Source: an uncultured bacterium (GTDB lineage: Bacteria > Cyanobacteriota > Vampirovibrionia > Gastranaerophilales > Gastranaerophilaceae). Taken from it: a stretch of DNA of 62,938 bases. The notes under the pieces are model-generated. The model saw only the letters and a program-made list of their open reading frames with translations, searched no databases and was not told the origin of the DNA. Where the stretch lies: assembly GCA_902801985.1 (NCBI GenBank), contig CADCKD010000008.1, positions 44,419-107,356 on the forward strand, written 5' to 3'. Position 1 is the stretch's first letter. Each line of letters starts with the position of its first letter. Shown here piece after piece: positions 1 through 62,938 of this stretch. The translations under genes and the position numbers were made by a program.

Positions 1-318
1 CGCAGCTCTTGCTGCACTTGCAAACGCATCATTAAGTACAATTGCTCCTGACGGGGTTGATGGCATATAAGGGTTGTAATCATTCGCAACAGATGGCATC
101 ATAAGCAAGCTGTATGAAAGATTTATATCTGAACCGGTTGCTTCATTTGACCAAACGAGTCTTGTTGCGTTCATTCCGTTGGAATAATCTTGAGCAATTT
201 GAGCTAACTGGTTAGTTATTTCCAGTTTTTGCTGGGCTAACTCAGTAGTTTTGAATTCACATTGAGCTTTTCTCATTGTGATTCCCAAAAATCTAGCTTG
301 TGATGCGGCTAATCCCAT
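1..318 (-). CDS. Lineage-type hypothetical protein, 3' end outside window (partial)
   Basis: An open frame runs from an ATG at 318 off the left edge, giving 106 residues without a stop. It begins MGLAASQARFLGITMRKAQ, continues with an amphipathic Q/E-rich helix (roughly residues 20-50, 'TTELAQQKLEITNQLAQIA'), then 'YSNGMNATRLVW' and a less ordered part. I do not recognise a named family; proteins with this N-terminus recur in Melainabacteria (recollection, not a search). The frame is preceded by GGATTTGAG as a weak ribosome site and, about 45 bases upstream, by a near-consensus sigma-28 promoter on the same strand. That ties the gene to late flagellar expression, so a filament, chaperone or motility-associated role is plausible but unproven. 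Confidence 0.75.
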   Translation of the reverse strand, partial: MGLAASQARFLGITMRKAQCEFKTTELAQQKLEITNQLAQIAQDYSNGMNATRLVWSNEATGSDINLSYSLLMMPSVANDYNPYMPSTPSGAIVLNDAFASAARAA

Positions 319-361
319 TGTTTTCTCAAATCCTTTCGAATTTATTCCTTTATTAATCGTA

Positions 362-389
362 TAATCGGCATATTTATTCAAAAACTTTA
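362..389 (-). promoter_or_regulatory. Sigma-28 (FliA)-type promoter
   Basis: On the minus strand the sequence reads TAAAGTTT, a 12-base spacer, then GCCGATTA. The flagellar sigma-28 consensus is TAAAGTTT-N11-GCCGATAA, so both boxes match almost fully and the spacer is one base longer. A start near 355 would give a leader of about 37 bases before the ATG at 318. The same motif with perfect spacing occurs at 13199-13225. Confidence 0.65.
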
Positions 390-417
390 GAAATTTGAGA
401 ATTAATGTTAACAATTC

Positions 418-1437
418 TTAATATGTATTATTTTTAAGTCCATTAGTGGTTTTAGGGGAATGGAACAATTTTATATATTTATATATTTTTTTTGATGAGA
501 GTTTTTTAATTTTTTTCGCCTGTGCAATGATTTTGTAATAGTATTTGTATTGCAATAAATCAGATTCATTCCAGTATTTTATGTATTTTTTAAATGAGGG
601 GTATTTATTAAGAGTAGCAAAGTTCCATGGTTTTACCGGCCCGATATAATGATAAATTCCGTTTTTTTCTCCTTTTGAAAGTTTTATGTCATCTTTTTCT
701 TGGTTGTTCCATTTGTAGGGTAAGGTTGTAATATTGCCTTCTAATACGAGATTGATTAAATCTTGATCTCCATATCGATATATGCTACCTTTTGTAGTGT
801 TTTTATTATATATAAATAAATTTATATTTTTGTCTAAATAATCGGTCATTTTGTATGAAATGTTTTGTTTTCGCCATTTATCCAAATCCATTAAAATGAC
901 ACCGGAATTATAATATTTTTTAAATTTATGTATTATGTATTTTTCTTTAGAATGGTTTTTAGCTAAACCTGCAGGATTTTCTTTCAAATTGTAGTTATAT
1001 AATGGTGTTAAATCATCTGTTACAAGTATATCGCCATCAAGATATAGTACTTTATGTATATTTGTGGGTAAAATCTCAGGGATTAAAATTCGTATTATAC
1101 CAATGGTGCTGATACGATTTTTTTGAAATCTGTAAAATTTATTGTGATATTTTTTCATAATATTGCTATCAATATTGTAAAATACAATTTTCTGTCCCCA
1201 CAAATCAGATACATAATGTTTCATTTTTTCTTTATTTTTTTTAGTTATATCGTTTTCAATTATGTAAAAGGTGTATTCAGAATTTGAGGTATTATTTTTT
1301 AAAATAGAGTTTATAGCAAGCAGGGTGAATATAGGATAATTATTATCGATTGTAAATGCGACATTGACTTTTTCTGCGTTAGCGGACAGTGGAATAAAAA
1401 TTAAAATAGATATTATAATTAGAAGTTTTTTTAACAT
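418..1437 (-). CDS. GT8-family glycosyltransferase with N-terminal signal peptide
   Basis: A 339-residue protein. Residues 1-21 form a cleavable-looking signal peptide (MLKKLLIIISILIFIPLSANA). The rest fits glycosyltransferase family 8, retaining enzymes that move hexose from a nucleotide sugar: VAFTIDNNY near 26-34, the metal-binding DxD in YLDGD (Asp134/Asp136), YNSGVILMDLDKWR near 175-188, DQDLIN near 223 and HYIGPVKPW at 262-270. GT8 enzymes normally work in the cytoplasm on LPS or capsule cores, so export would be unusual because UDP-sugars are cytoplasmic. The N-terminus could instead be an uncleaved anchor. It overlaps the upstream MFS gene by 7 bases, so the two are probably co-translated. 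No terminator was seen after its stop. Confidence 0.85.
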   Translation of the reverse strand: MLKKLLIIISILIFIPLSANAEKVNVAFTIDNNYPIFTLLAINSILKNNTSNSEYTFYIIENDITKKNKEKMKHYVSDLWGQKIVFYNIDSNIMKKYHNKFYRFQKNRISTIGIIRILIPEILPTNIHKVLYLDGDILVTDDLTPLYNYNLKENPAGLAKNHSKEKYIIHKFKKYYNSGVILMDLDKWRKQNISYKMTDYLDKNINLFIYNKNTTKGSIYRYGDQDLINLVLEGNITTLPYKWNNQEKDDIKLSKGEKNGIYHYIGPVKPWNFATLNKYPSFKKYIKYWNESDLLQYKYYYKIIAQAKKIKKLSSKKIYKYIKLFHSPKTTNGLKNNTY

Positions 1438-2642
1438 TTTTCTGTTGCCTTATAAGTTTTAAACATAATGTGTGTGCAAAGTATTATAAATACCATAAAT
1501 AATGTGATATAGAAGTTTTGTATGCTATATTTATCCATTAAAAATTTTGAAGAAATAAGTATTATTGCGGCCATGAGCCTTGAGAAACCATTATTTAATG
1601 ACATTATATTCCCCCTGTTTTCTGCTGTTACAAATTTATGCAGTCTTGATACATGTAATATCGTGAATAACAGCTGAAATCCAATAATAACACAGATAGA
1701 AATTAGTAATAAGGAGATTATAGCTATATTTTTAATATTTATAATTGTGAAAATAAAAATAAATGCAACTATATACGAGAAGTATAAAGGTATAATCATT
1801 TTTTGCATTTTTAACTTGTTTTGTAATTTACCGGATATAATACCTGACAGAGCTCTGATTGCATGGTTAAAAAATGTTATAACCCCAAACATAAAAATAG
1901 GGAATAAAGATTTTTGCATCAGAGGTTGAAAACTTAAGGCAAATAATATTGAAAATGATGTTAATATACCAGAGTATAAAATGTGGTATTTTATAGAATT
2001 ATTTGCACATATTTCTTTTGTGGATGATATAAATTTGGTAGTTTTTCTTTTAAATGAGCTCCGCGCCTGTGCATTATTTATATTTGGAAGTAAGCAGATA
2101 CATATAATTGCAATTGCAGAAAGGATAAGTTCCAGTGTTAATATGAATTTTGAACCGTAATGCATGTATAATACTGACCCCAAAATGGCTGCAGCTGCAG
2201 TGCCAAAAGCCAGGTAAAAATTTACATAGCCATAATATTTTACCATATTTTGTGCTTGATTATTCTTATTAAGATAATCATACAAATACCCCGATGTCGC
2301 ATTATCTACAAGAACTTTGGATATACCCATAAGAATTTCTCCGATTAATATAATCCAAAAACCTTTACATATAAGCCATAATATAGTAACAGCAAAGAAT
2401 ATAATCATAGAGCCGCAAAGCAGGAGCTTTCTCGGCTTATTGTCAGAGATATATCCAATGGGTATTTCAGAGATTATTGATGTAATATAGAATATCCCTT
2501 GAAATAAAAACAGATGTTTATATGTAAGACCGTTTTCCTGATAAAAAAGTAATATTATTGGCGAAAGGAGCATAAAAGTGCGTAAAAATAATGCTATATA
2601 CAGCTTAGATATTTGAAATTTTAGCTCATTTTTGAAAAACAA
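1431..2642 (-). CDS. Major facilitator superfamily transporter
   Basis: A 403-residue, very hydrophobic protein with about 12 predicted membrane segments. The loop between helices 2 and 3 carries the MFS motif A variant 'GYISDNKPRKLLL' (near 63-75), and the two halves are of similar size with a basic central loop (NAQARSSFKRKTTK). The substrate cannot be read from sequence; sequences of this type resemble drug or small-molecule exporters. It sits 2 bases after the small membrane gene upstream and overlaps the GT8 gene downstream, so the three form one transcription unit. Pairing with a glycosyltransferase suggests export linked to surface glycans, but this is only inference. Confidence 0.8.
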   Translation of the reverse strand: MFFKNELKFQISKLYIALFLRTFMLLSPIILLFYQENGLTYKHLFLFQGIFYITSIISEIPIGYISDNKPRKLLLCGSMIIFFAVTILWLICKGFWIILIGEILMGISKVLVDNATSGYLYDYLNKNNQAQNMVKYYGYVNFYLAFGTAAAAILGSVLYMHYGSKFILTLELILSAIAIICICLLPNINNAQARSSFKRKTTKFISSTKEICANNSIKYHILYSGILTSFSILFALSFQPLMQKSLFPIFMFGVITFFNHAIRALSGIISGKLQNKLKMQKMIIPLYFSYIVAFIFIFTIINIKNIAIISLLLISICVIIGFQLLFTILHVSRLHKFVTAENRGNIMSLNNGFSRLMAAIILISSKFLMDKYSIQNFYITLFMVFIILCTHIMFKTYKATEKC

Positions 2643-2644
2643 AT

Positions 2645-3115
2645 TTACCCTCCAAAGCCGTATATAAGATATGCTAATAGCATTATTAATGGTATTGCAA
2701 TATACAAATAGTATTTAGTATTCCCCATCTTGGAAATTCGTATTGTTAACATTGTAATTATGAAAAATGCAGTGGCGTATACAAGTATTGTCAGATAATT
2801 ATAATTCAATATATTTTTATTCGACATCAAATATTCATAAGCTCCGCTTAAAATTCCCAAAATCAGGGTTACTATTGAAATCTGAAATGCCGCATTATAT
2901 TTTGTATAATCTTTAATAATGAATTGATGTATAGAAATAAATATAAGTGTCAATACTGATAACGGGATTAAAAAATAAGATAAATCAAAAATAAGAAATA
3001 TCGGCATAAACAATGCCATTAATATTTTTCCGCTCAAACTACCCTTTATTAGCATAATGGCTGTAATAAAGTAAATTATGTATAACAAAATATATATTTT
3101 TTTTATCTTTTTCAT
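2645..3115 (-). CDS. Small multi-pass membrane protein, unknown
   Basis: A 156-residue protein with about five hydrophobic segments (near 8-26, 32-50, 53-66, 76-95 and 111-152), a basic N-terminus (MKKIKKIY) and no recognised catalytic motif. It is the first gene of the unit that continues into the MFS transporter (2-base gap) and the GT8 gene. A TATAAT-like box lies 12 bases before its ATG and no clear Shine-Dalgarno is present. Function unknown. Confidence 0.7.
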   Translation of the reverse strand: MKKIKKIYILLYIIYFITAIMLIKGSLSGKILMALFMPIFLIFDLSYFLIPLSVLTLIFISIHQFIIKDYTKYNAAFQISIVTLILGILSGAYEYLMSNKNILNYNYLTILVYATAFFIITMLTIRISKMGNTKYYLYIAIPLIMLLAYLIYGFGG

Positions 3116-3158
3116 GTTTATTTAAAAATTATAATTTAGATACTATTTTTTGTAAATA

Positions 3159-3947
3159 TTACTGTCCAAGAGCGTGAGCTTTTTGAGTTGTTTTGTCTAT
3201 AACATCATAGAAAAGTTTTCCGCTGTTGCCATTTTTCATTTCTTCAATTCCGACAAATGTGCATCCGCCTTTTGTCGCAACGTTATCTATCAATGTTTGG
3301 ACAGGAGTTTCTCCTCTGTTAAAAATCATTTTAGCTGAACCTAATGCGGTTTGAGTTGCAAGTTCAAGAGATTTGTCATATTCAAGACCTAATTTTTCTC
3401 CGGCTCTTGCCATATCTTCTATAACCTGATAGAAAAATGCTGGGCCTGAACCGGAAATTGCAGTTACAATATCCATTTGGGCTTCTGTTACTGTGATGCA
3501 TCTGCCTATTGATTCTAAAAATGCTTTTATAAATTCAGTATCTTCATTTGTGGCCTTTGTTCCCGCACAAATTCCAAACATACCGCATTTTACAAGAGCA
3601 GGCGTATTAGGCATAATTCTTATAATACGGGAATTTGTTAATGTCGTTTCAATTTTTGTGGTGGTAACCCCTGCTGCAATAGATACGACAAGTTTATTTT
3701 CTGTAAGTGTTTTGATTTCTTCCAATACATCTGATACTTGGTTTGGTTTTGTTGCAATAAATATAATATCTGAATTTTGAACGAGTTCTTTGTTATTTGA
3801 ATAAACTTTTATACCTAATCTTTTTGAGGCGTTTTGGGCAAGTTCTTCATTAATTTCGGATGCAATTATTTCATATTTGCCAAGTCCTCCGCTAATTATT
3901 GCACTTGCCATTTTGCCGCATCCGATAAAGCCTATTATTTTCTTCAT
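3159..3947 (-). CDS. proC: Pyrroline-5-carboxylate reductase
   Basis: A 262-residue enzyme for the last step of proline synthesis: NAD(P)H reduction of 1-pyrroline-5-carboxylate to L-proline in the cytoplasm. It begins with a Rossmann GFIGCGKMASAI motif (residues 5-16), carries 'IIRIMPNTPALV' in the middle and the C-terminal signature region ITAISGSGPAFFY through ATKGGCTFVGIEEM, which forms the substrate-binding dimer helices. Length fits the family (about 260-280). GGGAATGG upstream can serve as ribosome site. It stands alone and is divergent from rpmH; about 97 bases between them hold both promoters. Confidence 0.95.
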   Translation of the reverse strand: MKKIIGFIGCGKMASAIISGGLGKYEIIASEINEELAQNASKRLGIKVYSNNKELVQNSDIIFIATKPNQVSDVLEEIKTLTENKLVVSIAAGVTTTKIETTLTNSRIIRIMPNTPALVKCGMFGICAGTKATNEDTEFIKAFLESIGRCITVTEAQMDIVTAISGSGPAFFYQVIEDMARAGEKLGLEYDKSLELATQTALGSAKMIFNRGETPVQTLIDNVATKGGCTFVGIEEMKNGNSGKLFYDVIDKTTQKAHALGQ

Positions 3948-4044
3948 AATATTTAACCATTCCCTTCTTGTGTTGTTGACTAATAATTTTTTTTACTATA
4001 ACATTTGAATTATACGACAAATAAATAGTAAAAGGAATATAAAA

Positions 4045-4197
4045 ATGAAACGTACACTAGAAGGAACAAAAAGAAAAAGACAACAAGTAAGCGGTTTTAG
4101 AGCAAGAATGGCTACTCCGGGCGGTAGAGAAGTTTTGAACAGACGCCGTGCAAGAGGTCGTCACAAATTGGCGATTACTGCTAAAGAACGCGCTTAA
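4045..4197 (+). CDS. rpmH: 50S ribosomal protein L34
   Basis: A 50-residue, strongly basic protein reading [20 protein letters not shown] onward and ending in [13 protein letters not shown], the typical L34 pattern (RTxxGRxxL...RRRxxGR). It is part of the large ribosomal subunit. AAAGGA lies 8 bases before the ATG. A plausible promoter is TTGACT at 3976-3981 with TATAAC at 3997-4002, a short 15-base spacing. rnpA follows after a hairpin, the near-universal rpmH-rnpA order. Confidence 0.95.
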
Positions 4198-4217
4198 AAC
4201 AAAGATACTAAGAAAAC

Positions 4218-4266
4218 TAAGGCACTATAGCACTAAGGAATTTATACTTAGTATTGTAGTGCCTTA
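4218..4266 (+). terminator. Long hairpin between rpmH and rnpA (attenuator-like)
   Basis: The sequence AAGGCACTATAGCACTAAG pairs with CTTAGTATTGTAGTGCCTT across a short loop, giving about 19 pairs with three mismatches. The run TATATTTTGAG follows, a weak U-tract. It probably cuts back transcription from rpmH into rnpA, matching the much higher demand for L34, or it is an mRNA processing site. Confidence 0.6.
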
Positions 4267-4287
4267 TATTTTGAGAGTTTATATAGT

Positions 4288-4638
4288 ATGCTGCCAAAAC
4301 AATATCGTTTGAAAAAAAGAATAGCTTTTAAGGCTACATATAGAGTAAAAAATTCTTCCCATTCAGGGGGTGTAACTTTGTTTGCCGGTGTTTTAAAAAA
4401 AGAAGAAGCCCCTACTAAAGTTGGGTTTGTTGTAAGTAAAAAAGTACATAAACGTGCAGTGAAACGAAATCGTTTGAAACGTCTTATGAGAGAAAGTTAC
4501 AGATTGCTTTTAAAAAACGGTGAACTTGGAAATTCTCAAAAATATTTATCCCTGGTTTTTGTCGGAACAGAAAATGCATTAGGCAAAAAATTTGACGAAA
4601 TTAATTCAAGTATTAAAAAGTTATTGGAGAAAATTTAA
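4288..4638 (+). CDS. rnpA: Ribonuclease P protein component
   Basis: A 116-residue basic protein that assists the RNase P RNA in cleaving 5' leaders from pre-tRNA. The family signature KRAVKRNRLKRLMRESYR lies near residues 51-68. The N-terminus 'LPKQYRLKKRIAFKATYR' fits the usual L-x-K-x-x-R-F pattern in diverged form. It follows rpmH after a hairpin, and the next gene begins 2 bases after its stop, so they are probably one operon. Confidence 0.92.
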   Translation: MLPKQYRLKKRIAFKATYRVKNSSHSGGVTLFAGVLKKEEAPTKVGFVVSKKVHKRAVKRNRLKRLMRESYRLLLKNGELGNSQKYLSLVFVGTENALGKKFDEINSSIKKLLEKI

Positions 4639-4640
4639 AA

Positions 4641-5174
4641 ATGCTTGAAGGAATGTTTGTTGAAAGTATAATGACTCATTCGGAAACTCGTGCTTATCCG
4701 CAGTATCCGACAATTACATCCGGAGAATCCTTAGGGTCAGATTCTATATACAGATATGGTCTGAGAGAATCATCTTATCCTACATTATCTTTGGTCGATA
4801 ATATATGTGATAACGTCGGAAATTGTATTCCTCCGGGGCATTATGAACTTGCATTATCTGATGACAGACAGTTCTTAATTCTTATTGAATCAAAGCAGCC
4901 TCTTGCTATTATGCCGGTTTTTAAGGTTGATGTTACGATGGAGAAAAAAGCACAGGTTCATGATTACAAGTCGTTAAAGGCAGAAAAGAAAAAGAATAAA
5001 GAAATAATAAAAACGAACAAAAAACGTGAAAAAAAAGGTATGCCGCCTGTCGATCCTGATGAAGAAATTTATCAGGAAGCAACTATGGAATATGTAAAAG
5101 AGGGTGATTATTATTTAATCAGATACGAAAGAGGAGATGTAAAAGCTTGGTCTGCGATTAAATGTGCTCCTTAG
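4641..5174 (+). CDS. Hypothetical protein in the rpmH-rnpA operon
   Basis: A 177-residue soluble protein with no recognised domain. The N-terminal half is neutral with a Cys pair (DNICDNVGNC). A basic, probably helical, stretch (KSLKAEKKKNKEIIKTNKKREKKG) lies near 110-135, and the C-terminal 40 residues look like a beta-rich cap (EYVKEGDYYLIRYERGDVKAW). It starts 2 bases after rnpA. The site usually occupied by yidD/yidC after rnpA is taken by this gene. Its last 17 bases overlap the convergent gene at 5158. Confidence 0.6.
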   Translation: MLEGMFVESIMTHSETRAYPQYPTITSGESLGSDSIYRYGLRESSYPTLSLVDNICDNVGNCIPPGHYELALSDDRQFLILIESKQPLAIMPVFKVDVTMEKKAQVHDYKSLKAEKKKNKEIIKTNKKREKKGMPPVDPDEEIYQEATMEYVKEGDYYLIRYERGDVKAWSAIKCAP

Positions 5175-6159
5175 TTTTTGCTTGTTGTTTGATTACGAAT
5201 TTATCAATTTTTTCTCCCATATAAGTTGAAAATATAGGTAATATTCCATAGTATATGAATGCAAAAATAAGTGCAGGTCTTATAATATTAAGCCCTTCTA
5301 TGTATTTATTTATTTTAGTGTCATTAACATTTAATTTTTTGAATTTGTCCAGAAACTTGTCTGTTTTCCCTTTTATAAGATGGTCAAAACCATAACCGCC
5401 TATTAATGTAATAGCAGTAGATATTATGTTGTTATATATAAGTGCTTTTTTACGATTATTTTTAATATCTTTGCTTTTATTTGTCTGATTTACCGCGACT
5501 CCGGTAAGCAGGATATCTGTTCCTGCCGTTATGTGTTTTGAAATATCTTTGTCTTTTGTTTCATATTTCATTGCAAGATTTTGGATTTTTGGATTGTTTA
5601 TAATTTTTGAAATTTTATGGGAAAGAGAATTATAAATACCTCCGGTAAAATTTAAAGATTTTTGGAAACTTTCAAAAGAAACATTTATTTGAGGCTGTTT
5701 TGGAGGCTCATTTTTTACGGAGAATAATTTGTCCATAATTATAGGAATTAGTGCAATTGTTATCATTGATTTTGGAATTGCGGTAATTAATCCTGTTGAG
5801 AGTTTAATAGTTTGGGTTATAAGTTTGTAGCTTCTTTGCGGAAGTTTTTTTAGGGTATTTGAATTCAAATATTTCTCAGGATTTTTGTCAATTTTTTTTA
5901 TTGCATTTTCAATAGGTAGTGCAACAGCTTCTACCATTCCGAATTTTACGAGTCCGGAGCAGATAGAATTTGACATTGCGTATTGTTTATTTTCTTTTTC
6001 GGTGTCAGGGGTTATATATATAGACAAAGGTCTAATGGTGCTTGAAAACAACAATGAAGCTCCGGCACTAAATGATGTTCCGTGCTCGGAAACTTTTTCC
6101 AAACATTTTAAAAACGTTTGGCTTTTCAGTATTGAATTTGTAATCTTGTTTATTTGCAT
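5158..6159 (-). CDS. Hypothetical membrane protein
   Basis: A 333-residue protein with a soluble N-terminal part and hydrophobic segments near residues 40-52, 125-147, 235-256 and 286-310. No known family was recognised. I place the start at the ATG at 6159 because AGGGAA (6163-6168 on the minus strand) precedes it by 4 bases; an upstream TTG at 6177 would add six residues but lies inside the ribosome-site palindrome. The 3' end overlaps the convergent gene 4641-5174 by 17 bases. Upstream is the GspE-like gene, 32 bases away on the same strand. Confidence 0.6.
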   Translation of the reverse strand: MQINKITNSILKSQTFLKCLEKVSEHGTSFSAGASLLFSSTIRPLSIYITPDTEKENKQYAMSNSICSGLVKFGMVEAVALPIENAIKKIDKNPEKYLNSNTLKKLPQRSYKLITQTIKLSTGLITAIPKSMITIALIPIIMDKLFSVKNEPPKQPQINVSFESFQKSLNFTGGIYNSLSHKISKIINNPKIQNLAMKYETKDKDISKHITAGTDILLTGVAVNQTNKSKDIKNNRKKALIYNNIISTAITLIGGYGFDHLIKGKTDKFLDKFKKLNVNDTKINKYIEGLNIIRPALIFAFIYYGILPIFSTYMGEKIDKFVIKQQAKTKEHI

Positions 6160-6177
6160 TTGTTCCCTATGGAACAA
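6160..6177. promoter_or_regulatory. Perfect 7-bp inverted repeat over the ribosome site
   Basis: TTGTTCC-CTAT-GGAACAA is a perfect inverted repeat with a 4-base spacer immediately before the ATG at 6159, covering its Shine-Dalgarno. It could be an operator or a small mRNA hairpin that hides the ribosome site. Confidence 0.35.
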
Positions 6178-6191
6178 TTATAGCACCAAAA

Positions 6192-7574
6192 TTATGCTAA
6201 ATATTTTTGCAGAGTTTCTTTATTAAATACTTCAACACTATTTTTGGAATGAATAAATACCATAGCAGAAATTATGGATTTTAGAGTGTCAAAATCGGAG
6301 AAAGCCATTTTATGTCTTAAATCGTCCATATTGTTAGCTAAAAATTCCATAATAATTGTTTTGTCACTGTATACAAGACTTGAAAAATAATCAAAAGATT
6401 CCTTCGATTTTATCCCTTCAAGGTAGATAATATCGGGATCTTGGAATTCAATAAATCTTGTGGCTTTATCCATATTAAAGCCTACATTTTCATTGAATTC
6501 ACATTGATTTACCCCTTCAAGCTCATATTTTGCGATACTCTCTAGCGTCATAATATTATGATTTTGTGCTTTTGCAGCTTCTAATAAAAGTGAATAAATG
6601 ACGTGCGTTTTTCCGCTTAATGCTGAACCGCAAACAAGAATTATCCCAGGAGTCTCAAGTGCGTTGCGAATTTCGCCGAGTTCATTTTTGGATGTAATAA
6701 TTTTGTCCAGAGCCTTAGGAGGCTTGTATATTTTTAGAAAAATTCTTTCTCCCATAATTGTCGGAAAAGTGGAAACGCTTGCCATTACAATTATATTATC
6801 AACTTTAAAGCATAATTTACCAAGCTGCGGTACTTCTGATACAGAAGGATCAAGCTCTGATAAAGTTTTTAGTTTCGCAACAAAAGATGAGATTAATACT
6901 GCAGGAATAAAACCTTTATTAAACATTTCTCCTTGTTTTTTAAAATTAACTCCAAGTCCTTCATCTTCTCCTTGGAAAATTACTTCGTGAATTTCTTCCA
7001 AAATAGCTTGTTTTAATATTGCTCTTATAATTTTTTGAATGTGGTTATCACTCAAATCTTCTTTATGGAGTTCTTCTTGCCAGTCGTAGCCGGCATTGAG
7101 TTCTGTTGAAATATTTCCGACTGTCACGTCTATTTTGTAATACTCATCAATTGCTTTTAGGATAGAATCTTCTGATGCTAAGACGGGTTCAATTTCGCAT
7201 TCTGCACTTTCCATAACTTTATCGATTGCAAATAAATTCCTAGGGTCTGACATTGCAACAGTCAGAGTGTTTTCTATCTTAAATAGCGGAACGATTTTGT
7301 ATCTTCTTGCATCTGCATAATTAATAAATTTCAGACATTTAGTATCAAGTTGGTAATCATCAAGATTTACAAAAGGGGTGTGGAGTTTAGCTTCTAAAAA
7401 TCTTATCAGATTGTCTTCTGTTATAAAGCCTGAATCAATGAGAGCTTGTCCGATTGTAATGTTCCTTGCTTCTGCAATTTCTTGAGCTTGTTCAACTATT
7501 TCGTATTGAACAAGGCCTTCTCTTACCAAATCGTATTTCAATGTTTCTAATGTTTTATTTGTTATTGTCGGCAT
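6192..7574 (-). CDS. GspE/PilB-type ATPase, degenerate
   Basis: A 460-residue protein built like type II secretion/type IV pilus ATPases: an MshEN/GspE N-terminal region (about 1-150, including 'GQALIDSGFITEDNLIRFLEAKL') and a C-terminal ATPase-like half. Walker A is present (GSALSGKT, 316-323). The usual catalytic elements are eroded. Walker B reads DPDIIYLEGIKS (379-390) where the family has DPDIIMVGEIRD, so Gly-Glu is swapped; the Arg of LRQDPD is lost (IEFQDPD); the TGHLV..THTN His box is absent; and no zinc tetracysteine is seen. It is therefore likely a nucleotide-binding or regulatory paralogue rather than a working motor. It starts 6 bases after a receiver gene, so the two are co-transcribed. 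Confidence 0.75.
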   Translation of the reverse strand: MPTITNKTLETLKYDLVREGLVQYEIVEQAQEIAEARNITIGQALIDSGFITEDNLIRFLEAKLHTPFVNLDDYQLDTKCLKFINYADARRYKIVPLFKIENTLTVAMSDPRNLFAIDKVMESAECEIEPVLASEDSILKAIDEYYKIDVTVGNISTELNAGYDWQEELHKEDLSDNHIQKIIRAILKQAILEEIHEVIFQGEDEGLGVNFKKQGEMFNKGFIPAVLISSFVAKLKTLSELDPSVSEVPQLGKLCFKVDNIIVMASVSTFPTIMGERIFLKIYKPPKALDKIITSKNELGEIRNALETPGIILVCGSALSGKTHVIYSLLLEAAKAQNHNIMTLESIAKYELEGVNQCEFNENVGFNMDKATRFIEFQDPDIIYLEGIKSKESFDYFSSLVYSDKTIIMEFLANNMDDLRHKMAFSDFDTLKSIISAMVFIHSKNSVEVFNKETLQKYLA

Positions 7575-7580
7575 AATACG

Positions 7581-7952
7581 TTATTCTTCTTTTCCTAAAT
7601 ATTTTTGTACAACTTTTAGCACATCATCCAAATCAAAAGGTTTTGTAATGTATTCATCTGCTCCGGTTTCTTCACCTATAAGTTTGTCCTCTTCTTGAGT
7701 TCTGGCAGTAACCATAAGTATTGGAATATCTTTATATTTTTTATCAAATTTTAACAGGCGGCTTATTTTAAAACCGTTTATCCTTGGCATCATAACGTCA
7801 AGAATAATCAAATCAGGCATGATTTCTCTTGCCAATTTTAAACCGTCTTCTCCGTTGTATGCGCAATAACATACATAATTGCAGCCTTCTAAAACAAATT
7901 TCAAACTTTCAACAATGTCTTGTTCATCGTCAACAATAAGAATTTTTTTCAT
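7581..7952 (-). CDS. Stand-alone response regulator (CheY-like receiver)
   Basis: A 123-residue single receiver domain: acidic pair Asp8/Asp9, phospho-acceptor Asp52 (LIILDVMMP), Thr82 (MVTA) and Lys104 (ITKPF). No output domain follows. The ribosome site GAGGGG is well placed. It is followed after 6 bases by the degenerate GspE-like ATPase, so phosphorylation probably controls that protein or the pilus/secretion machine it contacts. No histidine kinase lies in the window. This makes it closer to PilG/PilH-type or GspE-linked regulators than to a transcription factor. Confidence 0.88.
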   Translation of the reverse strand: MKKILIVDDEQDIVESLKFVLEGCNYVCYCAYNGEDGLKLAREIMPDLIILDVMMPRINGFKISRLLKFDKKYKDIPILMVTARTQEEDKLIGEETGADEYITKPFDLDDVLKVVQKYLGKEE

Positions 7953-8024
7953 AATATCCCCTCTATTAACAAAAAATATAACATATATTCCTATTCGGGT
8001 AAAACTTGTTACGAAATATTGCTT

Positions 8025-8849
8025 TTATCCTTTAATGCCGCCTTTTAAAATATCGTTTATAAAATATTTTTTCCCGAATAAAAAGACCCCAACAACAGGA
8101 ATAGTACATATAACAGAACAAGCCAGCAAATCTCCCCATAGAGTTATTTCTCTAAAGCTCCCTTTAAAAATTGCAAGTCCGACAGGTAAAGTCCTCATAC
8201 TTTCTGTATTCGTAACAATTAAAGGCCACATAAAGCTGTTCCAACTTGATACGAATGTAAATATCGCAAGTGTAGTAATTACAGGGATTGCAAGCGGCAT
8301 AATGATTTTAAAAAACATTTCAAAAAAGTTGCATCCGTCTATTTTGGCAGATTCTTCAAGATCTTTTGGCATTCCTAAAAAATATTGTCTCATCATAAAA
8401 ATCCCAAATCCCCCGAATAATCCCGGAACAATTAGTGCTTGATATGTGTTTATCCAGTGTAATTGCCGCATTAGAAAAAATAGCGGAATAATGTTTACCT
8501 GAGGGGGGATTAGCATTGTTATAAGTATTATTAAAAATAATGTATCTCTAAATTTAAATTTTAATCTTGCAAAAGCGTATCCGGCGAGTGCGGAGAATAA
8601 TACTTGACCTGCTGTTGTGACAATTGCAACAAATAAGCTGTTTATAAAATATTGCCACAGAGGGATTTTTGTAAATACATTTTTGTAGTTTTCGACAGTC
8701 AACGGCCCGTAGAATAACTTACCGTTTTGATTAAATATTTCGTTATTTGGTACAAAAGAAAGATTTAGCATTGCAAAAAAAGGGTAGAGCATGCTCATTG
8801 CAATTAAAATCAATGTAATATATCCAAAAATCAATCTCCATTTTTTCAT
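8025..8849 (-). CDS. Carbohydrate ABC transporter permease, MalG type (orphan)
   Basis: A 274-residue inner-membrane permease with six predicted membrane segments. The cytoplasmic EAA loop reads 'EESAKIDGCNFFEMFFKIIMPLAIP' near 183-207, typical for MalG-like subunits that dock on the ATPase. The family normally pairs with a MalF-like permease, a binding protein and an ATPase; none is nearby. An extended -10 box (TGC-TATAAT, 8856-8864) lies exactly 6 bases before the ATG, so the mRNA is probably leaderless. The substrate is unknown; sugar is the family default. Confidence 0.85.
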   Translation of the reverse strand: MKKWRLIFGYITLILIAMSMLYPFFAMLNLSFVPNNEIFNQNGKLFYGPLTVENYKNVFTKIPLWQYFINSLFVAIVTTAGQVLFSALAGYAFARLKFKFRDTLFLIILITMLIPPQVNIIPLFFLMRQLHWINTYQALIVPGLFGGFGIFMMRQYFLGMPKDLEESAKIDGCNFFEMFFKIIMPLAIPVITTLAIFTFVSSWNSFMWPLIVTNTESMRTLPVGLAIFKGSFREITLWGDLLACSVICTIPVVGVFLFGKKYFINDILKGGIKG

Positions 8850-8855
8850 AAAATA

Positions 8856-8864
8856 ATTATAGCA
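8856..8864 (-). promoter_or_regulatory. Extended -10 promoter of the MalG-like permease
   Basis: TGC-TATAAT on the minus strand, followed by six bases and then the ATG at 8849. Transcription would begin at or next to the start codon. Confidence 0.6.
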
Positions 8865-8935
8865 TATTTAAAATTTGTGCGTTTTTGTTATGTTTTGTGT
8901 AAGGATTATTTTTATTTTTGTTTTGTTAAATCTTG

Positions 8936-8944
8936 TGTTATAAT
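8936..8944 (+). promoter_or_regulatory. Extended -10 promoter of the GT2 gene
   Basis: TGT-TATAAT with a T-rich -35 region. The predicted start near 8951 lies downstream of the first in-frame ATG-like codons, which supports the TTG start at 8981. Confidence 0.6.
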
Positions 8945-8980
8945 ACACTTTATATAGATTTGAATTGTGAGGATATAAAT

Positions 8981-9901
8981 TTGGCAAAGATTAGTGTAAT
9001 TGTTCCGGTGTATAACGTAGAAGAGTATTTACGAGAGTGTTTGGATAGTGTAGTAAATCAGACGTTATCCGATTTAGAAATTATTTGTATAAATGATGGA
9101 TCTACTGATAATTCTTTGAAAATTTTAAAAGAATATGCTAAAAAAGATTCCAGAATAAAAGTTATTGACAAGAAGAATGAAGGACTTTCTGCTACAAGAA
9201 ATTTAGGAATAGATATTGCAACCGGAGAGTATATTGGTTTTTTAGATTCTGATGATTGGATAGATTTGGACTTTTACGAAAAGTTATATGATGCTGCAAA
9301 AAAATATAAGGCAGATATTGCTTGTACTAATTTGTTAAGAGTTCCTGATCTTATATTTAATCCTAATAGTGATGAAAAACCGGAATATTTTGTTAAGCAT
9401 CGCTGGTCTTCTTGTTCAGATAAGCCAAAATTAAAATTCAGATATGCTCAATTGCCAAGAAACAATTACGTAATGAATAGGATTTATGAGCGTAAAAAGC
9501 TGCAAAAATCAAAAATTCGTTTTAGGGTTGGAGTTACATTCGAGGATATTGAATTTTCTCACAAGGTAGTTTTTTATATGAAAAAAGTTGTTTCAGTTCC
9601 GGGAACAAAGTACAATTATAGAAATAATCCTTATTCTATTGTAAATGTTTGGTCAGAAGCTAGTTATAATGATTATAAAATGGCGTTTCAAAATGCTTTA
9701 AAATTTGTTCAAGAAAATAATATTCTTGTTTCTCATCTTAGCCGTTATCATTATACAAAGAAAACTTCATATAAATTATTTGGTGTTCCTCTTATTACAA
9801 TAAAAGAGTTCGGGACATATAAAAGGTTTTATTTACACCGTAATATTTTGATTTTTGAGAAAAAAGTTAATAATTACTATGATCCGGAAAAATCGCAATA
9901 A
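8981..9901 (+). CDS. GT2-family glycosyltransferase
   Basis: A 306-residue GT-A fold enzyme: ISVIVPVYNVEEYLRECLDSVVNQTL at the N-terminus, IICINDGSTDNS, the donor-binding stretch NEGLSATRNLGIDIATGEYIGFLDSDDWI with the DxD-like DSDD, then a diverged acceptor domain. It transfers a sugar from a nucleotide donor in surface polysaccharide or LPS assembly; the acceptor cannot be told. I chose TTG at 8981 because GAGGAT lies 8 bases before it and the promoter at 8936-8944 would start transcription near 8951. A frame open to 8933 would lie upstream of that start. It is divergent from the ABC permease. Confidence 0.87.
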   Translation: MAKISVIVPVYNVEEYLRECLDSVVNQTLSDLEIICINDGSTDNSLKILKEYAKKDSRIKVIDKKNEGLSATRNLGIDIATGEYIGFLDSDDWIDLDFYEKLYDAAKKYKADIACTNLLRVPDLIFNPNSDEKPEYFVKHRWSSCSDKPKLKFRYAQLPRNNYVMNRIYERKKLQKSKIRFRVGVTFEDIEFSHKVVFYMKKVVSVPGTKYNYRNNPYSIVNVWSEASYNDYKMAFQNALKFVQENNILVSHLSRYHYTKKTSYKLFGVPLITIKEFGTYKRFYLHRNILIFEKKVNNYYDPEKSQ

Positions 9902-9968
9902 ACTTTTAAATATTAAATAAAAGTTAATTTCTCATGACTTTTCAAAAAATAACGTTAAACTGGTAATG

Positions 9969-9986
9969 TGAACAATTGCTTGTTCA
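9969..9986. promoter_or_regulatory. Perfect palindrome upstream of clpB (candidate operator)
   Basis: TGAACAA-TTGC-TTGTTCA, two perfect 7-base arms with a 4-base spacer, 31 bases before the clpB start. It is neither CIRCE (HrcA), a CtsR repeat nor an HspR HAIR box, so it may be the site of a different heat-shock repressor. Confidence 0.45.
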
Positions 9987-10016
9987 TAATATTAAAAAGA
10001 ATGGAGTTGATGTTTA

Positions 10017-12614
10017 ATGTTAGATTTTGACAAGTTTACCAATTATTCTCAAGAAATAATCTCGAGTGCGAACAGCTTGATGATGTCTTACAAAAATTCT
10101 CAGATGGAGCCTGAGCATATTTTACTTGCAATGATAAAAGATAAGGGGATTGCAAAAGATTATCTGGAAGATTTAGGTTTGTTAAATCAAGATTTTATTA
10201 ACAAAGTTGTCTCCAGAGTTGAGAATTTTCCCAAAGTGTCAGCCCCAATCAGTTCTCAAGGGATTTATATGTCCCCAAATACTGCTCGACTTTTGGAACT
10301 TGCAATGTCTGAGAGTGACAAACTTAAAGATGAATTTGTAAGTATAGAATCAATTTTGCTCGCAATGGCAAATTTAGAAAATTCTGAAATAAAAAAAATG
10401 TTTGAAGATAGCGGCATAAATTCAAATAAAATCTTAAATTCTATGAAAAAAATAAGAGGTAATCAAAAAGTGGATACAAAAAATGCAGAAGATAATATGA
10501 AAGCTTTAGAAAAATATTCAACAGATTTAACAGAACTTGCGCGAAAAGGAAAGTTAGATCCTGTAATAGGTCGTGATGAAGAAGTCCGACGTATAATGCA
10601 GGTTCTTAATCGTCGTACAAAAAATAATCCTGTTTTAATTGGTGAGCCCGGCGTAGGAAAGACTGCAATTATTGAAGGTTTAGCACAGAGAATTGTCAGA
10701 GGGGATGTCCCGGAGAGTTTGAAAGATGTAAAACTTATATCCTTAGATTTAGGTGCATTAGTTGCCGGAGCAAAATATAGAGGCGAATTTGAGGAACGTT
10801 TAAAAGCTGTCTTAAAGGAAGTAGAATCTTCAAATGGCGAAATTGTTATGTTTATTGATGAACTTCATACGGTTGTTGGTGCAGGTTCAACAGAGGGCTC
10901 AATGGATGCCGGTAATCTTTTAAAGCCAATGCTTGCCCGTGGAGTTTTGAGAACAATCGGTGCAACTACTATTAACGAATACAGAAAGTATATTGAAAAA
11001 GATGCGGCATTAGAACGTCGTTTCCAGCCGGTTCTTGTTGACGAACCATCAGTTGAAGATACTATAAGTATTTTGAGAGGTTTAAAAGAACGCTATGAAG
11101 TCCATCACGGGATAAGAATTCTTGATAGTGCAATAGTTGAAGCTGCAAAACTTTCAGATAGATATATTACAGACAGATTTTTGCCGGACAAAGCAATTGA
11201 TTTAATTGATGAAGCCGCAAGTTCTTTGCGTATTCAAATAGATTCTATGCCTGAAGAGATTGATTCAATGACCAGACAGAAAATGCAATTGGAAATTGAA
11301 AGAGAAGCTCTGAAAAAAGAAGAAAATCCCGAATCTCAAGCAAAGATTGAAGATATTTCAAAAAAAGTTGATGAGCTGGACGGTAAAATCAAAGTTCTTC
11401 AAGACCAGTGGCAAAAAGAAAAATCATCAATAACTTCTGAATCCGCAATTAAAGATGAGATTAATAATATTAAAAATCAGATTGAGGAAGCTGAAAGAAA
11501 TACTGATCTTCAAAAAGCTGCTGAATTAAAATACGGCAAGCTGCCTGAACTTCAGAAAAAACTTGTGGAGTATCAGAATAAAGAGCACAATGAAAATAAA
11601 CTTTTAAAAGAAGAAGTTGAAGCTTCTGATATAGATGAAGTTGTTTCAAAATGGACAGGGATTCCTGTAACAAAGCTTGTAGAGTCAGAGATGGATAAAC
11701 TATTGCATATGGAAGATGTTTTGCATAAACGTCTTGTAGGTCAAGATGAAGCTGTTGATACGGTATCTGATGCTATTCGTCGTGCCCGTTCAGGATTAAA
11801 AGATCCAAAACGCCCTATTGGAACATTTTTATTCCTTGGGCCGACAGGTGTTGGCAAAACCGAACTTGCGAAGTCTTTGGCAGAATTTATGTTCAATGAT
11901 GAAGATGCATTGATAAGAATTGATATGTCTGAATATATGGAAAAACATAATGTTGCTCGTTTGGTTGGTGCTCCTCCGGGGTATGTCGGATACGAAGAAG
12001 GCGGACAACTCACAGAAGCCGTACGCAGAAAACCATATTCTGTCATACTTTTTGATGAAATTGAAAAGGCTCATCCTGACGTATTCAATATTATGCTTCA
12101 GATTTTTGATGACGGCAGGTTGACAGATTCAAAAGGCAGAACTATTGATTTCAAAAATACTTTGATAATTATGACAAGTAATATCGGTTCTGATGTAATA
12201 CTTGAAAATACGCTTAATGCAATGCTTTCACCTGAACAATACAATGATACAAAAGAAAAAGTTTTGTCTGTATTGCGTGAAAAATTCAAGCCTGAATTTT
12301 TAAACAGAATAGATGAAACGATTTTCTTCAAAGCATTGAATTTGCAGCAGTTGAGTAAGATTGTTGATATACAAATGGATTATTTGAGAACTCTTTTGAA
12401 AGAGCAAGAATTAACGTTTGAAATATCTGATGATGCTAAAGAATTTCTGGCAACTCAAGGATTTAACCCAGTGTATGGCGCAAGACCATTGAAACGTGTA
12501 ATTCGTCAAATGGTAGAAAATCCGTTGTCTAAGAAAATTCTCGCTCGTGAATTCTCAAAAGGTGATAACATAAAAATAGAGCTTGTTGATGACAAATTAT
12601 CTTTTAATAAATAA
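10017..12614 (+). CDS. clpB: ATP-dependent disaggregase ClpB
   Basis: An 865-residue Hsp100 chaperone that, with DnaK, threads aggregated proteins through its hexameric pore. The order is an N-terminal Clp repeat domain (1-145), AAA+ domain 1 with Walker A GEPGVGKT (about 208-215) and the Walker B region '[13 protein letters not shown]', a coiled-coil middle domain (about 400-520) that marks ClpB against ClpA/ClpC, and AAA+ domain 2 with Walker A GPTGVGKT (about 608-615), pore loop GYVGYEEGG and Walker B '[13 protein letters not shown]'. Length is typical. TGGAG lies about 10 bases before the ATG. It stands alone between a candidate operator and a strong terminator. Confidence 0.97.
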
Positions 12615-12616
12615 TG

Positions 12617-12644
12617 AAAGTCCCTCATTTATTGAGGGACTTTT
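12617..12644 (+). terminator. Rho-independent terminator of clpB
   Basis: AAAGTCCCTCA-TTTAT-TGAGGGACTTTT: an 11-pair stem followed by T4, directly after the clpB stop. Confidence 0.85.
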
Positions 12645-12724
12645 AACATTTGTTAATAAATGTGTTCAAAAAAAATATGTTTGTTTTTACTATAAAAGTT
12701 ACAAAATAAAAAGTAGGTTAAATT

Positions 12725-13126
12725 ATGAGAATTCCAGTGAAAATAGCAACAAGGCAGGCCGCAATAGACGCATTTAGTGCAATCGCAAATCCGAATTACA
12801 GACATAACGGTTCGTTGGGTAAATATATAAAATTCTTAGATTTGTATCGCTACAACCAGACAATAGGCGAATTGACCCGTCAAAAATATGTTGATAAATT
12901 TTCCAGAAGTGCATATTTCAATTCAAATATGGAAGTTATTGAAAGGCAGCCTTCTGTTTTGTACTTGAAGAGCCTTATTGAAAGCAATAAAAAACGTGAT
13001 TATCCAAAAACTGCGAAAATAAGAGATTATATATTAAAAACTCGCGGTTTATCATTTAACGAGATTGAACCGGCAAAAAGATCTCATTTTATTGACCGCA
13101 TAAGGATTTTATTTAATTGGTACTAA
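12725..13126 (+). CDS. Small basic hypothetical protein
   Basis: A 133-residue, basic, soluble protein (MRIPVKIATRQAAIDAFSAI...) with predicted helices throughout and no recognised domain. AGTAGGTT lies before the ATG. It follows the clpB terminator and precedes the sigma-28-driven small RNA by about 70 bases. Nothing shows its role; the many Arg/Lys and Tyr residues would allow nucleic-acid binding, but this is a guess. Confidence 0.6.
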   Translation: MRIPVKIATRQAAIDAFSAIANPNYRHNGSLGKYIKFLDLYRYNQTIGELTRQKYVDKFSRSAYFNSNMEVIERQPSVLYLKSLIESNKKRDYPKTAKIRDYILKTRGLSFNEIEPAKRSHFIDRIRILFNWY

Positions 13127-13198
13127 ATATTTACTCGCAATATTTAGAGAAAAGCAAAATATAATTGTAACAATTTTGTAATATTTGGACTAAAAAAT

Positions 13199-13225
13199 TA
13201 AAGTTTTAGGAAAAAGTGCCGATAT
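13199..13225 (+). promoter_or_regulatory. Consensus sigma-28 (FliA) promoter
   Basis: TAAAGTTT at 13199-13206, an 11-base spacer and GCCGATAT at 13218-13225: a match to the flagellar sigma-28 consensus in both boxes and in spacing. It points at a short region without any reading frame that ends in a terminator at 13282-13306. Confidence 0.75.
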
Positions 13226-13232
13226 ATATTAT

Positions 13233-13306
13233 GTAATTAAAATCATAATAAATTTCCTCCTTTTCCTACTACTACATAAACGGAACCTCAAAAGGTTCCT
13301 TTTTTA
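13233..13306 (+). ncRNA. Candidate sigma-28-dependent small RNA (about 74 nt)
   Basis: From the predicted start to the terminator no coding frame exists; the only ATG is followed at once by TAA. The RNA has an A/U-rich 5' part, a pyrimidine segment TTTCCTCCTTTTCC near 13253-13266 that matches the anti-Shine-Dalgarno, a CTACTACTAC run, and ends in the hairpin GGAACC-TCAAAA-GGTTCC plus T6. An exposed CCUCC segment before an intrinsic terminator is the layout of many base-pairing sRNAs that block ribosome sites. Driven by the flagellar sigma factor, it could repress other genes when flagella are built. Confidence 0.55.
13282..13306 (+). terminator. Rho-independent terminator
   Basis: GGAACC-TCAAAA-GGTTCC followed by TTTTTT. 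It ends the candidate small RNA and isolates the PBP gene downstream. Confidence 0.85.
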
Positions 13307-13325
13307 TTTACTAAAATTTATTAGG

Positions 13326-13334
13326 TGGTATAAT
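13326..13334 (+). promoter_or_regulatory. Extended -10 promoter of the PBP1A gene
   Basis: TGG-TATAAT with no good -35 box. A start near 13341 leaves a 23-base leader with GGAAAGGAAG before the ATG at 13364. Confidence 0.6.
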
Positions 13335-13363
13335 ATAGTCACTTGATTACGGGAAAGGAAGAC

Positions 13364-15502
13364 ATGTCAAATTCATACGAGAGATATAAAAAACAACGTG
13401 CGCAGCAGCAAGGAAATAATGTTGAGCGTCAATCTACAAAACGAGTTAATAAATTTTTTAATAATTTAAAAATGTTTATACTGATAGTTACGGCTTTAAT
13501 GCTTGCAGGGTTTGTGGCATTGAATTTGTACCTGTCATCATTGCCGAAGATAGATCATTTGGAAGAATTTAAACCAAATATTGTTACTAAATTTTATTCT
13601 GAAGATGGTGAAATCATTAAAACATTTACAGCATACACTTATGACAAAGTTGATTTGAAAGATGTTCCGGAAGAATTAAAGAATGCAATTATTGCAACAG
13701 AGGATAAGAATTTTTATCGTCATAAGGGGTATGATTTATTTGGTATTGTAAGATCTTCTATTCAAAACGTGATAGCTCGTCATGCAGTTCAGGGGGCCAG
13801 TACTATTACCCAGCAGTTAGCAAGAATTTTATTCTTGTCTAATGAAAGAACATTATCAAGAAAAGTAAAAGAACTGGAAGTAGCAACTCGTATTGAAAAA
13901 ACTATTTCAAAAGATAAAATTTTGGAAATGTATTTAAATAATGTATATTTAGGTGCAGGGGCTTATGGTGTTTCAGCGGCTTCAAAAATATATTTTAATA
14001 AAAAACTTAATCAATTGACTTTATCAGAACTTGCGCTTTTGGCAGGCTTGCCTCAGGCTCCTTCTGTTTATAACCCTTATAACAATTTAGAGCTTGCGAA
14101 AAAACGTCGTAATCAGGTTCTAAAAAGAATGAGAACAATGCGTTATATTACGGAAGATGAATATAAAGCAGCAATAGAGGACGAAATAAAGTTGAGTGAA
14201 ATACCTCAATTATATACAGCAAATAAAGCTCCATATTTCAGTGACTTTGTTATGAAAGAATTGGAGAGTTTAGGTTTTTCTGAAACGGATGTAATTCACG
14301 GCGGTTATCGTGTAATTACTACTCTTGATTCGAAAGCTCAAGAAAAAGCTAATGAATCTGTTTTAGCAAATATGAAAGTATACGGTTTGACAGGAAAATC
14401 TCAGCAGGCTGCTGTATTTTCATACAGCCCTATAAACGGAAGAATACTGGCTTATGTTGGCGGGAAAAATTATGGAGAATCTCAATATGACCGTGTAACT
14501 CAGGCTATCAGGCCTCCCGGATCATCATTTAAGCCGTTTGTATATGCTGCGGCTATGGAAAAGGGGTATTCTCCAAATGATATAGTTGATGACCATCCGA
14601 TTACTATTGCGAAATGGTCTCCAAGAAACTATGGTAATAAATATAGAGGTAAAATTCCTGTATATAAAGCTCTTATGATTTCTTCAAATGTTTGTGCTGC
14701 AAGAATTATAAAAGAAGTTGGTATTCGTGCGGTAATTCAAATGGCAAAAAATTTGGGTATAACAACTGATTTGCAGTATGATTATACGATTTCGCTCGGG
14801 TCAAACGGAGTAAAATTGTATGAATTTGTACGTGCATATGGTGCATTTGCAAATGGAGGTTTTGTAGTAGAGCCTTATGCTATTGAAAGAATTGAAGATT
14901 CAAGAGGCAGAGTTTTATATAGAGCTCCAAAAACTAAATCAACTCATCAATTAAGTTTAAAAACTGCGGCCGAAATGACTGCTATGATGAAAACCGTAAT
15001 TAAATCCGGTACAGGAAGAGGAGCTGATATTGGCAAACCTGCAGCAGGCAAGACGGGTACGACTGATGATTATCGTGATGCTTATTTTGTAGGTTATACT
15101 CCTGACATTGTTACGGGGGTATGGGTTGGTGATGATAATAATAAACAAATGAAAGGCCTTACAGGCGGTACAATTCCTGCAAAAATTTGGCGTGATGTTA
15201 TGACTGTTGCAACAGCTCAGTATGGGAATAAAGATTTTGATTATCCTGTAATTGCTTTAGACGGTTATAACGGGCGATTGATAGGTGATGATGAGTCAGG
15301 GGAAGAAGAAACTGAAACAGAAGATGAAACGAAAACAGAAACATCTGCTGAACCAGTGACGACGGATGTTATTGAGTTGAAACCGACAACTCCGGCTGAT
15401 GTTGTTAGAAATTTCAAGCAGCAAACGACTACGCCGGCACCTACTCCTGCTAATACCGACAAAGCTCCTATTCCTATGGCTGTACCTGAAAGCTTGAGAT
15501 AA
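13364..15502 (+). CDS. Bifunctional penicillin-binding protein 1A
   Basis: A 712-residue class A PBP that polymerises glycan strands and cross-links peptides in the periplasm. A basic cytoplasmic tail is followed by one membrane anchor (about 35-57). The GT51 transglycosylase domain has its catalytic Glu in ATEDKNFYRHKG (near 112) and QGASTITQQLARI. The transpeptidase domain has GSSFKPF (active Ser near 386), SSN (near 440) and KTGTT (near 560). The tail (about 640-712) is rich in Glu/Thr/Pro and looks disordered. I chose the ATG at 13364 with its GGAAAGGAAG site; a TTG seven codons upstream would start almost at the transcription start. Confidence 0.95.
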   Translation: MSNSYERYKKQRAQQQGNNVERQSTKRVNKFFNNLKMFILIVTALMLAGFVALNLYLSSLPKIDHLEEFKPNIVTKFYSEDGEIIKTFTAYTYDKVDLKDVPEELKNAIIATEDKNFYRHKGYDLFGIVRSSIQNVIARHAVQGASTITQQLARILFLSNERTLSRKVKELEVATRIEKTISKDKILEMYLNNVYLGAGAYGVSAASKIYFNKKLNQLTLSELALLAGLPQAPSVYNPYNNLELAKKRRNQVLKRMRTMRYITEDEYKAAIEDEIKLSEIPQLYTANKAPYFSDFVMKELESLGFSETDVIHGGYRVITTLDSKAQEKANESVLANMKVYGLTGKSQQAAVFSYSPINGRILAYVGGKNYGESQYDRVTQAIRPPGSSFKPFVYAAAMEKGYSPNDIVDDHPITIAKWSPRNYGNKYRGKIPVYKALMISSNVCAARIIKEVGIRAVIQMAKNLGITTDLQYDYTISLGSNGVKLYEFVRAYGAFANGGFVVEPYAIERIEDSRGRVLYRAPKTKSTHQLSLKTAAEMTAMMKTVIKSGTGRGADIGKPAAGKTGTTDDYRDAYFVGYTPDIVTGVWVGDDNNKQMKGLTGGTIPAKIWRDVMTVATAQYGNKDFDYPVIALDGYNGRLIGDDESGEEETETEDETKTETSAEPVTTDVIELKPTTPADVVRNFKQQTTTPAPTPANTDKAPIPMAVPESLR

Positions 15503-15519
15503 GATACTTAATATTTTAA

Positions 15520-15548
15520 TTTACATTTGTCTTAAAACGTGCTATTCT
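15520..15548 (+). promoter_or_regulatory. Promoter of ribE (leaderless)
   Basis: TTTACA at 15520-15525, 17-base spacer, TATTCT at 15543-15548, then six bases and the ATG at 15555. The predicted start is the A of the ATG. No FMN riboswitch fits in this space. Confidence 0.55.
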
Positions 15549-15554
15549 GATAGT

Positions 15555-16205
15555 ATGTTTACGGGTATTGTAGAAGAAGTAGGATATGTAAAAGCGTATA
15601 ACAGCGCTTCAAATGGTGCTGTACTTGTTGTTGCTTGCCGTAAAATTACTGAGGATATGCATATAGGGGACAGTATTTGCATAAATGGAGTGTGCGAAAC
15701 CGTTGTAGATTTTGATAAAGAGAGTTTTAGTGTGAATATAAGTAATGAAACTCTTAATGTTACCAATTTTAGTTCTTTAAAATCGGGAGACCGTTTAAAT
15801 CTTGAACGTGCATTAACGTTGCAATCAAGATTGGGAGGTCATATTGTGTCCGGCCATATCGATTGTGTTGCGCAATTAGTTTCTGTTGAAAAACTTGATG
15901 ATTATTACAATTTGGAATTTAAATTCCCTCATGAGGCGGGTAAATATATTGTGTATAAGGGCTCAATCGCAATAAATGGTATTAGTCTGACGGTGTGCGA
16001 AGTTTATGATGATTCTTTTAAAGTTGCTATTATTCCGCATACTTATAAAAATACGGTGTTAAAAGACTTATCTGTCGGAAGTTTTGTAAATATTGAAACG
16101 GATATTTTAGGCAGATATGTTGAAAAAATGCTGTCCTTAAATAATAATGTAGATACTGATAGTCGTATTAATATAGAATTCTTACAGGAAAACGGGTTTG
16201 TGTAA
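15555..16205 (+). CDS. ribE: Riboflavin synthase alpha subunit
   Basis: A 216-residue enzyme that dismutates two 6,7-dimethyl-8-ribityllumazine molecules into riboflavin and a pyrimidinedione. Two lumazine-binding barrels are visible: MFTGIVEEVGYV at the start, with GDSICINGVCETV and NISNETL, and the repeat GGHIVSGHIDCVAQL with GSIAINGISLTV and IIPHTYKNTVL. The length is typical. No Shine-Dalgarno exists; a promoter ends six bases before the ATG. ribBA follows after one base. Riboflavin genes ribD and ribH are not in the window. Confidence 0.95.
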   Translation: MFTGIVEEVGYVKAYNSASNGAVLVVACRKITEDMHIGDSICINGVCETVVDFDKESFSVNISNETLNVTNFSSLKSGDRLNLERALTLQSRLGGHIVSGHIDCVAQLVSVEKLDDYYNLEFKFPHEAGKYIVYKGSIAINGISLTVCEVYDDSFKVAIIPHTYKNTVLKDLSVGSFVNIETDILGRYVEKMLSLNNNVDTDSRINIEFLQENGFV

Positions 16206-16206
16206 T

Positions 16207-17421
16207 ATGGAAATGATTGATTTTAAATTTGATAAAATAGAGGCTGCGTTAGAGGATTTCAAAAAAGGTATTCCTGTTGTTGTCGCAGATGATGAAGATA
16301 GAGAAAACGAGGGTGATGTAATTATTTCAGCACAAATGATTACCCCTGATAAGATAAATTTTTTAGCTTCAGAAGTTAAAGGATTGATTTGTCTTGCTAT
16401 TTCTGAAGATATTGCAAATCAATTACAACTTCCGCAAATGGTTGAGCAAAATACGGAAGATATGAAAACAGCATTTACGGTAAGTATAGATGCTGATGAA
16501 AAATATGGGGTTTCTACAGGAATTTCAGCTTTTGACAGGGCAAAAACTGTTGAAGTTGCTATTGCTCCGGATGCTTTGCCTTCTGATTTAAGAAGACCCG
16601 GACATTTATTCCCGTGTGTAGCAAAAAAAGGCGGAGTGTTGGAGCGTACAGGTCATACTGAGGCAGTTGTTGATATGGCTAAATTATGCGGTCACAGACC
16701 TGCAGGTGTAATGTGTGAAGTAATGCTTCCTGACGGGCATATGGCAAGACGTGATTATTTGAGAAAATTTGCGGATGATCACGGCTTTAAATTTATTTCT
16801 GTTTCTGAACTTATTGCATATCGTTTAAAGTCAGAAAAATTAGTTACTCGTGAAGCTGAAGTTGATTTACCGACAAAATACGGTAATTTCAGATTAGTAG
16901 GTTATAAAAATCAATTAAACGGGCACGAACATGTTGCACTTGTGAAAGATGACGGATCGGACAAAATACCTGCCGTGCGTGTTCACAGTATGTGTTTAAC
17001 CGGCGATATTTTCCACAGTTTAAAATGCGATTGCAATTCTCAATTACATAGCGCATTACGTTATATAGAAGAATACGGCAAGGGTGCTGTGGTATATTTA
17101 ACGGATCATGAAGGCCGTGGTATTGGTCTTTGCAATAAGATTAAGGCATACAAACTTCAAGATCAAGGACAAGATACTATTCAGGCAAATATTTCATTAG
17201 GTTTTAAGTCTGATTTAAGAGATTATGGAACGGGGGCTCAAATCCTTGTTGATTTGGGGTATAATAATTTTAATCTTATTACAAACAACCCTAAAAAAAT
17301 TATAGGGCTTGAAGGATACGGGTTACATGTGAATGATGTAATTAAGTTGTCCTCAGAAGTTACACCGTATAACAAACGATACTTAGAAACTAAAAAAGAA
17401 AAAATGCACCACTATTTATAA
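16207..17421 (+). CDS. ribBA: Bifunctional DHBP synthase / GTP cyclohydrolase II
   Basis: A 404-residue fusion. The N-terminal RibB part (about 1-200) makes 3,4-dihydroxy-2-butanone 4-phosphate from ribulose 5-phosphate (DDEDRENEGD, RRPGHLFPCVA, GHTEAVVDMAKL). The C-terminal RibA part (about 205-404) opens GTP to the first riboflavin precursor, with the zinc cysteines in MCLTGDIFHSLKCDC and the catalytic HEGRGIGL. I placed the start at the ATG at 16207, one base after the ribE stop; a GTG at 16198 in the same frame would overlap ribE. Together with ribE it supplies both branches feeding lumazine formation. Confidence 0.95.
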   Translation: MEMIDFKFDKIEAALEDFKKGIPVVVADDEDRENEGDVIISAQMITPDKINFLASEVKGLICLAISEDIANQLQLPQMVEQNTEDMKTAFTVSIDADEKYGVSTGISAFDRAKTVEVAIAPDALPSDLRRPGHLFPCVAKKGGVLERTGHTEAVVDMAKLCGHRPAGVMCEVMLPDGHMARRDYLRKFADDHGFKFISVSELIAYRLKSEKLVTREAEVDLPTKYGNFRLVGYKNQLNGHEHVALVKDDGSDKIPAVRVHSMCLTGDIFHSLKCDCNSQLHSALRYIEEYGKGAVVYLTDHEGRGIGLCNKIKAYKLQDQGQDTIQANISLGFKSDLRDYGTGAQILVDLGYNNFNLITNNPKKIIGLEGYGLHVNDVIKLSSEVTPYNKRYLETKKEKMHHYL

Positions 17422-17431
17422 GGAGAAATCA

Positions 17432-18400
17432 ATGCTAAGTGCAAAACTCTTAACAGTAGAAGATTATGAAGCTTTTGAAGATTTGTACAATGATTTTTAT
17501 TCAAAAGCTGCAAGTGAATATAATTTTGAACTGGAACCATTGGATTATACAGGTTTTCTTGATTCTTTAGAAAAAGAACTAATTCAATGTGTAATTTTGT
17601 ATGACAATCATAGAGCGGTTGGTTTTTTAGTTTATACAACCGCAATTTCTGAAGCTATCGAATTAAATATTGTTCATTGTATAAAGGACGATGATTATCT
17701 GACTCATGCTCGAGAATTGTTGAAAAAGTTCTTGGAATTAACTCAGGATTTGCGTAAAAAGAAAATAGTTTGTTATCCGATGCTAGGTGAGCAAAAAGCT
17801 CTAATAGGTGTTATCGTAAGGTTAGGATTTAAATTCATAGGTATAGAGGTTTTACGCTACAAAACAGATAATCAAACTTCAAAAGATTTATTCTCAAGAG
17901 CAAGAGTGGTAGAGCTTCCGCAAGGGTATGAAGTTGTAAAATGGAGCAGTATTTATTTTGAAGATGCCGTAAAAGTTATTCAGGAATCTTTTGATGATAG
18001 TGCGGATGCTTTGTTTGACCCAAGGTTTAAATCGATATCAGGATGCCGTGATATAATTACTAAAGTTGTAAAAGATGTCTATGCAGAATTTTTACCTGAA
18101 GCAACAAGTGTCTTGTTATATGAAGGCCGCCCTGTCGGATTTTCATTTATGAATTTGACCGGTTCTATTGTTAATATTCCGCTTGTAGGAATAAAACAGG
18201 AACATCAAGGCAAAGGTTTATCTACAATTATGCTAAAAAATTCCATGGATACTATCTTTAATATAACGAATTACAAACAAATTACCGAAATAAATACAAC
18301 AACTGAAACAAATAATTTACAAGCATTGAGATTGTATAAAAACTTGGGATTTTTGGAGGATTACAATTATCCTCAAGCTTATTTGCCAATAACTGTTTAA
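17432..18400 (+). CDS. Two-domain GNAT acetyltransferase-like protein
   Basis: A 322-residue protein. The N-terminal half (1-150) looks like a degenerate GNAT fold (DYEAFEDLYNDFY...CVILYDNHRAVGFLVY). The C-terminal half (about 165-322) has the acetyl-CoA motif 'PLVGIKQEHQGKGLSTIML' (Q-x-x-G-x-G) and 'NNLQALRLYKNLGF'. Substrate unknown. AAGGAG lies 7 bases before the ATG and the gene starts 10 bases after ribBA, so it is probably the third gene of that operon. An inverted repeat follows it at 18436-18473. Confidence 0.8.
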   Translation: MLSAKLLTVEDYEAFEDLYNDFYSKAASEYNFELEPLDYTGFLDSLEKELIQCVILYDNHRAVGFLVYTTAISEAIELNIVHCIKDDDYLTHARELLKKFLELTQDLRKKKIVCYPMLGEQKALIGVIVRLGFKFIGIEVLRYKTDNQTSKDLFSRARVVELPQGYEVVKWSSIYFEDAVKVIQESFDDSADALFDPRFKSISGCRDIITKVVKDVYAEFLPEATSVLLYEGRPVGFSFMNLTGSIVNIPLVGIKQEHQGKGLSTIMLKNSMDTIFNITNYKQITEINTTTETNNLQALRLYKNLGFLEDYNYPQAYLPITV

Positions 18401-18435
18401 TATATTGCTTTAATTTGTATTAATTCAGTCTAATA

Positions 18436-18473
18436 AAATGATTTCTCTCTAGACTTTTTAGAAAAAATCATTT
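18436..18473. repeat. Inverted repeat between the GNAT gene and the FliK-like gene
   Basis: AAATGATTT and AAATCATTT are perfect 9-base arms 20 bases apart. It has no clear U-tract. It overlaps the predicted promoter of the gene at 18485 (TAGACT 18450-18455, TAAATT 18473-18478), so it could be an operator or a weak terminator. Confidence 0.4.
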
Positions 18474-18478
18474 AAATT
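18450..18478 (+). promoter_or_regulatory. Promoter of the gene at 18485 (leaderless)
   Basis: TAGACT, 17 bases, TAAATT, six bases, ATG. No Shine-Dalgarno is present before the ATG. Confidence 0.45.
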
Positions 18479-18484
18479 AGTTGT

Positions 18485-19603
18485 ATGGCAGATATGAATA
18501 TTCCAAATTATATGAATAATGCATACAGGCAGCGGTTGATGAATGCTCAAAACAATCTCAATTCACAGCAGATGTCATCAAATTCTGCGCCTGCCCAAAG
18601 TTCATCTTCTGCTCAGGCAAAAATGCCGCCCCCTGAACTCCCGCAGAATCAAAATCTTCAAATGAATACCCTAAAAAGTATTGATAGGGCAATTTATGCA
18701 AGAGATGTTATGGGTATTCCTAAAAATTTGAATGAGTTTGTTTATATGCTCCAAAGGGGAATGACTCAGGCCCAGTTTAACAGAATGTTTTCGTCCCAAT
18801 TGATGAATCAGAGAAACTCTCTTTCACAATTACAAGCACAAATTTTGGCGCAATTACAAGGATTGGAGACTGAAAATGTTCAAGTTCTAATGAATAAACA
18901 ATTAACAACTCAATTGCAGGCCTCTTTAAAAAATTTGGATATTTTATCAAATGGTATGATAAATTTGAGCCAGATATCTCAACTACTACAAGCAAACGGA
19001 AAAGAAGCATTAACAAAGATTATAATGGCTATGACCGAAGCTTCAAAATCGGGAATTACGGATTTGTCTCAAATGAGAGATATGGCTAAACTAATTAATG
19101 CTAGTATTGCTGTTGCGTCGGAAAATGATTCTGCAAAAACTCTGAAGCTTTTATTAATGCTGTATCTTCCTTGGTTTCCGTTAAAAGAAGGTGTGGATTT
19201 TGATTTGGAAGTTTCTCAAAATGAAGAAAATAAGGGCGATAGCGACAGTATTTTAACTGTAACCATAACAACCGTAAATTACGGAACAGTTGTTGCGACT
19301 TTAATTTTAGAAACTTCAAATTCTGTTCAAGTTGTAATAGAATGCGGGCCGGAATTCCCGAAAGAGGAGTTTGATTTAAGGATGAGTAACGATAAAAAGC
19401 ATTATTCAATGGATACAGTCACCACGTTCAATGTTAAAAAACCAACAACTCCTCAAGCCAACAGAGCAAAGGCAAGTATAAATATGTCTCAAACAACAGA
19501 AATTAATCCATATCTGCTTCTTAGTGCACATTCTGTAATCAAACACGTAATTGATATAGACAATAATGCTTCCATTGGTATAAATTCTCATACGGATTAT
19601 TAA
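18485..19603 (+). CDS. Hypothetical protein, possibly FliK-like (flagellar hook length)
   Basis: A 372-residue protein. The first 60 residues are low-complexity Asn/Gln/Ser/Pro. The middle (about 90-200) is Gln/Leu-rich and helical. The C-terminal third (about 215-300) is a beta-rich domain ('FDLEVSQNEE', 'TVNYGTVVATLILETSNSVQVVIECGPEF'), which loosely recalls the C-terminal domain of hook-length control proteins, where an LG-x-V/I strand pair is typical. That resemblance is weak and the gene could be something else. It stands alone between ribBA-GNAT and glyQ and has a leaderless-type promoter. Confidence 0.55.
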   Translation: MADMNIPNYMNNAYRQRLMNAQNNLNSQQMSSNSAPAQSSSSAQAKMPPPELPQNQNLQMNTLKSIDRAIYARDVMGIPKNLNEFVYMLQRGMTQAQFNRMFSSQLMNQRNSLSQLQAQILAQLQGLETENVQVLMNKQLTTQLQASLKNLDILSNGMINLSQISQLLQANGKEALTKIIMAMTEASKSGITDLSQMRDMAKLINASIAVASENDSAKTLKLLLMLYLPWFPLKEGVDFDLEVSQNEENKGDSDSILTVTITTVNYGTVVATLILETSNSVQVVIECGPEFPKEEFDLRMSNDKKHYSMDTVTTFNVKKPTTPQANRAKASINMSQTTEINPYLLLSAHSVIKHVIDIDNNASIGINSHTDY

Positions 19604-19620
19604 AAATTTTAATATATTCC

Positions 19621-19649
19621 TTGCTTATATACTATTTTTGTAATACTAT
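19621..19649 (+). promoter_or_regulatory. Promoter of glyQ
   Basis: TTGCTT at 19621-19626, 17-base spacer, TACTAT at 19644-19649. The start near 19656 leaves a short leader with AGGAAA (19666-19671). Confidence 0.55.
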
Positions 19650-19676
19650 GTTGTAACGAGTGTATAGGAAACAATA

Positions 19677-20561
19677 TTGGAAAAGGTTATGGCTTTAAAT
19701 TTTCAAGAACTGGTATTAAATTTACAAAAATTTTGGGCTGATTACGGATGTATTATTGAACAGCCTTATGATATAGAAAAGGGTGCATCAACAATGAACC
19801 CTGCTACATTTTTAAGGGTGTTAGGCCCTGAGCCGTGGTCTACTGCAATGATAGAACCGTGCAGACGCCCGACAGATGCGAGATATGGAGAAAATCCAAA
19901 CAGATTGGGACACTATTTTCAATTCCAAGTAATTTTAAAACCGTGTCCTGATGATGCTCAAGAACTTTATTTAAGAAGTTTGGAGGCTATGGGTATAGAC
20001 CTGTCAGAGCACGATGTCAGATTTGTAGAAGATAACTGGGAATCTCCGACTTTAGGTGCTGCCGGTGTGGGTTGGGAAGTATGGCTTGACGGTATGGAAG
20101 TTACTCAATTTACATATTTCCAGCAAGTTGGCGGGTTAGAAATTAAGCCTGTTGCATTAGAGCTTACTTACGGTCTTGAAAGAATTGCTATGTATCTTCA
20201 AAATAAATCTTCAGTATTTGATATTATGTGGAATGATAAATTAACTTATGGCGAAATTTACCACCAAAATGAAGTTGAGCAATCAAAATATAATTTCGAA
20301 GTGTCAAATGCTCAGGATTTGTTTACTGCTTTTGATTTATATCAAAAGGAAGTGGATAATTGTGTAAATTCAAAACTTGTTCTTCCTGCGTATGATTATG
20401 TCTTAAAATGCTCTCATACGTTTAACTTGCTTGATGCAAGAGGGGTAATAAGTAAGGATGAAAGAAATAATTTTATAGGCAGAGTCAGAACTATGGCATC
20501 TGCTGTTGCAAAACTTTATGTTGAACAACGAGAGGAAATGGGTTTTCCTCTTTGCAAATAA
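19677..20561 (+). CDS. glyQ: Glycyl-tRNA synthetase alpha subunit
   Basis: A 294-residue catalytic subunit of the bacterial alpha2beta2 glycyl-tRNA synthetase. Signature blocks are [70 protein letters not shown] and [15 protein letters not shown] start at TTG 19677 because AGGAAA lies 5 bases before it; the ATG four codons later (19689) also fits the family start but its GGAAAAGG is too close. glyS, usually adjacent, is not here; an amino-acid permease follows after 12 bases. Confidence 0.95.
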
Positions 20562-20573
20562 TAGGAAATATGA

Positions 20574-22178
20574 ATGGCAGAAAAATTTAATCGTGCGACA
20601 TTTTCTCGCAATTTTTTGAAAAACATCACCAGAATTAAAAATCCTGATGAAATGATTGAGGATGCAAAATCTGACGGATTAGAAAAAACTCTTGGTGTCT
20701 GGGATTTAATTATTCTTGGTGTGGGTGCAATTATAGGTTCAGGGATTTTTGCAGTTGTCGGTATTGCGGCTGCAGGAAGTGCTGACGGCTCCAGTTTGGG
20801 TGCAGGGCCGGCGCTTGTAATATCTATGATTGTGGCAGCAATTGCGTGTATTTTTTCAGCATTGTGTTATAGCGAATTTGCTACAATGATTCCGGTTGCA
20901 GGCGGTGCTTATACTTATACGTTTGCAACTTTGGGTGAATTTGCAGCGTGGATGGTCGGCTGGGTGTTGATGCTTGAGTATGCGATAGGATTTATTGCTG
21001 TTGCGTGTGCCTGGTCAAATTATTTGATGCAGTTTTTGCAACTTTTTGAAAACAGTTTGCCTGCGTGGCTTGTGCATCCGCCTGTTTGGCTTACTAATGA
21101 TGTTTTTACTGTTGGCAAAATGCTTTCAGAAAATCCTGATTTATCTGTTCCGACTATATTGGGTGTGCCTGTATGTATAAATATACCTGCTATTGCTATT
21201 GTTCTTTTAATGACGGCAATACTTGTAAAAGGTACTAAAGATTCCGCAAAAATGGCGGGTTTAATGGTATTTATCAAGCTGGCGGTAATATTTTTATTTG
21301 TTTTATTTGGAGCATTGTCATTTGCTCACACTCCGCCGCATTGGGTGCCATTTAATATACATACATTTGCTCCAAACGGAATGGCCGGGATTTGGTCTGC
21401 TGCATTTTTGATATTCTTTGCATATATTGGATTTGATGCTTTGGCAACAGCTGCAGAAGAATGTAAAAATCCGCAAAAAGATTTACCGATTGGTATAATC
21501 GGCTCTCTTGCCGTTACAACAGTTGTGTATGTATTAGTTGCGTTGGTATTAACAGGTATGGTTGATACTACCGGTAATGTATCATTGAACTTTTTAAAAG
21601 CTCCAATGGTTTATTGTATGAATATGATTCACCAGGATACTCTTGCGACATTGATTTCTGTGGGTTCTTTAGCCGGATTGACTTCGGTTCTTCTGGTTTT
21701 AGAGATGGCAGCAACAAGAATATTATTTGCAATGAGCCGTGATCATTTTATATCAAAAAGATTTCAGGCAATACATCCAAAATTCAAAACACCTGCTCTT
21801 TTAACATGGACGGTTGGTTTAATGGCTGTTATCGGAATTTTGACTTTAGATTTGAATGTTGCTGCGGAACTTTGTAATTACGGAACATTTACTTCTTTTA
21901 TAATTGTATGTGTTGCAGTATTAATTTTAAGAAAAACTGACCCAAACAGAAAACGTCCGTTCAAAGTTCCGTTTTCACCATATACTCCTGCACTTGGTAT
22001 TATTTGCTGCGGAGGGTTGATGGTATATAAATTTATGCAGTCAGGCGCGTCTGCTATGCTTTTCCCTGTATGGCTGGGTATCGGCGCTATTATATATTTA
22101 TTGTACGGTTTTATAAGTAATAGAAATAACGAAAATAAATTACATAATGAACTTGTACATGGAAAAGAGAAAGAATAA
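20574..22178 (+). CDS. APC-family amino-acid permease (CAT type), copy 1
   Basis: A 534-residue inner-membrane transporter with about 12-14 helices. After a soluble N-terminus of about 45 residues comes LGVGAIIGSGIFAVVG, the substrate-binding unwound helix 1 of APC carriers. CYSEFATMIPVAGGAYTYT follows, then FFAYIGFDALATAAEECKNPQKDLP (helix 6 region) and 'RKTDPNRKRPFKVPFSPYTP'. The pattern matches the cationic amino-acid transporter (YfnA-like) branch. AGGAAA precedes the ATG. A closely similar paralogue follows after 16 bases. Confidence 0.88.
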   Translation: MAEKFNRATFSRNFLKNITRIKNPDEMIEDAKSDGLEKTLGVWDLIILGVGAIIGSGIFAVVGIAAAGSADGSSLGAGPALVISMIVAAIACIFSALCYSEFATMIPVAGGAYTYTFATLGEFAAWMVGWVLMLEYAIGFIAVACAWSNYLMQFLQLFENSLPAWLVHPPVWLTNDVFTVGKMLSENPDLSVPTILGVPVCINIPAIAIVLLMTAILVKGTKDSAKMAGLMVFIKLAVIFLFVLFGALSFAHTPPHWVPFNIHTFAPNGMAGIWSAAFLIFFAYIGFDALATAAEECKNPQKDLPIGIIGSLAVTTVVYVLVALVLTGMVDTTGNVSLNFLKAPMVYCMNMIHQDTLATLISVGSLAGLTSVLLVLEMAATRILFAMSRDHFISKRFQAIHPKFKTPALLTWTVGLMAVIGILTLDLNVAAELCNYGTFTSFIIVCVAVLILRKTDPNRKRPFKVPFSPYTPALGIICCGGLMVYKFMQSGASAMLFPVWLGIGAIIYLLYGFISNRNNENKLHNELVHGKEKE

Positions 22179-22194
22179 CAGAAAGTAAAAAAGA

Positions 22195-23739
22195 ATGAAT
22201 ATAAAAGAAATTTGCCAAAATATATTAAAGAAAAGAAGCATAGATGAACTTGTTGCGACAAGTAAAAAATCAGAATTAAAGAAATCTTTGAATGTTTTTG
22301 ATTTGATTGTCATCGGAATAGGTGCGGTTGTAGGTACTGGTATATTCACAATTATCGGTACTGCTATTGTCGGCGGTGAGAGTACCGGTGCAGGTCATGC
22401 TATTGTTATTTCAATGGTTTTGGCAGCGATTGCATGTATATTTCCGGCCTTGTGCTATTCGGAAATCGCATCAATGATTCCTGTTGCAGGAAGTGCTTAT
22501 ACTTATACCTATGCAACTATGGGTGAATTTATGGCTTGGATGGTGGGATGGATACTGATGCTTGAATATGCTATTGGTAATATAACTGTTGCGAATGCCT
22601 GGACAGGTTATTTTATTCACTTATTGAAAGGTTTTAAGAATGTATTACCTGATTTTGTGGTAAATTTCCCGCTGTGGTTAAGGTATGATTACACAACTAT
22701 AAAAAATATATGTATAACAAATGGTTGGGATATTCACGATAAAATTCCGTATTTATTTGGTCATATTCCTATTGCTGTCAGTTTGCCTGCTGCGGGTATT
22801 GTATTTTTGCTAACTGTACTTTTAATCCGCGGGATTAAAGAATCAACTACTTTTGCAAGTATAATGGTCGGAATAAATATGTTTATGATTATTTCGTTTA
22901 TTATTTTTGGTTCAAAGTTTGTTGATCCGGGGAATTGGCATCCGTTTTTGCCGTTGCATGATCCTGTACAGGGAATTTTTATGGGTGCGTTTTTAATATT
23001 CTTTGCGTATGTTGGGTTTGATGCAATTTCAACAACCGCAGAAGAAACAGAAAATCCTCAAAGGGATTTACCTGTTGCAATATTAGGTACATTGATTATC
23101 TGTACAGTGTTATATGTTTTAGTTGCAATGGTTTTAACAGGTATTGTTCCTATAAATCAAATAGATATAAAAGCTCCGATAGCTCATGCAATGAGCTATG
23201 TCGGCAAAGATTGGTTTGCAGGGTTTATTTCTATTGGCGCGTTGTGTGCTTTGACAACTGTTTTGCTTGTTTATCAGCTTGGCACAACAAGAATTTTGTA
23301 TGCTATAAGCCGTGATAGATTTTTGCCTCGCGGATGGAGAGTAATTCATAAAAAATATAAAACACCACATGTTATGACCTGGATTTCAGGGCTTGCGGTT
23401 ATTATTTGCGGATTATTTATGGATTTGAATATTTCTGCTGCATTATGTAATTTTGGTACATTTACATCTTTTGTAATAATTTGTATTGCAGTGTTAATAT
23501 TGAGAAAAACAGATCCTGACAGACCAAGAGCGTTTAAAGTTCCATTCTGTCCTTGGGCACCGATTGCAGGTATTTTAATTTGTTCTGTATTAATATTTTT
23601 CTCTATGAAAACATTAAAAACCTCGTCAAATTATTTTGTAATTTGGTTAATTGTTGGATTTTTAATTTATGCACTGTATGGTTACAGGCAAAAACGTATT
23701 GAAGCAAGAGGCAGAATACTACCTAAAAAGCAATCATAA
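22195..23739 (+). CDS. APC-family amino-acid permease (CAT type), copy 2
   Basis: A 514-residue paralogue of the preceding permease. It shares the same blocks in order (GIGAVVGTGIFTIIG, CYSEIASMIPVAGSAYTYT, LEYAIGNITVANAW, FFAYVGFDAISTTAEETENPQRDLP, RKTDPDRPRAFKVPF). It lacks the insertion after helix 1 and differs most in the loop near residues 155-190. The pair probably arose by tandem duplication and may now differ in substrate. No strong ribosome site was seen, so translation may be coupled to copy 1. The gene ends 5 bases before the convergent HAD gene. Confidence 0.87.
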   Translation: MNIKEICQNILKKRSIDELVATSKKSELKKSLNVFDLIVIGIGAVVGTGIFTIIGTAIVGGESTGAGHAIVISMVLAAIACIFPALCYSEIASMIPVAGSAYTYTYATMGEFMAWMVGWILMLEYAIGNITVANAWTGYFIHLLKGFKNVLPDFVVNFPLWLRYDYTTIKNICITNGWDIHDKIPYLFGHIPIAVSLPAAGIVFLLTVLLIRGIKESTTFASIMVGINMFMIISFIIFGSKFVDPGNWHPFLPLHDPVQGIFMGAFLIFFAYVGFDAISTTAEETENPQRDLPVAILGTLIICTVLYVLVAMVLTGIVPINQIDIKAPIAHAMSYVGKDWFAGFISIGALCALTTVLLVYQLGTTRILYAISRDRFLPRGWRVIHKKYKTPHVMTWISGLAVIICGLFMDLNISAALCNFGTFTSFVIICIAVLILRKTDPDRPRAFKVPFCPWAPIAGILICSVLIFFSMKTLKTSSNYFVIWLIVGFLIYALYGYRQKRIEARGRILPKKQS

Positions 23740-23743
23740 TAAT

Positions 23744-24421
23744 TTAAATTTTAAAAAGATTTCTATTGAATTCATCAAAATTATTTATAATTTCTGAAAC
23801 TGCAGGAATGGGTTTGTACAGTTCTGCAGGCTCTTCTGAACATATTGCAACGATTTTTCCTATACCGGCTCTGTATGCTGATTCAATTCCTGATATTGCG
23901 TCTTCTACAACTATGCAATCTTTTGGGGCAAGTTCAATATTTTTTGCTGCAATTTGGTAAATATCCGGAGCAGGTTTACTTGGGATTATACCGTTTGAAT
24001 ATACAATTTTGTCAACATCAAACCATTTTGCTAAGTCAAAGTTTTTAATATAAAAATCAACATTTTTTTTGTCTGACATAGTTGCGATAGTTCTTGGAAT
24101 GTTGTTTTCTTTCAAAAAATTTAAAAAGTCTTCAACCCCTTGGGCTAAATGGAAATTTTTCCTGTCTTCAAGGCACATTTGCCGGTATAATTCTTCTTTT
24201 TCTTGACCTATTTTTTCTACAAGCTCCGGTGAAGGTTTTCTACCAAGGGCATACTCCAGAATTTGTTCATTTGTGCGCCCAAACATATATTTAACCATTT
24301 CTTCATCGCTGAATGGGGTGGGGCGTAATTTTTTTGAATAATCTCTCCAGGCTTGTTTGTGTTTTGCGCTATCCCAAAATAATGTACCGTTGAAATCAAA
24401 TATGATGCCTTTATAACTCAT
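23744..24421 (-). CDS. HAD-superfamily hydrolase, subfamily IA (beta-phosphoglucomutase-like)
   Basis: A 225-residue enzyme. Motif 1 is IFDFNGTLFWDS: the nucleophile Asp is Asp9, but the usual second Asp (general acid/base) is Asn11. Motif 2 is ATMSDK, followed by 'SKPAPDIYQIAAKN' and motif 4 VVEDAISGIESAYRAG. The cap helices lie near 17-85. It probably dephosphorylates or isomerises a small sugar phosphate; Asn11 argues for altered or slower phosphatase turnover. Its first 11 bases overlap the end of the TPR gene upstream, so translation is likely coupled. Confidence 0.82.
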   Translation of the reverse strand: MSYKGIIFDFNGTLFWDSAKHKQAWRDYSKKLRPTPFSDEEMVKYMFGRTNEQILEYALGRKPSPELVEKIGQEKEELYRQMCLEDRKNFHLAQGVEDFLNFLKENNIPRTIATMSDKKNVDFYIKNFDLAKWFDVDKIVYSNGIIPSKPAPDIYQIAAKNIELAPKDCIVVEDAISGIESAYRAGIGKIVAICSEEPAELYKPIPAVSEIINNFDEFNRNLFKI

Positions 24422-25034
24422 GCTGCTCCATCATTTTGTTATACATATCAAGGTATGTTTTAGCCTGCTTTTCTTTATTCTGCATTTTAAATGTATAAGC
24501 AAGATTGTAATATACATTAGGTTCGTTTGCTTTTAAATCCATAGCTTTAAAGAAGTTGTATCTTGCACTTCCGTATTGCTTTAGTTTTAAATATGCACAA
24601 CCGATATTGTAATATCCGTATGAAAAATCAGGTTTATATTTTACTGCTTTTTTAAATTCGGCAAGAGCCATGTTGGGCTTGTCTTGGCTAAGGTATATAT
24701 ATCCGAGATTGTAATGAGCTTTATAGTATTTTGGGTCCGTGTTTATTGCTTTGTTAAACATATAGACAGCTTCAGTTATTTTTTCTTTATCTTGAAGAAT
24801 ATTACCAAGCATAAGCCAATCTTCGGCGCTGCGTTCTTCTTCTTTTTTTGATTTTAGTAAGCTAAAAGCTTCATCAATTTGGTTCTGTGCATACAATACC
24901 CTTGCCTGTTGAGATGTAGAATCTGTTTCAACAGCGGTTTGAGTTTGAGCTTTGTCTTTTGTAAATTGAAATGCATCGCATCTGCAATTTAACATCCCTA
25001 ACATAACTAAAAATACAATTAATATCTTTTTCAT
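24411..25034 (-). CDS. Exported TPR-repeat protein
   Basis: A 207-residue protein with an N-terminal signal peptide (MKKILIVFLVMLGMLNCRCDA; two cysteines near 17 and 19 leave a lipoprotein possible, though the lipobox is poor). At least three TPRs follow, best seen at 'YYKAHYNLGYIYLSQDKPNMALAEFKKAV' and 'YGYYNIGCAYLKLKQYGSARYNFFKAM'. It is a protein-protein contact module in the periplasm or at a membrane. A TATAAT box sits exactly six bases before the ATG. It is co-transcribed with the HAD gene downstream. Confidence 0.78.
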   Translation of the reverse strand: MKKILIVFLVMLGMLNCRCDAFQFTKDKAQTQTAVETDSTSQQARVLYAQNQIDEAFSLLKSKKEEERSAEDWLMLGNILQDKEKITEAVYMFNKAINTDPKYYKAHYNLGYIYLSQDKPNMALAEFKKAVKYKPDFSYGYYNIGCAYLKLKQYGSARYNFFKAMDLKANEPNVYYNLAYTFKMQNKEKQAKTYLDMYNKMMEQHEL

Positions 25035-25040
25035 AACACC

Positions 25041-25046
25041 ATTATA
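25041..25046 (-). promoter_or_regulatory. -10 box of the TPR gene (leaderless)
   Basis: TATAAT, six bases (GGTGTT), ATG at 25034 on the minus strand. No Shine-Dalgarno. Confidence 0.5.
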
Positions 25047-25075
25047 AAATAAATTTATTTATTTTCCAATTAATA

Positions 25076-25675
25076 TTATTTAACTTCTTTAAAAAATTCG
25101 TTTGTGATAAGCTGAGAATATTTGTCGGATTTATTTGCAGATACAAGGACTTTATCGCTGCCGTCAGAATCTTTTACAACAGATATTATACCTGAAATTT
25201 CTCCGATTGGTAATTTTTTAATTCGTGCGCTAAATCTTACATAAGGAACTTCTTGACCGTATGATTTCATTGTTCCTTTTTCAGTAATGTGGAAGTCTTC
25301 TAATGCTGCGGTTTGGTATTTAAATTTGGCAATTGCTTCTTTAATTCTTTCTTCTGCATTAGAGGCTTGAATATCTTCTTTGGTCAAGATGGTTTTCTTT
25401 CCGGGATCTACAACTATCATTTTTTGTCCTGAGGCTTTGTGCTCCGCAAGAACAGCATTATATCCTAATATTCCTGTTGTTTTTTCTATTTCAAATTCTT
25501 TATTAATCGTTCTAAAATCTCCTACTTTTTGCGCTCTTTCCATCATAACGTCATGGGTAGGATGAAAATAATTATCGATTTGAGTCATAACCCATTTCCC
25601 GCCACCAAGGGCTATAAATCCGACTATGACTATTGTTAAGAATATTGATCTTGTTAAATTTTTTAAACAACTCAT
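25076..25675 (-). CDS. Membrane-anchored hypothetical protein
   Basis: A 199-residue protein with one N-terminal membrane segment (about 10-28) and a soluble domain of about 165 residues that should face the periplasm. The domain alternates strands and helices ('GILGYNAVLAEHKASGQKMIVVD', 'ISGIISVVKDSDGSDKVLVSANK') without a recognised family. GAGGAT precedes the ATG. It is divergent from mutS; only about 36 bases separate the two starts. Confidence 0.6.
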   Translation of the reverse strand: MSCLKNLTRSIFLTIVIVGFIALGGGKWVMTQIDNYFHPTHDVMMERAQKVGDFRTINKEFEIEKTTGILGYNAVLAEHKASGQKMIVVDPGKKTILTKEDIQASNAEERIKEAIAKFKYQTAALEDFHITEKGTMKSYGQEVPYVRFSARIKKLPIGEISGIISVVKDSDGSDKVLVSANKSDKYSQLITNEFFKEVK

Positions 25676-25711
25676 GTTGAAATCCTCTTGTTTTTATATC
25701 AATATTATATT

Positions 25712-28303
25712 ATGAGCAAAGGGGAAATCAATATAGTTAATAGTTGGGATGTGAACATTGAAGATGCTACTCCTGCTATGCAGAGATTTTTAGAAATTAA
25801 AAAACAGTATCCGGGTATTCTTTTGTGGTACAGGATGGGTGATTTTTATGAAACCTTTTTTGAAGATGCCGTTATAATGTCTAAGGAGCTGGAATTGACT
25901 CTTACTGCTCGTGATTGTGGTGCTAAAATAGGAAAAATTCCTCTTGCAGGGATTCCTTTCAAGGCGGCGGATGCGTATTTGCAAAAGCTTGTTCAAAAGA
26001 ATATTAAAGTTGTTATTTGTGAACAATTGGAAGATCCTAAAACAGTTAAAGCCGGTGAAGTTGTTAAACGCGGAGTTGTAAGAATTGTTACTGCCGGAAC
26101 TTTGACTGAAAGTAATATGCTTAGCCAAAATTCAAATAATTATATGTGCGCGATATGTAAAGATGAAAAAAGTGACTTATTTGGTTTTGCATATGCAGAT
26201 ATTTCAACAGGAGAGTTTAAGGTTACTCAGGCTCCTTTAAATTTGATTTTAGCGGAGCTTGCGAGATTAAATCCCTCTGAAGTCGTTGGACCCAGTGAAA
26301 AACAAGAAATTAAACCATTCCAAATTGTGCCGGATGAAGTTATTGACTTACCTGAAAAAATTACAAAGATTTATAATTGCTCTAAAATTCCCCCATCAGT
26401 TTTTGAAGAAAACTTTTCTGAGAATAATTTAAAAACAGTATTCAAAACTGCAAGTCTCGAAAGTTTTGGGTATTCAAAATATAAATTAGGTTTCAGATGT
26501 GCCGGAGCATTGCTTGCTTATGTTTGGGAAACGCTGAAAGATAATATGCCAAAATTTGAAAGAGTGGAGGCTTATGAACTTTCCGAATATATGATTCTTG
26601 ATAGTGCTACACGTAAAAATCTTGAACTAACAGAAACGTTAAGAGAAAAAAATAAGTATGGCTCTTTGCTTTGGGCTGTTGATAGAACAAAAACCAATAT
26701 GGGTGCAAGACTTTTGAAAAGTTGGATTTGCCAGCCTCTTAAAAATGTAAATGATATTTTAAAAAGACAGAATGCGATATCTGAACTTGTTGAAAAAAGT
26801 GATGTCAGATTTAAATTAGGTGATTTATTAGATAGAATTTACGATATCCAGCGTTTGGCAACAAGAATGAGTAACGGTTCTGCAAATCCAAAAGATTATA
26901 TTGGTTTGAAATTATCTCTTTCTGTTTTGCCGGAAATTTTGGAAGTTACTAAAGATTTGCACAATGATATGTTTTATTCTATAAGAGAATATGCGCAAAG
27001 TCTTTTTGATTTCTCTCAAATGATAGAGAATACAATAGTTGATAATCCTCCGATTTTGTTGAAAGAGGGTGGAATAATAAAATCTTCTGTCAGTGGTGAG
27101 CTGGATTATTTCAGAGATTTGCTTTCCGGCGGTGAAGAATGGCTAAAGAATTTTGAAGAATCCGAAAAAGAACGTACAGGCATTAAAAATTTAAAAGTTG
27201 GTTATAATAAAGTATTCGGATATTTTATTGAGGTGACAAATTCATATTTGAATTTAATTCCGCAAGATTATATTAGAAAGCAAACTCTTGTTGGAGCTGA
27301 AAGATTTATAACAGAAGATTTGAAAAAGCATGAAGATGACGTGTTATCTGCAAGATTTAAGTCAACTGAACTTGAGTATAAGTTATTTACAGATTTTAGG
27401 GAATATTCCAAAGAGTATGTCTCAAAAATCAGAGAAGTTGCAGAGTCTATTGCGAGCGCAGATGTTTTGGTTTCTTTTGCAAATGTAGCGGTTGAAAATA
27501 ATTATTGCAAGCCTGAAATAGATGAGTCTAACGATTTGTTAATTAAAAACGGCAGGCATGCAGTTTTAGAAAGGGTTTTGCCGTTGGGTGAGTATGTTCC
27601 AAATGATTTGGAGTTAAAATCTAATGTAAATAGTGACAGTGATACTCAGTTTATGATTTTAACAGGCCCTAATATGGCAGGTAAATCTACCTATATGCGC
27701 CAGAATGCGTTGATTGTAATTTTAGCACAAATAGGTTCGTGGGTCCCAGCTGATTATGCCAAAATAGGTGTTGTTGATAAAGTTTATACAAGAGTGGGCG
27801 CAAGTGATGATTTGACTCTGGGGCAATCAACATTTATGGTTGAAATGATTGAAACTTCATTCATTTTAAATACTGCTACGGAAAAGAGTTTTATTCTACT
27901 CGATGAAATAGGGCGCGGAACAAGTACTTATGACGGGGTGGCCATTGCATGGTCGGTCGCTGAGTATATAACTACAAAAATTAAAGCCAGATGTATTTTT
28001 GCAACTCATTATCACGAGTTAAATGTTATGACTAAAACTTATCCGCAGATAAAAAATTATAGAATTACGGTTTCTGAGCAAGACGGAGAAATTGAATTTT
28101 TAAGAAAAATTGTACCCGGGGGTACAAGCAGAAGTTATGGTATTCAAGTTGCAAAAATGGCGGGTTTGCCCGGCACGGTTATAAAGCGCTCACAAGAATT
28201 AATGACCAAAATGCAAAAAGATTTTTCAAGTAATCTTGCAACTCGTAAAAAAATGAGTAATAATGAAGAAGAAGTTCCTCAATTATCGTTGTTTGGAATG
28301 TAA
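25712..28303 (+). CDS. mutS: DNA mismatch repair protein MutS
   Basis: An 863-residue ATPase that recognises mispairs. The mismatch-reading F-x-E motif is in GDFYETFFEDA (near residue 45). Connector, lever and clamp domains follow, then the ATPase with Walker A GPNMAGKSTYMRQ (about 652-664), FMVEM, the Walker B region LLDEIGRGTSTYDG and FATHYHEL. Length fits MutS1. The frame is open upstream to TTG 25688, but the family start fits the ATG at 25712; no Shine-Dalgarno is visible. mutL is not in the window. Confidence 0.95.
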   Translation: MSKGEINIVNSWDVNIEDATPAMQRFLEIKKQYPGILLWYRMGDFYETFFEDAVIMSKELELTLTARDCGAKIGKIPLAGIPFKAADAYLQKLVQKNIKVVICEQLEDPKTVKAGEVVKRGVVRIVTAGTLTESNMLSQNSNNYMCAICKDEKSDLFGFAYADISTGEFKVTQAPLNLILAELARLNPSEVVGPSEKQEIKPFQIVPDEVIDLPEKITKIYNCSKIPPSVFEENFSENNLKTVFKTASLESFGYSKYKLGFRCAGALLAYVWETLKDNMPKFERVEAYELSEYMILDSATRKNLELTETLREKNKYGSLLWAVDRTKTNMGARLLKSWICQPLKNVNDILKRQNAISELVEKSDVRFKLGDLLDRIYDIQRLATRMSNGSANPKDYIGLKLSLSVLPEILEVTKDLHNDMFYSIREYAQSLFDFSQMIENTIVDNPPILLKEGGIIKSSVSGELDYFRDLLSGGEEWLKNFEESEKERTGIKNLKVGYNKVFGYFIEVTNSYLNLIPQDYIRKQTLVGAERFITEDLKKHEDDVLSARFKSTELEYKLFTDFREYSKEYVSKIREVAESIASADVLVSFANVAVENNYCKPEIDESNDLLIKNGRHAVLERVLPLGEYVPNDLELKSNVNSDSDTQFMILTGPNMAGKSTYMRQNALIVILAQIGSWVPADYAKIGVVDKVYTRVGASDDLTLGQSTFMVEMIETSFILNTATEKSFILLDEIGRGTSTYDGVAIAWSVAEYITTKIKARCIFATHYHELNVMTKTYPQIKNYRITVSEQDGEIEFLRKIVPGGTSRSYGIQVAKMAGLPGTVIKRSQELMTKMQKDFSSNLATRKKMSNNEEEVPQLSLFGM

Positions 28304-28372
28304 ATATTTCTTTACAAAAAGGCAATTTTTAAGGTTGATGTGTTTTATAACGAACAACAAAGGAGTGTGAAT

Positions 28373-29164
28373 ATGAAGGTATCATTTAATCCGGTTGTAA
28401 ATTTTAAATCAAATTTAATTGATGAAAGATTAAAAAATGCTACTTCTGCAATGGTTGAAAATCCTGTTACAGAAATTAAAGAAGAAGTTCCTGTACAAGA
28501 GGATGCCATTGTGCAAAAGGAAGAAGCTGATAAATTTGAGTCCAGAAATCTTACTCAAGATGAGAAAATCGCAGATTTTACTTCTACTTTAAAAGATAAG
28601 AAATGGGAGAAAAAATATCTTCCTGAGAGCGAAATAGTTTTCGTAAAACAAAAAAAAGTTGAAGATGATGTTGAGTATATGATTGAAAAAGACGGAACTG
28701 TTAAAGAAGTTGGCGCTAATATGAAGCCTGAAGTTATAATGGAAGCTAACAGCAAAATGGCAGAAGTTTTCAATGATATAAAGGCAAAACAATCATCAGC
28801 CTCAAACGATAAGAAGGCGGGGAATTGGTTTACTCGCGGTATTTCAGATCTTTGGACCGCAATGTCTGTTGCCGGTACAATGACAGTTGCAACTGCTAAA
28901 GGGCTATTCTACGGAGCTCTTACAGGTGCCGGTGTTATTGGTGTTTCAACAATTTTGAATATGTCTAAATTGATGGGCGAAAATCAAAAATTCTTTGAGA
29001 TATTAAAACATCCTGTAAGATCTGCAGGCAGAGGCGGAAAAATTGCCGCTGCAGCTGCATCTATAGCAGTTCTTGCATCATATCTTATTTCAGGCAAACT
29101 CACCGCTAATGAGAATGCTGCTGTTATTGATCACAAAATGCATACAGGACATAGAGATGCATAA
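28373..29164 (+). CDS. Lineage-type hypothetical protein with NFKSN motif
   Basis: A 263-residue protein starting MKVSFNPVVNFKSN, an N-terminal pattern (FxPxxNFKS) that I associate with many unknown proteins of this lineage. The first 140 residues are charged and mostly helical. A Gly/Ala/Thr-rich hydrophobic region (about 165-205, 'AGTMTVATAKGLFYGALTGAGVIG') and a second near 222-240 (AAAAASIAVLASYLISG) suggest membrane association. AAAGGAG lies 7 bases before the chosen ATG; the open frame to 28340 lies upstream of that site. A strong terminator follows. Confidence 0.65.
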   Translation: MKVSFNPVVNFKSNLIDERLKNATSAMVENPVTEIKEEVPVQEDAIVQKEEADKFESRNLTQDEKIADFTSTLKDKKWEKKYLPESEIVFVKQKKVEDDVEYMIEKDGTVKEVGANMKPEVIMEANSKMAEVFNDIKAKQSSASNDKKAGNWFTRGISDLWTAMSVAGTMTVATAKGLFYGALTGAGVIGVSTILNMSKLMGENQKFFEILKHPVRSAGRGGKIAAAAASIAVLASYLISGKLTANENAAVIDHKMHTGHRDA

Positions 29165-29180
29165 TAAAAAATATTAAAGG

Positions 29181-29211
29181 AAAAAGACAGTGTTTTATAC
29201 ACTGTCTTTTT

Positions 29212-29213
<2 letters not shown>
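29181..29213. terminator. Bidirectional terminator between the 28373 gene and tgt
   Basis: AAAAAGACAGTG-TTTTATA-CACTGTCTTTTTTT: perfect stem with A-tract and T-tract on either side, serving the plus gene and the convergent tgt. Confidence 0.85.
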
Positions 29214-30345
<1,132 letters not shown>

Positions 30346-30411
30346 TAAATAATAGAGCAAAAAATTTTTTGTTTATTTTTTATATATTATTGCAAAATAT
30401 AGGTAAAGAAC

Positions 30412-31638
30412 GTGCAAATATCTAAAATACAATATCAAACAAATTTATATCAGAATTTAAATTCTCAAGCACCACAAAAGAATGTTAAACACGATGCAAT
30501 TCAATGCGCGAATAATTCTAATCCATATAAACAAATTCCGCTATATTATCAGTATGATGCGAAAATCAGTTTTTCAGGAAAAGTAAAAGGCCCAAATAAA
30601 TATCAACAAAGAGGTGTTCCTGATATTGACTATGATTATTATATGAGTATGTCTCCAAATAAGAAAAAATTATTTAGACGTTTGTATTTTGATAAATTTG
30701 AAAAACGTAAATATACATCAAAGTTATTTAATCCTCAAAATGTTACGTTACCTTTAAAAAACGAACGGACAATGGACGAATTTATAAAGGTTGCAAAAAT
30801 GTATGCAGCCTTCAAAGATCAACCTATATTATGCTTAGGCAGGAGCCCAAAGTGGTTTTTAGATGCAGCTAAATGGATGAAAAACGGAATTGACGATTAT
30901 AACTTTATTGCTTTTTCAGGGTATTGGTTCTATCCGCATCCTGTTGACGGCGTCCGTCTAATTGAAGGTGCACAGCCAACAGCCGAAGAAACAGCAGCGT
31001 ATAGAAGATATTTAGTTTCTAAACAAGCTGATCCTGCATCTTTAGTTAAAACTTTTAATGAAACAGGCAAAAAGACTGTTTTAACAGACTATATTGATAC
31101 AGGTAAGGGTGTTTCTTCATTCTTAGACTTAATGGCAAAATTTGCAAAAGATCAAGGTGTGATACACGAATTCCCTGATGCTTTCCAAATAATGACAATA
31201 GGATCTATATCATACAGAGAAGAAAGACTAAATTTATCGGATGATGCCCCAATTGAGACCCCGGAAGTGCGTATGCCTCCATCATTGGCACCGTATGCAA
31301 AAAGAAAAACTCCTAGTTTATTCCACACATATAGAATACCGCAAGAATTTCATGATATAAATTATTCGCTCTTTATGGAAATGCTTATAAATGAAAATAC
31401 GACAGAATGCCGCTCTTCCTATTATCCGCATTCGGCGTGGCCTATATATAGACCGGACAGGTTTAGAACAGGCTTTATCAGGGATATGTCCAAAGTTAAA
31501 AAGCTATTGGAGCATAAAGATTTGACGCAGAAAAGTGTTGCCGATTTCAGTTTACCTATGGCTGATTTTAGAAATTTGCTTAATTTCAGAATTTTAGATG
31601 CATTGAACGCTCGCGAGCTTTTAAAAGTTATCAGGTAG
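30412..31638 (+). CDS. Hypothetical protein with a possible phosphoribosyltransferase-like core
   Basis: A 408-residue protein starting at GTG 30412 (AGGTAAAG seven bases upstream). The first 75 residues are Asn/Gln-rich and end in ISFSGKVKG. Residues about 125-250 have the order expected of a PRTase fold: PILCLGRSPKWFLDAAKWM (like the first PRTase loop), a strand YNFIAFSGYWF, and TVLTDYIDTGKGVSSFLDLM, which resembles the PRPP-binding strand-loop (hydrophobic-D-x-x-D/x-T-G-x). The C-terminal third is unlike anything I know. The PRTase reading is an inference from two motifs. It is monocistronic. Confidence 0.6.
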   Translation: MQISKIQYQTNLYQNLNSQAPQKNVKHDAIQCANNSNPYKQIPLYYQYDAKISFSGKVKGPNKYQQRGVPDIDYDYYMSMSPNKKKLFRRLYFDKFEKRKYTSKLFNPQNVTLPLKNERTMDEFIKVAKMYAAFKDQPILCLGRSPKWFLDAAKWMKNGIDDYNFIAFSGYWFYPHPVDGVRLIEGAQPTAEETAAYRRYLVSKQADPASLVKTFNETGKKTVLTDYIDTGKGVSSFLDLMAKFAKDQGVIHEFPDAFQIMTIGSISYREERLNLSDDAPIETPEVRMPPSLAPYAKRKTPSLFHTYRIPQEFHDINYSLFMEMLINENTTECRSSYYPHSAWPIYRPDRFRTGFIRDMSKVKKLLEHKDLTQKSVADFSLPMADFRNLLNFRILDALNARELLKVIR

Positions 31639-31678
31639 TTGATAAAAGAGATTTAAAATATATTGCTAAAGTCTAAAA

Positions 31679-31707
31679 TTGACAAAAAAATATAAATAAT
31701 ATAAATT
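31679..31707 (+). promoter_or_regulatory. Promoter of the TM2 gene
   Basis: TTGACA at 31679-31684, 17 bases, TAAATT at 31702-31707. The start near 31714 leaves a leader with AGGTGG before the ATG at 31732. Confidence 0.65.
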
Positions 31708-31731
31708 TAGAATAGGAAGTAGGTGGTTTTA

Positions 31732-31986
31732 ATGGATGAAAAAAAATTTAATACCGAATGGCTCGCGACATTTTTGTTTTGTTTATTACTTGGCGTTTTT
31801 GGTGCGCACAGATTTTATAACGGTAAAACAGGCTCTGCTTGGGCTATGTTACTTATAAGTTTGTTATTGGGCTGGATTGGTATAGGATTTATAATTACTA
31901 GTACTTGGGCTCTTGTTGATTTAATCCTAATTGTATGTGCAAAATTCACAAACAAAGACGGTCAACCTATTTTATGGATGGTATAA
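31732..31986 (+). CDS. TM2-domain membrane protein
   Basis: An 84-residue protein with two hydrophobic helices and the TM2 family pattern: WLATFLFCLLLGVFGAHRFYNGKTGSAWAMLL followed by GWIGIGFI...WALVDLILI. TM2 proteins sit in the inner membrane with no firm function known. The ATG at 31732 has AGGTGG five bases upstream; a GTG three codons earlier is inside that site. Own promoter and terminator make it monocistronic. Confidence 0.88.
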   Translation: MDEKKFNTEWLATFLFCLLLGVFGAHRFYNGKTGSAWAMLLISLLLGWIGIGFIITSTWALVDLILIVCAKFTNKDGQPILWMV

Positions 31987-32008
31987 AATAATTAAGTTAA
32001 AGGCGTAT

Positions 32009-32039
32009 AAAAAGACGGTTTAGAATAGAGCGTCTTTTT
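32009..32039 (+). terminator. Rho-independent terminator of the TM2 gene
   Basis: AAAAAGACG and CGTCTTTTT pair across a 13-base loop, followed by a short T-run. It may also serve the convergent XRE gene. Confidence 0.65.
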
Positions 32040-32077
32040 GTGTATTTTTTATTGTAGATTTTTTGTCTTATTATATT

Positions 32078-32404
32078 TTATTTGTTGTTCAAACATTTAG
32101 TTAAATTGTAAATTATTCCAAGTTTTTCGGGGTTATCTCCTATTTGTGCGAGATTTATATTAATCATGCGCAATAGCTCAGTGGTATTTTTGAGATGATT
32201 TGTCGCAAAAAGTTCTTCTGCTGTTATATCAAGAGTCGTAAGTATCTTGTCTAATGTTTCAGCCTTTAAAAAATTTTCGCCCACTTCAATACTGCTCAAA
32301 GCTTTTTGAGATATGTCAATCATTTCAGCCAATTTTTCTTGTGTGTAGCCTTTTTCGAGTCTTATTCTTTTAATTTTTTTACCGATTTCTTGTTTTATTC
32401 CCAT
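32078..32404 (-). CDS. XRE-family HTH transcriptional regulator
   Basis: A 108-residue protein with an N-terminal lambda-repressor-type HTH (about 8-64): 'IGKKIKRIRLEKGYTQEKLAEMIDISQKALSSIEVGENFLKAETLDKIL'. The recognition helix is SQKALSSIE. A short helical tail (65-108) probably makes the dimer. A palindrome with CTTAAAT arms lies 90 bases upstream, between this gene and the divergent gene at 32610, and is a candidate binding site. TAAATT sits six bases before the ATG (leaderless pattern). Confidence 0.87.
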   Translation of the reverse strand: MGIKQEIGKKIKRIRLEKGYTQEKLAEMIDISQKALSSIEVGENFLKAETLDKILTTLDITAEELFATNHLKNTTELLRMININLAQIGDNPEKLGIIYNLTKCLNNK

Positions 32405-32410
32405 AATTAC

Positions 32411-32416
32411 AATTTA
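32411..32416 (-). promoter_or_regulatory. -10 box of the XRE gene (leaderless)
   Basis: TAAATT, six bases, ATG at 32404 on the minus strand; no Shine-Dalgarno. Confidence 0.4.
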
Positions 32417-32493
32417 AAATTCTTTATCGCTAATTTTTACTATCCAGAAGTATTATATATTAAGTTATGTAAACCTCGAACCTATTACTAATT

Positions 32494-32512
32494 CTTAAAT
32501 TCTTTATTTAAG
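32494..32512. promoter_or_regulatory. Palindrome between divergent XRE gene and 32610 gene
   Basis: CTTAAAT-TCTTT-ATTTAAG, perfect 7-base arms with a 5-base spacer, in the middle of a 205-base divergent intergenic region. It is a candidate operator for the XRE regulator. Confidence 0.4.
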
Positions 32513-32609
32513 TATTAAAAATTCTAAAAATTTAGCAATTTTATAGAATAAAAATACTTTATATATAAGTAAGTGATTTTTTTAAGAGTATAAAAGAAAG
32601 GAGATTATT

Positions 32610-33140
32610 ATGGTTTTTGGAATTACTGGTAATGGAAGTGTAGGTAAGGCACAACATATTTTAAATGCTGTTAGTCCGCAAAAAGCAAAAGCACCAAAGT
32701 CACAAATATTTTATAGTCAGAATAAAGTGGTTAAAAAAAGTGCTTACGAAGATGGCAAAAAAGTTGTCGGAGACCTCAAGGGATATACTACAAAAGCAGA
32801 ACAGGAACACGCTTCTATGATTATCCGAAATAATGTAAATTCAGAAAATGTATTGGCATTTTTAAATGGATATAATGATAATCACGATTCAGTTGGTTAC
32901 CCCGCAGGAGCTGGAATTGGAGATTTATTTTTTGAGCAACTTCGAACTGAAAATAATTTTAAAGATAAATATAAATTAATGGCTAACATTGCTAAAAAAT
33001 TACAAAAGAATCTGGAAATGTCTGGATGCAAGGCTGAAGCAAATAAAATAGCAGAAATATTGAGCCGTAATGAATTTACTAAAAGTGATGCAAAAACGCT
33101 CGACAAAATAGCAACAGATGCTGCCAAATATGATTTATAG
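32610..33140 (+). CDS. Hypothetical helical protein
   Basis: A 176-residue protein. The N-terminal 45 residues are basic and glycine-rich (MVFGITGNGSVGKAQ...). The rest is predicted helical: 'YTTKAEQEHASMIIRNNVNSENVLAFLNGYNDN', a glycine loop (YPAGAGIGDLFFEQL) and helices ending in 'LSRNEFTKSDAKTLDKIATDAAKYDL'. The layout resembles other short unknowns of this lineage (28373, 30412) but no family was recognised. AAAGGAG lies 8 bases before the ATG and a strong terminator follows. It is divergent from the XRE gene and may be its target. Confidence 0.6.
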   Translation: MVFGITGNGSVGKAQHILNAVSPQKAKAPKSQIFYSQNKVVKKSAYEDGKKVVGDLKGYTTKAEQEHASMIIRNNVNSENVLAFLNGYNDNHDSVGYPAGAGIGDLFFEQLRTENNFKDKYKLMANIAKKLQKNLEMSGCKAEANKIAEILSRNEFTKSDAKTLDKIATDAAKYDL

Positions 33141-33146
33141 CAAAAC

Positions 33147-33177
33147 AAAAGAACCGACCCAAGGTCGGTTCTTTTTT
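33147..33177 (+). terminator. Rho-independent terminator
   Basis: GAACCGACC-CAA-GGTCGGTTC flanked by AAAA and followed by TTTTTT. It should work in both directions: for the 32610 gene and for the rpsI end of the ribosomal operon. Confidence 0.85.
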
Positions 33178-33179
33178 GT

Positions 33180-33324
33180 GAATTGATTAACGTTTTTCCC
33201 GCCTGTGCAATCAAAGATTGCTTCGCTCCCTTCACTCCCGTTTTGGTTGCAACGGCGGCATCGTAGTGTTTCGCCCTGTTCGTCTTGCTCACGCAAGCCG
33301 ACACCGGCTTCACACCGGCTAACG
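33180..33324 (-). ncRNA. GC-rich structured segment downstream of rpsI
   Basis: This 145-base stretch is far richer in G+C than its surroundings and has no convincing gene. Read on the minus strand after the rpsI stop it holds a tandem GCCGGTGT repeat enclosed by AGCCG/CGGCT, a GNRA-capped hairpin CTTGC-GTGA-GCAAG, a hairpin GCAATC-TTT-GATTGC, and CCGCC/GGCGG arms that could close the domain. It is either a structured 3' untranslated region or small RNA, or a member of a dispersed extragenic repeat family. The rpsD leader shares the GAAGTGAAGCAA-like wording. Confidence 0.4.
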
Positions 33325-33726
33325 CTATCTTTTTGAGAATTGGAATCTCTTACGAGCTCTTTTTCTACCGTATTTTTTACGTTCTTTAACACGTGGGTCT
33401 CTTGTTAATAAACCTTCAACCTTAAGAACATTTCTGAAATCTTCGTTAGATTTTACTAACGCTCTTGAAATGCCGTGTCTGATAGCTCCGCATTGAGCAA
33501 CAATACCGCCACCTACTGCTTTTACTCTAACATCATATCTGTCTTGAGATTCTGTTAAAACAAGTGGTCTGTATACCAACATTTCGATTGCCGGTCTGTT
33601 ACCGATATAATTTTTCAAAGTCTTTCCGTTAACAAAAATTCTTCCGCTGCCTTTTACTAATTTAACAACAGCAATTGAAGTCTTTCTGCGGCCTGTAGCC
33701 ATTATAATATCTTTATTATCAGCCAT
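33325..33726 (-). CDS. rpsI: 30S ribosomal protein S9
   Basis: A 133-residue protein of the small-subunit head; its C-terminal tail reaches the P-site tRNA. It reads [19 protein letters not shown] near the start and ends [18 protein letters not shown], the classic S9 tail with terminal SKR. AAGGAGG precedes the ATG, which overlaps the rplM stop (TAATG). It is the last gene of the operon. Confidence 0.96.
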
Positions 33727-34163
33727 TACTTAGCCTCCTTCGGTAATACAACCGGTTTTTGTGCAGCATGAGGATGTTCAGAACCAACATAAACTTTTAG
33801 TTTGTTGAACTGTTCTGCTCCTAATGTATTGTGTTGTAACATACCGCGAACAGCATGTTCGATTACAATTCTAGGATCTTTTTCCATTACTTCTTTGAAT
33901 GAAGCTGTTTTTAATCCTCCAGGATAACCTGTGTGGTGTAAATATATTTTATCTGTTTCTTTTTTGCCTGATACTCTAACTTTGTCAGCATTGATTACGA
34001 TTACGAAATCACCTGTATCAACGTTTGGAGTATATTCAGGTTTATTTTTACCTCTTAAAATGTCTGCAACTCTAACTGCAAGACGACCTAAAATTTCGCC
34101 TTCAGCATCGATTACATACCATTTTCTTTCTACTTCAAGAGGTTTTGCTGAATATGTTTTCAT
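33726..34163 (-). CDS. rplM: 50S ribosomal protein L13
   Basis: A 145-residue early-assembly protein of the large subunit. Typical blocks are '[50 protein letters not shown]', 'HTGYPGGLK' and '[19 protein letters not shown]'. GGAGA precedes the ATG; the stop overlaps rpsI by one base (TAATG), giving coupled translation, the usual rplM-rpsI pair. Confidence 0.96.
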
Positions 34164-34185
34164 ATTGCATTTTCTCCATTATTCT

Positions 34186-34971
34186 TTAATATGTTACTTC
34201 AATTAATGTTAATCCGTACGGACTAACTGTTTGCCCCGCCTTGCGGCGGTCTTTTGCCTCAAGAACATCTTTCATATGCTCAGGAGGCAAGTTATGACCT
34301 TCTATTTCTAAAAGGGTTCCGACAATTGTTCTTACCATATTGTACAAAAACCTGTTTCCTACAATATCAATAATTACGTGATCGCCTTGTCTTGTAACTT
34401 TAGCGCTTTCTATAAAACAAATCTTGCTCGGGTTAAGCGTTCCGGAACTTTTAAAACTTGAAAAATCGTGCTCGCCAACTAAATAATCAAGTGCGTTTTG
34501 CATTCTTTTTATGTCTGTCGGATATTTCACTCTCATCAAATCGCCGTCGAACGCATTTTTATATCTTCGATTAACAAATTCAAATCTATAATAACGTCTT
34601 TTGGCACTTTTTTGAGCGTGAAAGCGATTATCAACCTGTCTTAAATCACTGATTGAGATATCTTCTGGAAGTATTTCATTTAGATGATAGACAAAATCTG
34701 AAGCAACAATATCTTTGTCTGTATCAAAATGAACTACCTGTCCTAAAGAGTTTACACCCTTATCAGTTCTTCCGGAAAAGATTGTTTTAACTTGTCGGTT
34801 TTTATTTTCGGTATCACCGAATATCAATGTACTAAGTGCTTTTTCAAGTTCTCCTTGTATTGTGGATTCAACTTCCGAGCCTTGTGGGCTACTTTTACAT
34901 TTACCCCCAAATTGAATTTGGCTGCCCGCGTAGTTTTTGCCTCTATACTGAACCTTTAAAGCGTATCGCAT
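34186..34971 (-). CDS. truA: tRNA pseudouridine(38-40) synthase TruA
   Basis: A 261-residue enzyme that converts uridines 38-40 of the anticodon stem to pseudouridine. The catalytic Asp lies in FSGRTDKGVNSLGQVVHF; RYYRFEFVNRR, FSSFKSSG and FLYNMVRTIVGTLLEIG-like blocks match TruA. It lies between rplQ and rplM, the arrangement common to cyanobacteria and Firmicutes. The 7-base gap to rplQ shows it is inside the operon. Confidence 0.95.
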   Translation of the reverse strand: MRYALKVQYRGKNYAGSQIQFGGKCKSSPQGSEVESTIQGELEKALSTLIFGDTENKNRQVKTIFSGRTDKGVNSLGQVVHFDTDKDIVASDFVYHLNEILPEDISISDLRQVDNRFHAQKSAKRRYYRFEFVNRRYKNAFDGDLMRVKYPTDIKRMQNALDYLVGEHDFSSFKSSGTLNPSKICFIESAKVTRQGDHVIIDIVGNRFLYNMVRTIVGTLLEIEGHNLPPEHMKDVLEAKDRRKAGQTVSPYGLTLIEVTY

Positions 34972-34978
34972 TCTGAGA

Positions 34979-35407
34979 TTACACCAATTGAATCAGTGCC
35001 ATTTCAGAAGCATCACCACGTCTTGGCGGTAAGTGATAAATTCTTGTGTATCCGCCTTTTCTATCAGAATATTTCTTTCCGATAATTACAAACAATTTTC
35101 TTAAAACTGTTTGAGAGGTGAGTTTTTTGTCTTTTGAAGGAGCATCAAAAACTTCTCCGCTTTTCATATCCATATATTTACCTGTTTCTTTATTGTAAAT
35201 ATATCTGGATGCCAAACGGATTGAGCTTAAATCTCCTTTTTTTGCTATAGTGATAACCTTTTCAGCATAAGGCTTCAATGCTTTTGCACGAGCTAATGTT
35301 GTTGTGATTTCACCATGAACAAAAAGTTCAGTCGCTAAAGAACGCAACAAAGCCTTTCTTTGGTCTTGTGCTTTTCCAAGCGTATGTTTTTTAGTTTGGT
35401 GTCTCAT
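34979..35407 (-). CDS. rplQ: 50S ribosomal protein L17
   Basis: A 142-residue protein starting MRHQTKKHTLGKAQDQRKAL, with 'ATELFVHGEITTTLARAKALKPYAEKVITIAKKG', the standard L17 core. Between residues 63 and 95 it has a lineage-specific insert (NKETGKYMDMKSGEVFDAPSKDKKL) before the final domain. It follows rpoA, as in most bacteria. Confidence 0.95.
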   Translation of the reverse strand: MRHQTKKHTLGKAQDQRKALLRSLATELFVHGEITTTLARAKALKPYAEKVITIAKKGDLSSIRLASRYIYNKETGKYMDMKSGEVFDAPSKDKKLTSQTVLRKLFVIIGKKYSDRKGGYTRIYHLPPRRGDASEMALIQLV

Positions 35408-35441
35408 TTTTTTATCCTTTTCTACTATTTAGTTATTTTTA

Positions 35442-36413
35442 TTAACCGATTAAATCTTCTTCTTCAATTGGGTTTGGAGCTAAATCCAATCCAAAGTGAT
35501 GTAATCTTTCAATTACTTCGTCTGAAGATTTTTTACCGAAATTCTTTATATTTAATAAATCATGTTCGGATTTTTTCAACAATTCTGACATTGAATTGAT
35601 ACTTGCTCTTTTTAAGCAGTTATATGCTCTAACAGAAAGTTCCAATTCTTCAATTGTCATTTTTGGTTCTTCTTCAACAACTTCTTCTACTTCTTCAATT
35701 TGAGGAGCAGCTGCGATTGAAGGTTGACCTGTGATAGATGCAATTTGCATAAAGTGTTCAATTAATAAGTTTGCAGCTTTACTCAATGCATTTTGAACAT
35801 CTACTGATCCGTTAGACCAGATTTCAAGAGTTAACTTGTCGAAGTCTAAAGCATCACCTACACGAGTGTTTTCAACATTGTAGCTTACACGTTTGATTGG
35901 CATGAATGTTGCATCGATAGGTAATACGTCGATTGCATCGCCTTTAACATCTCTTGGAACATCGTGAGGTACATATCCTTTGCCTGATTCAACAATAACA
36001 TCAGCATGGAATGAACCTCCGTCTGCAACTGTACATATTAACCAATCAGGGTTAACAACTTTTACACCTGCAGGTAATTGGATATCACTTGCTAATACAG
36101 GACCAGGTTTGTCAACATCTATTCTTAAATGTTGTGCTTCTTTAGAATCTGTTTTTACTACTAAACCTTTTAAGTTAAGGATTACGTCTATTACATCTTC
36201 CAAAACTCCAGGAATAGCTGTGTATTCATGAGTAATACTTTCGATTCTTGCACTTGTTACTGCTGTACCTTCTAAACTTGATAAAAGTACACGTCTAAGT
36301 GCATTACCGATAGTTGTTCCAAATCCGCGTTCCAATGGTTCAATTACGAATTTACCATATTGTGAACCGTCAGAGTTTGTCGCTGTATCAACACATTTAA
36401 TTTTTAATTCCAT
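35442..36413 (-). CDS. rpoA: RNA polymerase alpha subunit
   Basis: A 323-residue subunit that nucleates polymerase assembly. The N-terminal domain has FVIEPLERGFGTTIGNALRRVLLSSLEGTAV near 23-53 and a dimerisation/beta-contact core. An acidic linker (EEVEEVVEEEPKM, about 235-248) leads to the C-terminal domain (250-323) with HhH motifs (LKRASINSMSELL, LLNIKNFGKKSSDEV) that bind UP elements and activators. GGAGA precedes the ATG. Confidence 0.97.
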   Translation of the reverse strand: MELKIKCVDTATNSDGSQYGKFVIEPLERGFGTTIGNALRRVLLSSLEGTAVTSARIESITHEYTAIPGVLEDVIDVILNLKGLVVKTDSKEAQHLRIDVDKPGPVLASDIQLPAGVKVVNPDWLICTVADGGSFHADVIVESGKGYVPHDVPRDVKGDAIDVLPIDATFMPIKRVSYNVENTRVGDALDFDKLTLEIWSNGSVDVQNALSKAANLLIEHFMQIASITGQPSIAAAPQIEEVEEVVEEEPKMTIEELELSVRAYNCLKRASINSMSELLKKSEHDLLNIKNFGKKSSDEVIERLHHFGLDLAPNPIEEEDLIG

Positions 36414-36483
36414 TATTTGTTCTCCTAGTTAAAATTCTACTTAATTGCTAGTTATATAAGCTAATGCCTATTTACTACAATCC

Positions 36484-37086
36484 TTACTTAGAATAGTATT
36501 CGATTACAAGTTGTTCCTTGATTTCCGGATCTAATTCTTCTCTTTCAGGAATTCTGTCAAATGTAATTTTGAATGCTGATTTATCTATTGTCATCCAAGC
36601 CGGTGCACAAGCTAAATCAATCATTTCCATTACGCTTTGAACATATTTTGAACTCTTAGTTTTAACAGTGATAACATCACCCGGTTTTACAAGGAATGAT
36701 GGAATATCAACTTTTTTACCGTTTACAAGAACGTGACCGTGGTTAACGATTTGTCTTGTTTGTTTACGAGTAATACCAAAGCCTGCTCTGAATAAGATGT
36801 TATCAAGTCTTGATTCTAATAATTGTAATAGAATAGTGCCTGTAACGCCTTTTCTTCTTGCAGCTTCTTTGTAGTATCTTACGAATTGTTTTTCACTTAC
36901 TAAATAAGTTAATCTTATTTTTTGTTTTTCTTTTAAGTGAAGTGCGTATTCAGATAATTTCTTTCTAGCCGCACCATGTTGTCCTGATGCTGTTTGACGC
37001 ATAGAAGAAGTTAATTTTCTGTTTGATAAATCTGTAACTCCATAGTTACGGAATAATTTGTTACTTGGTCCTGTGTATCTAGACAT
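36484..37086 (-). CDS. rpsD: 30S ribosomal protein S4
   Basis: A 200-residue primary 16S rRNA-binding protein and, in several bacteria, a translational repressor of its own operon. It shows MSRYTGPSNKLFRNYG at the start and an S4 RNA-binding domain near 90-150 (RLDNILFRAGFGITRKQTRQIVNHGHVLVNGKKVDIPSF). AAAGGAG precedes the ATG. It sits between rpsK and rpoA, unlike photosynthetic cyanobacteria where rpsD is elsewhere. A 290-base untranslated space with RNA structure precedes it, far longer than any other gap in the operon. Confidence 0.96.
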   Translation of the reverse strand: MSRYTGPSNKLFRNYGVTDLSNRKLTSSMRQTASGQHGAARKKLSEYALHLKEKQKIRLTYLVSEKQFVRYYKEAARRKGVTGTILLQLLESRLDNILFRAGFGITRKQTRQIVNHGHVLVNGKKVDIPSFLVKPGDVITVKTKSSKYVQSVMEMIDLACAPAWMTIDKSAFKITFDRIPEREELDPEIKEQLVIEYYSK

Positions 37087-37110
37087 TTTTTTCTCCTTTT
37101 CTTTTGTCTT

Positions 37111-37204
37111 GGATTTTGTTGTCTCTCGGACAACCCGTTTGCTTCACTTCGTTGTCGCAAACTTTTGTCCTCACTTACTCGAGCTATGCTCTTACACAAA
37201 ATCC
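37111..37204 (-). promoter_or_regulatory. Structured leader RNA of rpsD (candidate S4 autoregulatory element)
   Basis: On the minus strand, stem P1 GGATTTTGT/ACAAAATCC (37196-37204 with 37111-37119) encloses a small hairpin GAGC-ATA-GCTC (37181-37191) and a long hairpin GGACAA/TTGTCC plus GTTTGC/GCAAAC (37128-37170). This is a three-way-junction layout. The loop sequence GACAAC (37151-37156) can instead pair with GTTGTC (37129-37134), which breaks the long hairpin and offers a switch or pseudoknot-like alternative. The element ends 25 bases before the rpsD ATG. Confidence 0.5.
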
Positions 37205-37263
37205 GCTGCAGGGCTTCTATGGTTTGGGGATGGACTAAATCCTCAAGCCCCCGCTATTTTTAG

Positions 37264-37299
37264 TTTGATAAGTTTGATAGGTTTGTTAAGTTTGATAAG
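37264..37299. repeat. Four tandem copies of a 9-bp repeat
   Basis: TTTGATAAG, TTTGATAGG, TTTGTTAAG, TTTGATAAG in direct succession. The run forms the left arm of the larger inverted repeat at 37267-37368. Confidence 0.75.
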
Positions 37300-37368
37300 T
37301 TCATTTCGTTATTTAATTGTTCTACTTTTCAAGAAGTTATTGAACTTGTCCAACCTATCCTCCTTATC
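37267..37368. repeat. Long imperfect inverted repeat after rpsK
   Basis: Arms 37267-37302 and 37333-37368 match in about 27 of 36 positions without gaps, including perfect GATAAG and GATAGGTT blocks. In the minus-strand mRNA it begins 8 bases after the rpsK stop. Its first arm contains a full Shine-Dalgarno (AAGGAGG) and a possible 14-codon frame from TTG. It could stabilise or end the upstream transcript or carry a leader peptide for rpsD. Confidence 0.5.
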
Positions 37369-37376
37369 ATCCTACT

Positions 37377-37763
37377 CTATACTCTACGTTTTTTTGGAGG
37401 ACGGCATCCGTTGTGAGGGATTGGTGTTACATCTTTAATCAATGTAATTTCCAAACCTGCAGCTTGGATAGCTCTGATTGCAGTTTCTCTACCTGAACCA
37501 GGTCCTTTGATATGAACTTCAACTTTTTTCATACCTTGATCTATTGATTTTTTTGCAACCATTTCAGCTGCTGATTGAGCTGCAAATGGAGTACCTTTTC
37601 TGGCACCTTTGAATCCTGAAGCTCCGGCTGTTGCCCAAGCAATAGCATTACCTTGAGTGTCAGTAGAAGTTACTATTGTATTGTTAAAAGTAGATTGTAT
37701 GTGTACAACCCCTTGCAATACATTTTTCTTTTCCTTTTTCTTTGTTGTTCTTGGTCTTGCCAT
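37377..37763 (-). CDS. rpsK: 30S ribosomal protein S11
   Basis: A 128-residue platform protein. It has the typical core '[50 protein letters not shown]' and ends [15 protein letters not shown]. It follows rpsM after 38 bases and is followed by the long palindrome and rpsD leader. Confidence 0.97.
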
Positions 37764-37801
37764 TTTTTGATTTCCTTTATTTTATATTTATTTACAATTT
37801 A

Positions 37802-38167
37802 TTACTTTTTACCTGCGATTGCAGCGCCTTTTTTACCACGTTGTGTTCTTGCGTTAGTTTTTGTTCTTTGACCTCTGCAAGGAAGTTTACGTTTGTGACG
37901 AAGGCCTCTGTATGAACCGATTTCTTGTAAACGTTTGATGTTCATTGCAACTTCACGTCTCAAGTCACCTTCAATGTGGTAGTTAGCTAATTCGTTACGA
38001 AGTTCTTTAATATCTTCTTCTGTTAAATTGTCTGTTCTTAAATCAGGTGAAATACCTGTTGCTGCTAAGATTTTCTTAGCTCTTGTAGGCCCTATACCAT
38101 AAATATAAGTTAAGGCTACTTCCATTCTTTTGTTACGAGGTAGGTCTACCCCTACTAATCTTGCCAT
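37802..38167 (-). CDS. rpsM: 30S ribosomal protein S13
   Basis: A 121-residue protein of the 30S head that contacts the large subunit and the P-site tRNA. It reads [34 protein letters not shown] at the start, '[28 protein letters not shown]' in the RNA-binding tail. GGAGA precedes the ATG. A 150-base untranslated stretch with several hairpins separates it from rpmJ. Confidence 0.97.
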
Positions 38168-38194
38168 TTTAATTTCTCCTTTTCTTTGGCTTTT

Positions 38195-38308
38195 GTGCGT
38201 TGGAGCATCTCACTTTCATTGTGTATTGCTCCTATTGCGCACCGGTTGTTAGATTTTTTTTGTTAAGAGGCTTAAATACTTCCTCTCCAATCGCCGTTAC
38301 GCGCGATT
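38195..38308 (-). promoter_or_regulatory. Hairpin-rich leader upstream of rpsM
   Basis: On the minus strand in order: AATCGC/GCGATT (38289-38308), AGAGG/CCTCT (38266-38286), and a two-stem hairpin with GTGCG/CGCAC (38238-38242 with 38195-38199) stacked on GGAGCA/TGCTCC (38227-38232 with 38202-38207). The last ends about 27 bases before the rpsM ATG, where E. coli places its S4-binding alpha-operon pseudoknot. A regulatory role is an inference. Confidence 0.4.
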
Positions 38309-38317
38309 TCCGTTGCG

Positions 38318-38431
38318 TTAACCTTGACGTTGTTTGTGTTTAGGGTTTTCGCAAATTACGGCAATTCTGCCTTTTCTTTTGATAACTTTGCATTTTTCGC
38401 AAATTTTCTTTACTGATGATCTTGTTTTCAT
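38318..38431 (-). CDS. rpmJ: 50S ribosomal protein L36
   Basis: A 37-residue protein, [20 protein letters not shown] onward, with the zinc-ribbon Cys-x2-Cys...Cys-x4-His pattern (CEKC, CENPKH). I start at the ATG at 38431; the frame is open further upstream but that part overlaps infA and is not L36-like. It follows infA after 34 bases. Confidence 0.95.
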
Positions 38432-38465
38432 TTTTTGTTTTCCTTTATTTTCATTGTGAGATGTT

Positions 38466-38681
38466 TTACTTAAGTCTAAAAGTGATACGTCCTTTTGATA
38501 AATCATAAGGTGTCATTTCAACTTTTACTTTGTCACCGGGAAGAATTCTTATAAAATTCTTTCTGATTTTCCCTGAAATATGTGCCAATATTTCGTGATC
38601 ATTTTCTAATTTAACTCTGAACATTGCATTAGGCATTGATTCTACAATCGTACCTACAAGTTCTATTACGTCTTTTGCCAT
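38466..38681 (-). CDS. infA: Translation initiation factor IF-1
   Basis: A 71-residue OB-fold protein that occupies the A site of the 30S subunit during initiation: [67 protein letters not shown] lies 8 bases before the ATG. It is the first gene of the operon in this window and has its own promoter at 38739-38766, so the spc part of the cluster (secY, adk, map) is not directly upstream. Confidence 0.96.
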
Positions 38682-38738
38682 AAATTACCTCATATCTCGG
38701 CTTTGTTAATTTTGCACACAACATGTGCTATCATATAA

Positions 38739-38766
38739 ATCATACTTGTTGAATTTTTAAATGCAA
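38739..38766 (-). promoter_or_regulatory. Promoter of the infA-rpsI operon
   Basis: TTGCAT (38761-38766), 16-base spacer, TATGAT (38739-38744) on the minus strand. Around the predicted start lies the inverted repeat GCACA-CAACA-TGTGC (38714-38728), a possible operator or 5' hairpin. The rest of the 319-base divergent region to rimI holds only a small hairpin (ATAGCA-ATTTA-TGCTAT near 38787-38803) and A/T-rich sequence. Confidence 0.5.
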
Positions 38767-38965
38767 GAGGGGAAAATTAGCTTGTAGATAGCAATTTATG
38801 CTATTAACTTAGTAATTGTTTATCTAATATTACAACACAACTTGCTACTGCTGAATTGTCCCGAAATTCTTGCGGCGTAATAGCATTATATATTAATGTA
38901 AATTTTTGTAAATTTTCTAATTATTATTTTATTAATTAAACAAATTAAAACAAAAATTTAAATCC

Positions 38966-38994
38966 TCGACATATTTTTCGATACGTGCTAACAT
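38966..38994 (+). promoter_or_regulatory. Promoter of rimI (leaderless)
   Basis: TCGACA (38966-38971), 17 bases, TAACAT (38989-38994), then six bases and the ATG at 39001. Confidence 0.55.
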
Positions 38995-39000
38995 TGATTT

Positions 39001-39534
39001 ATGCAGACAGATATGGAAACGGTAATTATTAAAAAAATGTCTCCTGAAGATGTTGAGGGGGTTATTTCTATTGAAGAAAAATCTTATGGTGCTCATCATT
39101 GGTCAAGAGAATCTTTTTTCAATGAATTGCATAATGAGCTTGCGTGGTATTATTCGTTGTTTGCACCGGATGGCAAGTTGGCGGGGTATGCCGGTACGTG
39201 GCATATTTTGGAAGAAGCTCATGTTACTAATATATCTGTTGATCCTAAATATAGAAGGCATAAATACGGAGAAGCTCTTTTAAAAAGGATTATTGATGAT
39301 TGTTATGCTGAAAAGATTAAATATATAACCTTAGAGGTAAGAGTGAGTAATACTCCTGCAATAAATCTATATTCAAAATACGGGTTTACCTCTTTTGGAA
39401 CAAGAAAAAAATATTATCAGGATAATAATGAAGATGCTCTTATAATGTGGACTAAAAATATTTTTTATGATGAATTTAAGAGTAATTATGAAAAGATCAT
39501 AGAGGATTTGAACGGGAGAATAGTTATAAAATGA
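39001..39534 (+). CDS. rimI: GNAT acetyltransferase, RimI-like
   Basis: A 177-residue GNAT enzyme that in the family acetylates the N-terminal alanine of ribosomal protein S18. It shows 'VISIEEKSYGAHHWSRESFFNEL' (RimI alpha1-alpha2), 'HVTNISVDPKYRRHKYGEALL' (acetyl-CoA loop R-x-x-x-x-G/Y-x) and 'TLEVRVSNTPAINLYSKYGF'. The pyrophosphate loop reads RRHKYG, weaker than the usual R/Q-x-x-G-x-G/A. The ATG at 39001 coincides with the predicted transcription start; an ATG at 39013 is the alternative. It overlaps the BioY-like gene by 4 bases. Confidence 0.85.
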   Translation: MQTDMETVIIKKMSPEDVEGVISIEEKSYGAHHWSRESFFNELHNELAWYYSLFAPDGKLAGYAGTWHILEEAHVTNISVDPKYRRHKYGEALLKRIIDDCYAEKIKYITLEVRVSNTPAINLYSKYGFTSFGTRKKYYQDNNEDALIMWTKNIFYDEFKSNYEKIIEDLNGRIVIK

Positions 39535-40199
39535 CGCAGCAAGAAGTGCTTATTCCCAAAATGAAACGCATTGACAAAAAACAAAACAGGATAAAGCTGC
39601 CTTTTTTCAGCGTGCTTATTGTCTTGTGTGCTTTATTGTTGATTATAGCTTCAACTTTTGTAGGTTTTGAATTGAAACATTATATTGTTCCTGCCGGTTT
39701 TTGGAGTGGAAAAGTTCTCAGTCAGGAAGATTATATTGTGTCTTTTTACGTCATCCCTCAGATTCCTGTTTTGATGTTTATATGCTCGGCTTTAGAAAAG
39801 AAAATGGCGGTGTTTAGTGTTGTTTTATATCTGATTTTAGGAATATTTTTCGCCCCTCTATTCGCGTTAGGCGGAGGTTTTTCTTACATTTCAGAGTATA
39901 GTTTCGGGTATTTATTGGCTTATTTCCCTGCAGCATTAATTGCAACATCATTTTTATGCAGGCGTCGGTCTTTTCTTAATATGTTTTTAGCTGCTTTGTG
40001 CGGTGTTTTAATAATTCATGTACTCGGATTTTTGTATATGCTTTTAATAGTATTATTCAAACATGACGGCGGATCTTTTATTTCCGGGTGGATTACGTAC
40101 CAAAGCGGGATGAAAATATTGTATGACTTCGTTTTAAGTTTTGTTTTAATCCTGATTGGCAAGTATGTAAACTACGCAGTTAAATTTATTTCTGACTAA
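39531..40199 (+). CDS. BioY-like biotin transporter substrate-binding subunit
   Basis: A 222-residue membrane protein with six predicted helices. The stretch 'ILGIFFAPLFALGGGFSYISEYSFGYLLAYFPAALIATSFL' (about 103-142) follows the BioY pattern (G..G.P.F..GGG......P..GYL..F..AA), the S component of ECF-type vitamin transporters. It has an N-terminal basic extension of about 25 residues. No ECF ATPase or T subunit lies nearby; BioY proteins may use shared modules. It overlaps rimI (ATGA), so it is translated from the same mRNA. Confidence 0.75.
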   Translation: MTQQEVLIPKMKRIDKKQNRIKLPFFSVLIVLCALLLIIASTFVGFELKHYIVPAGFWSGKVLSQEDYIVSFYVIPQIPVLMFICSALEKKMAVFSVVLYLILGIFFAPLFALGGGFSYISEYSFGYLLAYFPAALIATSFLCRRRSFLNMFLAALCGVLIIHVLGFLYMLLIVLFKHDGGSFISGWITYQSGMKILYDFVLSFVLILIGKYVNYAVKFISD

Positions 40200-40261
40200 T
40201 ATTTGCCCTAAATACATATATATGCTAAAATAAACTGTATAGATGGGAGATTTTGGAATTT

Positions 40262-41230
40262 ATGAAATTTTTTGTGGATTTTTTTAAGAATTTAGATTTT
40301 TCAGCGTTTGTATATTATTTGGATGTTAATAATTTAAAAGAGGTTATAGACATACCTATTATAATTGTTTTGACAACATTTGTAATTTCTTTGTTTTATT
40401 GTATTGTTAAGTATCTTTCAACCGGTCGGAATTTGAGAATTATTGTTAATTTCCTATCCGGATTTACAAGAAATGATTTAAATTTCAGGCTGAATGAAAT
40501 GGATTCTTGGATGATGGAGAATCCTTATATGGCGCCAATTTGGGGCGAGTTCAGAAATACTCTTGTTTTTTCTGAGTCTGTGGCGATAAATGATGGTGAC
40601 GAAACGCAGTTTGAGGAAGTTTCATCTACGGTGCAGGATGTTCAAACAACATCTGATCCTATGTATTATTTTAATGAAGAATCTTTGATTACATCAAGAT
40701 TTAATTACAAAATGGTGCAAACTATACCTACAATCTTGACAGGTTGCGGCCCGTTGTTTACATTCTTAAAAATTGCAATAGCCTTTGGTATGATTGATTT
40801 TTCCACTCAAGAAAAAACGATTTCTTCCGTATCTTCATTTATGACAAGTATGCAGTCTGCAGCTTTGGTTTCTGTTGTTGCGGTTGCATCCTCTTTGATA
40901 TATTTGCTTGTGGAACGTTTATTGTATAGCAGCTTGTGTAAAAGACCGTTTATAAAGATAAGAGTTTTAATCGGAAATCTGTTTGCAACTGTATCCGCAG
41001 AAAAATTCTTGTACGAAATATTAAGAGAATCAAAAATTTCTAATAACTCAAATGGAAATGTCGCAGATGCTCTTCCTGTAAAATTTAAAGAGGCATTTAA
41101 TGATTCTGTTTCTGTAAATTTAATTCCATATTTAGAAAATGTCATTTATGGTATTAATCAATTAAATAAAGAAATTAAAAATGTTGCAAAAAATCGGACT
41201 GCCGGTGAAGATGTGGATAGTTTGTTCTAG
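40262..41230 (+). CDS. MotA/TolQ/ExbB-like (ZorA-like) channel subunit
   Basis: A 322-residue inner-membrane protein. One helix near 27-48 is followed by a cytoplasmic part of about 110 residues, then 'MVQTIPTILTGCGPLFTFLKIAIAFGMID' and 'SMQSAALVSVVAVASSLIYLLVERLLY', the paired helices of MotA/TolQ/ExbB proton channels; the P-x-x-LTG-x-G wording is nearest to ZorA. The long cytoplasmic tail of defence ZorA proteins is absent. An extended -10 (TGC-TAAAAT, 40223-40231) precedes it. I use the ATG at 40262; a TTG three codons earlier is possible. The stator partner gene follows after 9 bases. Confidence 0.75.
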   Translation: MKFFVDFFKNLDFSAFVYYLDVNNLKEVIDIPIIIVLTTFVISLFYCIVKYLSTGRNLRIIVNFLSGFTRNDLNFRLNEMDSWMMENPYMAPIWGEFRNTLVFSESVAINDGDETQFEEVSSTVQDVQTTSDPMYYFNEESLITSRFNYKMVQTIPTILTGCGPLFTFLKIAIAFGMIDFSTQEKTISSVSSFMTSMQSAALVSVVAVASSLIYLLVERLLYSSLCKRPFIKIRVLIGNLFATVSAEKFLYEILRESKISNNSNGNVADALPVKFKEAFNDSVSVNLIPYLENVIYGINQLNKEIKNVAKNRTAGEDVDSLF

Positions 41231-41239
41231 TAGGTTAAT

Positions 41240-41932
41240 ATGGCGATAAGATATTTAAAACGTAAAGAAGATGACGGAGATGGAGGTAATATTTTTTGGG
41301 TTACAATGTCTGACTTGATGTTGGGACTCGCAATTGTATTTATTACTTTGTTTGTTCTTGCAATGACCGGCTTTACGCAGCAAGCTATCCAACAGCAGAA
41401 AGTAAAAATGGATGTTGCAAAAGAAATTAGTAAAGAGCTTCAAAAGGAACATATTGATGCTCAAATTGACCGTATGACCGGAGATTTGATTATTCCTTCC
41501 ACGGCGTTATTTGAGGTTAACAGTTATGTATTATCCCCCTCAGGGAAGACACTATTATCAAAATTAGCACCTATATATATAAATACTTTATTCAAAAATA
41601 AAGAATTGGCCAATGATATTGAAAGTATTTTAATTCAAGGACATACTGACTCGCAAACATTTGCCGGTGTTAAATCCGTTGATGAACAATTTGTTCGCAA
41701 TATGGATTTGAGCTTGAAACGTGCAAATTCTGTTGCTGAATATATATTGCATACAAATTATAATAAGAATAATGCTGAAGCCTTCAGAAAAATGATTGTT
41801 GTAGAAGGAAAAAGTTTTAATGAACCTGTTTTGGTTGACGGAAAAGAAGATTACGCAAAAAGCCGTCGTGTAGAGTTAAAGATAAAAGTTAAAGATTGGA
41901 ATGTAGCCAGCGCATTTGGACTAAAAAAATGA
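41240..41932 (+). CDS. MotB/OmpA-like (ZorB-like) stator subunit
   Basis: A 230-residue protein: short basic cytoplasmic tail, one membrane helix (about 19-44) with the ion-carrying Asp25 in '[19 protein letters not shown]', a linker, and an OmpA/MotB peptidoglycan-binding domain with GHTDS (134-138), [16 protein letters not shown] (155-170) and SRRVELKIK. The SDLM-x-GL wording is closer to ZorB than to flagellar MotB. Together with the preceding gene it should form an ion-driven 5:2-type motor anchored to the cell wall. The stop overlaps the next start (ATGA). Confidence 0.8.
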
Positions 41933-43290
41933 TTGAAGTAAATAATATTATAGAAACAATAAATATGATTCGTCTCCACAATTTGGATATTCGAACTGTG
42001 ACATTAGCACTTAGTTTGAGAGATTGTATCAGTGAAGATGTGGATGTCGTATGTGAAAAAATATATAAAAAGATAAAAAAATACGCTAAAAATCTTGTAA
42101 AATATGCGGATGATTTGGCGGATGAATATTCTATTCCTATTATAAATAAACGAATTGCGGTTACTCCGATATCTATTTTAGGGGAGTCTTGTACGAAACC
42201 TGATTATTTAAAAATAGCAAAAACACTTGATAAAGCGGCAAAAGAAGTTGGAGTGAACTTTATTGGCGGATATTCTGCGCATGTTGAAAAAGGAATGACT
42301 AAAGGCGATCAACTTCTTATTGATTCTATTCCTGATGTGCTTGCACAAACCGAAAGGCTTTGTTCTTCAATAAATGTTGCGACATCAAAAGCCGGTATCA
42401 ATATGGATGCAGTATTAAAAATGTCAGAAATTATTAAAAAGACCGCAGAATTGACAAAAGATAATGATAGCGTTGGGGCTGCAAAACTTGTGGTATTTTG
42501 TAATGCCCCAAGTGATAATCCTTTTATGGCGGGCGCTTTTTGCGGGTATGGTGAAAGTGAATGCTCTTTAAATGTCGGAGTTTCTGGGCCGGGGGTTGTT
42601 AGAGCAGCAGTTGAATCTTTAGATAAAGATGCAGATATGAGTGTATTAGCAAATAAAATTAAAGAAACAGCATATAAAATAACTTCTACAGGAGAGTTGA
42701 TTGGCAGGAAGCTTTCAGATAAATTGGGAATTCCTTTTGGGGTAATTGATTTATCTTTAGCTCCGACCCCTGCTGTTGGAGACAGTGTGGCAGGCATATT
42801 TCAAGCTATGGGGCTTGAACATGCGGGAGCTTGCGGAACGACTGCTGCTCTTGCAATGTTAAATGATGCCGTCAAAAAGGGCGGAATAATGGCAAGTTCT
42901 CATGTCGGCGGTTTGTCAGGGGCATTTATTCCGGTATCTGAAGATGCCGGTATGATTGAGGCGGCGGAAAAGAAATATTTAAATATTAATAAGCTGGAAG
43001 CCATGACTTCTGTATGTTCTGTGGGTTTAGATATGATAGCAATCCCCGGTGATACTTCGGAGGATATTATCGCAGGAATTATTGCGGACGAAATGGCAAT
43101 TGGTATGATAAATAAGAAAACTACGGCTGTTCGTATTATTCCCGCAATTGGGAAAAAAGAAGGCGATAGCGTAGAGTTCGGCGGATTACTCGGTAAAGCC
43201 CCAATAATGGGTGTTAATAATTTGTCTTCTTCAAATTTTGTAAAAAGAGGCGGCAGGATTCCTGCTCCTATTCATAGTTTAAATAATTAA
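41929..43290 (+). CDS. PFL-fold protein of the UPF0210/DUF711 family
   Basis: A 453-residue cytoplasmic protein matching the UPF0210 family in length and blocks ([106 protein letters not shown]-like '[23 protein letters not shown]'). The family shares the pyruvate-formate-lyase barrel but has no settled function. I start at the ATG at 41929, which overlaps the stator gene stop; the open frame reaches further upstream inside that gene. Linkage to a stator pair is unusual; the family is commonly next to an ACT-domain gene. Confidence 0.9.
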
Positions 43291-43306
43291 TAAAGGAAAT
43301 AAAATA

Positions 43307-43888
43307 ATGGCTTCTACATTACACGAAATGGCAGTAAAATTACAAGAATTCATAATACAGCAGCAATCAGATGCTCATAGCTCGTCAGGACTTAATATTA
43401 ACAAATATAATAATATCAAGTTGAGAATGGATGGGATGATTGATTATCCTCACGTTATAATTTCTATTGGCATTTCGGAAGCTTTGTATAACATTAAAGA
43501 TGTAACAAAGGTCGATGGCGGCTTAGGTTCTGATGAAAAATACATTTGGAAATGGTTGAATAAAAGTAATGTTGTTGAAAATTTAGTAGAATTGTACAAG
43601 TCTTTATCAGACATGACTACTGTCGAAGATGAAATTAAAGAAAATGAGAATATGATGGCTCCTGAAGCAGAAGGTTCAGCAAGTACTGTCAGATCTTCAA
43701 GGTATGATCAGCAAAATAGATTGCGCCGTTTAATGCTGGGTCTGGAAGAATTAGAGACTGAAGATCCGAATGCAATCAAGGACGCAGAAGATATTGATGA
43801 GGGTGTCAATGACACAGATACTGATGTGGATACCGATACCGATACCGATGAAGATGTCGATAATATCGAAGGGAATTCCGAGAATTAG
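43307..43888 (+). CDS. Acidic hypothetical protein with Asp-Thr repeat tail
   Basis: A 193-residue protein. The first 100 residues look folded (MASTLHEMAVKLQEFIIQQQ..., 'YPHVIISIGISEALYNIKDV', 'EKYIWKWLNKSNVVENLVELYKSL'). The tail is acidic and ends in a run of DT/DV pairs coded by GATACC/GATACT units, a likely calcium-binding or disordered region. AAAGGAA precedes the ATG. It is the last gene of the stator/UPF0210 unit (16-base gap) and overlaps the convergent uvrC by 4 bases. No family recognised. Confidence 0.65.
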   Translation: MASTLHEMAVKLQEFIIQQQSDAHSSSGLNINKYNNIKLRMDGMIDYPHVIISIGISEALYNIKDVTKVDGGLGSDEKYIWKWLNKSNVVENLVELYKSLSDMTTVEDEIKENENMMAPEAEGSASTVRSSRYDQQNRLRRLMLGLEELETEDPNAIKDAEDIDEGVNDTDTDVDTDTDTDEDVDNIEGNSEN

Positions 43889-45543
43889 GATATAGATTTT
43901 TTACTTCTTAAATTCCGATGGTAAGTTATTGCAAATCTGTGTGCTTCATCTCTTATTCTTTGAATTAAGAATAAAGCACTTGATTCTCTTGGCAAGAGTA
44001 TTGATTTTGATTGATTTGGTAAGAATACTTCTTCCTGTTTTTTTGCAAGGCTGACAAAATCTATGCCGGTGATTCCCATATCCTCTACAACTTTCATTAC
44101 ACTTGATAATTGACCCTTGCCTCCATCAATTATAATTAAATCGGGTTTATCCCAACCCTTATCACCCAAATGTGAAAGTCTTCTTGTTAATACTTCTTTC
44201 ATAGATAAAAAGTCATCAGGTTTGCCTTCTGTCGATTTGATTTTGAATTTTTTATATTCCGATTTTTTGCTCAAACCGTTTATGAAGGTAACCATTGATG
44301 CAACAGTATTTGTTCCTTGAATATGCGAGATATCGTAGCATTCCATTCTGTATGGGAAATTATTTAATTTTAATTTCTCTTTTAAGTAAGAACCTATGTT
44401 ATTGAAATCTTCGTTAATTTTTGACATTTTAGAAAGTTTTGCGTTGTTTAATATTACCAGGGCATTTTTATCTGCCAGTTTTTGAAGTTCTTTGCCTTGG
44501 GCAGATTTGCCATAGCTTATTTTAACGTTTTTACCTGAAATTATTTTAAGCCATTCTTCGTATAATGTTTTGTTTCCGATAGCTTCCAGTTCTTCTGAGA
44601 CTATTCTGTCAGGGAATTCCATTGAAAGTGTATTATAGTATTCTTTGAAGAAGGTTTCAAAATATTCGTTTCTGTCGGCTTCTTCAACTTCGTAAGTAAA
44701 GTCTTTTTTATCAATAAGTCTGCCTTCTCTTATCATCATTACAACGATAACAAGTATTCCGTCTTCATATTGAAGCGATAAAACATCTTCATTGAGTTTT
44801 GTATTTTCGTAGACAACTTTTTGTTTTTCAAGTGTTTGTTTTAAATCAAGATAGCTGTCTCTGAGGCGTGCAGCTTTTTCAAACTGTTCTGCATCTGAAT
44901 ATTTTTGGATTTGTTCCATAAGTTGTTTTAGTAATTCAGATTGCTTCCCTGATAAAAATAATTCTGCCTGATGGACAATAGCTTTGTATTCTTCGCTGGA
45001 TACAAGCCCTTGACAAGGCGCCATACATTTTCCTATTGAATAGTAAAGGCAAGGTCTTGATTTAAATCGAGGGGTTTTACATTGTCTTAACGGGAAAATC
45101 TTTTTTAAAAAATCCAATGTGGAATGCATTGCTCCAATATTTGTATAAGGTCCGTAGTATCGGCCTTTTAGTTTGTTCATGTTTCTTTTTCTTACGATAA
45201 GAATACGAGGAAAGTCTTCATCTGTAATTAAGAAATATGGGTATTTTTTGTCATCTTTTAATAAAATATTGTAGCGGGGCTTATGTTTTTTTATTAAATG
45301 ACTTTCTAAAATCAGTGCTTCAACTTCGGTATTTGTGATGATGTATTCCATGTGGTCTATTTGGGATACAAGAACATTTACTTTTACGCTGTCGTGGTGC
45401 TTGCGGTTGAAGTATGATTTTACTCTGCGTTTAAGTATTTTAGCTTTTCCGACATATATAATTTCATTATCGGAATTGTAATAAATATAACAACCGGGAA
45501 GTTCCGGCAAGAGTTTTAAAGTTTCTTTCAGTTTGTCATTCAT
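43885..45543 (-). CDS. uvrC: Excinuclease ABC subunit C, lacking C-terminal HhH
   Basis: A 552-residue nuclease for the two incisions of nucleotide excision repair. GIY-YIG domain at 12-95 (PGCYIYYNSDNEIIYVGKAKILKRRVKSYF), a Cys cluster (CKTPRFKSRPCLYYSIGKCMAPC), a UVR motif near 200-235 (YSDAEQFEKAARLRDSYLDLK) and the RNase H-like domain with IECYDISHIQG-like 'MECYDISHIQGTNTVASMV', DLIIIDGGKGQL and RDEAHRFAITYHR. It stops 8 residues later, so the usual C-terminal tandem helix-hairpin-helix (about 50-60 residues) is absent. An extended -10 (TGC-TATAAT) ends six bases before the ATG. Confidence 0.95.
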   Translation of the reverse strand: MNDKLKETLKLLPELPGCYIYYNSDNEIIYVGKAKILKRRVKSYFNRKHHDSVKVNVLVSQIDHMEYIITNTEVEALILESHLIKKHKPRYNILLKDDKKYPYFLITDEDFPRILIVRKRNMNKLKGRYYGPYTNIGAMHSTLDFLKKIFPLRQCKTPRFKSRPCLYYSIGKCMAPCQGLVSSEEYKAIVHQAELFLSGKQSELLKQLMEQIQKYSDAEQFEKAARLRDSYLDLKQTLEKQKVVYENTKLNEDVLSLQYEDGILVIVVMMIREGRLIDKKDFTYEVEEADRNEYFETFFKEYYNTLSMEFPDRIVSEELEAIGNKTLYEEWLKIISGKNVKISYGKSAQGKELQKLADKNALVILNNAKLSKMSKINEDFNNIGSYLKEKLKLNNFPYRMECYDISHIQGTNTVASMVTFINGLSKKSEYKKFKIKSTEGKPDDFLSMKEVLTRRLSHLGDKGWDKPDLIIIDGGKGQLSSVMKVVEDMGITGIDFVSLAKKQEEVFLPNQSKSILLPRESSALFLIQRIRDEAHRFAITYHRNLRSKKSIS

Positions 45544-45549
45544 AGCATT

Positions 45550-45558
45550 ATTATAGCA
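45550..45558 (-). promoter_or_regulatory. Extended -10 promoter of uvrC (leaderless)
   Basis: TGC-TATAAT on the minus strand, six bases (AATGCT), then the ATG at 45543. It lies between the fliR stop and uvrC, so uvrC can be expressed apart from the flagellar operon. Confidence 0.6.
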
Positions 45559-45565
45559 TATAGCT

Positions 45566-46348
45566 TTATAAAATATTAGAGAACGTTATAAAATATTGTT
45601 CAATAATATTCATAAGCATAGGTAAAATCCATATCATTATTGCTGCCCCAAGTACCGGTTTAAATAGGAAGCTTAGTTGGAAAACGTTAACTTGCGGAGC
45701 GGTTCTTGAAATTACGCCAAGAATAATATCTTGTGCCAGTGTTGCAAGTAGTATTGGGGATGCTATCTGAAGCCCCATATACAGTGTATTTGACGATAAT
45801 TTTAACAACAGATCCATTCGTGCAAGTTTTGCCAAAGGAATATAAACCTGATACATAGGAAAGATTTCAAAACTTTTCATTAGAGCTTTTACCAGCCAAT
45901 ATACCCCTCCGATTTGGATAAAAATAAGTAATCCCATTAGCGAAACAATTTTTGTCATCAATGATACTTGTGCGGATGTTGAAGGATCAAATGTTGTTGC
46001 GGCACTTAAGCCCATTTGCATATTCATCATTTCGGCACCGGAATCTATTGCTATTAAAATTAGTCTTGCTATATAACCAATCATTGCGCCTACTACAATA
46101 TTTAATATTAAAGAAAGTGCAAATGATTCACATTGCCCCATTACTTTTTCGGGTGATAGCATCGGAAGTAAAAATACTGACATTATTATTGCTAAAGGTA
46201 TTTTTACAAGAGTTGGTATTTCTTTTCTGCTAAATACGGGGGCATAACGAAAAAAGCCTAATAATCTTGCAAATACAAGGAAAAAGGCCATTATATATGT
46301 ATTTATTTTAGGAAATAATTTCAATATTTCTACATAAATAGCATCCAT
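45566..46348 (-). CDS. fliR: Flagellar export gate protein FliR
   Basis: A 260-residue membrane protein with about six helices: YIMAFFLVFARLLGFFRYAPVFSRKEIPTLVKIPLAI at the start, 'GQCESFALSLILNIVVGAMIGYIARLILIAIDSGAEMMNMQMGLS' and FKPVLGAAIMIWILPMLM at the end. With FliP and FliQ it forms the helical export gate of the flagellar type III apparatus. It begins 1 base after the fliQ stop. flhB and flhA do not follow. Confidence 0.93.
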   Translation of the reverse strand: MDAIYVEILKLFPKINTYIMAFFLVFARLLGFFRYAPVFSRKEIPTLVKIPLAIIMSVFLLPMLSPEKVMGQCESFALSLILNIVVGAMIGYIARLILIAIDSGAEMMNMQMGLSAATTFDPSTSAQVSLMTKIVSLMGLLIFIQIGGVYWLVKALMKSFEIFPMYQVYIPLAKLARMDLLLKLSSNTLYMGLQIASPILLATLAQDIILGVISRTAPQVNVFQLSFLFKPVLGAAIMIWILPMLMNIIEQYFITFSNIL

Positions 46349-46349
46349 A

Positions 46350-46841
46350 TTATCTTCCTAAAATCCTCTTTGTTTCTACTAAATCAGGTTTAGGCATAGC
46401 AGTTTTTGCTGCCGGAGTATATTTAACTTTTTCATTTTTATATAGATAAGGTACTTTGCCAGGATGTTTCATCACATAATCTACTGTGTCAACATCTTTA
46501 AATCTATCTTTCATTTCTGCGGCAAATGGCGTTGTATACTGATGATAATTAGCATCCAGTACATATTCTTCTGCCTTTGGAACTGTGTTAAATGCAAGAA
46601 CCATTCCTTCTTGAACTAAATTTGTAAGTAATTTTACGAATCCTAGCCCCCCGATAACTAAAACAAGAAATACTGCCAGAATTTTTGGCGCAGCTGCTAT
46701 TGTTTGTTCTTGTACTTGTGTAACCGCCTGTAAAATACCAACAACCAAACCAATACCTGCTGCGGTCAATACACATGGCATTGAGATTGCCAACATTATT
46801 AAAAAGCCTTTACCCATATATTCTAATAATACTTCTATCAT
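46350..46841 (-). CDS. fliQ: Flagellar export gate protein FliQ with C-terminal extension
   Basis: Residues 1-88 are a normal FliQ: two helices, 'GKGFLIMLAISMPCVLTAAGIGLVVGILQAVTQVQEQTIAAAPKILAVFLVLVIGGLGFVKLL'. FliQ is usually about 90 residues; this one is 163. The extra 75 residues are soluble and charged (YVLDANYHQYTTPFAAEMKD..., 'KYTPAAKTAMPKPDLVETKRILGR') and have no recognised fold. Four copies would sit in the gate, so the tails could cap or brace the cytoplasmic side. Gap to fliP is 14 bases. Confidence 0.92.
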   Translation of the reverse strand: MIEVLLEYMGKGFLIMLAISMPCVLTAAGIGLVVGILQAVTQVQEQTIAAAPKILAVFLVLVIGGLGFVKLLTNLVQEGMVLAFNTVPKAEEYVLDANYHQYTTPFAAEMKDRFKDVDTVDYVMKHPGKVPYLYKNEKVKYTPAAKTAMPKPDLVETKRILGR

Positions 46842-46855
46842 CTATAAAACCTCTT

Positions 46856-47494
46856 CTAGTTATAACTGGATACAAGCCCTTGTACAATTAGAGCCCATCC
46901 GTCCACGGCTATGAATATCAACAGCTTAAACGGCATGGAAATAATTGTAGGCGTTAACATAAACATACCGAGAGCAAGTAATATATTTGCAACAACTAAA
47001 TCTAATATAATGAACGGTACAAATATAATAAAACTTATCTCAAAAGATGTTTTTAATTCACTTATAATATATGCGGGAGCTACTTCCCAAATTGATATAT
47101 CATCAGGAGATTTCGGACGTGTTTTGTGGGTCATATTTACAAAGAATTCCAAATCCCCTTCTCTTGTTTGTTTTAGCATAAATTCTTTTAACGGTTTTGA
47201 ACCCTCATTTATGGCTGCAACTATATCGTGTTTTTGTTGATAAGGTATAGATCCCATTTCATACATTTTTTGGAATGTTCCCCCCATCGTATAGAAGGTC
47301 AAAATTATAGATAAACCTATTATTACCATTGAAGGAGGAATTTGTTGAGTACCCATTGCAGTTCTGAGCATTGAAAAAACTACTACAAATCTCAAAAAAC
47401 TTGTCATTGAGCAAAAAACAAAAGGTAGTAATGAGAACAATGTCATCATTACTAGTATTTGCAATATCGGATTTAATGTTTGTATTTGATCCAT
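46856..47494 (-). CDS. fliP: Flagellar export gate protein FliP
   Basis: A 212-residue core FliP, without the cleaved signal peptide of enterobacterial FliP. Family blocks are MTLFSLLPFVFCSMTSFLRFVVVFSMLRTAMGTQQIPPSMVIIGLSIILTFYTM and FEISFIIFVPFIILDLVVANILLALGMFMLTPTIISMPFKLLIFIAVDGWALIVQGL. Five subunits form the pore ring of the export gate. It starts 9 bases after the fliO-like gene. Confidence 0.95.
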   Translation of the reverse strand: MDQIQTLNPILQILVMMTLFSLLPFVFCSMTSFLRFVVVFSMLRTAMGTQQIPPSMVIIGLSIILTFYTMGGTFQKMYEMGSIPYQQKHDIVAAINEGSKPLKEFMLKQTREGDLEFFVNMTHKTRPKSPDDISIWEVAPAYIISELKTSFEISFIIFVPFIILDLVVANILLALGMFMLTPTIISMPFKLLIFIAVDGWALIVQGLVSSYN

Positions 47495-47503
47495 TTTCTA
47501 TCC

Positions 47504-48232
47504 TTATAAATTACTAACTTTTTGTACTATCCCTTTTATCGGGGATTCTGCTTTCCTCTGTTTTGCATCAACATCAATTGTAACCGTTTTTCCTTGAGAA
47601 TAGCTTTTTGACATGTATGAATGCTTCCTTCTTATCGGATTTGGATTTTTGTTTGAGATAACTTCCAAATGTACAGGGCCGTATAATCTGTCTAATTCCT
47701 CATCGGCTTCCGGTGTGGTTTCTTCGTTTTCAGTATTTTCATTAGTTTCTGAATCTTCAGATGGTACGGAATCCTTGGTTATAAAGTCTTCAAAACTATT
47801 ATTGCTTTCTTCGTTTTCTGTTTGAGGTTCTTCTTGTTTTGAGTTTTCTTTTTGGAGTTCTTCAATATGATTGTTGACCTTTTCCAAATCTATTGCCGTT
47901 GTCTTTTCGGAAATGATTGTATCATTTTCTATACTTATATCCGGAGATTTTTTTGATGTCATTACAACTTTTTCCAAAGTTTGAGAAGATAATTTGGATA
48001 TTAGCGTTGTTTTATCAACATCAGATGCGATTAAAAATCTTTCTCCACCTGTATTTACAATCATTAAGCTTTTTCTTGGATTAATATTAACAGTTTCTTC
48101 TATGTACATATCGTGGTTTTTAGGAGGCAAAATGCTGCCATTCATAACTCTTTTATACACATAGAACGCAAAAAATATTAATCCCGACATTGCAAGAGTA
48201 TAAACTGTAAAATTAATTATGTATCCGCCCAT
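47504..48232 (-). CDS. fliO: FliO-like flagellar biosynthesis protein
   Basis: A 242-residue protein with one N-terminal membrane helix (about 4-25) and the short FliO soluble module 'VNINPRKSLMIVNTGGERFLIASDVDKTTLISKL' (about 48-82). The remaining 160 residues are acidic and disordered-looking (many Glu, Asn, Ser) with a basic end, longer than usual FliO. FliO helps assemble the FliP ring. Position directly before fliP supports the call more than sequence does. Confidence 0.78.
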   Translation of the reverse strand: MGGYIINFTVYTLAMSGLIFFAFYVYKRVMNGSILPPKNHDMYIEETVNINPRKSLMIVNTGGERFLIASDVDKTTLISKLSSQTLEKVVMTSKKSPDISIENDTIISEKTTAIDLEKVNNHIEELQKENSKQEEPQTENEESNNSFEDFITKDSVPSEDSETNENTENEETTPEADEELDRLYGPVHLEVISNKNPNPIRRKHSYMSKSYSQGKTVTIDVDAKQRKAESPIKGIVQKVSNL

Positions 48233-48250
48233 TATTAAAGATTCTCCTTA

Positions 48251-49504
48251 TTATATATTTTCATCTTCAAGTTCAAAATCGCTGTAATCAAACTCTTCAT
48301 CTTCTTCGCCTTCAGAGTTTTCTTCCTCTTCGTTTTCCTCAGAATACTCTTCTTCATTTTCTTCGTTTTCTTCGTATTCCTCGTTTTCTTCATCGTTATA
48401 ATTATTTTCTTCATCTTCTTCATCAAATTCTGGTTCGTTTTCAGAAGATGTGTCTTTTACAATATTTGATTTTTTAGCCAATATTTGATTAACTTTTACG
48501 CCGTAACGGTCATTAACGATTACAAGACTTCCGCTGGCAATGCTTTTGCCTTCAACTTTTAATGTAACATTGTTATCATACAGGGACGCCAAATCTACAA
48601 CCAAACCTTTTTCAATGCTTTTTAGATCGCCTAATGATATTTTTACCGCATCAAATACGGCATCCATATCAACTTCTATGCTATCCCATATATTATGAGT
48701 TTCGCTCATATATTCATCTCCTCCGTCATTATAATCTTCTTCATCATTGCCGTCTTCAGAAATTAAAATACCCATATTCGGATTTATATTTACGACAAAA
48801 TCTTTATCTTGTATTGTTAATTTTAGTTTATCAATTGAACTGTTTTCAAAAACTATAACATCTCCTTTTTCAAGATGTTTGACATCATACATTGTAAATC
48901 TTGTTGTGCCTACTGTGATATTTACAGGTGTTAAACTTTCCGGGAAATCTGTTTCCGCTACTGTATCTGTTGCATAATCAACTCTTTCAGGGGTCAGCAA
49001 TGCATCAGGGATTGTTATTATTATTTTTCCGGCTTCTGTTGCGCTTTCGTCATTTTCCTTAAGAATATATGTCAAATGAATCATATCAAAATTTGAACGT
49101 TTTATTTCTTTAGGATTTGGGGGGCTTAGTATAGGCTTAATTTTGTCATATAGAGCACTATTAAATGAAGTTATAACCTTTGCTTCAAGTGCGGAAATTT
49201 TATTTATATTAAATCCTGTTTTTGATTTGCCTAAAATTTTATCCAATATAATTCGAACGACTTTGTCAGTAGTTCTGAAAAACATTTCGTATTCTTTATC
49301 TATTTGGACTTTAGTAACAAAACATGCTTCTTTATCTAAAAGGCAGTTTATATTTTTGCTTAATGCAAAAAATCTGACTATAAAGTTTTTCTCAAAGAAT
49401 TCATCAAACGCTTCTTGTATAACCGGAGCAAAAGCAGACAGATACCAACTATACTCTTGGTACAGATCCTTTGTAGATATTGAATTTTCCAAACTTACTA
49501 CCAT
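48251..49504 (-). CDS. Flagellar motor switch protein FliN/FliY type (two SpoA domains)
   Basis: A 417-residue protein. Residues 1-170 resemble the FliM/FliY middle domain ('YEMFFRTTDKVVRIILDKILGKSKTGFNINKISALEAKVITSFN'). A first SpoA-like domain lies near 205-255 (LEKGDVIVFENSSIDKLKLTIQDKDF) and a clear FliN-type SpoA domain near 285-345 (VKISLGDLKSIEKGLVVDLASLYDNNVTLKVEGKSIASGSLVIVNDRYGVKVNQI). The last 60 residues are almost all Glu, Asp, Asn and Tyr. It builds the C-ring that sets rotation direction. No separate fliM is present here. It is the first gene of the fliO-P-Q-R operon. Confidence 0.85.
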   Translation of the reverse strand: MVVSLENSISTKDLYQEYSWYLSAFAPVIQEAFDEFFEKNFIVRFFALSKNINCLLDKEACFVTKVQIDKEYEMFFRTTDKVVRIILDKILGKSKTGFNINKISALEAKVITSFNSALYDKIKPILSPPNPKEIKRSNFDMIHLTYILKENDESATEAGKIIITIPDALLTPERVDYATDTVAETDFPESLTPVNITVGTTRFTMYDVKHLEKGDVIVFENSSIDKLKLTIQDKDFVVNINPNMGILISEDGNDEEDYNDGGDEYMSETHNIWDSIEVDMDAVFDAVKISLGDLKSIEKGLVVDLASLYDNNVTLKVEGKSIASGSLVIVNDRYGVKVNQILAKKSNIVKDTSSENEPEFDEEDEENNYNDEENEEYEENEENEEEYSEENEEEENSEGEEDEEFDYSDFELEDENI

Positions 49505-49543
49505 ATTTGCTTAAAATCCCCTCGTTGCAATAAGCACATGATA

Positions 49544-49571
49544 TTTATAATAATTTTATTCAGAAAGTCAC
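49544..49571 (-). promoter_or_regulatory. Promoter of the fliN/Y-fliR operon
   Basis: GTGACT (49566-49571), 16-base spacer, TATAAA (49544-49549) on the minus strand, giving a leader of about 33 bases. No sigma-28 or sigma-54 motif was seen here. Upstream lies a direct repeat CTAGCAAA (twice, about 49580-49600). Confidence 0.4.
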
Positions 49572-49698
49572 ACTTCCCTAGCAAAATTCTAGCAAACTTT
49601 TCATAAATAGGAAAATTTGTAATATATCGCAATTATTTTAAGGATGTTATTTTGAAAGAATTAAGTAGTTTATTATTTTGTGCCGGTTTCGTATAAAA

Positions 49699-49910
49699 AA
49701 GAAAAGTTGCCATTAAGAATAACGGCAACATTAAATAAACACGAGGATATTAAGAGAGAGAGAGAGTATAAAAAAACTTTTTTTAATTCTTAAATCCTTT
49801 ATAAATGATATTTAATCGTTTGTTTTGTATTAATTTTTCCCTTTATCTAAGTCGTGAATTTTCCCTTACATATATATAAACAATTGTCATGTGCAAATAT
49901 TGCCTTTTTC
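49699..49910 (-). ncRNA. Candidate small RNA with CU-repeat tract
   Basis: On the minus strand a consensus TTGACA (49940-49945), 17 bases and TAATAC (49917-49922) face a terminator-like hairpin at 49706-49729 (GTTGCC/GGCAAC plus three inner pairs) followed by TTTTCTTTTTT. The transcript of about 210 bases has no gene-like frame beyond one 15-codon ATG frame. It contains (CT)7 (49753-49766) and a CCTC segment that could pair with purine-rich ribosome sites. The 585-base space between fliN/Y and the 50090 gene otherwise holds only A/T-rich sequence. Confidence 0.4.
49753..49766 (+). repeat. (AG)7 dinucleotide repeat
   Basis: Seven uninterrupted AG units in an intergenic region, a possible slippage site; on the minus strand it is the CU tract of the candidate small RNA. 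Confidence 0.8.
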
Positions 49911-49929
49911 TTAAAAGTATTATTAACAA

Positions 49930-49958
49930 TTCTTAATCTTGTCAAAACCTTATATAAT
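49930..49958 (+). promoter_or_regulatory. Promoter of the NTF2-like gene
   Basis: TTCTTA (49930-49935), 17 bases, TATAAT (49953-49958). It gives a leader of about 125 bases with a small hairpin AAGATG/CATCTT (49989-50007). It overlaps the divergent minus promoter of the candidate small RNA. Confidence 0.5.
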
Positions 49959-50089
49959 GGGTATATACAACACATGTATAAAGCATTTAAGATGTAAATT
50001 CCATCTTTACATTAACAGAAATTTGTATATTAAAATTTCAATTGTTTATACTATTAAATAAATTATTTTTTTCGGATATACTTAAAATT

Positions 50090-51007
50090 ATGAAAAGAAT
50101 TATATTTATAACTTTTTTAATGCTATTAGCATCAGGAAATATTGGAAGTCAGAGTGCGCAAGCTTCTTTTGTCTCTGACAGGATGTACAGGCTTGAGCAA
50201 AATAAAATTCAGAAAAACGAAATCAAGCAGATTAAAAAGATGATTATAAGGCATACTGAGCTTGCAAACAAACATGATATAGAGGCCTTAAAGCCGTTCT
50301 ATGCTGATTTTTATATGAATAATGACGGTTTTAATAAAGAAATTTACTTTAAAAATGTACAAGAAACTTGGGAAGAGTGTTCTGATTTAACTTATAAGGT
50401 AGATATTGTGTCTATTGACGTAAAGGGCGATTATGCAGATGTAACATTAGACGAAATAGCTACCGGTACTGTTTTTGAGACTATGGAGCTTGGTTCTGCG
50501 GCAGGAGAAATTCATTCAAAATCTCGTGAAATTTCTCATCTGAAAAAAATAAACGGAGAATGGGTATTCACCGGTGATACTTCTATTTCGGATGAATCGT
50601 CTTTATTGTACGGTGATGCCAGATTTTTAAATATTGAACTGATGGCGCCTTCGCAAGTTGCTGCAGGAGAAGAATATACAGTAAGTGTTAAAGTTGATAC
50701 GGATAATGATGCTTATATTATCGGATCAATTGCTCAGGATCTTGTTACTTATCCAACAAAAAATACTGAGCCGCCGTTGCGTGTTTTTCCAAAATCTCAA
50801 ATATTAGAGAGAGTTTTAAAGGCTAATTCCGATAATTTAAATGAATATGCTGTGGCTTCAATGGCAATATCTAAAACTGCAAGTATTGGATTTGACAGGA
50901 TGAGAGTTTATATGGCAGGTCTTGCCTGTGTTATGAAAAGAATAAATGTAATTCCAAAAAATAACTTTGCAAATTTGGAGGAAAAAGATGAAAGCAACAG
51001 TAATTAA
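50090..51007 (+). CDS. Exported protein with NTF2-like domain
   Basis: A 305-residue protein with a signal peptide (MKRIIFITFLMLLASGNIGS...AQA) and an NTF2/SnoaL-like domain near 40-170: 'IRHTELANKHDIEALKPFYADFY', then strands 'YKVDIVSIDVKGDYADVTLDEIATG' and 'KKINGEWVFTGDTSI'. A second beta-rich part follows (about 185-280). The role is unknown; such folds bind small ligands or act as dimer scaffolds. I place the start at the ATG at 50090 because the signal peptide begins there; the upstream open frame is not signal-like. lspA overlaps its end by 20 bases. Confidence 0.72.
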   Translation: MKRIIFITFLMLLASGNIGSQSAQASFVSDRMYRLEQNKIQKNEIKQIKKMIIRHTELANKHDIEALKPFYADFYMNNDGFNKEIYFKNVQETWEECSDLTYKVDIVSIDVKGDYADVTLDEIATGTVFETMELGSAAGEIHSKSREISHLKKINGEWVFTGDTSISDESSLLYGDARFLNIELMAPSQVAAGEEYTVSVKVDTDNDAYIIGSIAQDLVTYPTKNTEPPLRVFPKSQILERVLKANSDNLNEYAVASMAISKTASIGFDRMRVYMAGLACVMKRINVIPKNNFANLEEKDESNSN

Positions 51008-51449
51008 GTATCTATTTTTTATATTATGTTTCATTTTTTGGCTATTTTTGGCGTTATTTGCTTCACAATTGATTGTAGACAGTGTGACATCGGGTCATAA
51101 TTATTCTAATGCAGTATTTAGTTTAACTTATTTAAAAAATTCGGGTGCGGCTTTCAGTCTGCTTGAAAATGCGCGAGAATTTTTAATTATTATATCTATT
51201 GTTGCAACTACTTTGTTATGTTTATATGTACATAATAATAAGAGTATTCATCTTATTTCTACTTCTTTTATTGCGTTATTATGTGCGGGAATTATGGCCA
51301 ATTGCCATGAAAGAATTATTTATGGATATGTAAGAGATTATATACATTTGAATTTTATGAGTTTTCCTGTTTTCAATTTGGCTGATGTGTTTATTACCAT
51401 CGGGGTTGTTGCTTTAATTATTATTTTGTTTATCTATAAGGGCAGGTAG
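50988..51449 (+). CDS. lspA: Lipoprotein signal peptidase (SPase II)
   Basis: A 153-residue membrane aspartyl protease that cleaves lipoprotein signal peptides before the lipidated Cys. Four helices; NSGAAFSLLENA (family N-x-GAAFGxL), GYVRDYIHLNF and FNLADVFITIG (second conserved Asp). The family motif GN-x-x-DR reads ANCHERI here, so one conserved acid is Glu. The ATG at 50988 has GGAGG seven bases upstream, inside the previous gene, with a 20-base overlap. Confidence 0.88.
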   Translation: MKATVIKYLFFILCFIFWLFLALFASQLIVDSVTSGHNYSNAVFSLTYLKNSGAAFSLLENAREFLIIISIVATTLLCLYVHNNKSIHLISTSFIALLCAGIMANCHERIIYGYVRDYIHLNFMSFPVFNLADVFITIGVVALIIILFIYKGR

Positions 51450-51454
51450 TATTA

Positions 51455-52372
51455 ATGCTTATTATTGTAGATGAAGATAATATCAATACAAGATTGGATG
51501 TGTTTTTATCTGAGTTGTATGAAGGTATTTCCCGCTCAAAAATTCAAAATGCAATAAAGGCAGGTAAGGTATGTGTAAATGGTGAGCCTAAAAAACCTTC
51601 ATACGGCCTTAAAATAGACGATAGGGTTGAATTTGAAAACTTAGAACCTGAAAAATTTATAAAACTTGAGCCTGAAAATATTGAGCTTGAAGTAGTTTGG
51701 GAAGATGAAAATATGGCTGTTATCAATAAACCTTCGGGCATGTTGACTCATCCGACATTTATTGAAACTTCTGGAACTTTGGTAAATGCTCTTTTGTACA
51801 AGTATGGTGAGAACCTTTCTGATACTAACGGAGAATTTCGCAGAGGAATTGTTCACAGGCTTGACAGAAATACATCAGGGCTCTTGATGATTGCTAAAAA
51901 TAACAAAACTCACGAGTATTTGGCAAATATTATTAAAGAACATCAATTAACAAAAAAATATCATGCGGTACTAAAAGGTTTTTATCCAAATGAGAATGAC
52001 GTAATTTCAGAACCGATAGGACGAAATAACGTTAATCCTAAAAAAATGGCAGTACGTTCTGATGGCCGTCCTAGCCTGACAAAATTGAAAGTTCTTGAAC
52101 ATTTTGGTAATGATGCGACTTATGTTGAACTCACTCTTGTCACGGGAAGAACCCACCAAATCAGAGTACATACAAGTTATAAAAATCATCCGGTGTACAA
52201 TGATACTTTGTATGGTGCGGGCGAGGGAAAAGTTAAAACTCAAGAACAAGTTTTACAATCATATTATTTGAAATTTACAAAACCGTTTTCCTCATCTATA
52301 ATAGAATTAGAAATTGAGCCCGACGAAAAGTTGGAAAAAGTATTAAAATATTTCAGAAACAGGAGAGTTTAA
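51455..52372 (+). CDS. rluD: Pseudouridine synthase, RluD family
   Basis: A 305-residue protein with an N-terminal S4 RNA-binding domain (about 10-60, TRLDVFLSELYEGISRSKIQNAIKAGKVCVNG) and a catalytic domain: VVNKPSGMLTHP-like 'VINKPSGMLTHP', the catalytic Asp in GIVHRLDRNTSGLLMIAKN and 'LVTGRTHQIRVH'. It converts uridines of 23S rRNA (positions 1911/1915/1917 for RluD) to pseudouridine. It follows lspA after 5 bases, the common lspA-rluD pair. Confidence 0.93.
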   Translation: MLIIVDEDNINTRLDVFLSELYEGISRSKIQNAIKAGKVCVNGEPKKPSYGLKIDDRVEFENLEPEKFIKLEPENIELEVVWEDENMAVINKPSGMLTHPTFIETSGTLVNALLYKYGENLSDTNGEFRRGIVHRLDRNTSGLLMIAKNNKTHEYLANIIKEHQLTKKYHAVLKGFYPNENDVISEPIGRNNVNPKKMAVRSDGRPSLTKLKVLEHFGNDATYVELTLVTGRTHQIRVHTSYKNHPVYNDTLYGAGEGKVKTQEQVLQSYYLKFTKPFSSSIIELEIEPDEKLEKVLKYFRNRRV

Positions 52373-52376
52373 ATAT

Positions 52377-52811
52377 ATGAAAAGAATATTTTTCATTTTG
52401 AGTATTGCAATAATCTTGGCAATTGTGTATATTGCCGTTATGAATTTTACTAACGCTATTGATATTCATTATTTGAAGGGGTATGCTTACACATTAGATG
52501 CTTCAAATATGTATGTTGACAAGACAATGTCTTTAGGTATTTATACAGCTGTGATATTCCTTGCAGGAGTTTTGGGTGGCGCAGGTACTGTTGCTTTATT
52601 CCTTGGTTTGCAAGGTGAAAAAATGAAAGCATATAAAAGGGAACTCGAAAAAACTTGTGTATCTGGTGAGGCAAGTGCATCAAAGGTTAAAGTTTTGGAA
52701 GCAAAGATTAAAACTTTGGAAAATGCTTTTAGTACCGTTGTCGACGAACGTACAAAAATGGAAGTCCAAATCAAAGAACTTAGTGCCGAAATTGATAACC
52801 TAAAAAGCTAA
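52377..52811 (+). CDS. LapA/DUF1049-like membrane protein
   Basis: A 144-residue protein with two membrane helices (about 4-24 and 55-80) and a C-terminal coiled coil (about 95-144, 'KVKVLEAKIKTLENAFSTVVDERTKMEVQIKELSAEIDNL'). The two-helix layout with a polar linker is that of LapA-domain proteins. GGAGAG precedes the ATG and it starts 4 bases after rluD. Function unknown. Confidence 0.72.
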   Translation: MKRIFFILSIAIILAIVYIAVMNFTNAIDIHYLKGYAYTLDASNMYVDKTMSLGIYTAVIFLAGVLGGAGTVALFLGLQGEKMKAYKRELEKTCVSGEASASKVKVLEAKIKTLENAFSTVVDERTKMEVQIKELSAEIDNLKS

Positions 52812-52869
52812 GGGGTAAATATCGGCTTTTAGGCAAATTTTTATTAAATCCAAATTATAAATTAGTATT

Positions 52870-52897
52870 TTGTTGTTTTCTTCATATATAGTATAAT
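52870..52897 (+). promoter_or_regulatory. Promoter of recG (leaderless)
   Basis: TTGTTG (52870-52875), 16 bases, TATAAT (52892-52897), six bases, then the ATG at 52904. Confidence 0.6.
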
Positions 52898-52903
52898 AGT
52901 TTT

Positions 52904-55297
52904 ATGTTAGAGGATTTGGAGAGAATAAAACAAGCTATTGATATAGAGGTTAAATACCGCTATATAGATATTTTTGGCCGTAGACAGAACTTTTCAAAAT
53001 TTATAAAAGATGAGATAAAAAAAGAAATAAAAAAAGATAAAAAAAATCCTCGCTGGGCAGTTTTATATGAGGCATTTGATGTTTATCCTTATTCTTCAGT
53101 ACCTCAACGCAGAAAGTCTATTGAGCATTTGGTTCGTGTAATAAAATTAGAACATCAAAAAGAACTTATGGAAGAAGATGAAGTTCATAAAATGGAACTT
53201 CAACGCCAAAAACATCCGTCACAAGTGGATGTTACTTATATAAAGGGTGTAGGGCCAAAAGTTGCGTATAAGCTTAATAAACTTGGGATTTATACTGCTC
53301 AGGATTTGATGATGTATTTTCCTAAAAAACATATTGATTATTCTTCAAGAACTCTAATAAAAAATCTTAAAGAAGGTCAAACTACAACTGTTTTGGGGTA
53401 TATCAAGTCTGTATCGGCATTTAATACAAAAACGAATTTATCAGTCACAAAGGTTGTTGTTGCAGATGAAAGCGGAAAAATGGAATTGTGCTTTTTTAAT
53501 GCAAAAGGGAACAGATATATTCTTGAGCGTATGAAAGCTCAATTCCCGCAAAATTCCGGAATTATGATCTCCGGTGTTGTGAAAAGAGATAATTACACAT
53601 TCGGCTTAACAATGGATAAACCTACTTATTCTATTATGAGTGGAGAATTTGCGCAGAATGCGGGCGAAAATTTGAATGTTGCAAGAATTGTTCCTATATA
53701 TGCCGTTAGTGAAGGACTTAGTATAAAAACCCTTAGAAAGGCAATATATAATGCAGTTCAACTCTATAAAGAGGATATTCAAAATGTAATTCCGGATTTT
53801 ATGCGTCGGAAATTAGGAATTTTGGATAAAAAAGTTGCGGTAGAGCAGGTACATTTCCCCGAGTCCATGGAAAAACTGGAACAGGCACGTTTTTCTTTGA
53901 TTTTTGAGGAATTGTTTTTAATTCAGTTAAAACTTGTAAGATTAAGAGAAGATACTTCAAAACACACATCTTCATATGCCCTAAAAGTTCATAAGGATGG
54001 TTTAGTTCAAAAATTTATTGATAGCTTGCCGTTTGAATTGACCTCGGGACAAAAACAAGCAGTAAATGAAATTTTAAATGATATGAGCTCGGATGCTCCG
54101 ATGCAGCGACTATTGCAAGGAGATGTCGGCAGCGGTAAAACAGTTGTTGCAACAATAATGCTTCTTGCTGCCGTTGAAAACGGTTATCAGGGCGCATTTA
54201 TGGCCCCGACTGAAATTCTAGCACAACAGCACTATAACAACCTTGTAGAGTGGCTTACACCACTTGGCTTGAGTGTGGGTTTATTTATGGGTAGTCAGGG
54301 CAAGAAAGTTCGCAGAGAGTTTGAAGTTGCACTTAGAAACGGGCAAACAAATATTGCCGTTGGGACTCACGCTCTTATTCAAGAAAATATTGATTTTGCT
54401 AATTTGGGAGCAATTATTGTAGATGAGCAGCACCGTTTTGGTGTAAAACAAAGAAACCTTCTAAAAAAGAAATCTCACAGCCCTCAAATGCTCACGATGA
54501 CAGCAACCCCAATCCCAAGGACATTGGCGCTTACTGTTCATGGAGATTTGGATTTGACTGTAATTAATGAACTTCCGAAAGGAAGAAAGCCAATAGAAAC
54601 ATATCTTACGGGTTCACACAAAAAAGTTTGGGAACTTGTTAAAAGGGAAATAAATCAAGGCAGACAGGCATATATTGTCTATCCGCTGATTGATGAGAGT
54701 GAAACTCTTTCTGCAAAAGCTGCAACTGCAGAAGCTGAGAAACTTCAAGAAACCGTATTTAAAGATTATAAAGTCGGACTCTTGCACGGAAAATTGAAAC
54801 CGTCAGAAAAAGATGAAGTTATGAAGGATTTTAAAGACGGGAAATATGATATATTAGTTTCTACAACGGTTGTTGAAGTAGGGGTGGATGTTCCGAATGC
54901 AACGGTTATGGTTATTGAGAATGCCGAAAGGTTTGGGCTTTCGCAGCTTCATCAATTAAGAGGCCGTGTAGGTCGTAGCGATTTACAATCTTATTGTATT
55001 CTTATATCTTCATCAAGAAAACCGGAAACGGCTGAAAGACTCTCTATTATGACTCAAACAAACGACGGGTTTGTTATTGCGGAAAAAGATTTGCAACTTC
55101 GAGGTCCCGGGGAATTTTTGGGAACTCGCCAAAGCGGTTTGCCTGATTTGATAATTTCAGATGTTGTGCGAGATGCTCAAATTCTTGAACTTGCGCGAAA
55201 CGAAGCTATTGATTTTGTAAAGCTCTATAATATTGATGATTTCTCTGCGCTTAAAAATGTAACATCCTTAGAGATGTTCACAGGGTTAGATATATAG
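52904..55297 (+). CDS. recG: ATP-dependent DNA helicase RecG
   Basis: A 797-residue helicase that regresses stalled forks and branch-migrates Holliday junctions. The first 100 residues are a charged helical extension of the kind found in cyanobacterial RecG. A wedge/OB domain (about 105-270, VTYIKGVGPKVAYKLNKLGI, GYIKSV) is followed by the helicase with Walker A LLQGDVGSGKTVVA (about 403-415), DEQHRFG (about 506-512), MTATPIPRTLALT, and motifs V-VI VVEVGVDVPNATVMVIENAERFGLSQLHQLRGRVGR. No Shine-Dalgarno; the -10 box ends six bases before the ATG. Confidence 0.96.
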   Translation: MLEDLERIKQAIDIEVKYRYIDIFGRRQNFSKFIKDEIKKEIKKDKKNPRWAVLYEAFDVYPYSSVPQRRKSIEHLVRVIKLEHQKELMEEDEVHKMELQRQKHPSQVDVTYIKGVGPKVAYKLNKLGIYTAQDLMMYFPKKHIDYSSRTLIKNLKEGQTTTVLGYIKSVSAFNTKTNLSVTKVVVADESGKMELCFFNAKGNRYILERMKAQFPQNSGIMISGVVKRDNYTFGLTMDKPTYSIMSGEFAQNAGENLNVARIVPIYAVSEGLSIKTLRKAIYNAVQLYKEDIQNVIPDFMRRKLGILDKKVAVEQVHFPESMEKLEQARFSLIFEELFLIQLKLVRLREDTSKHTSSYALKVHKDGLVQKFIDSLPFELTSGQKQAVNEILNDMSSDAPMQRLLQGDVGSGKTVVATIMLLAAVENGYQGAFMAPTEILAQQHYNNLVEWLTPLGLSVGLFMGSQGKKVRREFEVALRNGQTNIAVGTHALIQENIDFANLGAIIVDEQHRFGVKQRNLLKKKSHSPQMLTMTATPIPRTLALTVHGDLDLTVINELPKGRKPIETYLTGSHKKVWELVKREINQGRQAYIVYPLIDESETLSAKAATAEAEKLQETVFKDYKVGLLHGKLKPSEKDEVMKDFKDGKYDILVSTTVVEVGVDVPNATVMVIENAERFGLSQLHQLRGRVGRSDLQSYCILISSSRKPETAERLSIMTQTNDGFVIAEKDLQLRGPGEFLGTRQSGLPDLIISDVVRDAQILELARNEAIDFVKLYNIDDFSALKNVTSLEMFTGLDI

Positions 55298-55304
55298 GCA
55301 GAAA

Positions 55305-56729
55305 TTATTTCAAAACTTCAATAGTTTCGTAGTCTGTCAAGTATGGCATATGTGCCTCTGTTATAAGTTCCCCAGGCAGTAAAATTGAAATCCCCGGAGG
55401 GCATTCTGCTACTACTTCGCCTGAAAGTCTGCCTATTGCTTTGTCTTTTGGAATAATTTCTTTTGGGGAGAAATATGCTTCTCTTAAGTTCTTTTTAATA
55501 ATTGGGGTAAGCATAGGCATATGTTTTTTATTTTCAAGATAATAAATATCTTTGTAATCATGAGAATCTATTTTATGCAAACAATCTGCCAAATATTCAA
55601 AATCAGAACGTTTGTTGCCGATATTACTCAAAATAAGTATGCCTTCATCAGAGGCACTTTCAACTTCTATACCGAAATCTATTTCCAAAATGGATTCAAG
55701 ACGTTTGCCCGAGAGACCGTCTGCTTTTATAAAAATCTTTGTAACGTCTGTTTTATAACCGAAATCTGATTTTAATTGGTGTATTGTTTTCATTTTATCA
55801 ATTTCGGAACGAAGATATTTAGCGTTGGAAATAGCGCGGGATAATTGTTTTTGCCCATGAGAGCTTTGCAGGTTCGCTCTTGCAGCGTCCAAACTGCCAA
55901 GAAGCATTAAAGACGGACTTGTTGTATGCAAAAGTGTAAGTGATCTTTCAACATCTTCAGCGTTAATTTTTGAATCTTTGCTGATATGAAGCATAGAAGA
56001 TTGGCTCATACTTCCGCCTGTTTTGTGCAATGAATGAACAACAATATCTGCACCGAGTTTCAGTGATGTTTCCGGAAGTTTATCGTTAAAATTCCACAAG
56101 CATCCGTGTGCTTCATCAACTATTAGCGGAACATCATACTTTTTACAAACTTCCGAGATAGATTTAACATCAGATACAACCCCTTCATACGTTGGGTTTG
56201 TAATCCATACGGCAGAAACATTATCATTCTCAGTTAAAAGTTTTTCAATATCTTCGGCTTTAATATTCCCCCAAAGTCCCCAATCGCTAAATTTCTCGGG
56301 TAAAACCCATAAAGGTTCTGCCCCTGAAATAATTAAACCTGTTAAAATTGAGCGGTGACAGTTACGATTTACAATAACCTTTTGCCCCTGTTTGGTTAAG
56401 CCCATTGCGATAGCTAAGTTACCGATAGTAGAACCGTTCAATAAAAAGAATGTTTTTCTTGCTCCAAATGCTTGTGCTGCAAGTTCTTGAGCTTCTTTTA
56501 TCGGACCTGTTGCAGGGTTAAGTGTTCCCAACCCGTCAAATTCATCTGTCGTATCAACTTTTAAAGCTCTTTTTCCGACTAACTTCCTAAAATCAGACAA
56601 TGTTCCCAGACCTTTTGTGTGTCCCGGAATATGAAATTGATAAGTCGGATTGTCAAATGCTGTTTTTAGTGCTTCAACAATCGGGGCATTAATTTCTGTT
56701 TTCTTTTTGTTACTTATCTTATTCGGCAT
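55305..56729 (-). CDS. Orn/Lys/Arg decarboxylase family PLP enzyme
   Basis: A 474-residue fold-type I PLP enzyme of the short (cyanobacterial/Bacillus SpeA-like) group. Blocks are 'YQFHIPGHTKG' (32-40), 'DEFDGLGTLNPATGPI', LLNGSTIGNLA (97-106), NRNCHRSI, the cofactor Asp in VDEAHG (204-209) and the Schiff-base lysine in VHSLHKTGG (Lys236). It makes a polyamine precursor (agmatine, cadaverine or putrescine); which one cannot be read from sequence. TATATT ends six bases before the ATG (leaderless pattern). It is convergent with recG, 7 bases apart. Confidence 0.9.
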   Translation of the reverse strand: MPNKISNKKKTEINAPIVEALKTAFDNPTYQFHIPGHTKGLGTLSDFRKLVGKRALKVDTTDEFDGLGTLNPATGPIKEAQELAAQAFGARKTFFLLNGSTIGNLAIAMGLTKQGQKVIVNRNCHRSILTGLIISGAEPLWVLPEKFSDWGLWGNIKAEDIEKLLTENDNVSAVWITNPTYEGVVSDVKSISEVCKKYDVPLIVDEAHGCLWNFNDKLPETSLKLGADIVVHSLHKTGGSMSQSSMLHISKDSKINAEDVERSLTLLHTTSPSLMLLGSLDAARANLQSSHGQKQLSRAISNAKYLRSEIDKMKTIHQLKSDFGYKTDVTKIFIKADGLSGKRLESILEIDFGIEVESASDEGILILSNIGNKRSDFEYLADCLHKIDSHDYKDIYYLENKKHMPMLTPIIKKNLREAYFSPKEIIPKDKAIGRLSGEVVAECPPGISILLPGELITEAHMPYLTDYETIEVLK

Positions 56730-56735
56730 AGCAAA

Positions 56736-56741
56736 AATATA
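56736..56741 (-). promoter_or_regulatory. -10 box of the decarboxylase gene (leaderless)
   Basis: TATATT, six bases (TTTGCT), ATG at 56729 on the minus strand; no Shine-Dalgarno. Confidence 0.45.
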
Positions 56742-56789
56742 CTATCAAAAATAAATTAAATCAAATAATATATGATATAATTTAATAAA

Positions 56790-58115
56790 ATGAAACGATT
56801 TATAAAATATATAATTTTCATATTACTGTTTAGCGTACCTTTACGATGTAGTGCTTCAAATAACGAATTTCTTGCTCAGGAATTGTTGAATAATACCCAA
56901 GCAGGAGAAGTGAATTTGTCTCTTGACCAGGGTGGTGCCACGGATACGGGGGAAGATTTACCTGTAAATGATTTCTCACCCCAAGTTAATAACGGAATAG
57001 ACGATGATGATGACGATGATGAAGATGATATGATTGATAGTATTGAAGAAGAATTCAAGTTCTTTGATAAGCTGGGTAGGGATAAGAATGCGAATATTGA
57101 GGCTGAAAACCTTTTTAAGAAGGTTATGAAAAGTAAAATTACCCGAACAGATATCCCTTCATTTCTCCTTAAAAATGAATTAACTGCAGATTATAAAAAG
57201 GGTCCGATAGATGAAGCTCAATATTATTTTGGTTATAGAGGTTCATTAAGCGGGCTGTTGTCTTCCCGTAATTATTCAACAAAATATGATAACATGACAA
57301 CAGAAGTCGGGGTGTATGGTAAATTTAAAAATCCTCATTACGATTTTAAATTAAAACTGCGTCCGATTCCAAAAGATGGGGTGGATTATATAGATCAACT
57401 TATTGGAGATGCATACATTGTAAATACGCAAATACCTAATCACAGGATTATTGCCGGTTTTTCGAGAGTCCAAACCGGAGTTGAAGGTGGTGTATCTTCT
57501 TTCATTTTGCCGTTTGCCGCACGTTCACAAATAGGCAGAATTTTTGGTAACGCTCGATCTTTGGCGGTAAAAGTTATAGGGAATTATAATTATGCCGATT
57601 ATAGTATTTCCGCAGGCTCGTCCGGTCGTTATATAACAAGTGGGATGCCAGGGGCAGAGTTTAACGGTTGGTTAAATATTAAGCCTTTTGGTACTAAAGA
57701 TGGGAAATATGGTAAATTGACCCTTGGTGGGGGTATAAATACCGGTCATAACAGAAATGACTATACGGTGGGAAGCGTATATGTCGGGTATAAACATAAA
57801 CAATTATGGACAAATTTTGAGGCCGCGGTGGCTGACGGGTACAGTGGTTCGACCGGAATAAGTGATAAAAAAGCTTCAGGTTTGACTTTTACTTTGGGTT
57901 GGAAATTGAAGCCATATTTACAACTAATAGGCCGTGTAGACAGTTTTGACCCTGACAGGCATGTGAACAATAACCGAAAAAATGAGTATACAATCGGTTT
58001 GAACTGGTTTATAAAAGGTCAAGCATTGAAACTTATATTCAATTATGTCTTCTGCCAAAATCAAAATGCTCCCGACGGTCATAGATTTATTATGGCCACT
58101 CAGGTTATGTTATAA
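56790..58115 (+). CDS. Porin-like outer-membrane beta-barrel protein
   Basis: A 441-residue exported protein. Signal peptide at about 1-23, then an acidic linker with DDDDDDDEDDM near 72-82, a helical stretch and a beta-barrel from about 130 onward made of alternating strands ('TEVGVYGKFKNPHYDFKLKLRPI', 'YSISAGSSGRY', 'GKLTLGGGINTG', 'TFTLGWKLKPYLQLIGRVDSFD', 'YTIGLNWFIKGQALKLIFNYVF'). The strands and ending resemble phosphate-selective porin O/P-like barrels; the substrate is unknown. An extended -10 (TGA-TATAAT, 56773-56781) ends eight bases before the ATG, so the leader is near zero. Confidence 0.8.
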   Translation: MKRFIKYIIFILLFSVPLRCSASNNEFLAQELLNNTQAGEVNLSLDQGGATDTGEDLPVNDFSPQVNNGIDDDDDDDEDDMIDSIEEEFKFFDKLGRDKNANIEAENLFKKVMKSKITRTDIPSFLLKNELTADYKKGPIDEAQYYFGYRGSLSGLLSSRNYSTKYDNMTTEVGVYGKFKNPHYDFKLKLRPIPKDGVDYIDQLIGDAYIVNTQIPNHRIIAGFSRVQTGVEGGVSSFILPFAARSQIGRIFGNARSLAVKVIGNYNYADYSISAGSSGRYITSGMPGAEFNGWLNIKPFGTKDGKYGKLTLGGGINTGHNRNDYTVGSVYVGYKHKQLWTNFEAAVADGYSGSTGISDKKASGLTFTLGWKLKPYLQLIGRVDSFDPDRHVNNNRKNEYTIGLNWFIKGQALKLIFNYVFCQNQNAPDGHRFIMATQVML

Positions 58116-58141
58116 TCTTATACAAAAAGGGGATATAAATT

Positions 58142-59137
58142 ATGCACAATATTACTTTAATAAATGGTGACGGTATAGGACCTGAAATCAGTCAAAGTGT
58201 CATGGATATTATAAAAGCAAGCGGTTTGGTTATAAATTGGGATATCCAAAGTGCAGGTGCCGATGTTATTGAAAAAGAGGGGTCTCCATTGCCTCAAAGG
58301 GTCTTAGAGTCTATAAAGAAAAATAAAGTTGCGTTAAAGGCCCCGGTTACTACTCCTATTGGTAAAGGATTTCGTTCTGTTAATGTCCAATTAAGAAAAG
58401 ATTTGGATTTGTATGCTAATCTTCGCCCGTGTAAAAATCTTCCAGGAGTTGAAACAAGATTTTCAGGGGTGGATTTGGTTGTTGTGCGAGAAAACACTGA
58501 AGACTTATATGCAGGAGTAGAAGAACAAATTGATGAAAATACTGCGCATAGTATCAAAATTATTACAAGACATGCATCTGAAAGAATTTGCAAATTCGCA
58601 TTTGAATATGCTATGAAAAATAACAGGCATGAAGTTTGTGCTGTTTCAAAAGCCAATATTATGAAATTGTCGGATGGTTTATTCCTCGATTCATTTCGCA
58701 ATGTTGCAAAGAACTATCCGAATATTGAAACACGTGAGATACTTGTTGATAATTTGTGCATGCAGCTGGTTCAAGATCCTACAAGGTTTGATGTTTTAGT
58801 GCTGCCTAATTTATATGGCGATATAGTTTCTGATTTGACGGCAGGTTTAATTGGCGGACTTGGAGTTGCTCAGGGCGCTAATATTGGGCTTAACTATGCT
58901 GTATTTGAACCAGTGCACGGTTCAGCTCCTGATATAAAAGGACAAAATAAAGCAAATCCGACAGCACTTTTATTGTCCGCTATTGAAATGCTTAGATATA
59001 TCGATGAAAAAGATTATGCTCAAAAAATAGAAAAAGCTCTATTTAAGACCCTATCTCAAGGGTACAAAACACAGGATCTTGGTGGGGATTTATCTACAAC
59101 AGAATTCACCCAGAAAATTATTGGTAATTTAAACTAG
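58142..59137 (+). CDS. icd: NAD-dependent isocitrate dehydrogenase
   Basis: A 331-residue member of the isocitrate/isopropylmalate dehydrogenase family. It shows NGDGIGPEI, 'KAPVTTPIGKGFRSVNVQLRKDLDLYANLRPCKNLPG' with the substrate arginines, VVRENTEDLYAGVE, 'VSKANIMKLSDGLFL', 'LPNLYGDIVSDLTAGLIGGLG' and 'FEPVHGSAPDIKGQNKANPTALLLS'. The S-x-N-V-x-LR-x-x-L-D/Y-LYAN-R pattern favours short, NAD-type isocitrate dehydrogenase; homoisocitrate or isopropylmalate is a less likely alternative. AAGGGG precedes the ATG. Other TCA genes are absent here. Confidence 0.88.
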   Translation: MHNITLINGDGIGPEISQSVMDIIKASGLVINWDIQSAGADVIEKEGSPLPQRVLESIKKNKVALKAPVTTPIGKGFRSVNVQLRKDLDLYANLRPCKNLPGVETRFSGVDLVVVRENTEDLYAGVEEQIDENTAHSIKIITRHASERICKFAFEYAMKNNRHEVCAVSKANIMKLSDGLFLDSFRNVAKNYPNIETREILVDNLCMQLVQDPTRFDVLVLPNLYGDIVSDLTAGLIGGLGVAQGANIGLNYAVFEPVHGSAPDIKGQNKANPTALLLSAIEMLRYIDEKDYAQKIEKALFKTLSQGYKTQDLGGDLSTTEFTQKIIGNLN

Positions 59138-60798
59138 ATTTCAAATAAGCTGTGAAGTCTTGTTTGAATGTCTTCTTCGTCGAGTTCATCGGTTAGTCTG
59201 TTCAAATCTATTGCCATTTGGTAATAGTGTGCAGCGTCATTTGTGAATCCCATTTCTTGACTTGCACGTCCTGCATTGAAGTATGCAAGTGTGTAATTAG
59301 GGTTTAGATTAATTGCTTCTTCAAAATACTCCAAAGCTTCTTTAGCATCGCAAAGCCCGTCTAAATATAAAATGCCTAAATTGTTTTGCGAGAATGCGTT
59401 TTCAGGATTAATCTCAACTGCTTTGTGATATGCAACAAGTGCTTCTTCAACGTAGTCTTTTTCCCATAGGGCTATACCTATTTTTGAGTAGCCGCGTTCA
59501 TCTTCAGGATTGAGTGTTATAGCGTCACAATATGAATGGATTGCTTGATCTAAATCATAAGCAGCCATGTAAATGTCGCCAAGAGCCAAATATAAATCAT
59601 AATTATTCGGATCTAATATTATTCCTGCTTGATACGTTGAAATTGCGGCTTCAATATTTCCTTTTTCTCCTGCATAAATAGCTCCAAGTGCCTGGCAAAC
59701 AATAGATGTCCATTCCGGATCAGGATTTAAAGAAATAGCTTTTTGATAGTGTTCAATAGCATCGTCATATAATTCTGCTCTTGCGTATGCATAGCCTAAA
59801 GAATTATTGTAGAACGGATTTTCACTATCTCTGTCTACTGCCAATTTGAAAGCACTTATTGAATTTAGTTTGTCGTCTTTGTTCATGTAAAGATGGCCTA
59901 ACTCATAATATATTTGTGCAGTATCAATATCAAATTCCAAAAGTCTTTCATAACAATCAATAGTTTCATCTGTATTTTCAGGGAAGTAATTTTGCAATAC
60001 AGTCGCAAGTTTTACTAAAACAGCTCTGTTTAGCGGATTTGCTTCAAGTACTTTTTTGTAACTGTCAACAGTTGTATCTAAATCTTGATTTCTAAATGCT
60101 AAATCTCCAATTTTGTTGTAGAAATATTCATTTCCTCCGGTTTTGTTTATTGCATCTTTGTACAATTTTTCGGCTTTTTCATACATTTTGAATTCTTCAT
60201 AGAACTTACCTACTGTGTTGTATGAAAAAATTGACATGTCTTTGGAAATGTTTCTATATAGCATTTTTGCTGCATTTCTGTCCCAAGCAAGCATGACACT
60301 TCCTGAGAGGAAGTAATATAAAAATTCTGCATAGTCGGCAAAAGAGCCGGATTCGGAGTTGATTTTTTGCAGGATAGATTGGGATAAAATCATTCTTGAG
60401 CGTCCGGAATTTATCCCGCTCATTTTAATTGCAGACTTAAACTCGTTTATAGCACCTTTGTAGTCTTGTGATAATTGTAAAAAATAGCCTGTATAAAGTC
60501 TGGCATTGGTGTTATGAGGAGCAAGTGATATTGCAGTTTTGCATTGTTCAATAGCACTATTTATGGTAATTTGACCTTGTTCCCACATCAAAGAGGCTAG
60601 TCTGTAGTAGCTTTCAGGAATCGAAGGATCATATTTTACAGTGTCTATATAATTTTCGATAGCTTCTTGTAAGTCGGTATTTTGTTGCCCAAGCAGATAT
60701 TTTTCATGTGCTTGTCTTGCTTTTTCCAGTGAATTTACCGCTTTTTCCTTATTGTTTTTGTAAATCTGTTCTATCGGTGTTAAAACTTGTTCTGACAT
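59134..60798 (-). CDS. Large TPR-repeat protein
   Basis: A 554-residue cytoplasmic protein without a signal peptide, made of about 12-14 tetratricopeptide repeats. Clear units are 'AKLYKDAINKTGGNEYFYNKIGDLAFRNQDLDTTVDSYKKVLEANP', 'NPFYNNSLGYAYARAELYDDAIEHYQKAISLNPD' and 'NYTLAYFNAGRASQEMGFTNDAAHYYQMAIDLN'. Such superhelices are scaffolds; partner unknown. I use the ATG at 60798 because GGAGC lies eight bases upstream; the frame is open 13 codons further. The end overlaps the icd stop by 4 bases (convergent). Confidence 0.85.
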   Translation of the reverse strand: MSEQVLTPIEQIYKNNKEKAVNSLEKARQAHEKYLLGQQNTDLQEAIENYIDTVKYDPSIPESYYRLASLMWEQGQITINSAIEQCKTAISLAPHNTNARLYTGYFLQLSQDYKGAINEFKSAIKMSGINSGRSRMILSQSILQKINSESGSFADYAEFLYYFLSGSVMLAWDRNAAKMLYRNISKDMSIFSYNTVGKFYEEFKMYEKAEKLYKDAINKTGGNEYFYNKIGDLAFRNQDLDTTVDSYKKVLEANPLNRAVLVKLATVLQNYFPENTDETIDCYERLLEFDIDTAQIYYELGHLYMNKDDKLNSISAFKLAVDRDSENPFYNNSLGYAYARAELYDDAIEHYQKAISLNPDPEWTSIVCQALGAIYAGEKGNIEAAISTYQAGIILDPNNYDLYLALGDIYMAAYDLDQAIHSYCDAITLNPEDERGYSKIGIALWEKDYVEEALVAYHKAVEINPENAFSQNNLGILYLDGLCDAKEALEYFEEAINLNPNYTLAYFNAGRASQEMGFTNDAAHYYQMAIDLNRLTDELDEEDIQTRLHSLFEI

Positions 60799-60997
60799 TT
60801 TGAAGCTCCAATATAAATATAAGTGTTTACATGTCATGTCGGGAGTAAATATCTCATCTTTAATATCATGGCAAAATTATCCTCTATTTGTATGAGATAA
60901 GTAGGTAAATGTATGGTTTATTTTTGGTAAAAAGTCTATAAAGACTTCATATATGCGTAAATTTCAGTTCTATAAACAGATATTTAATAAAAAATAC

Positions 60998-61026
60998 TTT
61001 ACAATATTTTTTTTTGGATATATAAT
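60998..61026 (+). promoter_or_regulatory. Promoter of tRNA-Asn
   Basis: TTTACA (60998-61003), 17 bases, TATAAT (61021-61026), about 36 bases before the mature 5' end. The rest of the 225-base gap after the TPR gene holds only a small hairpin AAGTCT-ATAA-AGACTT (60932-60947). Confidence 0.75.
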
Positions 61027-61062
61027 AATTTTATAGCCGAGATGAGTTTTGGCTTTATGTAA

Positions 61063-61134
61063 TCCTCAGTAGCTCAATGGCGGAGCATTCGACTGTTAAT
61101 CGAAGGGTTGCTGGTTCGAGTCCAGCCTGGGGAG
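61063..61134 (+). tRNA. tRNA-Asn (GTT)
   Basis: A 72-base cloverleaf: acceptor TCCTCAG/CTGGGGA, D stem GCTC/GAGC, anticodon stem TTCGA/TCGAA with loop CTGTTAA (anticodon GTT), T stem GCTGG/CCAGC with TTCGAGT loop, discriminator G. The CCA end is not encoded. Confidence 0.95.
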
Positions 61135-61148
61135 TTTTTTCTATTATT

Positions 61149-61176
61149 GGGGGTTGAATTAGCTTCAACCCCTTTT
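61149..61176 (+). terminator. Rho-independent terminator of tRNA-Asn
   Basis: GGGGTTGAA-TTAGC-TTCAACCCC followed by TTTT. Confidence 0.85.
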
Positions 61177-61212
61177 ATAATGCCATTCCCCAGAGTTCGA
61201 TTGTTGGCTGGG

Positions 61213-61361
61213 TGTAGATTATCAGAGAGATTGAGAAAAGTACCCCCGGAAGTTTGAGAAAATTCTCAAACTTTTTAAGTTTTGAGGGAAATCTTTCAAA
61301 ACTAACTGATATAAACTCTCAAACTCCCAGATAATTCATTCTTAAAGTCACTGATACTTTT
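61213..61361 (+). repeat. 149-bp palindrome-rich repeat, copy 1
   Basis: This matches 62321-62469 over the full 149 bases, with the first 47 identical and roughly nine in ten overall (by eye). Inside are imperfect terminal inverted repeats (ATTATCAGAGAGATTGAGA against the complement of TCTCAAACTCCCAGATAAT, 16 of 19) near 61219-61335. A near-continuous palindrome follows (AAGTTTGAGAA/TTCTCAAACTT), then a third stem (AGTTTTGA/TCAAAACT). It has no coding frame, so it looks like a MITE or other dispersed element. Confidence 0.75.
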
Positions 61362-61368
61362 ATACAAA

Positions 61369-61400
61369 AATCTGAGAGTTTAATAAAATACTCTCAGATT
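61369..61400 (-). terminator. Terminator of the RHH-NifX gene
   Basis: AATCTGAGAGT and ACTCTCAGATT are perfect 11-base arms around a 10-base A/T loop, followed on the minus strand by TTTTTG. It lies 15 bases after the stop at 61416. The arms resemble the ends of the 149-bp repeat. Confidence 0.7.
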
Positions 61401-61415
61401 AATTTTCAATTAATT

Positions 61416-62030
61416 TTAGTGATGACAATGATGTCCTTCGCCATGGTGGTGGCAGTGCGCGTGATCATGACCTTCGCCGCCGCATGCGTTTTCACCTGTT
61501 TCAAGAGAATTTGCCATATATTTTTCTAATACTTCTCTAATCGGTAATTCAGGGCAACCCGCAACAACTTCAACTCCGTTTTGTGCAAACATCATCATTG
61601 GACGTCCGCCCATTCCGCCTGCTAAAACTTTGCTCACACCTTGTTCTGATATCCAGGCAGCACTCTGACAAGAAATACCATCTTCCGGTATTTTTTCTTC
61701 TATAGTTAAAATTTCTTTTGTTTCAGGATTAATTTCAGCAAAAGTGAAAGAATCACAATGCCCGAAATGTCCGCATAATTTACCTTCACTTGTCGGAATA
61801 CAAATTTTCATAACCATATCTCCTTTTAATTTTTCTATGTTACTCTGTAATAAAATAGCACTTTCAAGAGCTTGCGTATCTGTAAGATTATGCCTTTTTG
61901 CGTAATCTCGCAGAATATTTAAAATGTTTTCATTTATTCTTCTGTTGAACGGCACTTTTTTAAGGCAGGTTTTCTTTCTTCCTGCCATCTCGCGTTTCCC
62001 ACCCCAATTAGATTTTTGACAACATTTCAT
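61416..62030 (-). CDS. RHH-like domain fused to NifX/NafY-type domain with His-rich tail
   Basis: A 204-residue protein. Residues about 26-70 look like a ribbon-helix-helix DNA-binding unit (VPFNRRINENILNILRDYAKRHNLTDTQALESAILL). Residues 74-175 are a dinitrogenase-cofactor (NifX/NifB-C-terminal, PF02579-type) domain: MKICIPTSEGKLCGHFGHCDSFTF, GGMGGRPMMMFAQNGVEV. The tail (184-204) is His/Cys/Gly-rich and should bind metal. An internal AAAGGAG (61821-61827) sits 8 bases before an in-frame ATG at 61811, so a second, NifX-only product is likely. A promoter (TTGACA-N17-TAGTTT) ends six bases before the long start; its -35 lies in a palindrome, suggesting self-repression. An ATG at 61988 is an alternative long start. 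Confidence 0.75.
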   Translation of the reverse strand: MKCCQKSNWGGKREMAGRKKTCLKKVPFNRRINENILNILRDYAKRHNLTDTQALESAILLQSNIEKLKGDMVMKICIPTSEGKLCGHFGHCDSFTFAEINPETKEILTIEEKIPEDGISCQSAAWISEQGVSKVLAGGMGGRPMMMFAQNGVEVVAGCPELPIREVLEKYMANSLETGENACGGEGHDHAHCHHHGEGHHCHH

Positions 62031-62036
62031 AATTAA

Positions 62037-62065
62037 AAACTAACACGCTTATTTGATTATGTCAA
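62037..62065 (-). promoter_or_regulatory. Promoter of the RHH-NifX gene (leaderless)
   Basis: TTGACA (62060-62065), 17 bases, TAGTTT (62037-62042), six bases, ATG at 62030 on the minus strand. Confidence 0.5.
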
Positions 62066-62076
62066 TACATAATCAA
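62053..62076. promoter_or_regulatory. Palindromic operator candidate over the -35 box
   Basis: TTGATTATG and CATAATCAA are perfect 9-base arms with a 6-base spacer. The left part overlaps the TTGACA of the RHH-NifX promoter, the expected place for a repressor site. Confidence 0.5.
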
Positions 62077-62320
62077 GATAGTTTTTGTCATCGGTTCGTT
62101 TTCAGCCCACGTTAAAAAATGTGTCTAAAATGTACGGTATTATTGATTGATAGACTTGACTTGTTGTAAAGGTGAGTTAAGATGAATAGTGACATAGCAA
62201 GCGTTTTAAGACTCAACAGGTTCGGGTCCAACCTAGGCAGTTTTAAGAGTTTGTGTATATAGATGCTCATATGACTGTAGATTATTACTATAGTTAGACA
62301 GGACAAATTGAAAATATGTA
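62077..62320. other. Non-coding stretch before repeat copy 2
   Basis: No gene-like frame is visible. It holds a possible plus promoter (TTGACT, 16 bases, TAAGAT near 62156-62183), a small stem AGGTT-CGGGTCC-AACCT (about 62218-62234), and a 10-base copy of the repeat start (TGTAGATTAT at 62276-62285). It may be the remains of a mobile or RNA element; no identity can be given. Confidence 0.3.
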
Positions 62321-62469
62321 TGTAGATTATCAGAGAGATTGAGAAAAGTACCCCCGGAAGTTTGAGAGAATTCTCAAACTTTTTAAGTTTTCGGGGAAGA
62401 ATTTCAAAACTTAATGATACAAACTCTCATACTTCCAGATAATTCACTCTAAAAGTTACTGATACTTTA
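62321..62469 (+). repeat. 149-bp palindrome-rich repeat, copy 2
   Basis: Direct repeat of 61213-61361 in the same orientation. The central palindrome is kept by paired changes (AAGTTTGAGA/TCTCAAACTT), as is the outer pair. The two copies bracket the RHH-NifX gene; the distance start to start is 1108 bases. Confidence 0.75.
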
Positions 62470-62543
62470 TTGATAAGTTATATGTTGATTTTGAGGTATC
62501 AAAAATTTAGTCATAAAGTACTTTTATTTTGATATATCTAGAC

Positions 62544-62559
62544 ACAACAAGTTTGTTGT
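62544..62559. promoter_or_regulatory. Palindrome overlapping the ogt promoter
   Basis: ACAACAA-GT-TTGTTGT, perfect 7-base arms, ending at the first base of the -10-like TAAAAT (62559-62564), which itself lies six bases before the ogt ATG. Candidate operator. Confidence 0.35.
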
Positions 62560-62570
62560 AAAATTTGAAT

Positions 62571-62938
62571 ATGGAAAAATCATATTACAAATCACCAATT
62601 GGAGTTTTAGAAATTATTTGCGAAAATGATGCTTTAATTTCATTAAAACTTGTTAAAAAAGCTGATAAATCAAGTAACGAAACTATATTAATAAAAGAAA
62701 TTAGAAGACAATTATTTGAATATTTCTCCGGTAAAAGAAAAATATTTGATATAAAAATTAATCCACAAGGTACCAAGTTTCAAAAACTCGTCTGGAAGGA
62801 ACTTCAAAAAATTCAATATGGTAAAACAAAAAGTTATTTGGAAATTGCGGCAGCAATAGGCAATAAAAATGCTCAAAGAGCCATTGGCTCTGCTTGCAAC
62901 AAAAATAACATTTTAATTGTTATTCCATGTCATAGAGT
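62571..62938 (+). CDS. ogt: Methylated-DNA-protein cysteine methyltransferase (partial)
   Basis: The 5' 122 codons of a suicide enzyme that moves methyl groups from O6-methylguanine to its own cysteine. The N-terminal part begins MEKSYYKSPIGVLEIIC. The C-terminal part has 'GTKFQKLVWKELQKIQYGKTKSYLEIAAAIGNKNAQRAIGSACNKN' with the helix-turn-helix and Arg finger, and the active-site IPCHR right at the window edge. The stop lies outside. There is no Shine-Dalgarno; TAAAAT ends six bases before the ATG. Confidence 0.92.
   Translation, partial: MEKSYYKSPIGVLEIICENDALISLKLVKKADKSSNETILIKEIRRQLFEYFSGKRKIFDIKINPQGTKFQKLVWKELQKIQYGKTKSYLEIAAAIGNKNAQRAIGSACNKNNILIVIPCHR

Follow-up and report, generated by a model that had tools for sequence, protein, structure and literature searches.

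The segment at 13199–13306 of the window, by which we mean the whole analysed stretch of 62,938 nucleotides on contig C8 of an assembly comprising 74 contigs and 99.9% complete, is probably an autonomous gene for a small RNA driven by the sigma factor FliA (sigma-28), whose core most likely pairs with ribosome-binding sites and blocks translation. A sigma-28-dependent small RNA is supported by the conservation of this autonomous unit, by the presence of a gene for FliA in the genome, and by the occurrence of the exact promoter pattern TAAAGTTT-N10..12-GCCGATA, which has five matches in the 2.14-Mb genome versus none for the reversed control pattern; a looser FliA promoter pattern had 60 genome matches versus 28 for its control. 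The following features were recognised, all on the plus strand:

13163..13190, + strand, upstream TTGTAACA-type element (TTGTAAC..TTAACA), of which the TGTAAC half alone is clear in the window
13199..13206, + strand, -35 box of the FliA/sigma-28 promoter, TAAAGTTT, read from the sequence; TAAAG is invariant in 41 aligned homologues
13218..13225, + strand, -10 box of the FliA/sigma-28 promoter, GCCGATAT; the homologues have NCCGATA or a near variant of it
13231..13305, + strand, predicted small RNA of about 73–75 nt, with a conserved ATGTAA start region, a variable linker, and a conserved core plus terminator
13253..13266, + strand, anti-Shine-Dalgarno-like core UUUCCUCCUUUUCC, unpaired, near-invariant in the genus, and proposed as the segment that pairs
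13282..13305, + strand, intrinsic terminator, a 7-bp stem GGAACCT/AGGTTCC followed by TTTTTT; the stem is kept and the loop is variable

The boxes and spacing of the promoter are those given in the preliminary description, with 11 bases between TAAAGTTT and the -10 box in the window and 11 or 12 among the homologues. Within 50 bp 5' of the -35 box, the pattern TGT[AT]A[CA]..TTAA[CT]A was found in 60% of the homologues versus 0.2% of random genome 50-mers. Strings resembling the TTGTAAC..TTAACA element also occur 5' of other FliA promoters. The predicted RNA start at 13231–13233 was placed by its distance from the -10 box; the conserved ATGTAA at this site reads as a start codon followed immediately by a stop, and TGTAA-like strings are also present 3' of other FliA promoters. 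No reading frame of at least 60 amino acids was found within 13199–13306, which agrees with the earlier view of a stretch of about 74 bases devoid of coding sequence. The clean intrinsic terminator described there was likewise recovered as the hairpin GGAACCTCAAAAGGTTCC at 13282–13299 with TTTTTT directly 3' of it. Folding of the predicted 74-nt RNA yielded this hairpin as the sole structure (-10.2 kcal/mol, z -3.2). The exposed C-rich segment that had been pointed out corresponds to the core UUUCCUCCUUUUCC, which is single-stranded in the predicted fold and has a mean unpaired probability of 0.92 over 41 homologues; the C/U-rich stretch at 13253–13266 also reads TTTCCTCCTTTTCC. Several features of a stand-alone sigma-28 sRNA were found here: a FliA-type promoter directly 5' of the RNA, FliA itself, absence of coding capacity, a conserved segment that is exposed, and an intrinsic terminator. 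RNA polymerase carrying a FliA-type sigma factor would start at about 13231–13233 and stop at the intrinsic terminator, producing an RNA of about 74 nt with the terminator hairpin as its only structure. The exposed UUUCCUCCUUUUCC could then pair with the purine-rich ribosome-binding sites of some mRNAs, and such pairing would block their translation when FliA is active.

The conservation of the unit in relatives is far beyond chance. Relatives identified via the neighbouring PBP1A gene were mostly Gastranaerophilales/Melainabacteria assemblies from guts and rumens, and 46 genomes of the same genus formed the comparison set. A BLAST search with the 112-bp unit, which represents independent evidence within the genus because the covariance model was trained on these sequences, matched 44 of the 46 genomes, most of them over the full unit; the matches in G005, G012, and G043 proved to be FliA promoters of other genes. 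Reading of the loci, the covariance model (R1), and alignment combined placed the RNA in 42 of the 46 genomes, 41 by the covariance model and G011 by alignment. These three approaches detected no copy in G005, G008, G012, and G043, although all four carry FliA, while G010 and G044 have two copies each. Phage records contained no match.

Over the 41 aligned sequences, identity was 98% in the -35 box, 90% in the -10 box, 97% in the 3' arm of the terminator stem, 98% in the T-tract, and 99.8% in the core, the last value being inflated because the sequences were collected with a core pattern. The promoter spacer (63%) and the terminator loop (56%) were less conserved in the same alignment. A FliA-type promoter lies 5' of all copies read, and a clear terminator lies 3' of nearly all copies in the genus; at locus L159, the terminator stem is swapped for a different one with the hairpin kept, and in G022 (L058), the terminator looks disrupted. 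The covariance search in related genomes and the check for joint conservation of promoter and terminator, both proposed at the outset, therefore came out in favour of the unit: promoter, core, and terminator are kept together in changing contexts, and weaker matches appear outside the genus. With FliA present as well, the initial idea of a non-coding RNA that is controlled by FliA and exposes an anti-Shine-Dalgarno segment gains strong comparative support.

The proteins encoded on either side of the RNA loci belong to many unrelated clusters, and 25 of 39 loci are followed by a gene on the opposite strand; therefore, the unit is neither a leader nor a remnant of one operon. Judged by its sequence context, a promoter, core, and terminator that are co-conserved in changing surroundings have the look of a trans-acting RNA gene. 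The window locus itself could suggest that the unit serves as a 5' leader, or as an attenuator, for the downstream PBP1A gene (start near 13364), which is the next same-strand gene both in this genome and in G009. However, the next gene differs in other genomes and often has the opposite orientation, and PBP1A has its own sigma-70-like site, TTTACT-16-TATAAT at 13307–13334, just 3' of the unit, so that a leader function, contradicted by synteny, is highly improbable and was rejected. Hardly more credible is the minus strand as the conserved one, with GGAAAAGGAGGAAATTTATTATG serving as the ribosome site and start codon of a small gene. The GGAAAAGGAGGAAATTTATTATG string does occur in many of the genomes, but the frames behind it range from 2 to 40 codons, vary from genome to genome, and in most cases end within 2 to 5 codons, and the minus-strand ATG is absent from a large part of the genus; a gene with such unconserved frames was also rejected.

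Some neighbours do recur. The 133-aa protein encoded at 12725–13126 (+) of the window has no Pfam or NCBIfam match; in 13 of about 40 loci, a member of its family is found next to the sRNA, on one side or the other. In the genus of the window, the RNA locus adjoins dut at L064, L154, and L159.

Outside the genus, the covariance model gave weaker matches, and these loci were read individually. Two g7 genomes (G314 and G351) have a FliA promoter followed by a short RNA with TTCCTCCTTTTCC and a terminator, without an ORF. In eight other g7 genomes, a FliA-type promoter, often with a GACGTTA variant of the -10 box, precedes an ORF of about 57 aa (of the type MVEFNSDIPKG..ISVFKGKK), a TTCCTCCTTTTCCTCG-like segment, and a terminator. 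The arrangement thus recurs in other genera of the family: the g7 module, CCUCCUUUUCC plus terminator behind a FliA-type promoter, occurs both stand-alone and at the tail of a small mRNA. The arrangement in g10 (G196 and G180) is similar to this mRNA form, with a less clear promoter that was read in G196 only, and three g35 genomes carry a FliA promoter with a related RNA containing TTTTCCCCC. Most g7 genomes carry the small ORF at the site between GH57 and dut; G314 lacks it there but keeps the RNA end, and therefore the RNA end is probably under stronger retention. The FliA-driven ORF of about 57 aa located between GH57 and dut was seen at L219:3606-3776 and its relatives in g7 and g10; the anti-Shine-Dalgarno module sits in its 3' UTR. 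The covariance matches in G180:C1, G307, G122, and G270 were rejected on reading, having no FliA promoter or core.

The window's own genome encodes one clear FliA/WhiG-family sigma factor (234.6 bits versus a cut-off of 189.6), and FliA scores above the curated cut-off in 45 of the 46 genomes of the genus. In G036 (L066, G036:C33), the RNA gene is located about 184 bp upstream of fliA itself. The genus retains genes for flagellar-type export and for the basal body: FlhA/FHIPEP is present in all 46 genomes, and a FliE-FliF-FliH-FlhA cluster occurs in the own genome. A canonical flagellin was not found in 45 of the 46 genomes, and the sole flagellin-positive one is an assembly with 6% contamination and two FliA genes above the cut-off. 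The absence of a recognisable flagellin is established for the genus, while a claim that there is no filament would go beyond the evidence. The suggestion that the RNA links flagellar completion to repression of other mRNAs finds no support, canonical flagellin being missing while the export and basal-body genes are kept. Incomplete flagellar gene sets have been reported for most Gastranaerophilales genomes examined (PMC4040986), and some members are thought to be motile (PMC5877343).

A second FHIPEP-type protein of about 494 aa (L312:5924-7402, minus strand), which has the C-terminal half of the domain only, occurs genus-wide. There is also a multi-copy family of proteins starting with MGLxxSQARLL, with members at L016:1501-3026, L036:1501-3026, and L265:12036-14093, and at positions 1–318 (-) of the window. 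The L016 and L036 members sit behind FliA-type promoters in the own genome. The ends of these proteins are conserved and the middle is variable; the structure predicted for one member had a mean pLDDT of 46, with confident helices at both ends only. This plan resembles that of flagellar axial proteins, although no sequence search links the two; the family members are candidates for being exported by the flagellar-type system or for forming its axial parts. One could tentatively hypothesise, at somewhat less than even odds, that the FliA regulon has been uncoupled from motility and that the sRNA acts as the post-transcriptional arm of a repurposed export system, with the helix-ended proteins as possible substrates or axial parts. 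In this lineage, which lacks canonical flagellin, a FliA system repurposed in this way would control both the helix-ended proteins and the sRNA, the latter made on its own or as the tail of a small mRNA.

Pairing with ribosome-binding sites is a plausible, if unproven, mode of action and the best supported one. The CCUCCUUU part of the core is perfectly complementary to a strong Shine-Dalgarno sequence, and in the sampled genes the core paired with start regions at a mean of -8.5 kcal/mol versus -5.6 kcal/mol for internal coding sequence. Shuffled cores reached a mean of -8.15 kcal/mol (sd 0.45) against start regions, and since the core itself did no better than these, the start-region energy reflects base composition as much as specificity. 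The complement of the core at two mismatches had 43 matches versus 48 for the control pattern. The target prediction proposed in the preliminary description thus showed a preference for start regions over coding interiors, but brought up no outstanding target among the complement matches, the energies sampled in the own genome, or the genus-wide complements of ribosome-binding sites. The best single candidate in the energy-based prediction, which covered about 460 kb of own-genome sequence, was a 403-aa protein (L273:16633-17844) with the ribosome-binding site ACGGAAAAGGGGAAAUUAG (-20.6 kcal/mol). Exact complements at ribosome-binding sites across the genus were found mainly at rpsI (8 genomes) and rpsG (2), the only recurrent ones, and neither of these occurs in the own genome.

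The same core could, in principle, act in other ways. A long, C/U-rich, unstructured, and nearly invariant single strand might serve as a sponge for a protein such as Rho, a cold-shock or KH-type protein, ribosomal protein S1, or an Hfq-like chaperone, with no mRNA pairing at all, and the failure of a specific mRNA target to emerge from the searches would fit such a function. We regard it as unlikely, given that CCUCCUUU complements a strong Shine-Dalgarno sequence exactly and that C-rich regions pairing with mRNAs are known in other sRNAs (PMC8216469). A slightly lower probability is assigned to a general decoy role, in which the RNA mimics the 16S rRNA 3' end and lowers translation of mRNAs with strong Shine-Dalgarno sequences, for example those of ribosomal protein genes, when FliA is active. 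The core and the canonical 16S tail share CCUCCUUU, and the exact complements found across the genus fall in rpsI and rpsG; moreover, two of the sigma-28 sRNAs of E. coli have a ribosomal protein operon as their target (PMC10578931). However, the rpsI match sits in the coding end of rplM, has no counterpart in the own genome, and would be expected anyway for genes with strong Shine-Dalgarno sequences, while conservation of the core reaches past the Shine-Dalgarno complement (CCCCUACUACUA).

Rfam 15 has no family matching the unit at the gathering threshold (the best sub-threshold match scored 21.6 bits versus a cut-off of 60), and the only Rfam 15 match in the window is a tRNA at 61063. A search of the open-access literature revealed no sRNA described for Gastranaerophilales or Melainabacteria; the sigma-28 sRNAs found described there come from relatives of E. 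coli and from Campylobacter. If a cyanobacterial lineage that is non-photosynthetic and has no recognisable flagellin conserves a sigma-28 sRNA, this arrangement must have arisen or persisted well beyond classical motility control. Such an RNA would also provide a handle on the role of FliA in these gut bacteria; most of the genomes examined lack part of the flagellar gene set (PMC4040986).

Yfr1, known from Cyanobacteria, the photosynthetic sister group of this lineage, is also short (54–69 nt), ends in a terminator, and holds a CU-rich motif that is unpaired and ultraconserved (PMC2190773). However, the motif in Yfr1 is ACUCCUCACAC and its 5' end forms a stem-loop, while the RNA described here has UUUCCUCCUUUUCC instead of ACUCCUCACAC in its unpaired centre, the terminator hairpin as its only stem, and a FliA-type promoter. 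FsrA, RoxS, and CsfG of Bacillus share C-rich regions with it, those of FsrA and RoxS pairing with mRNAs (PMC8216469), but, compared by description, they differ in regulators and structures. The E. coli sRNAs UhpU, MotR, FliX, and FlgO are FliA-dependent, and some derive from mRNA 3' ends, like the g7/g10 form; again by description, they differ in being UTR-derived and Hfq-associated, and MotR and FliX pair inside coding sequences (PMC10578931). The closest functional analogue appears to be the sRNA pair CjNC1/CjNC4 of thermophilic Campylobacter, also named CJnc10/CJnc170 or FlmR (PMC4626219, PMC11187230). These are likewise short stand-alone RNAs (under 50 nt) from a sigma-28 promoter, in which a single terminator hairpin follows a stretch that is complementary to ribosome sites, and they likewise have paralogous copies and are conserved across related species (PMC4626219, PMC11187230). 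They differ in phylum, sequence, and seed, and the targets predicted for them are sigma-54 flagellar genes in a flagellated organism, whereas the genus studied here has no recognisable flagellin. We therefore file the RNA as a new family of a known functional kind, that of CjNC1/CjNC4, in another phylum.
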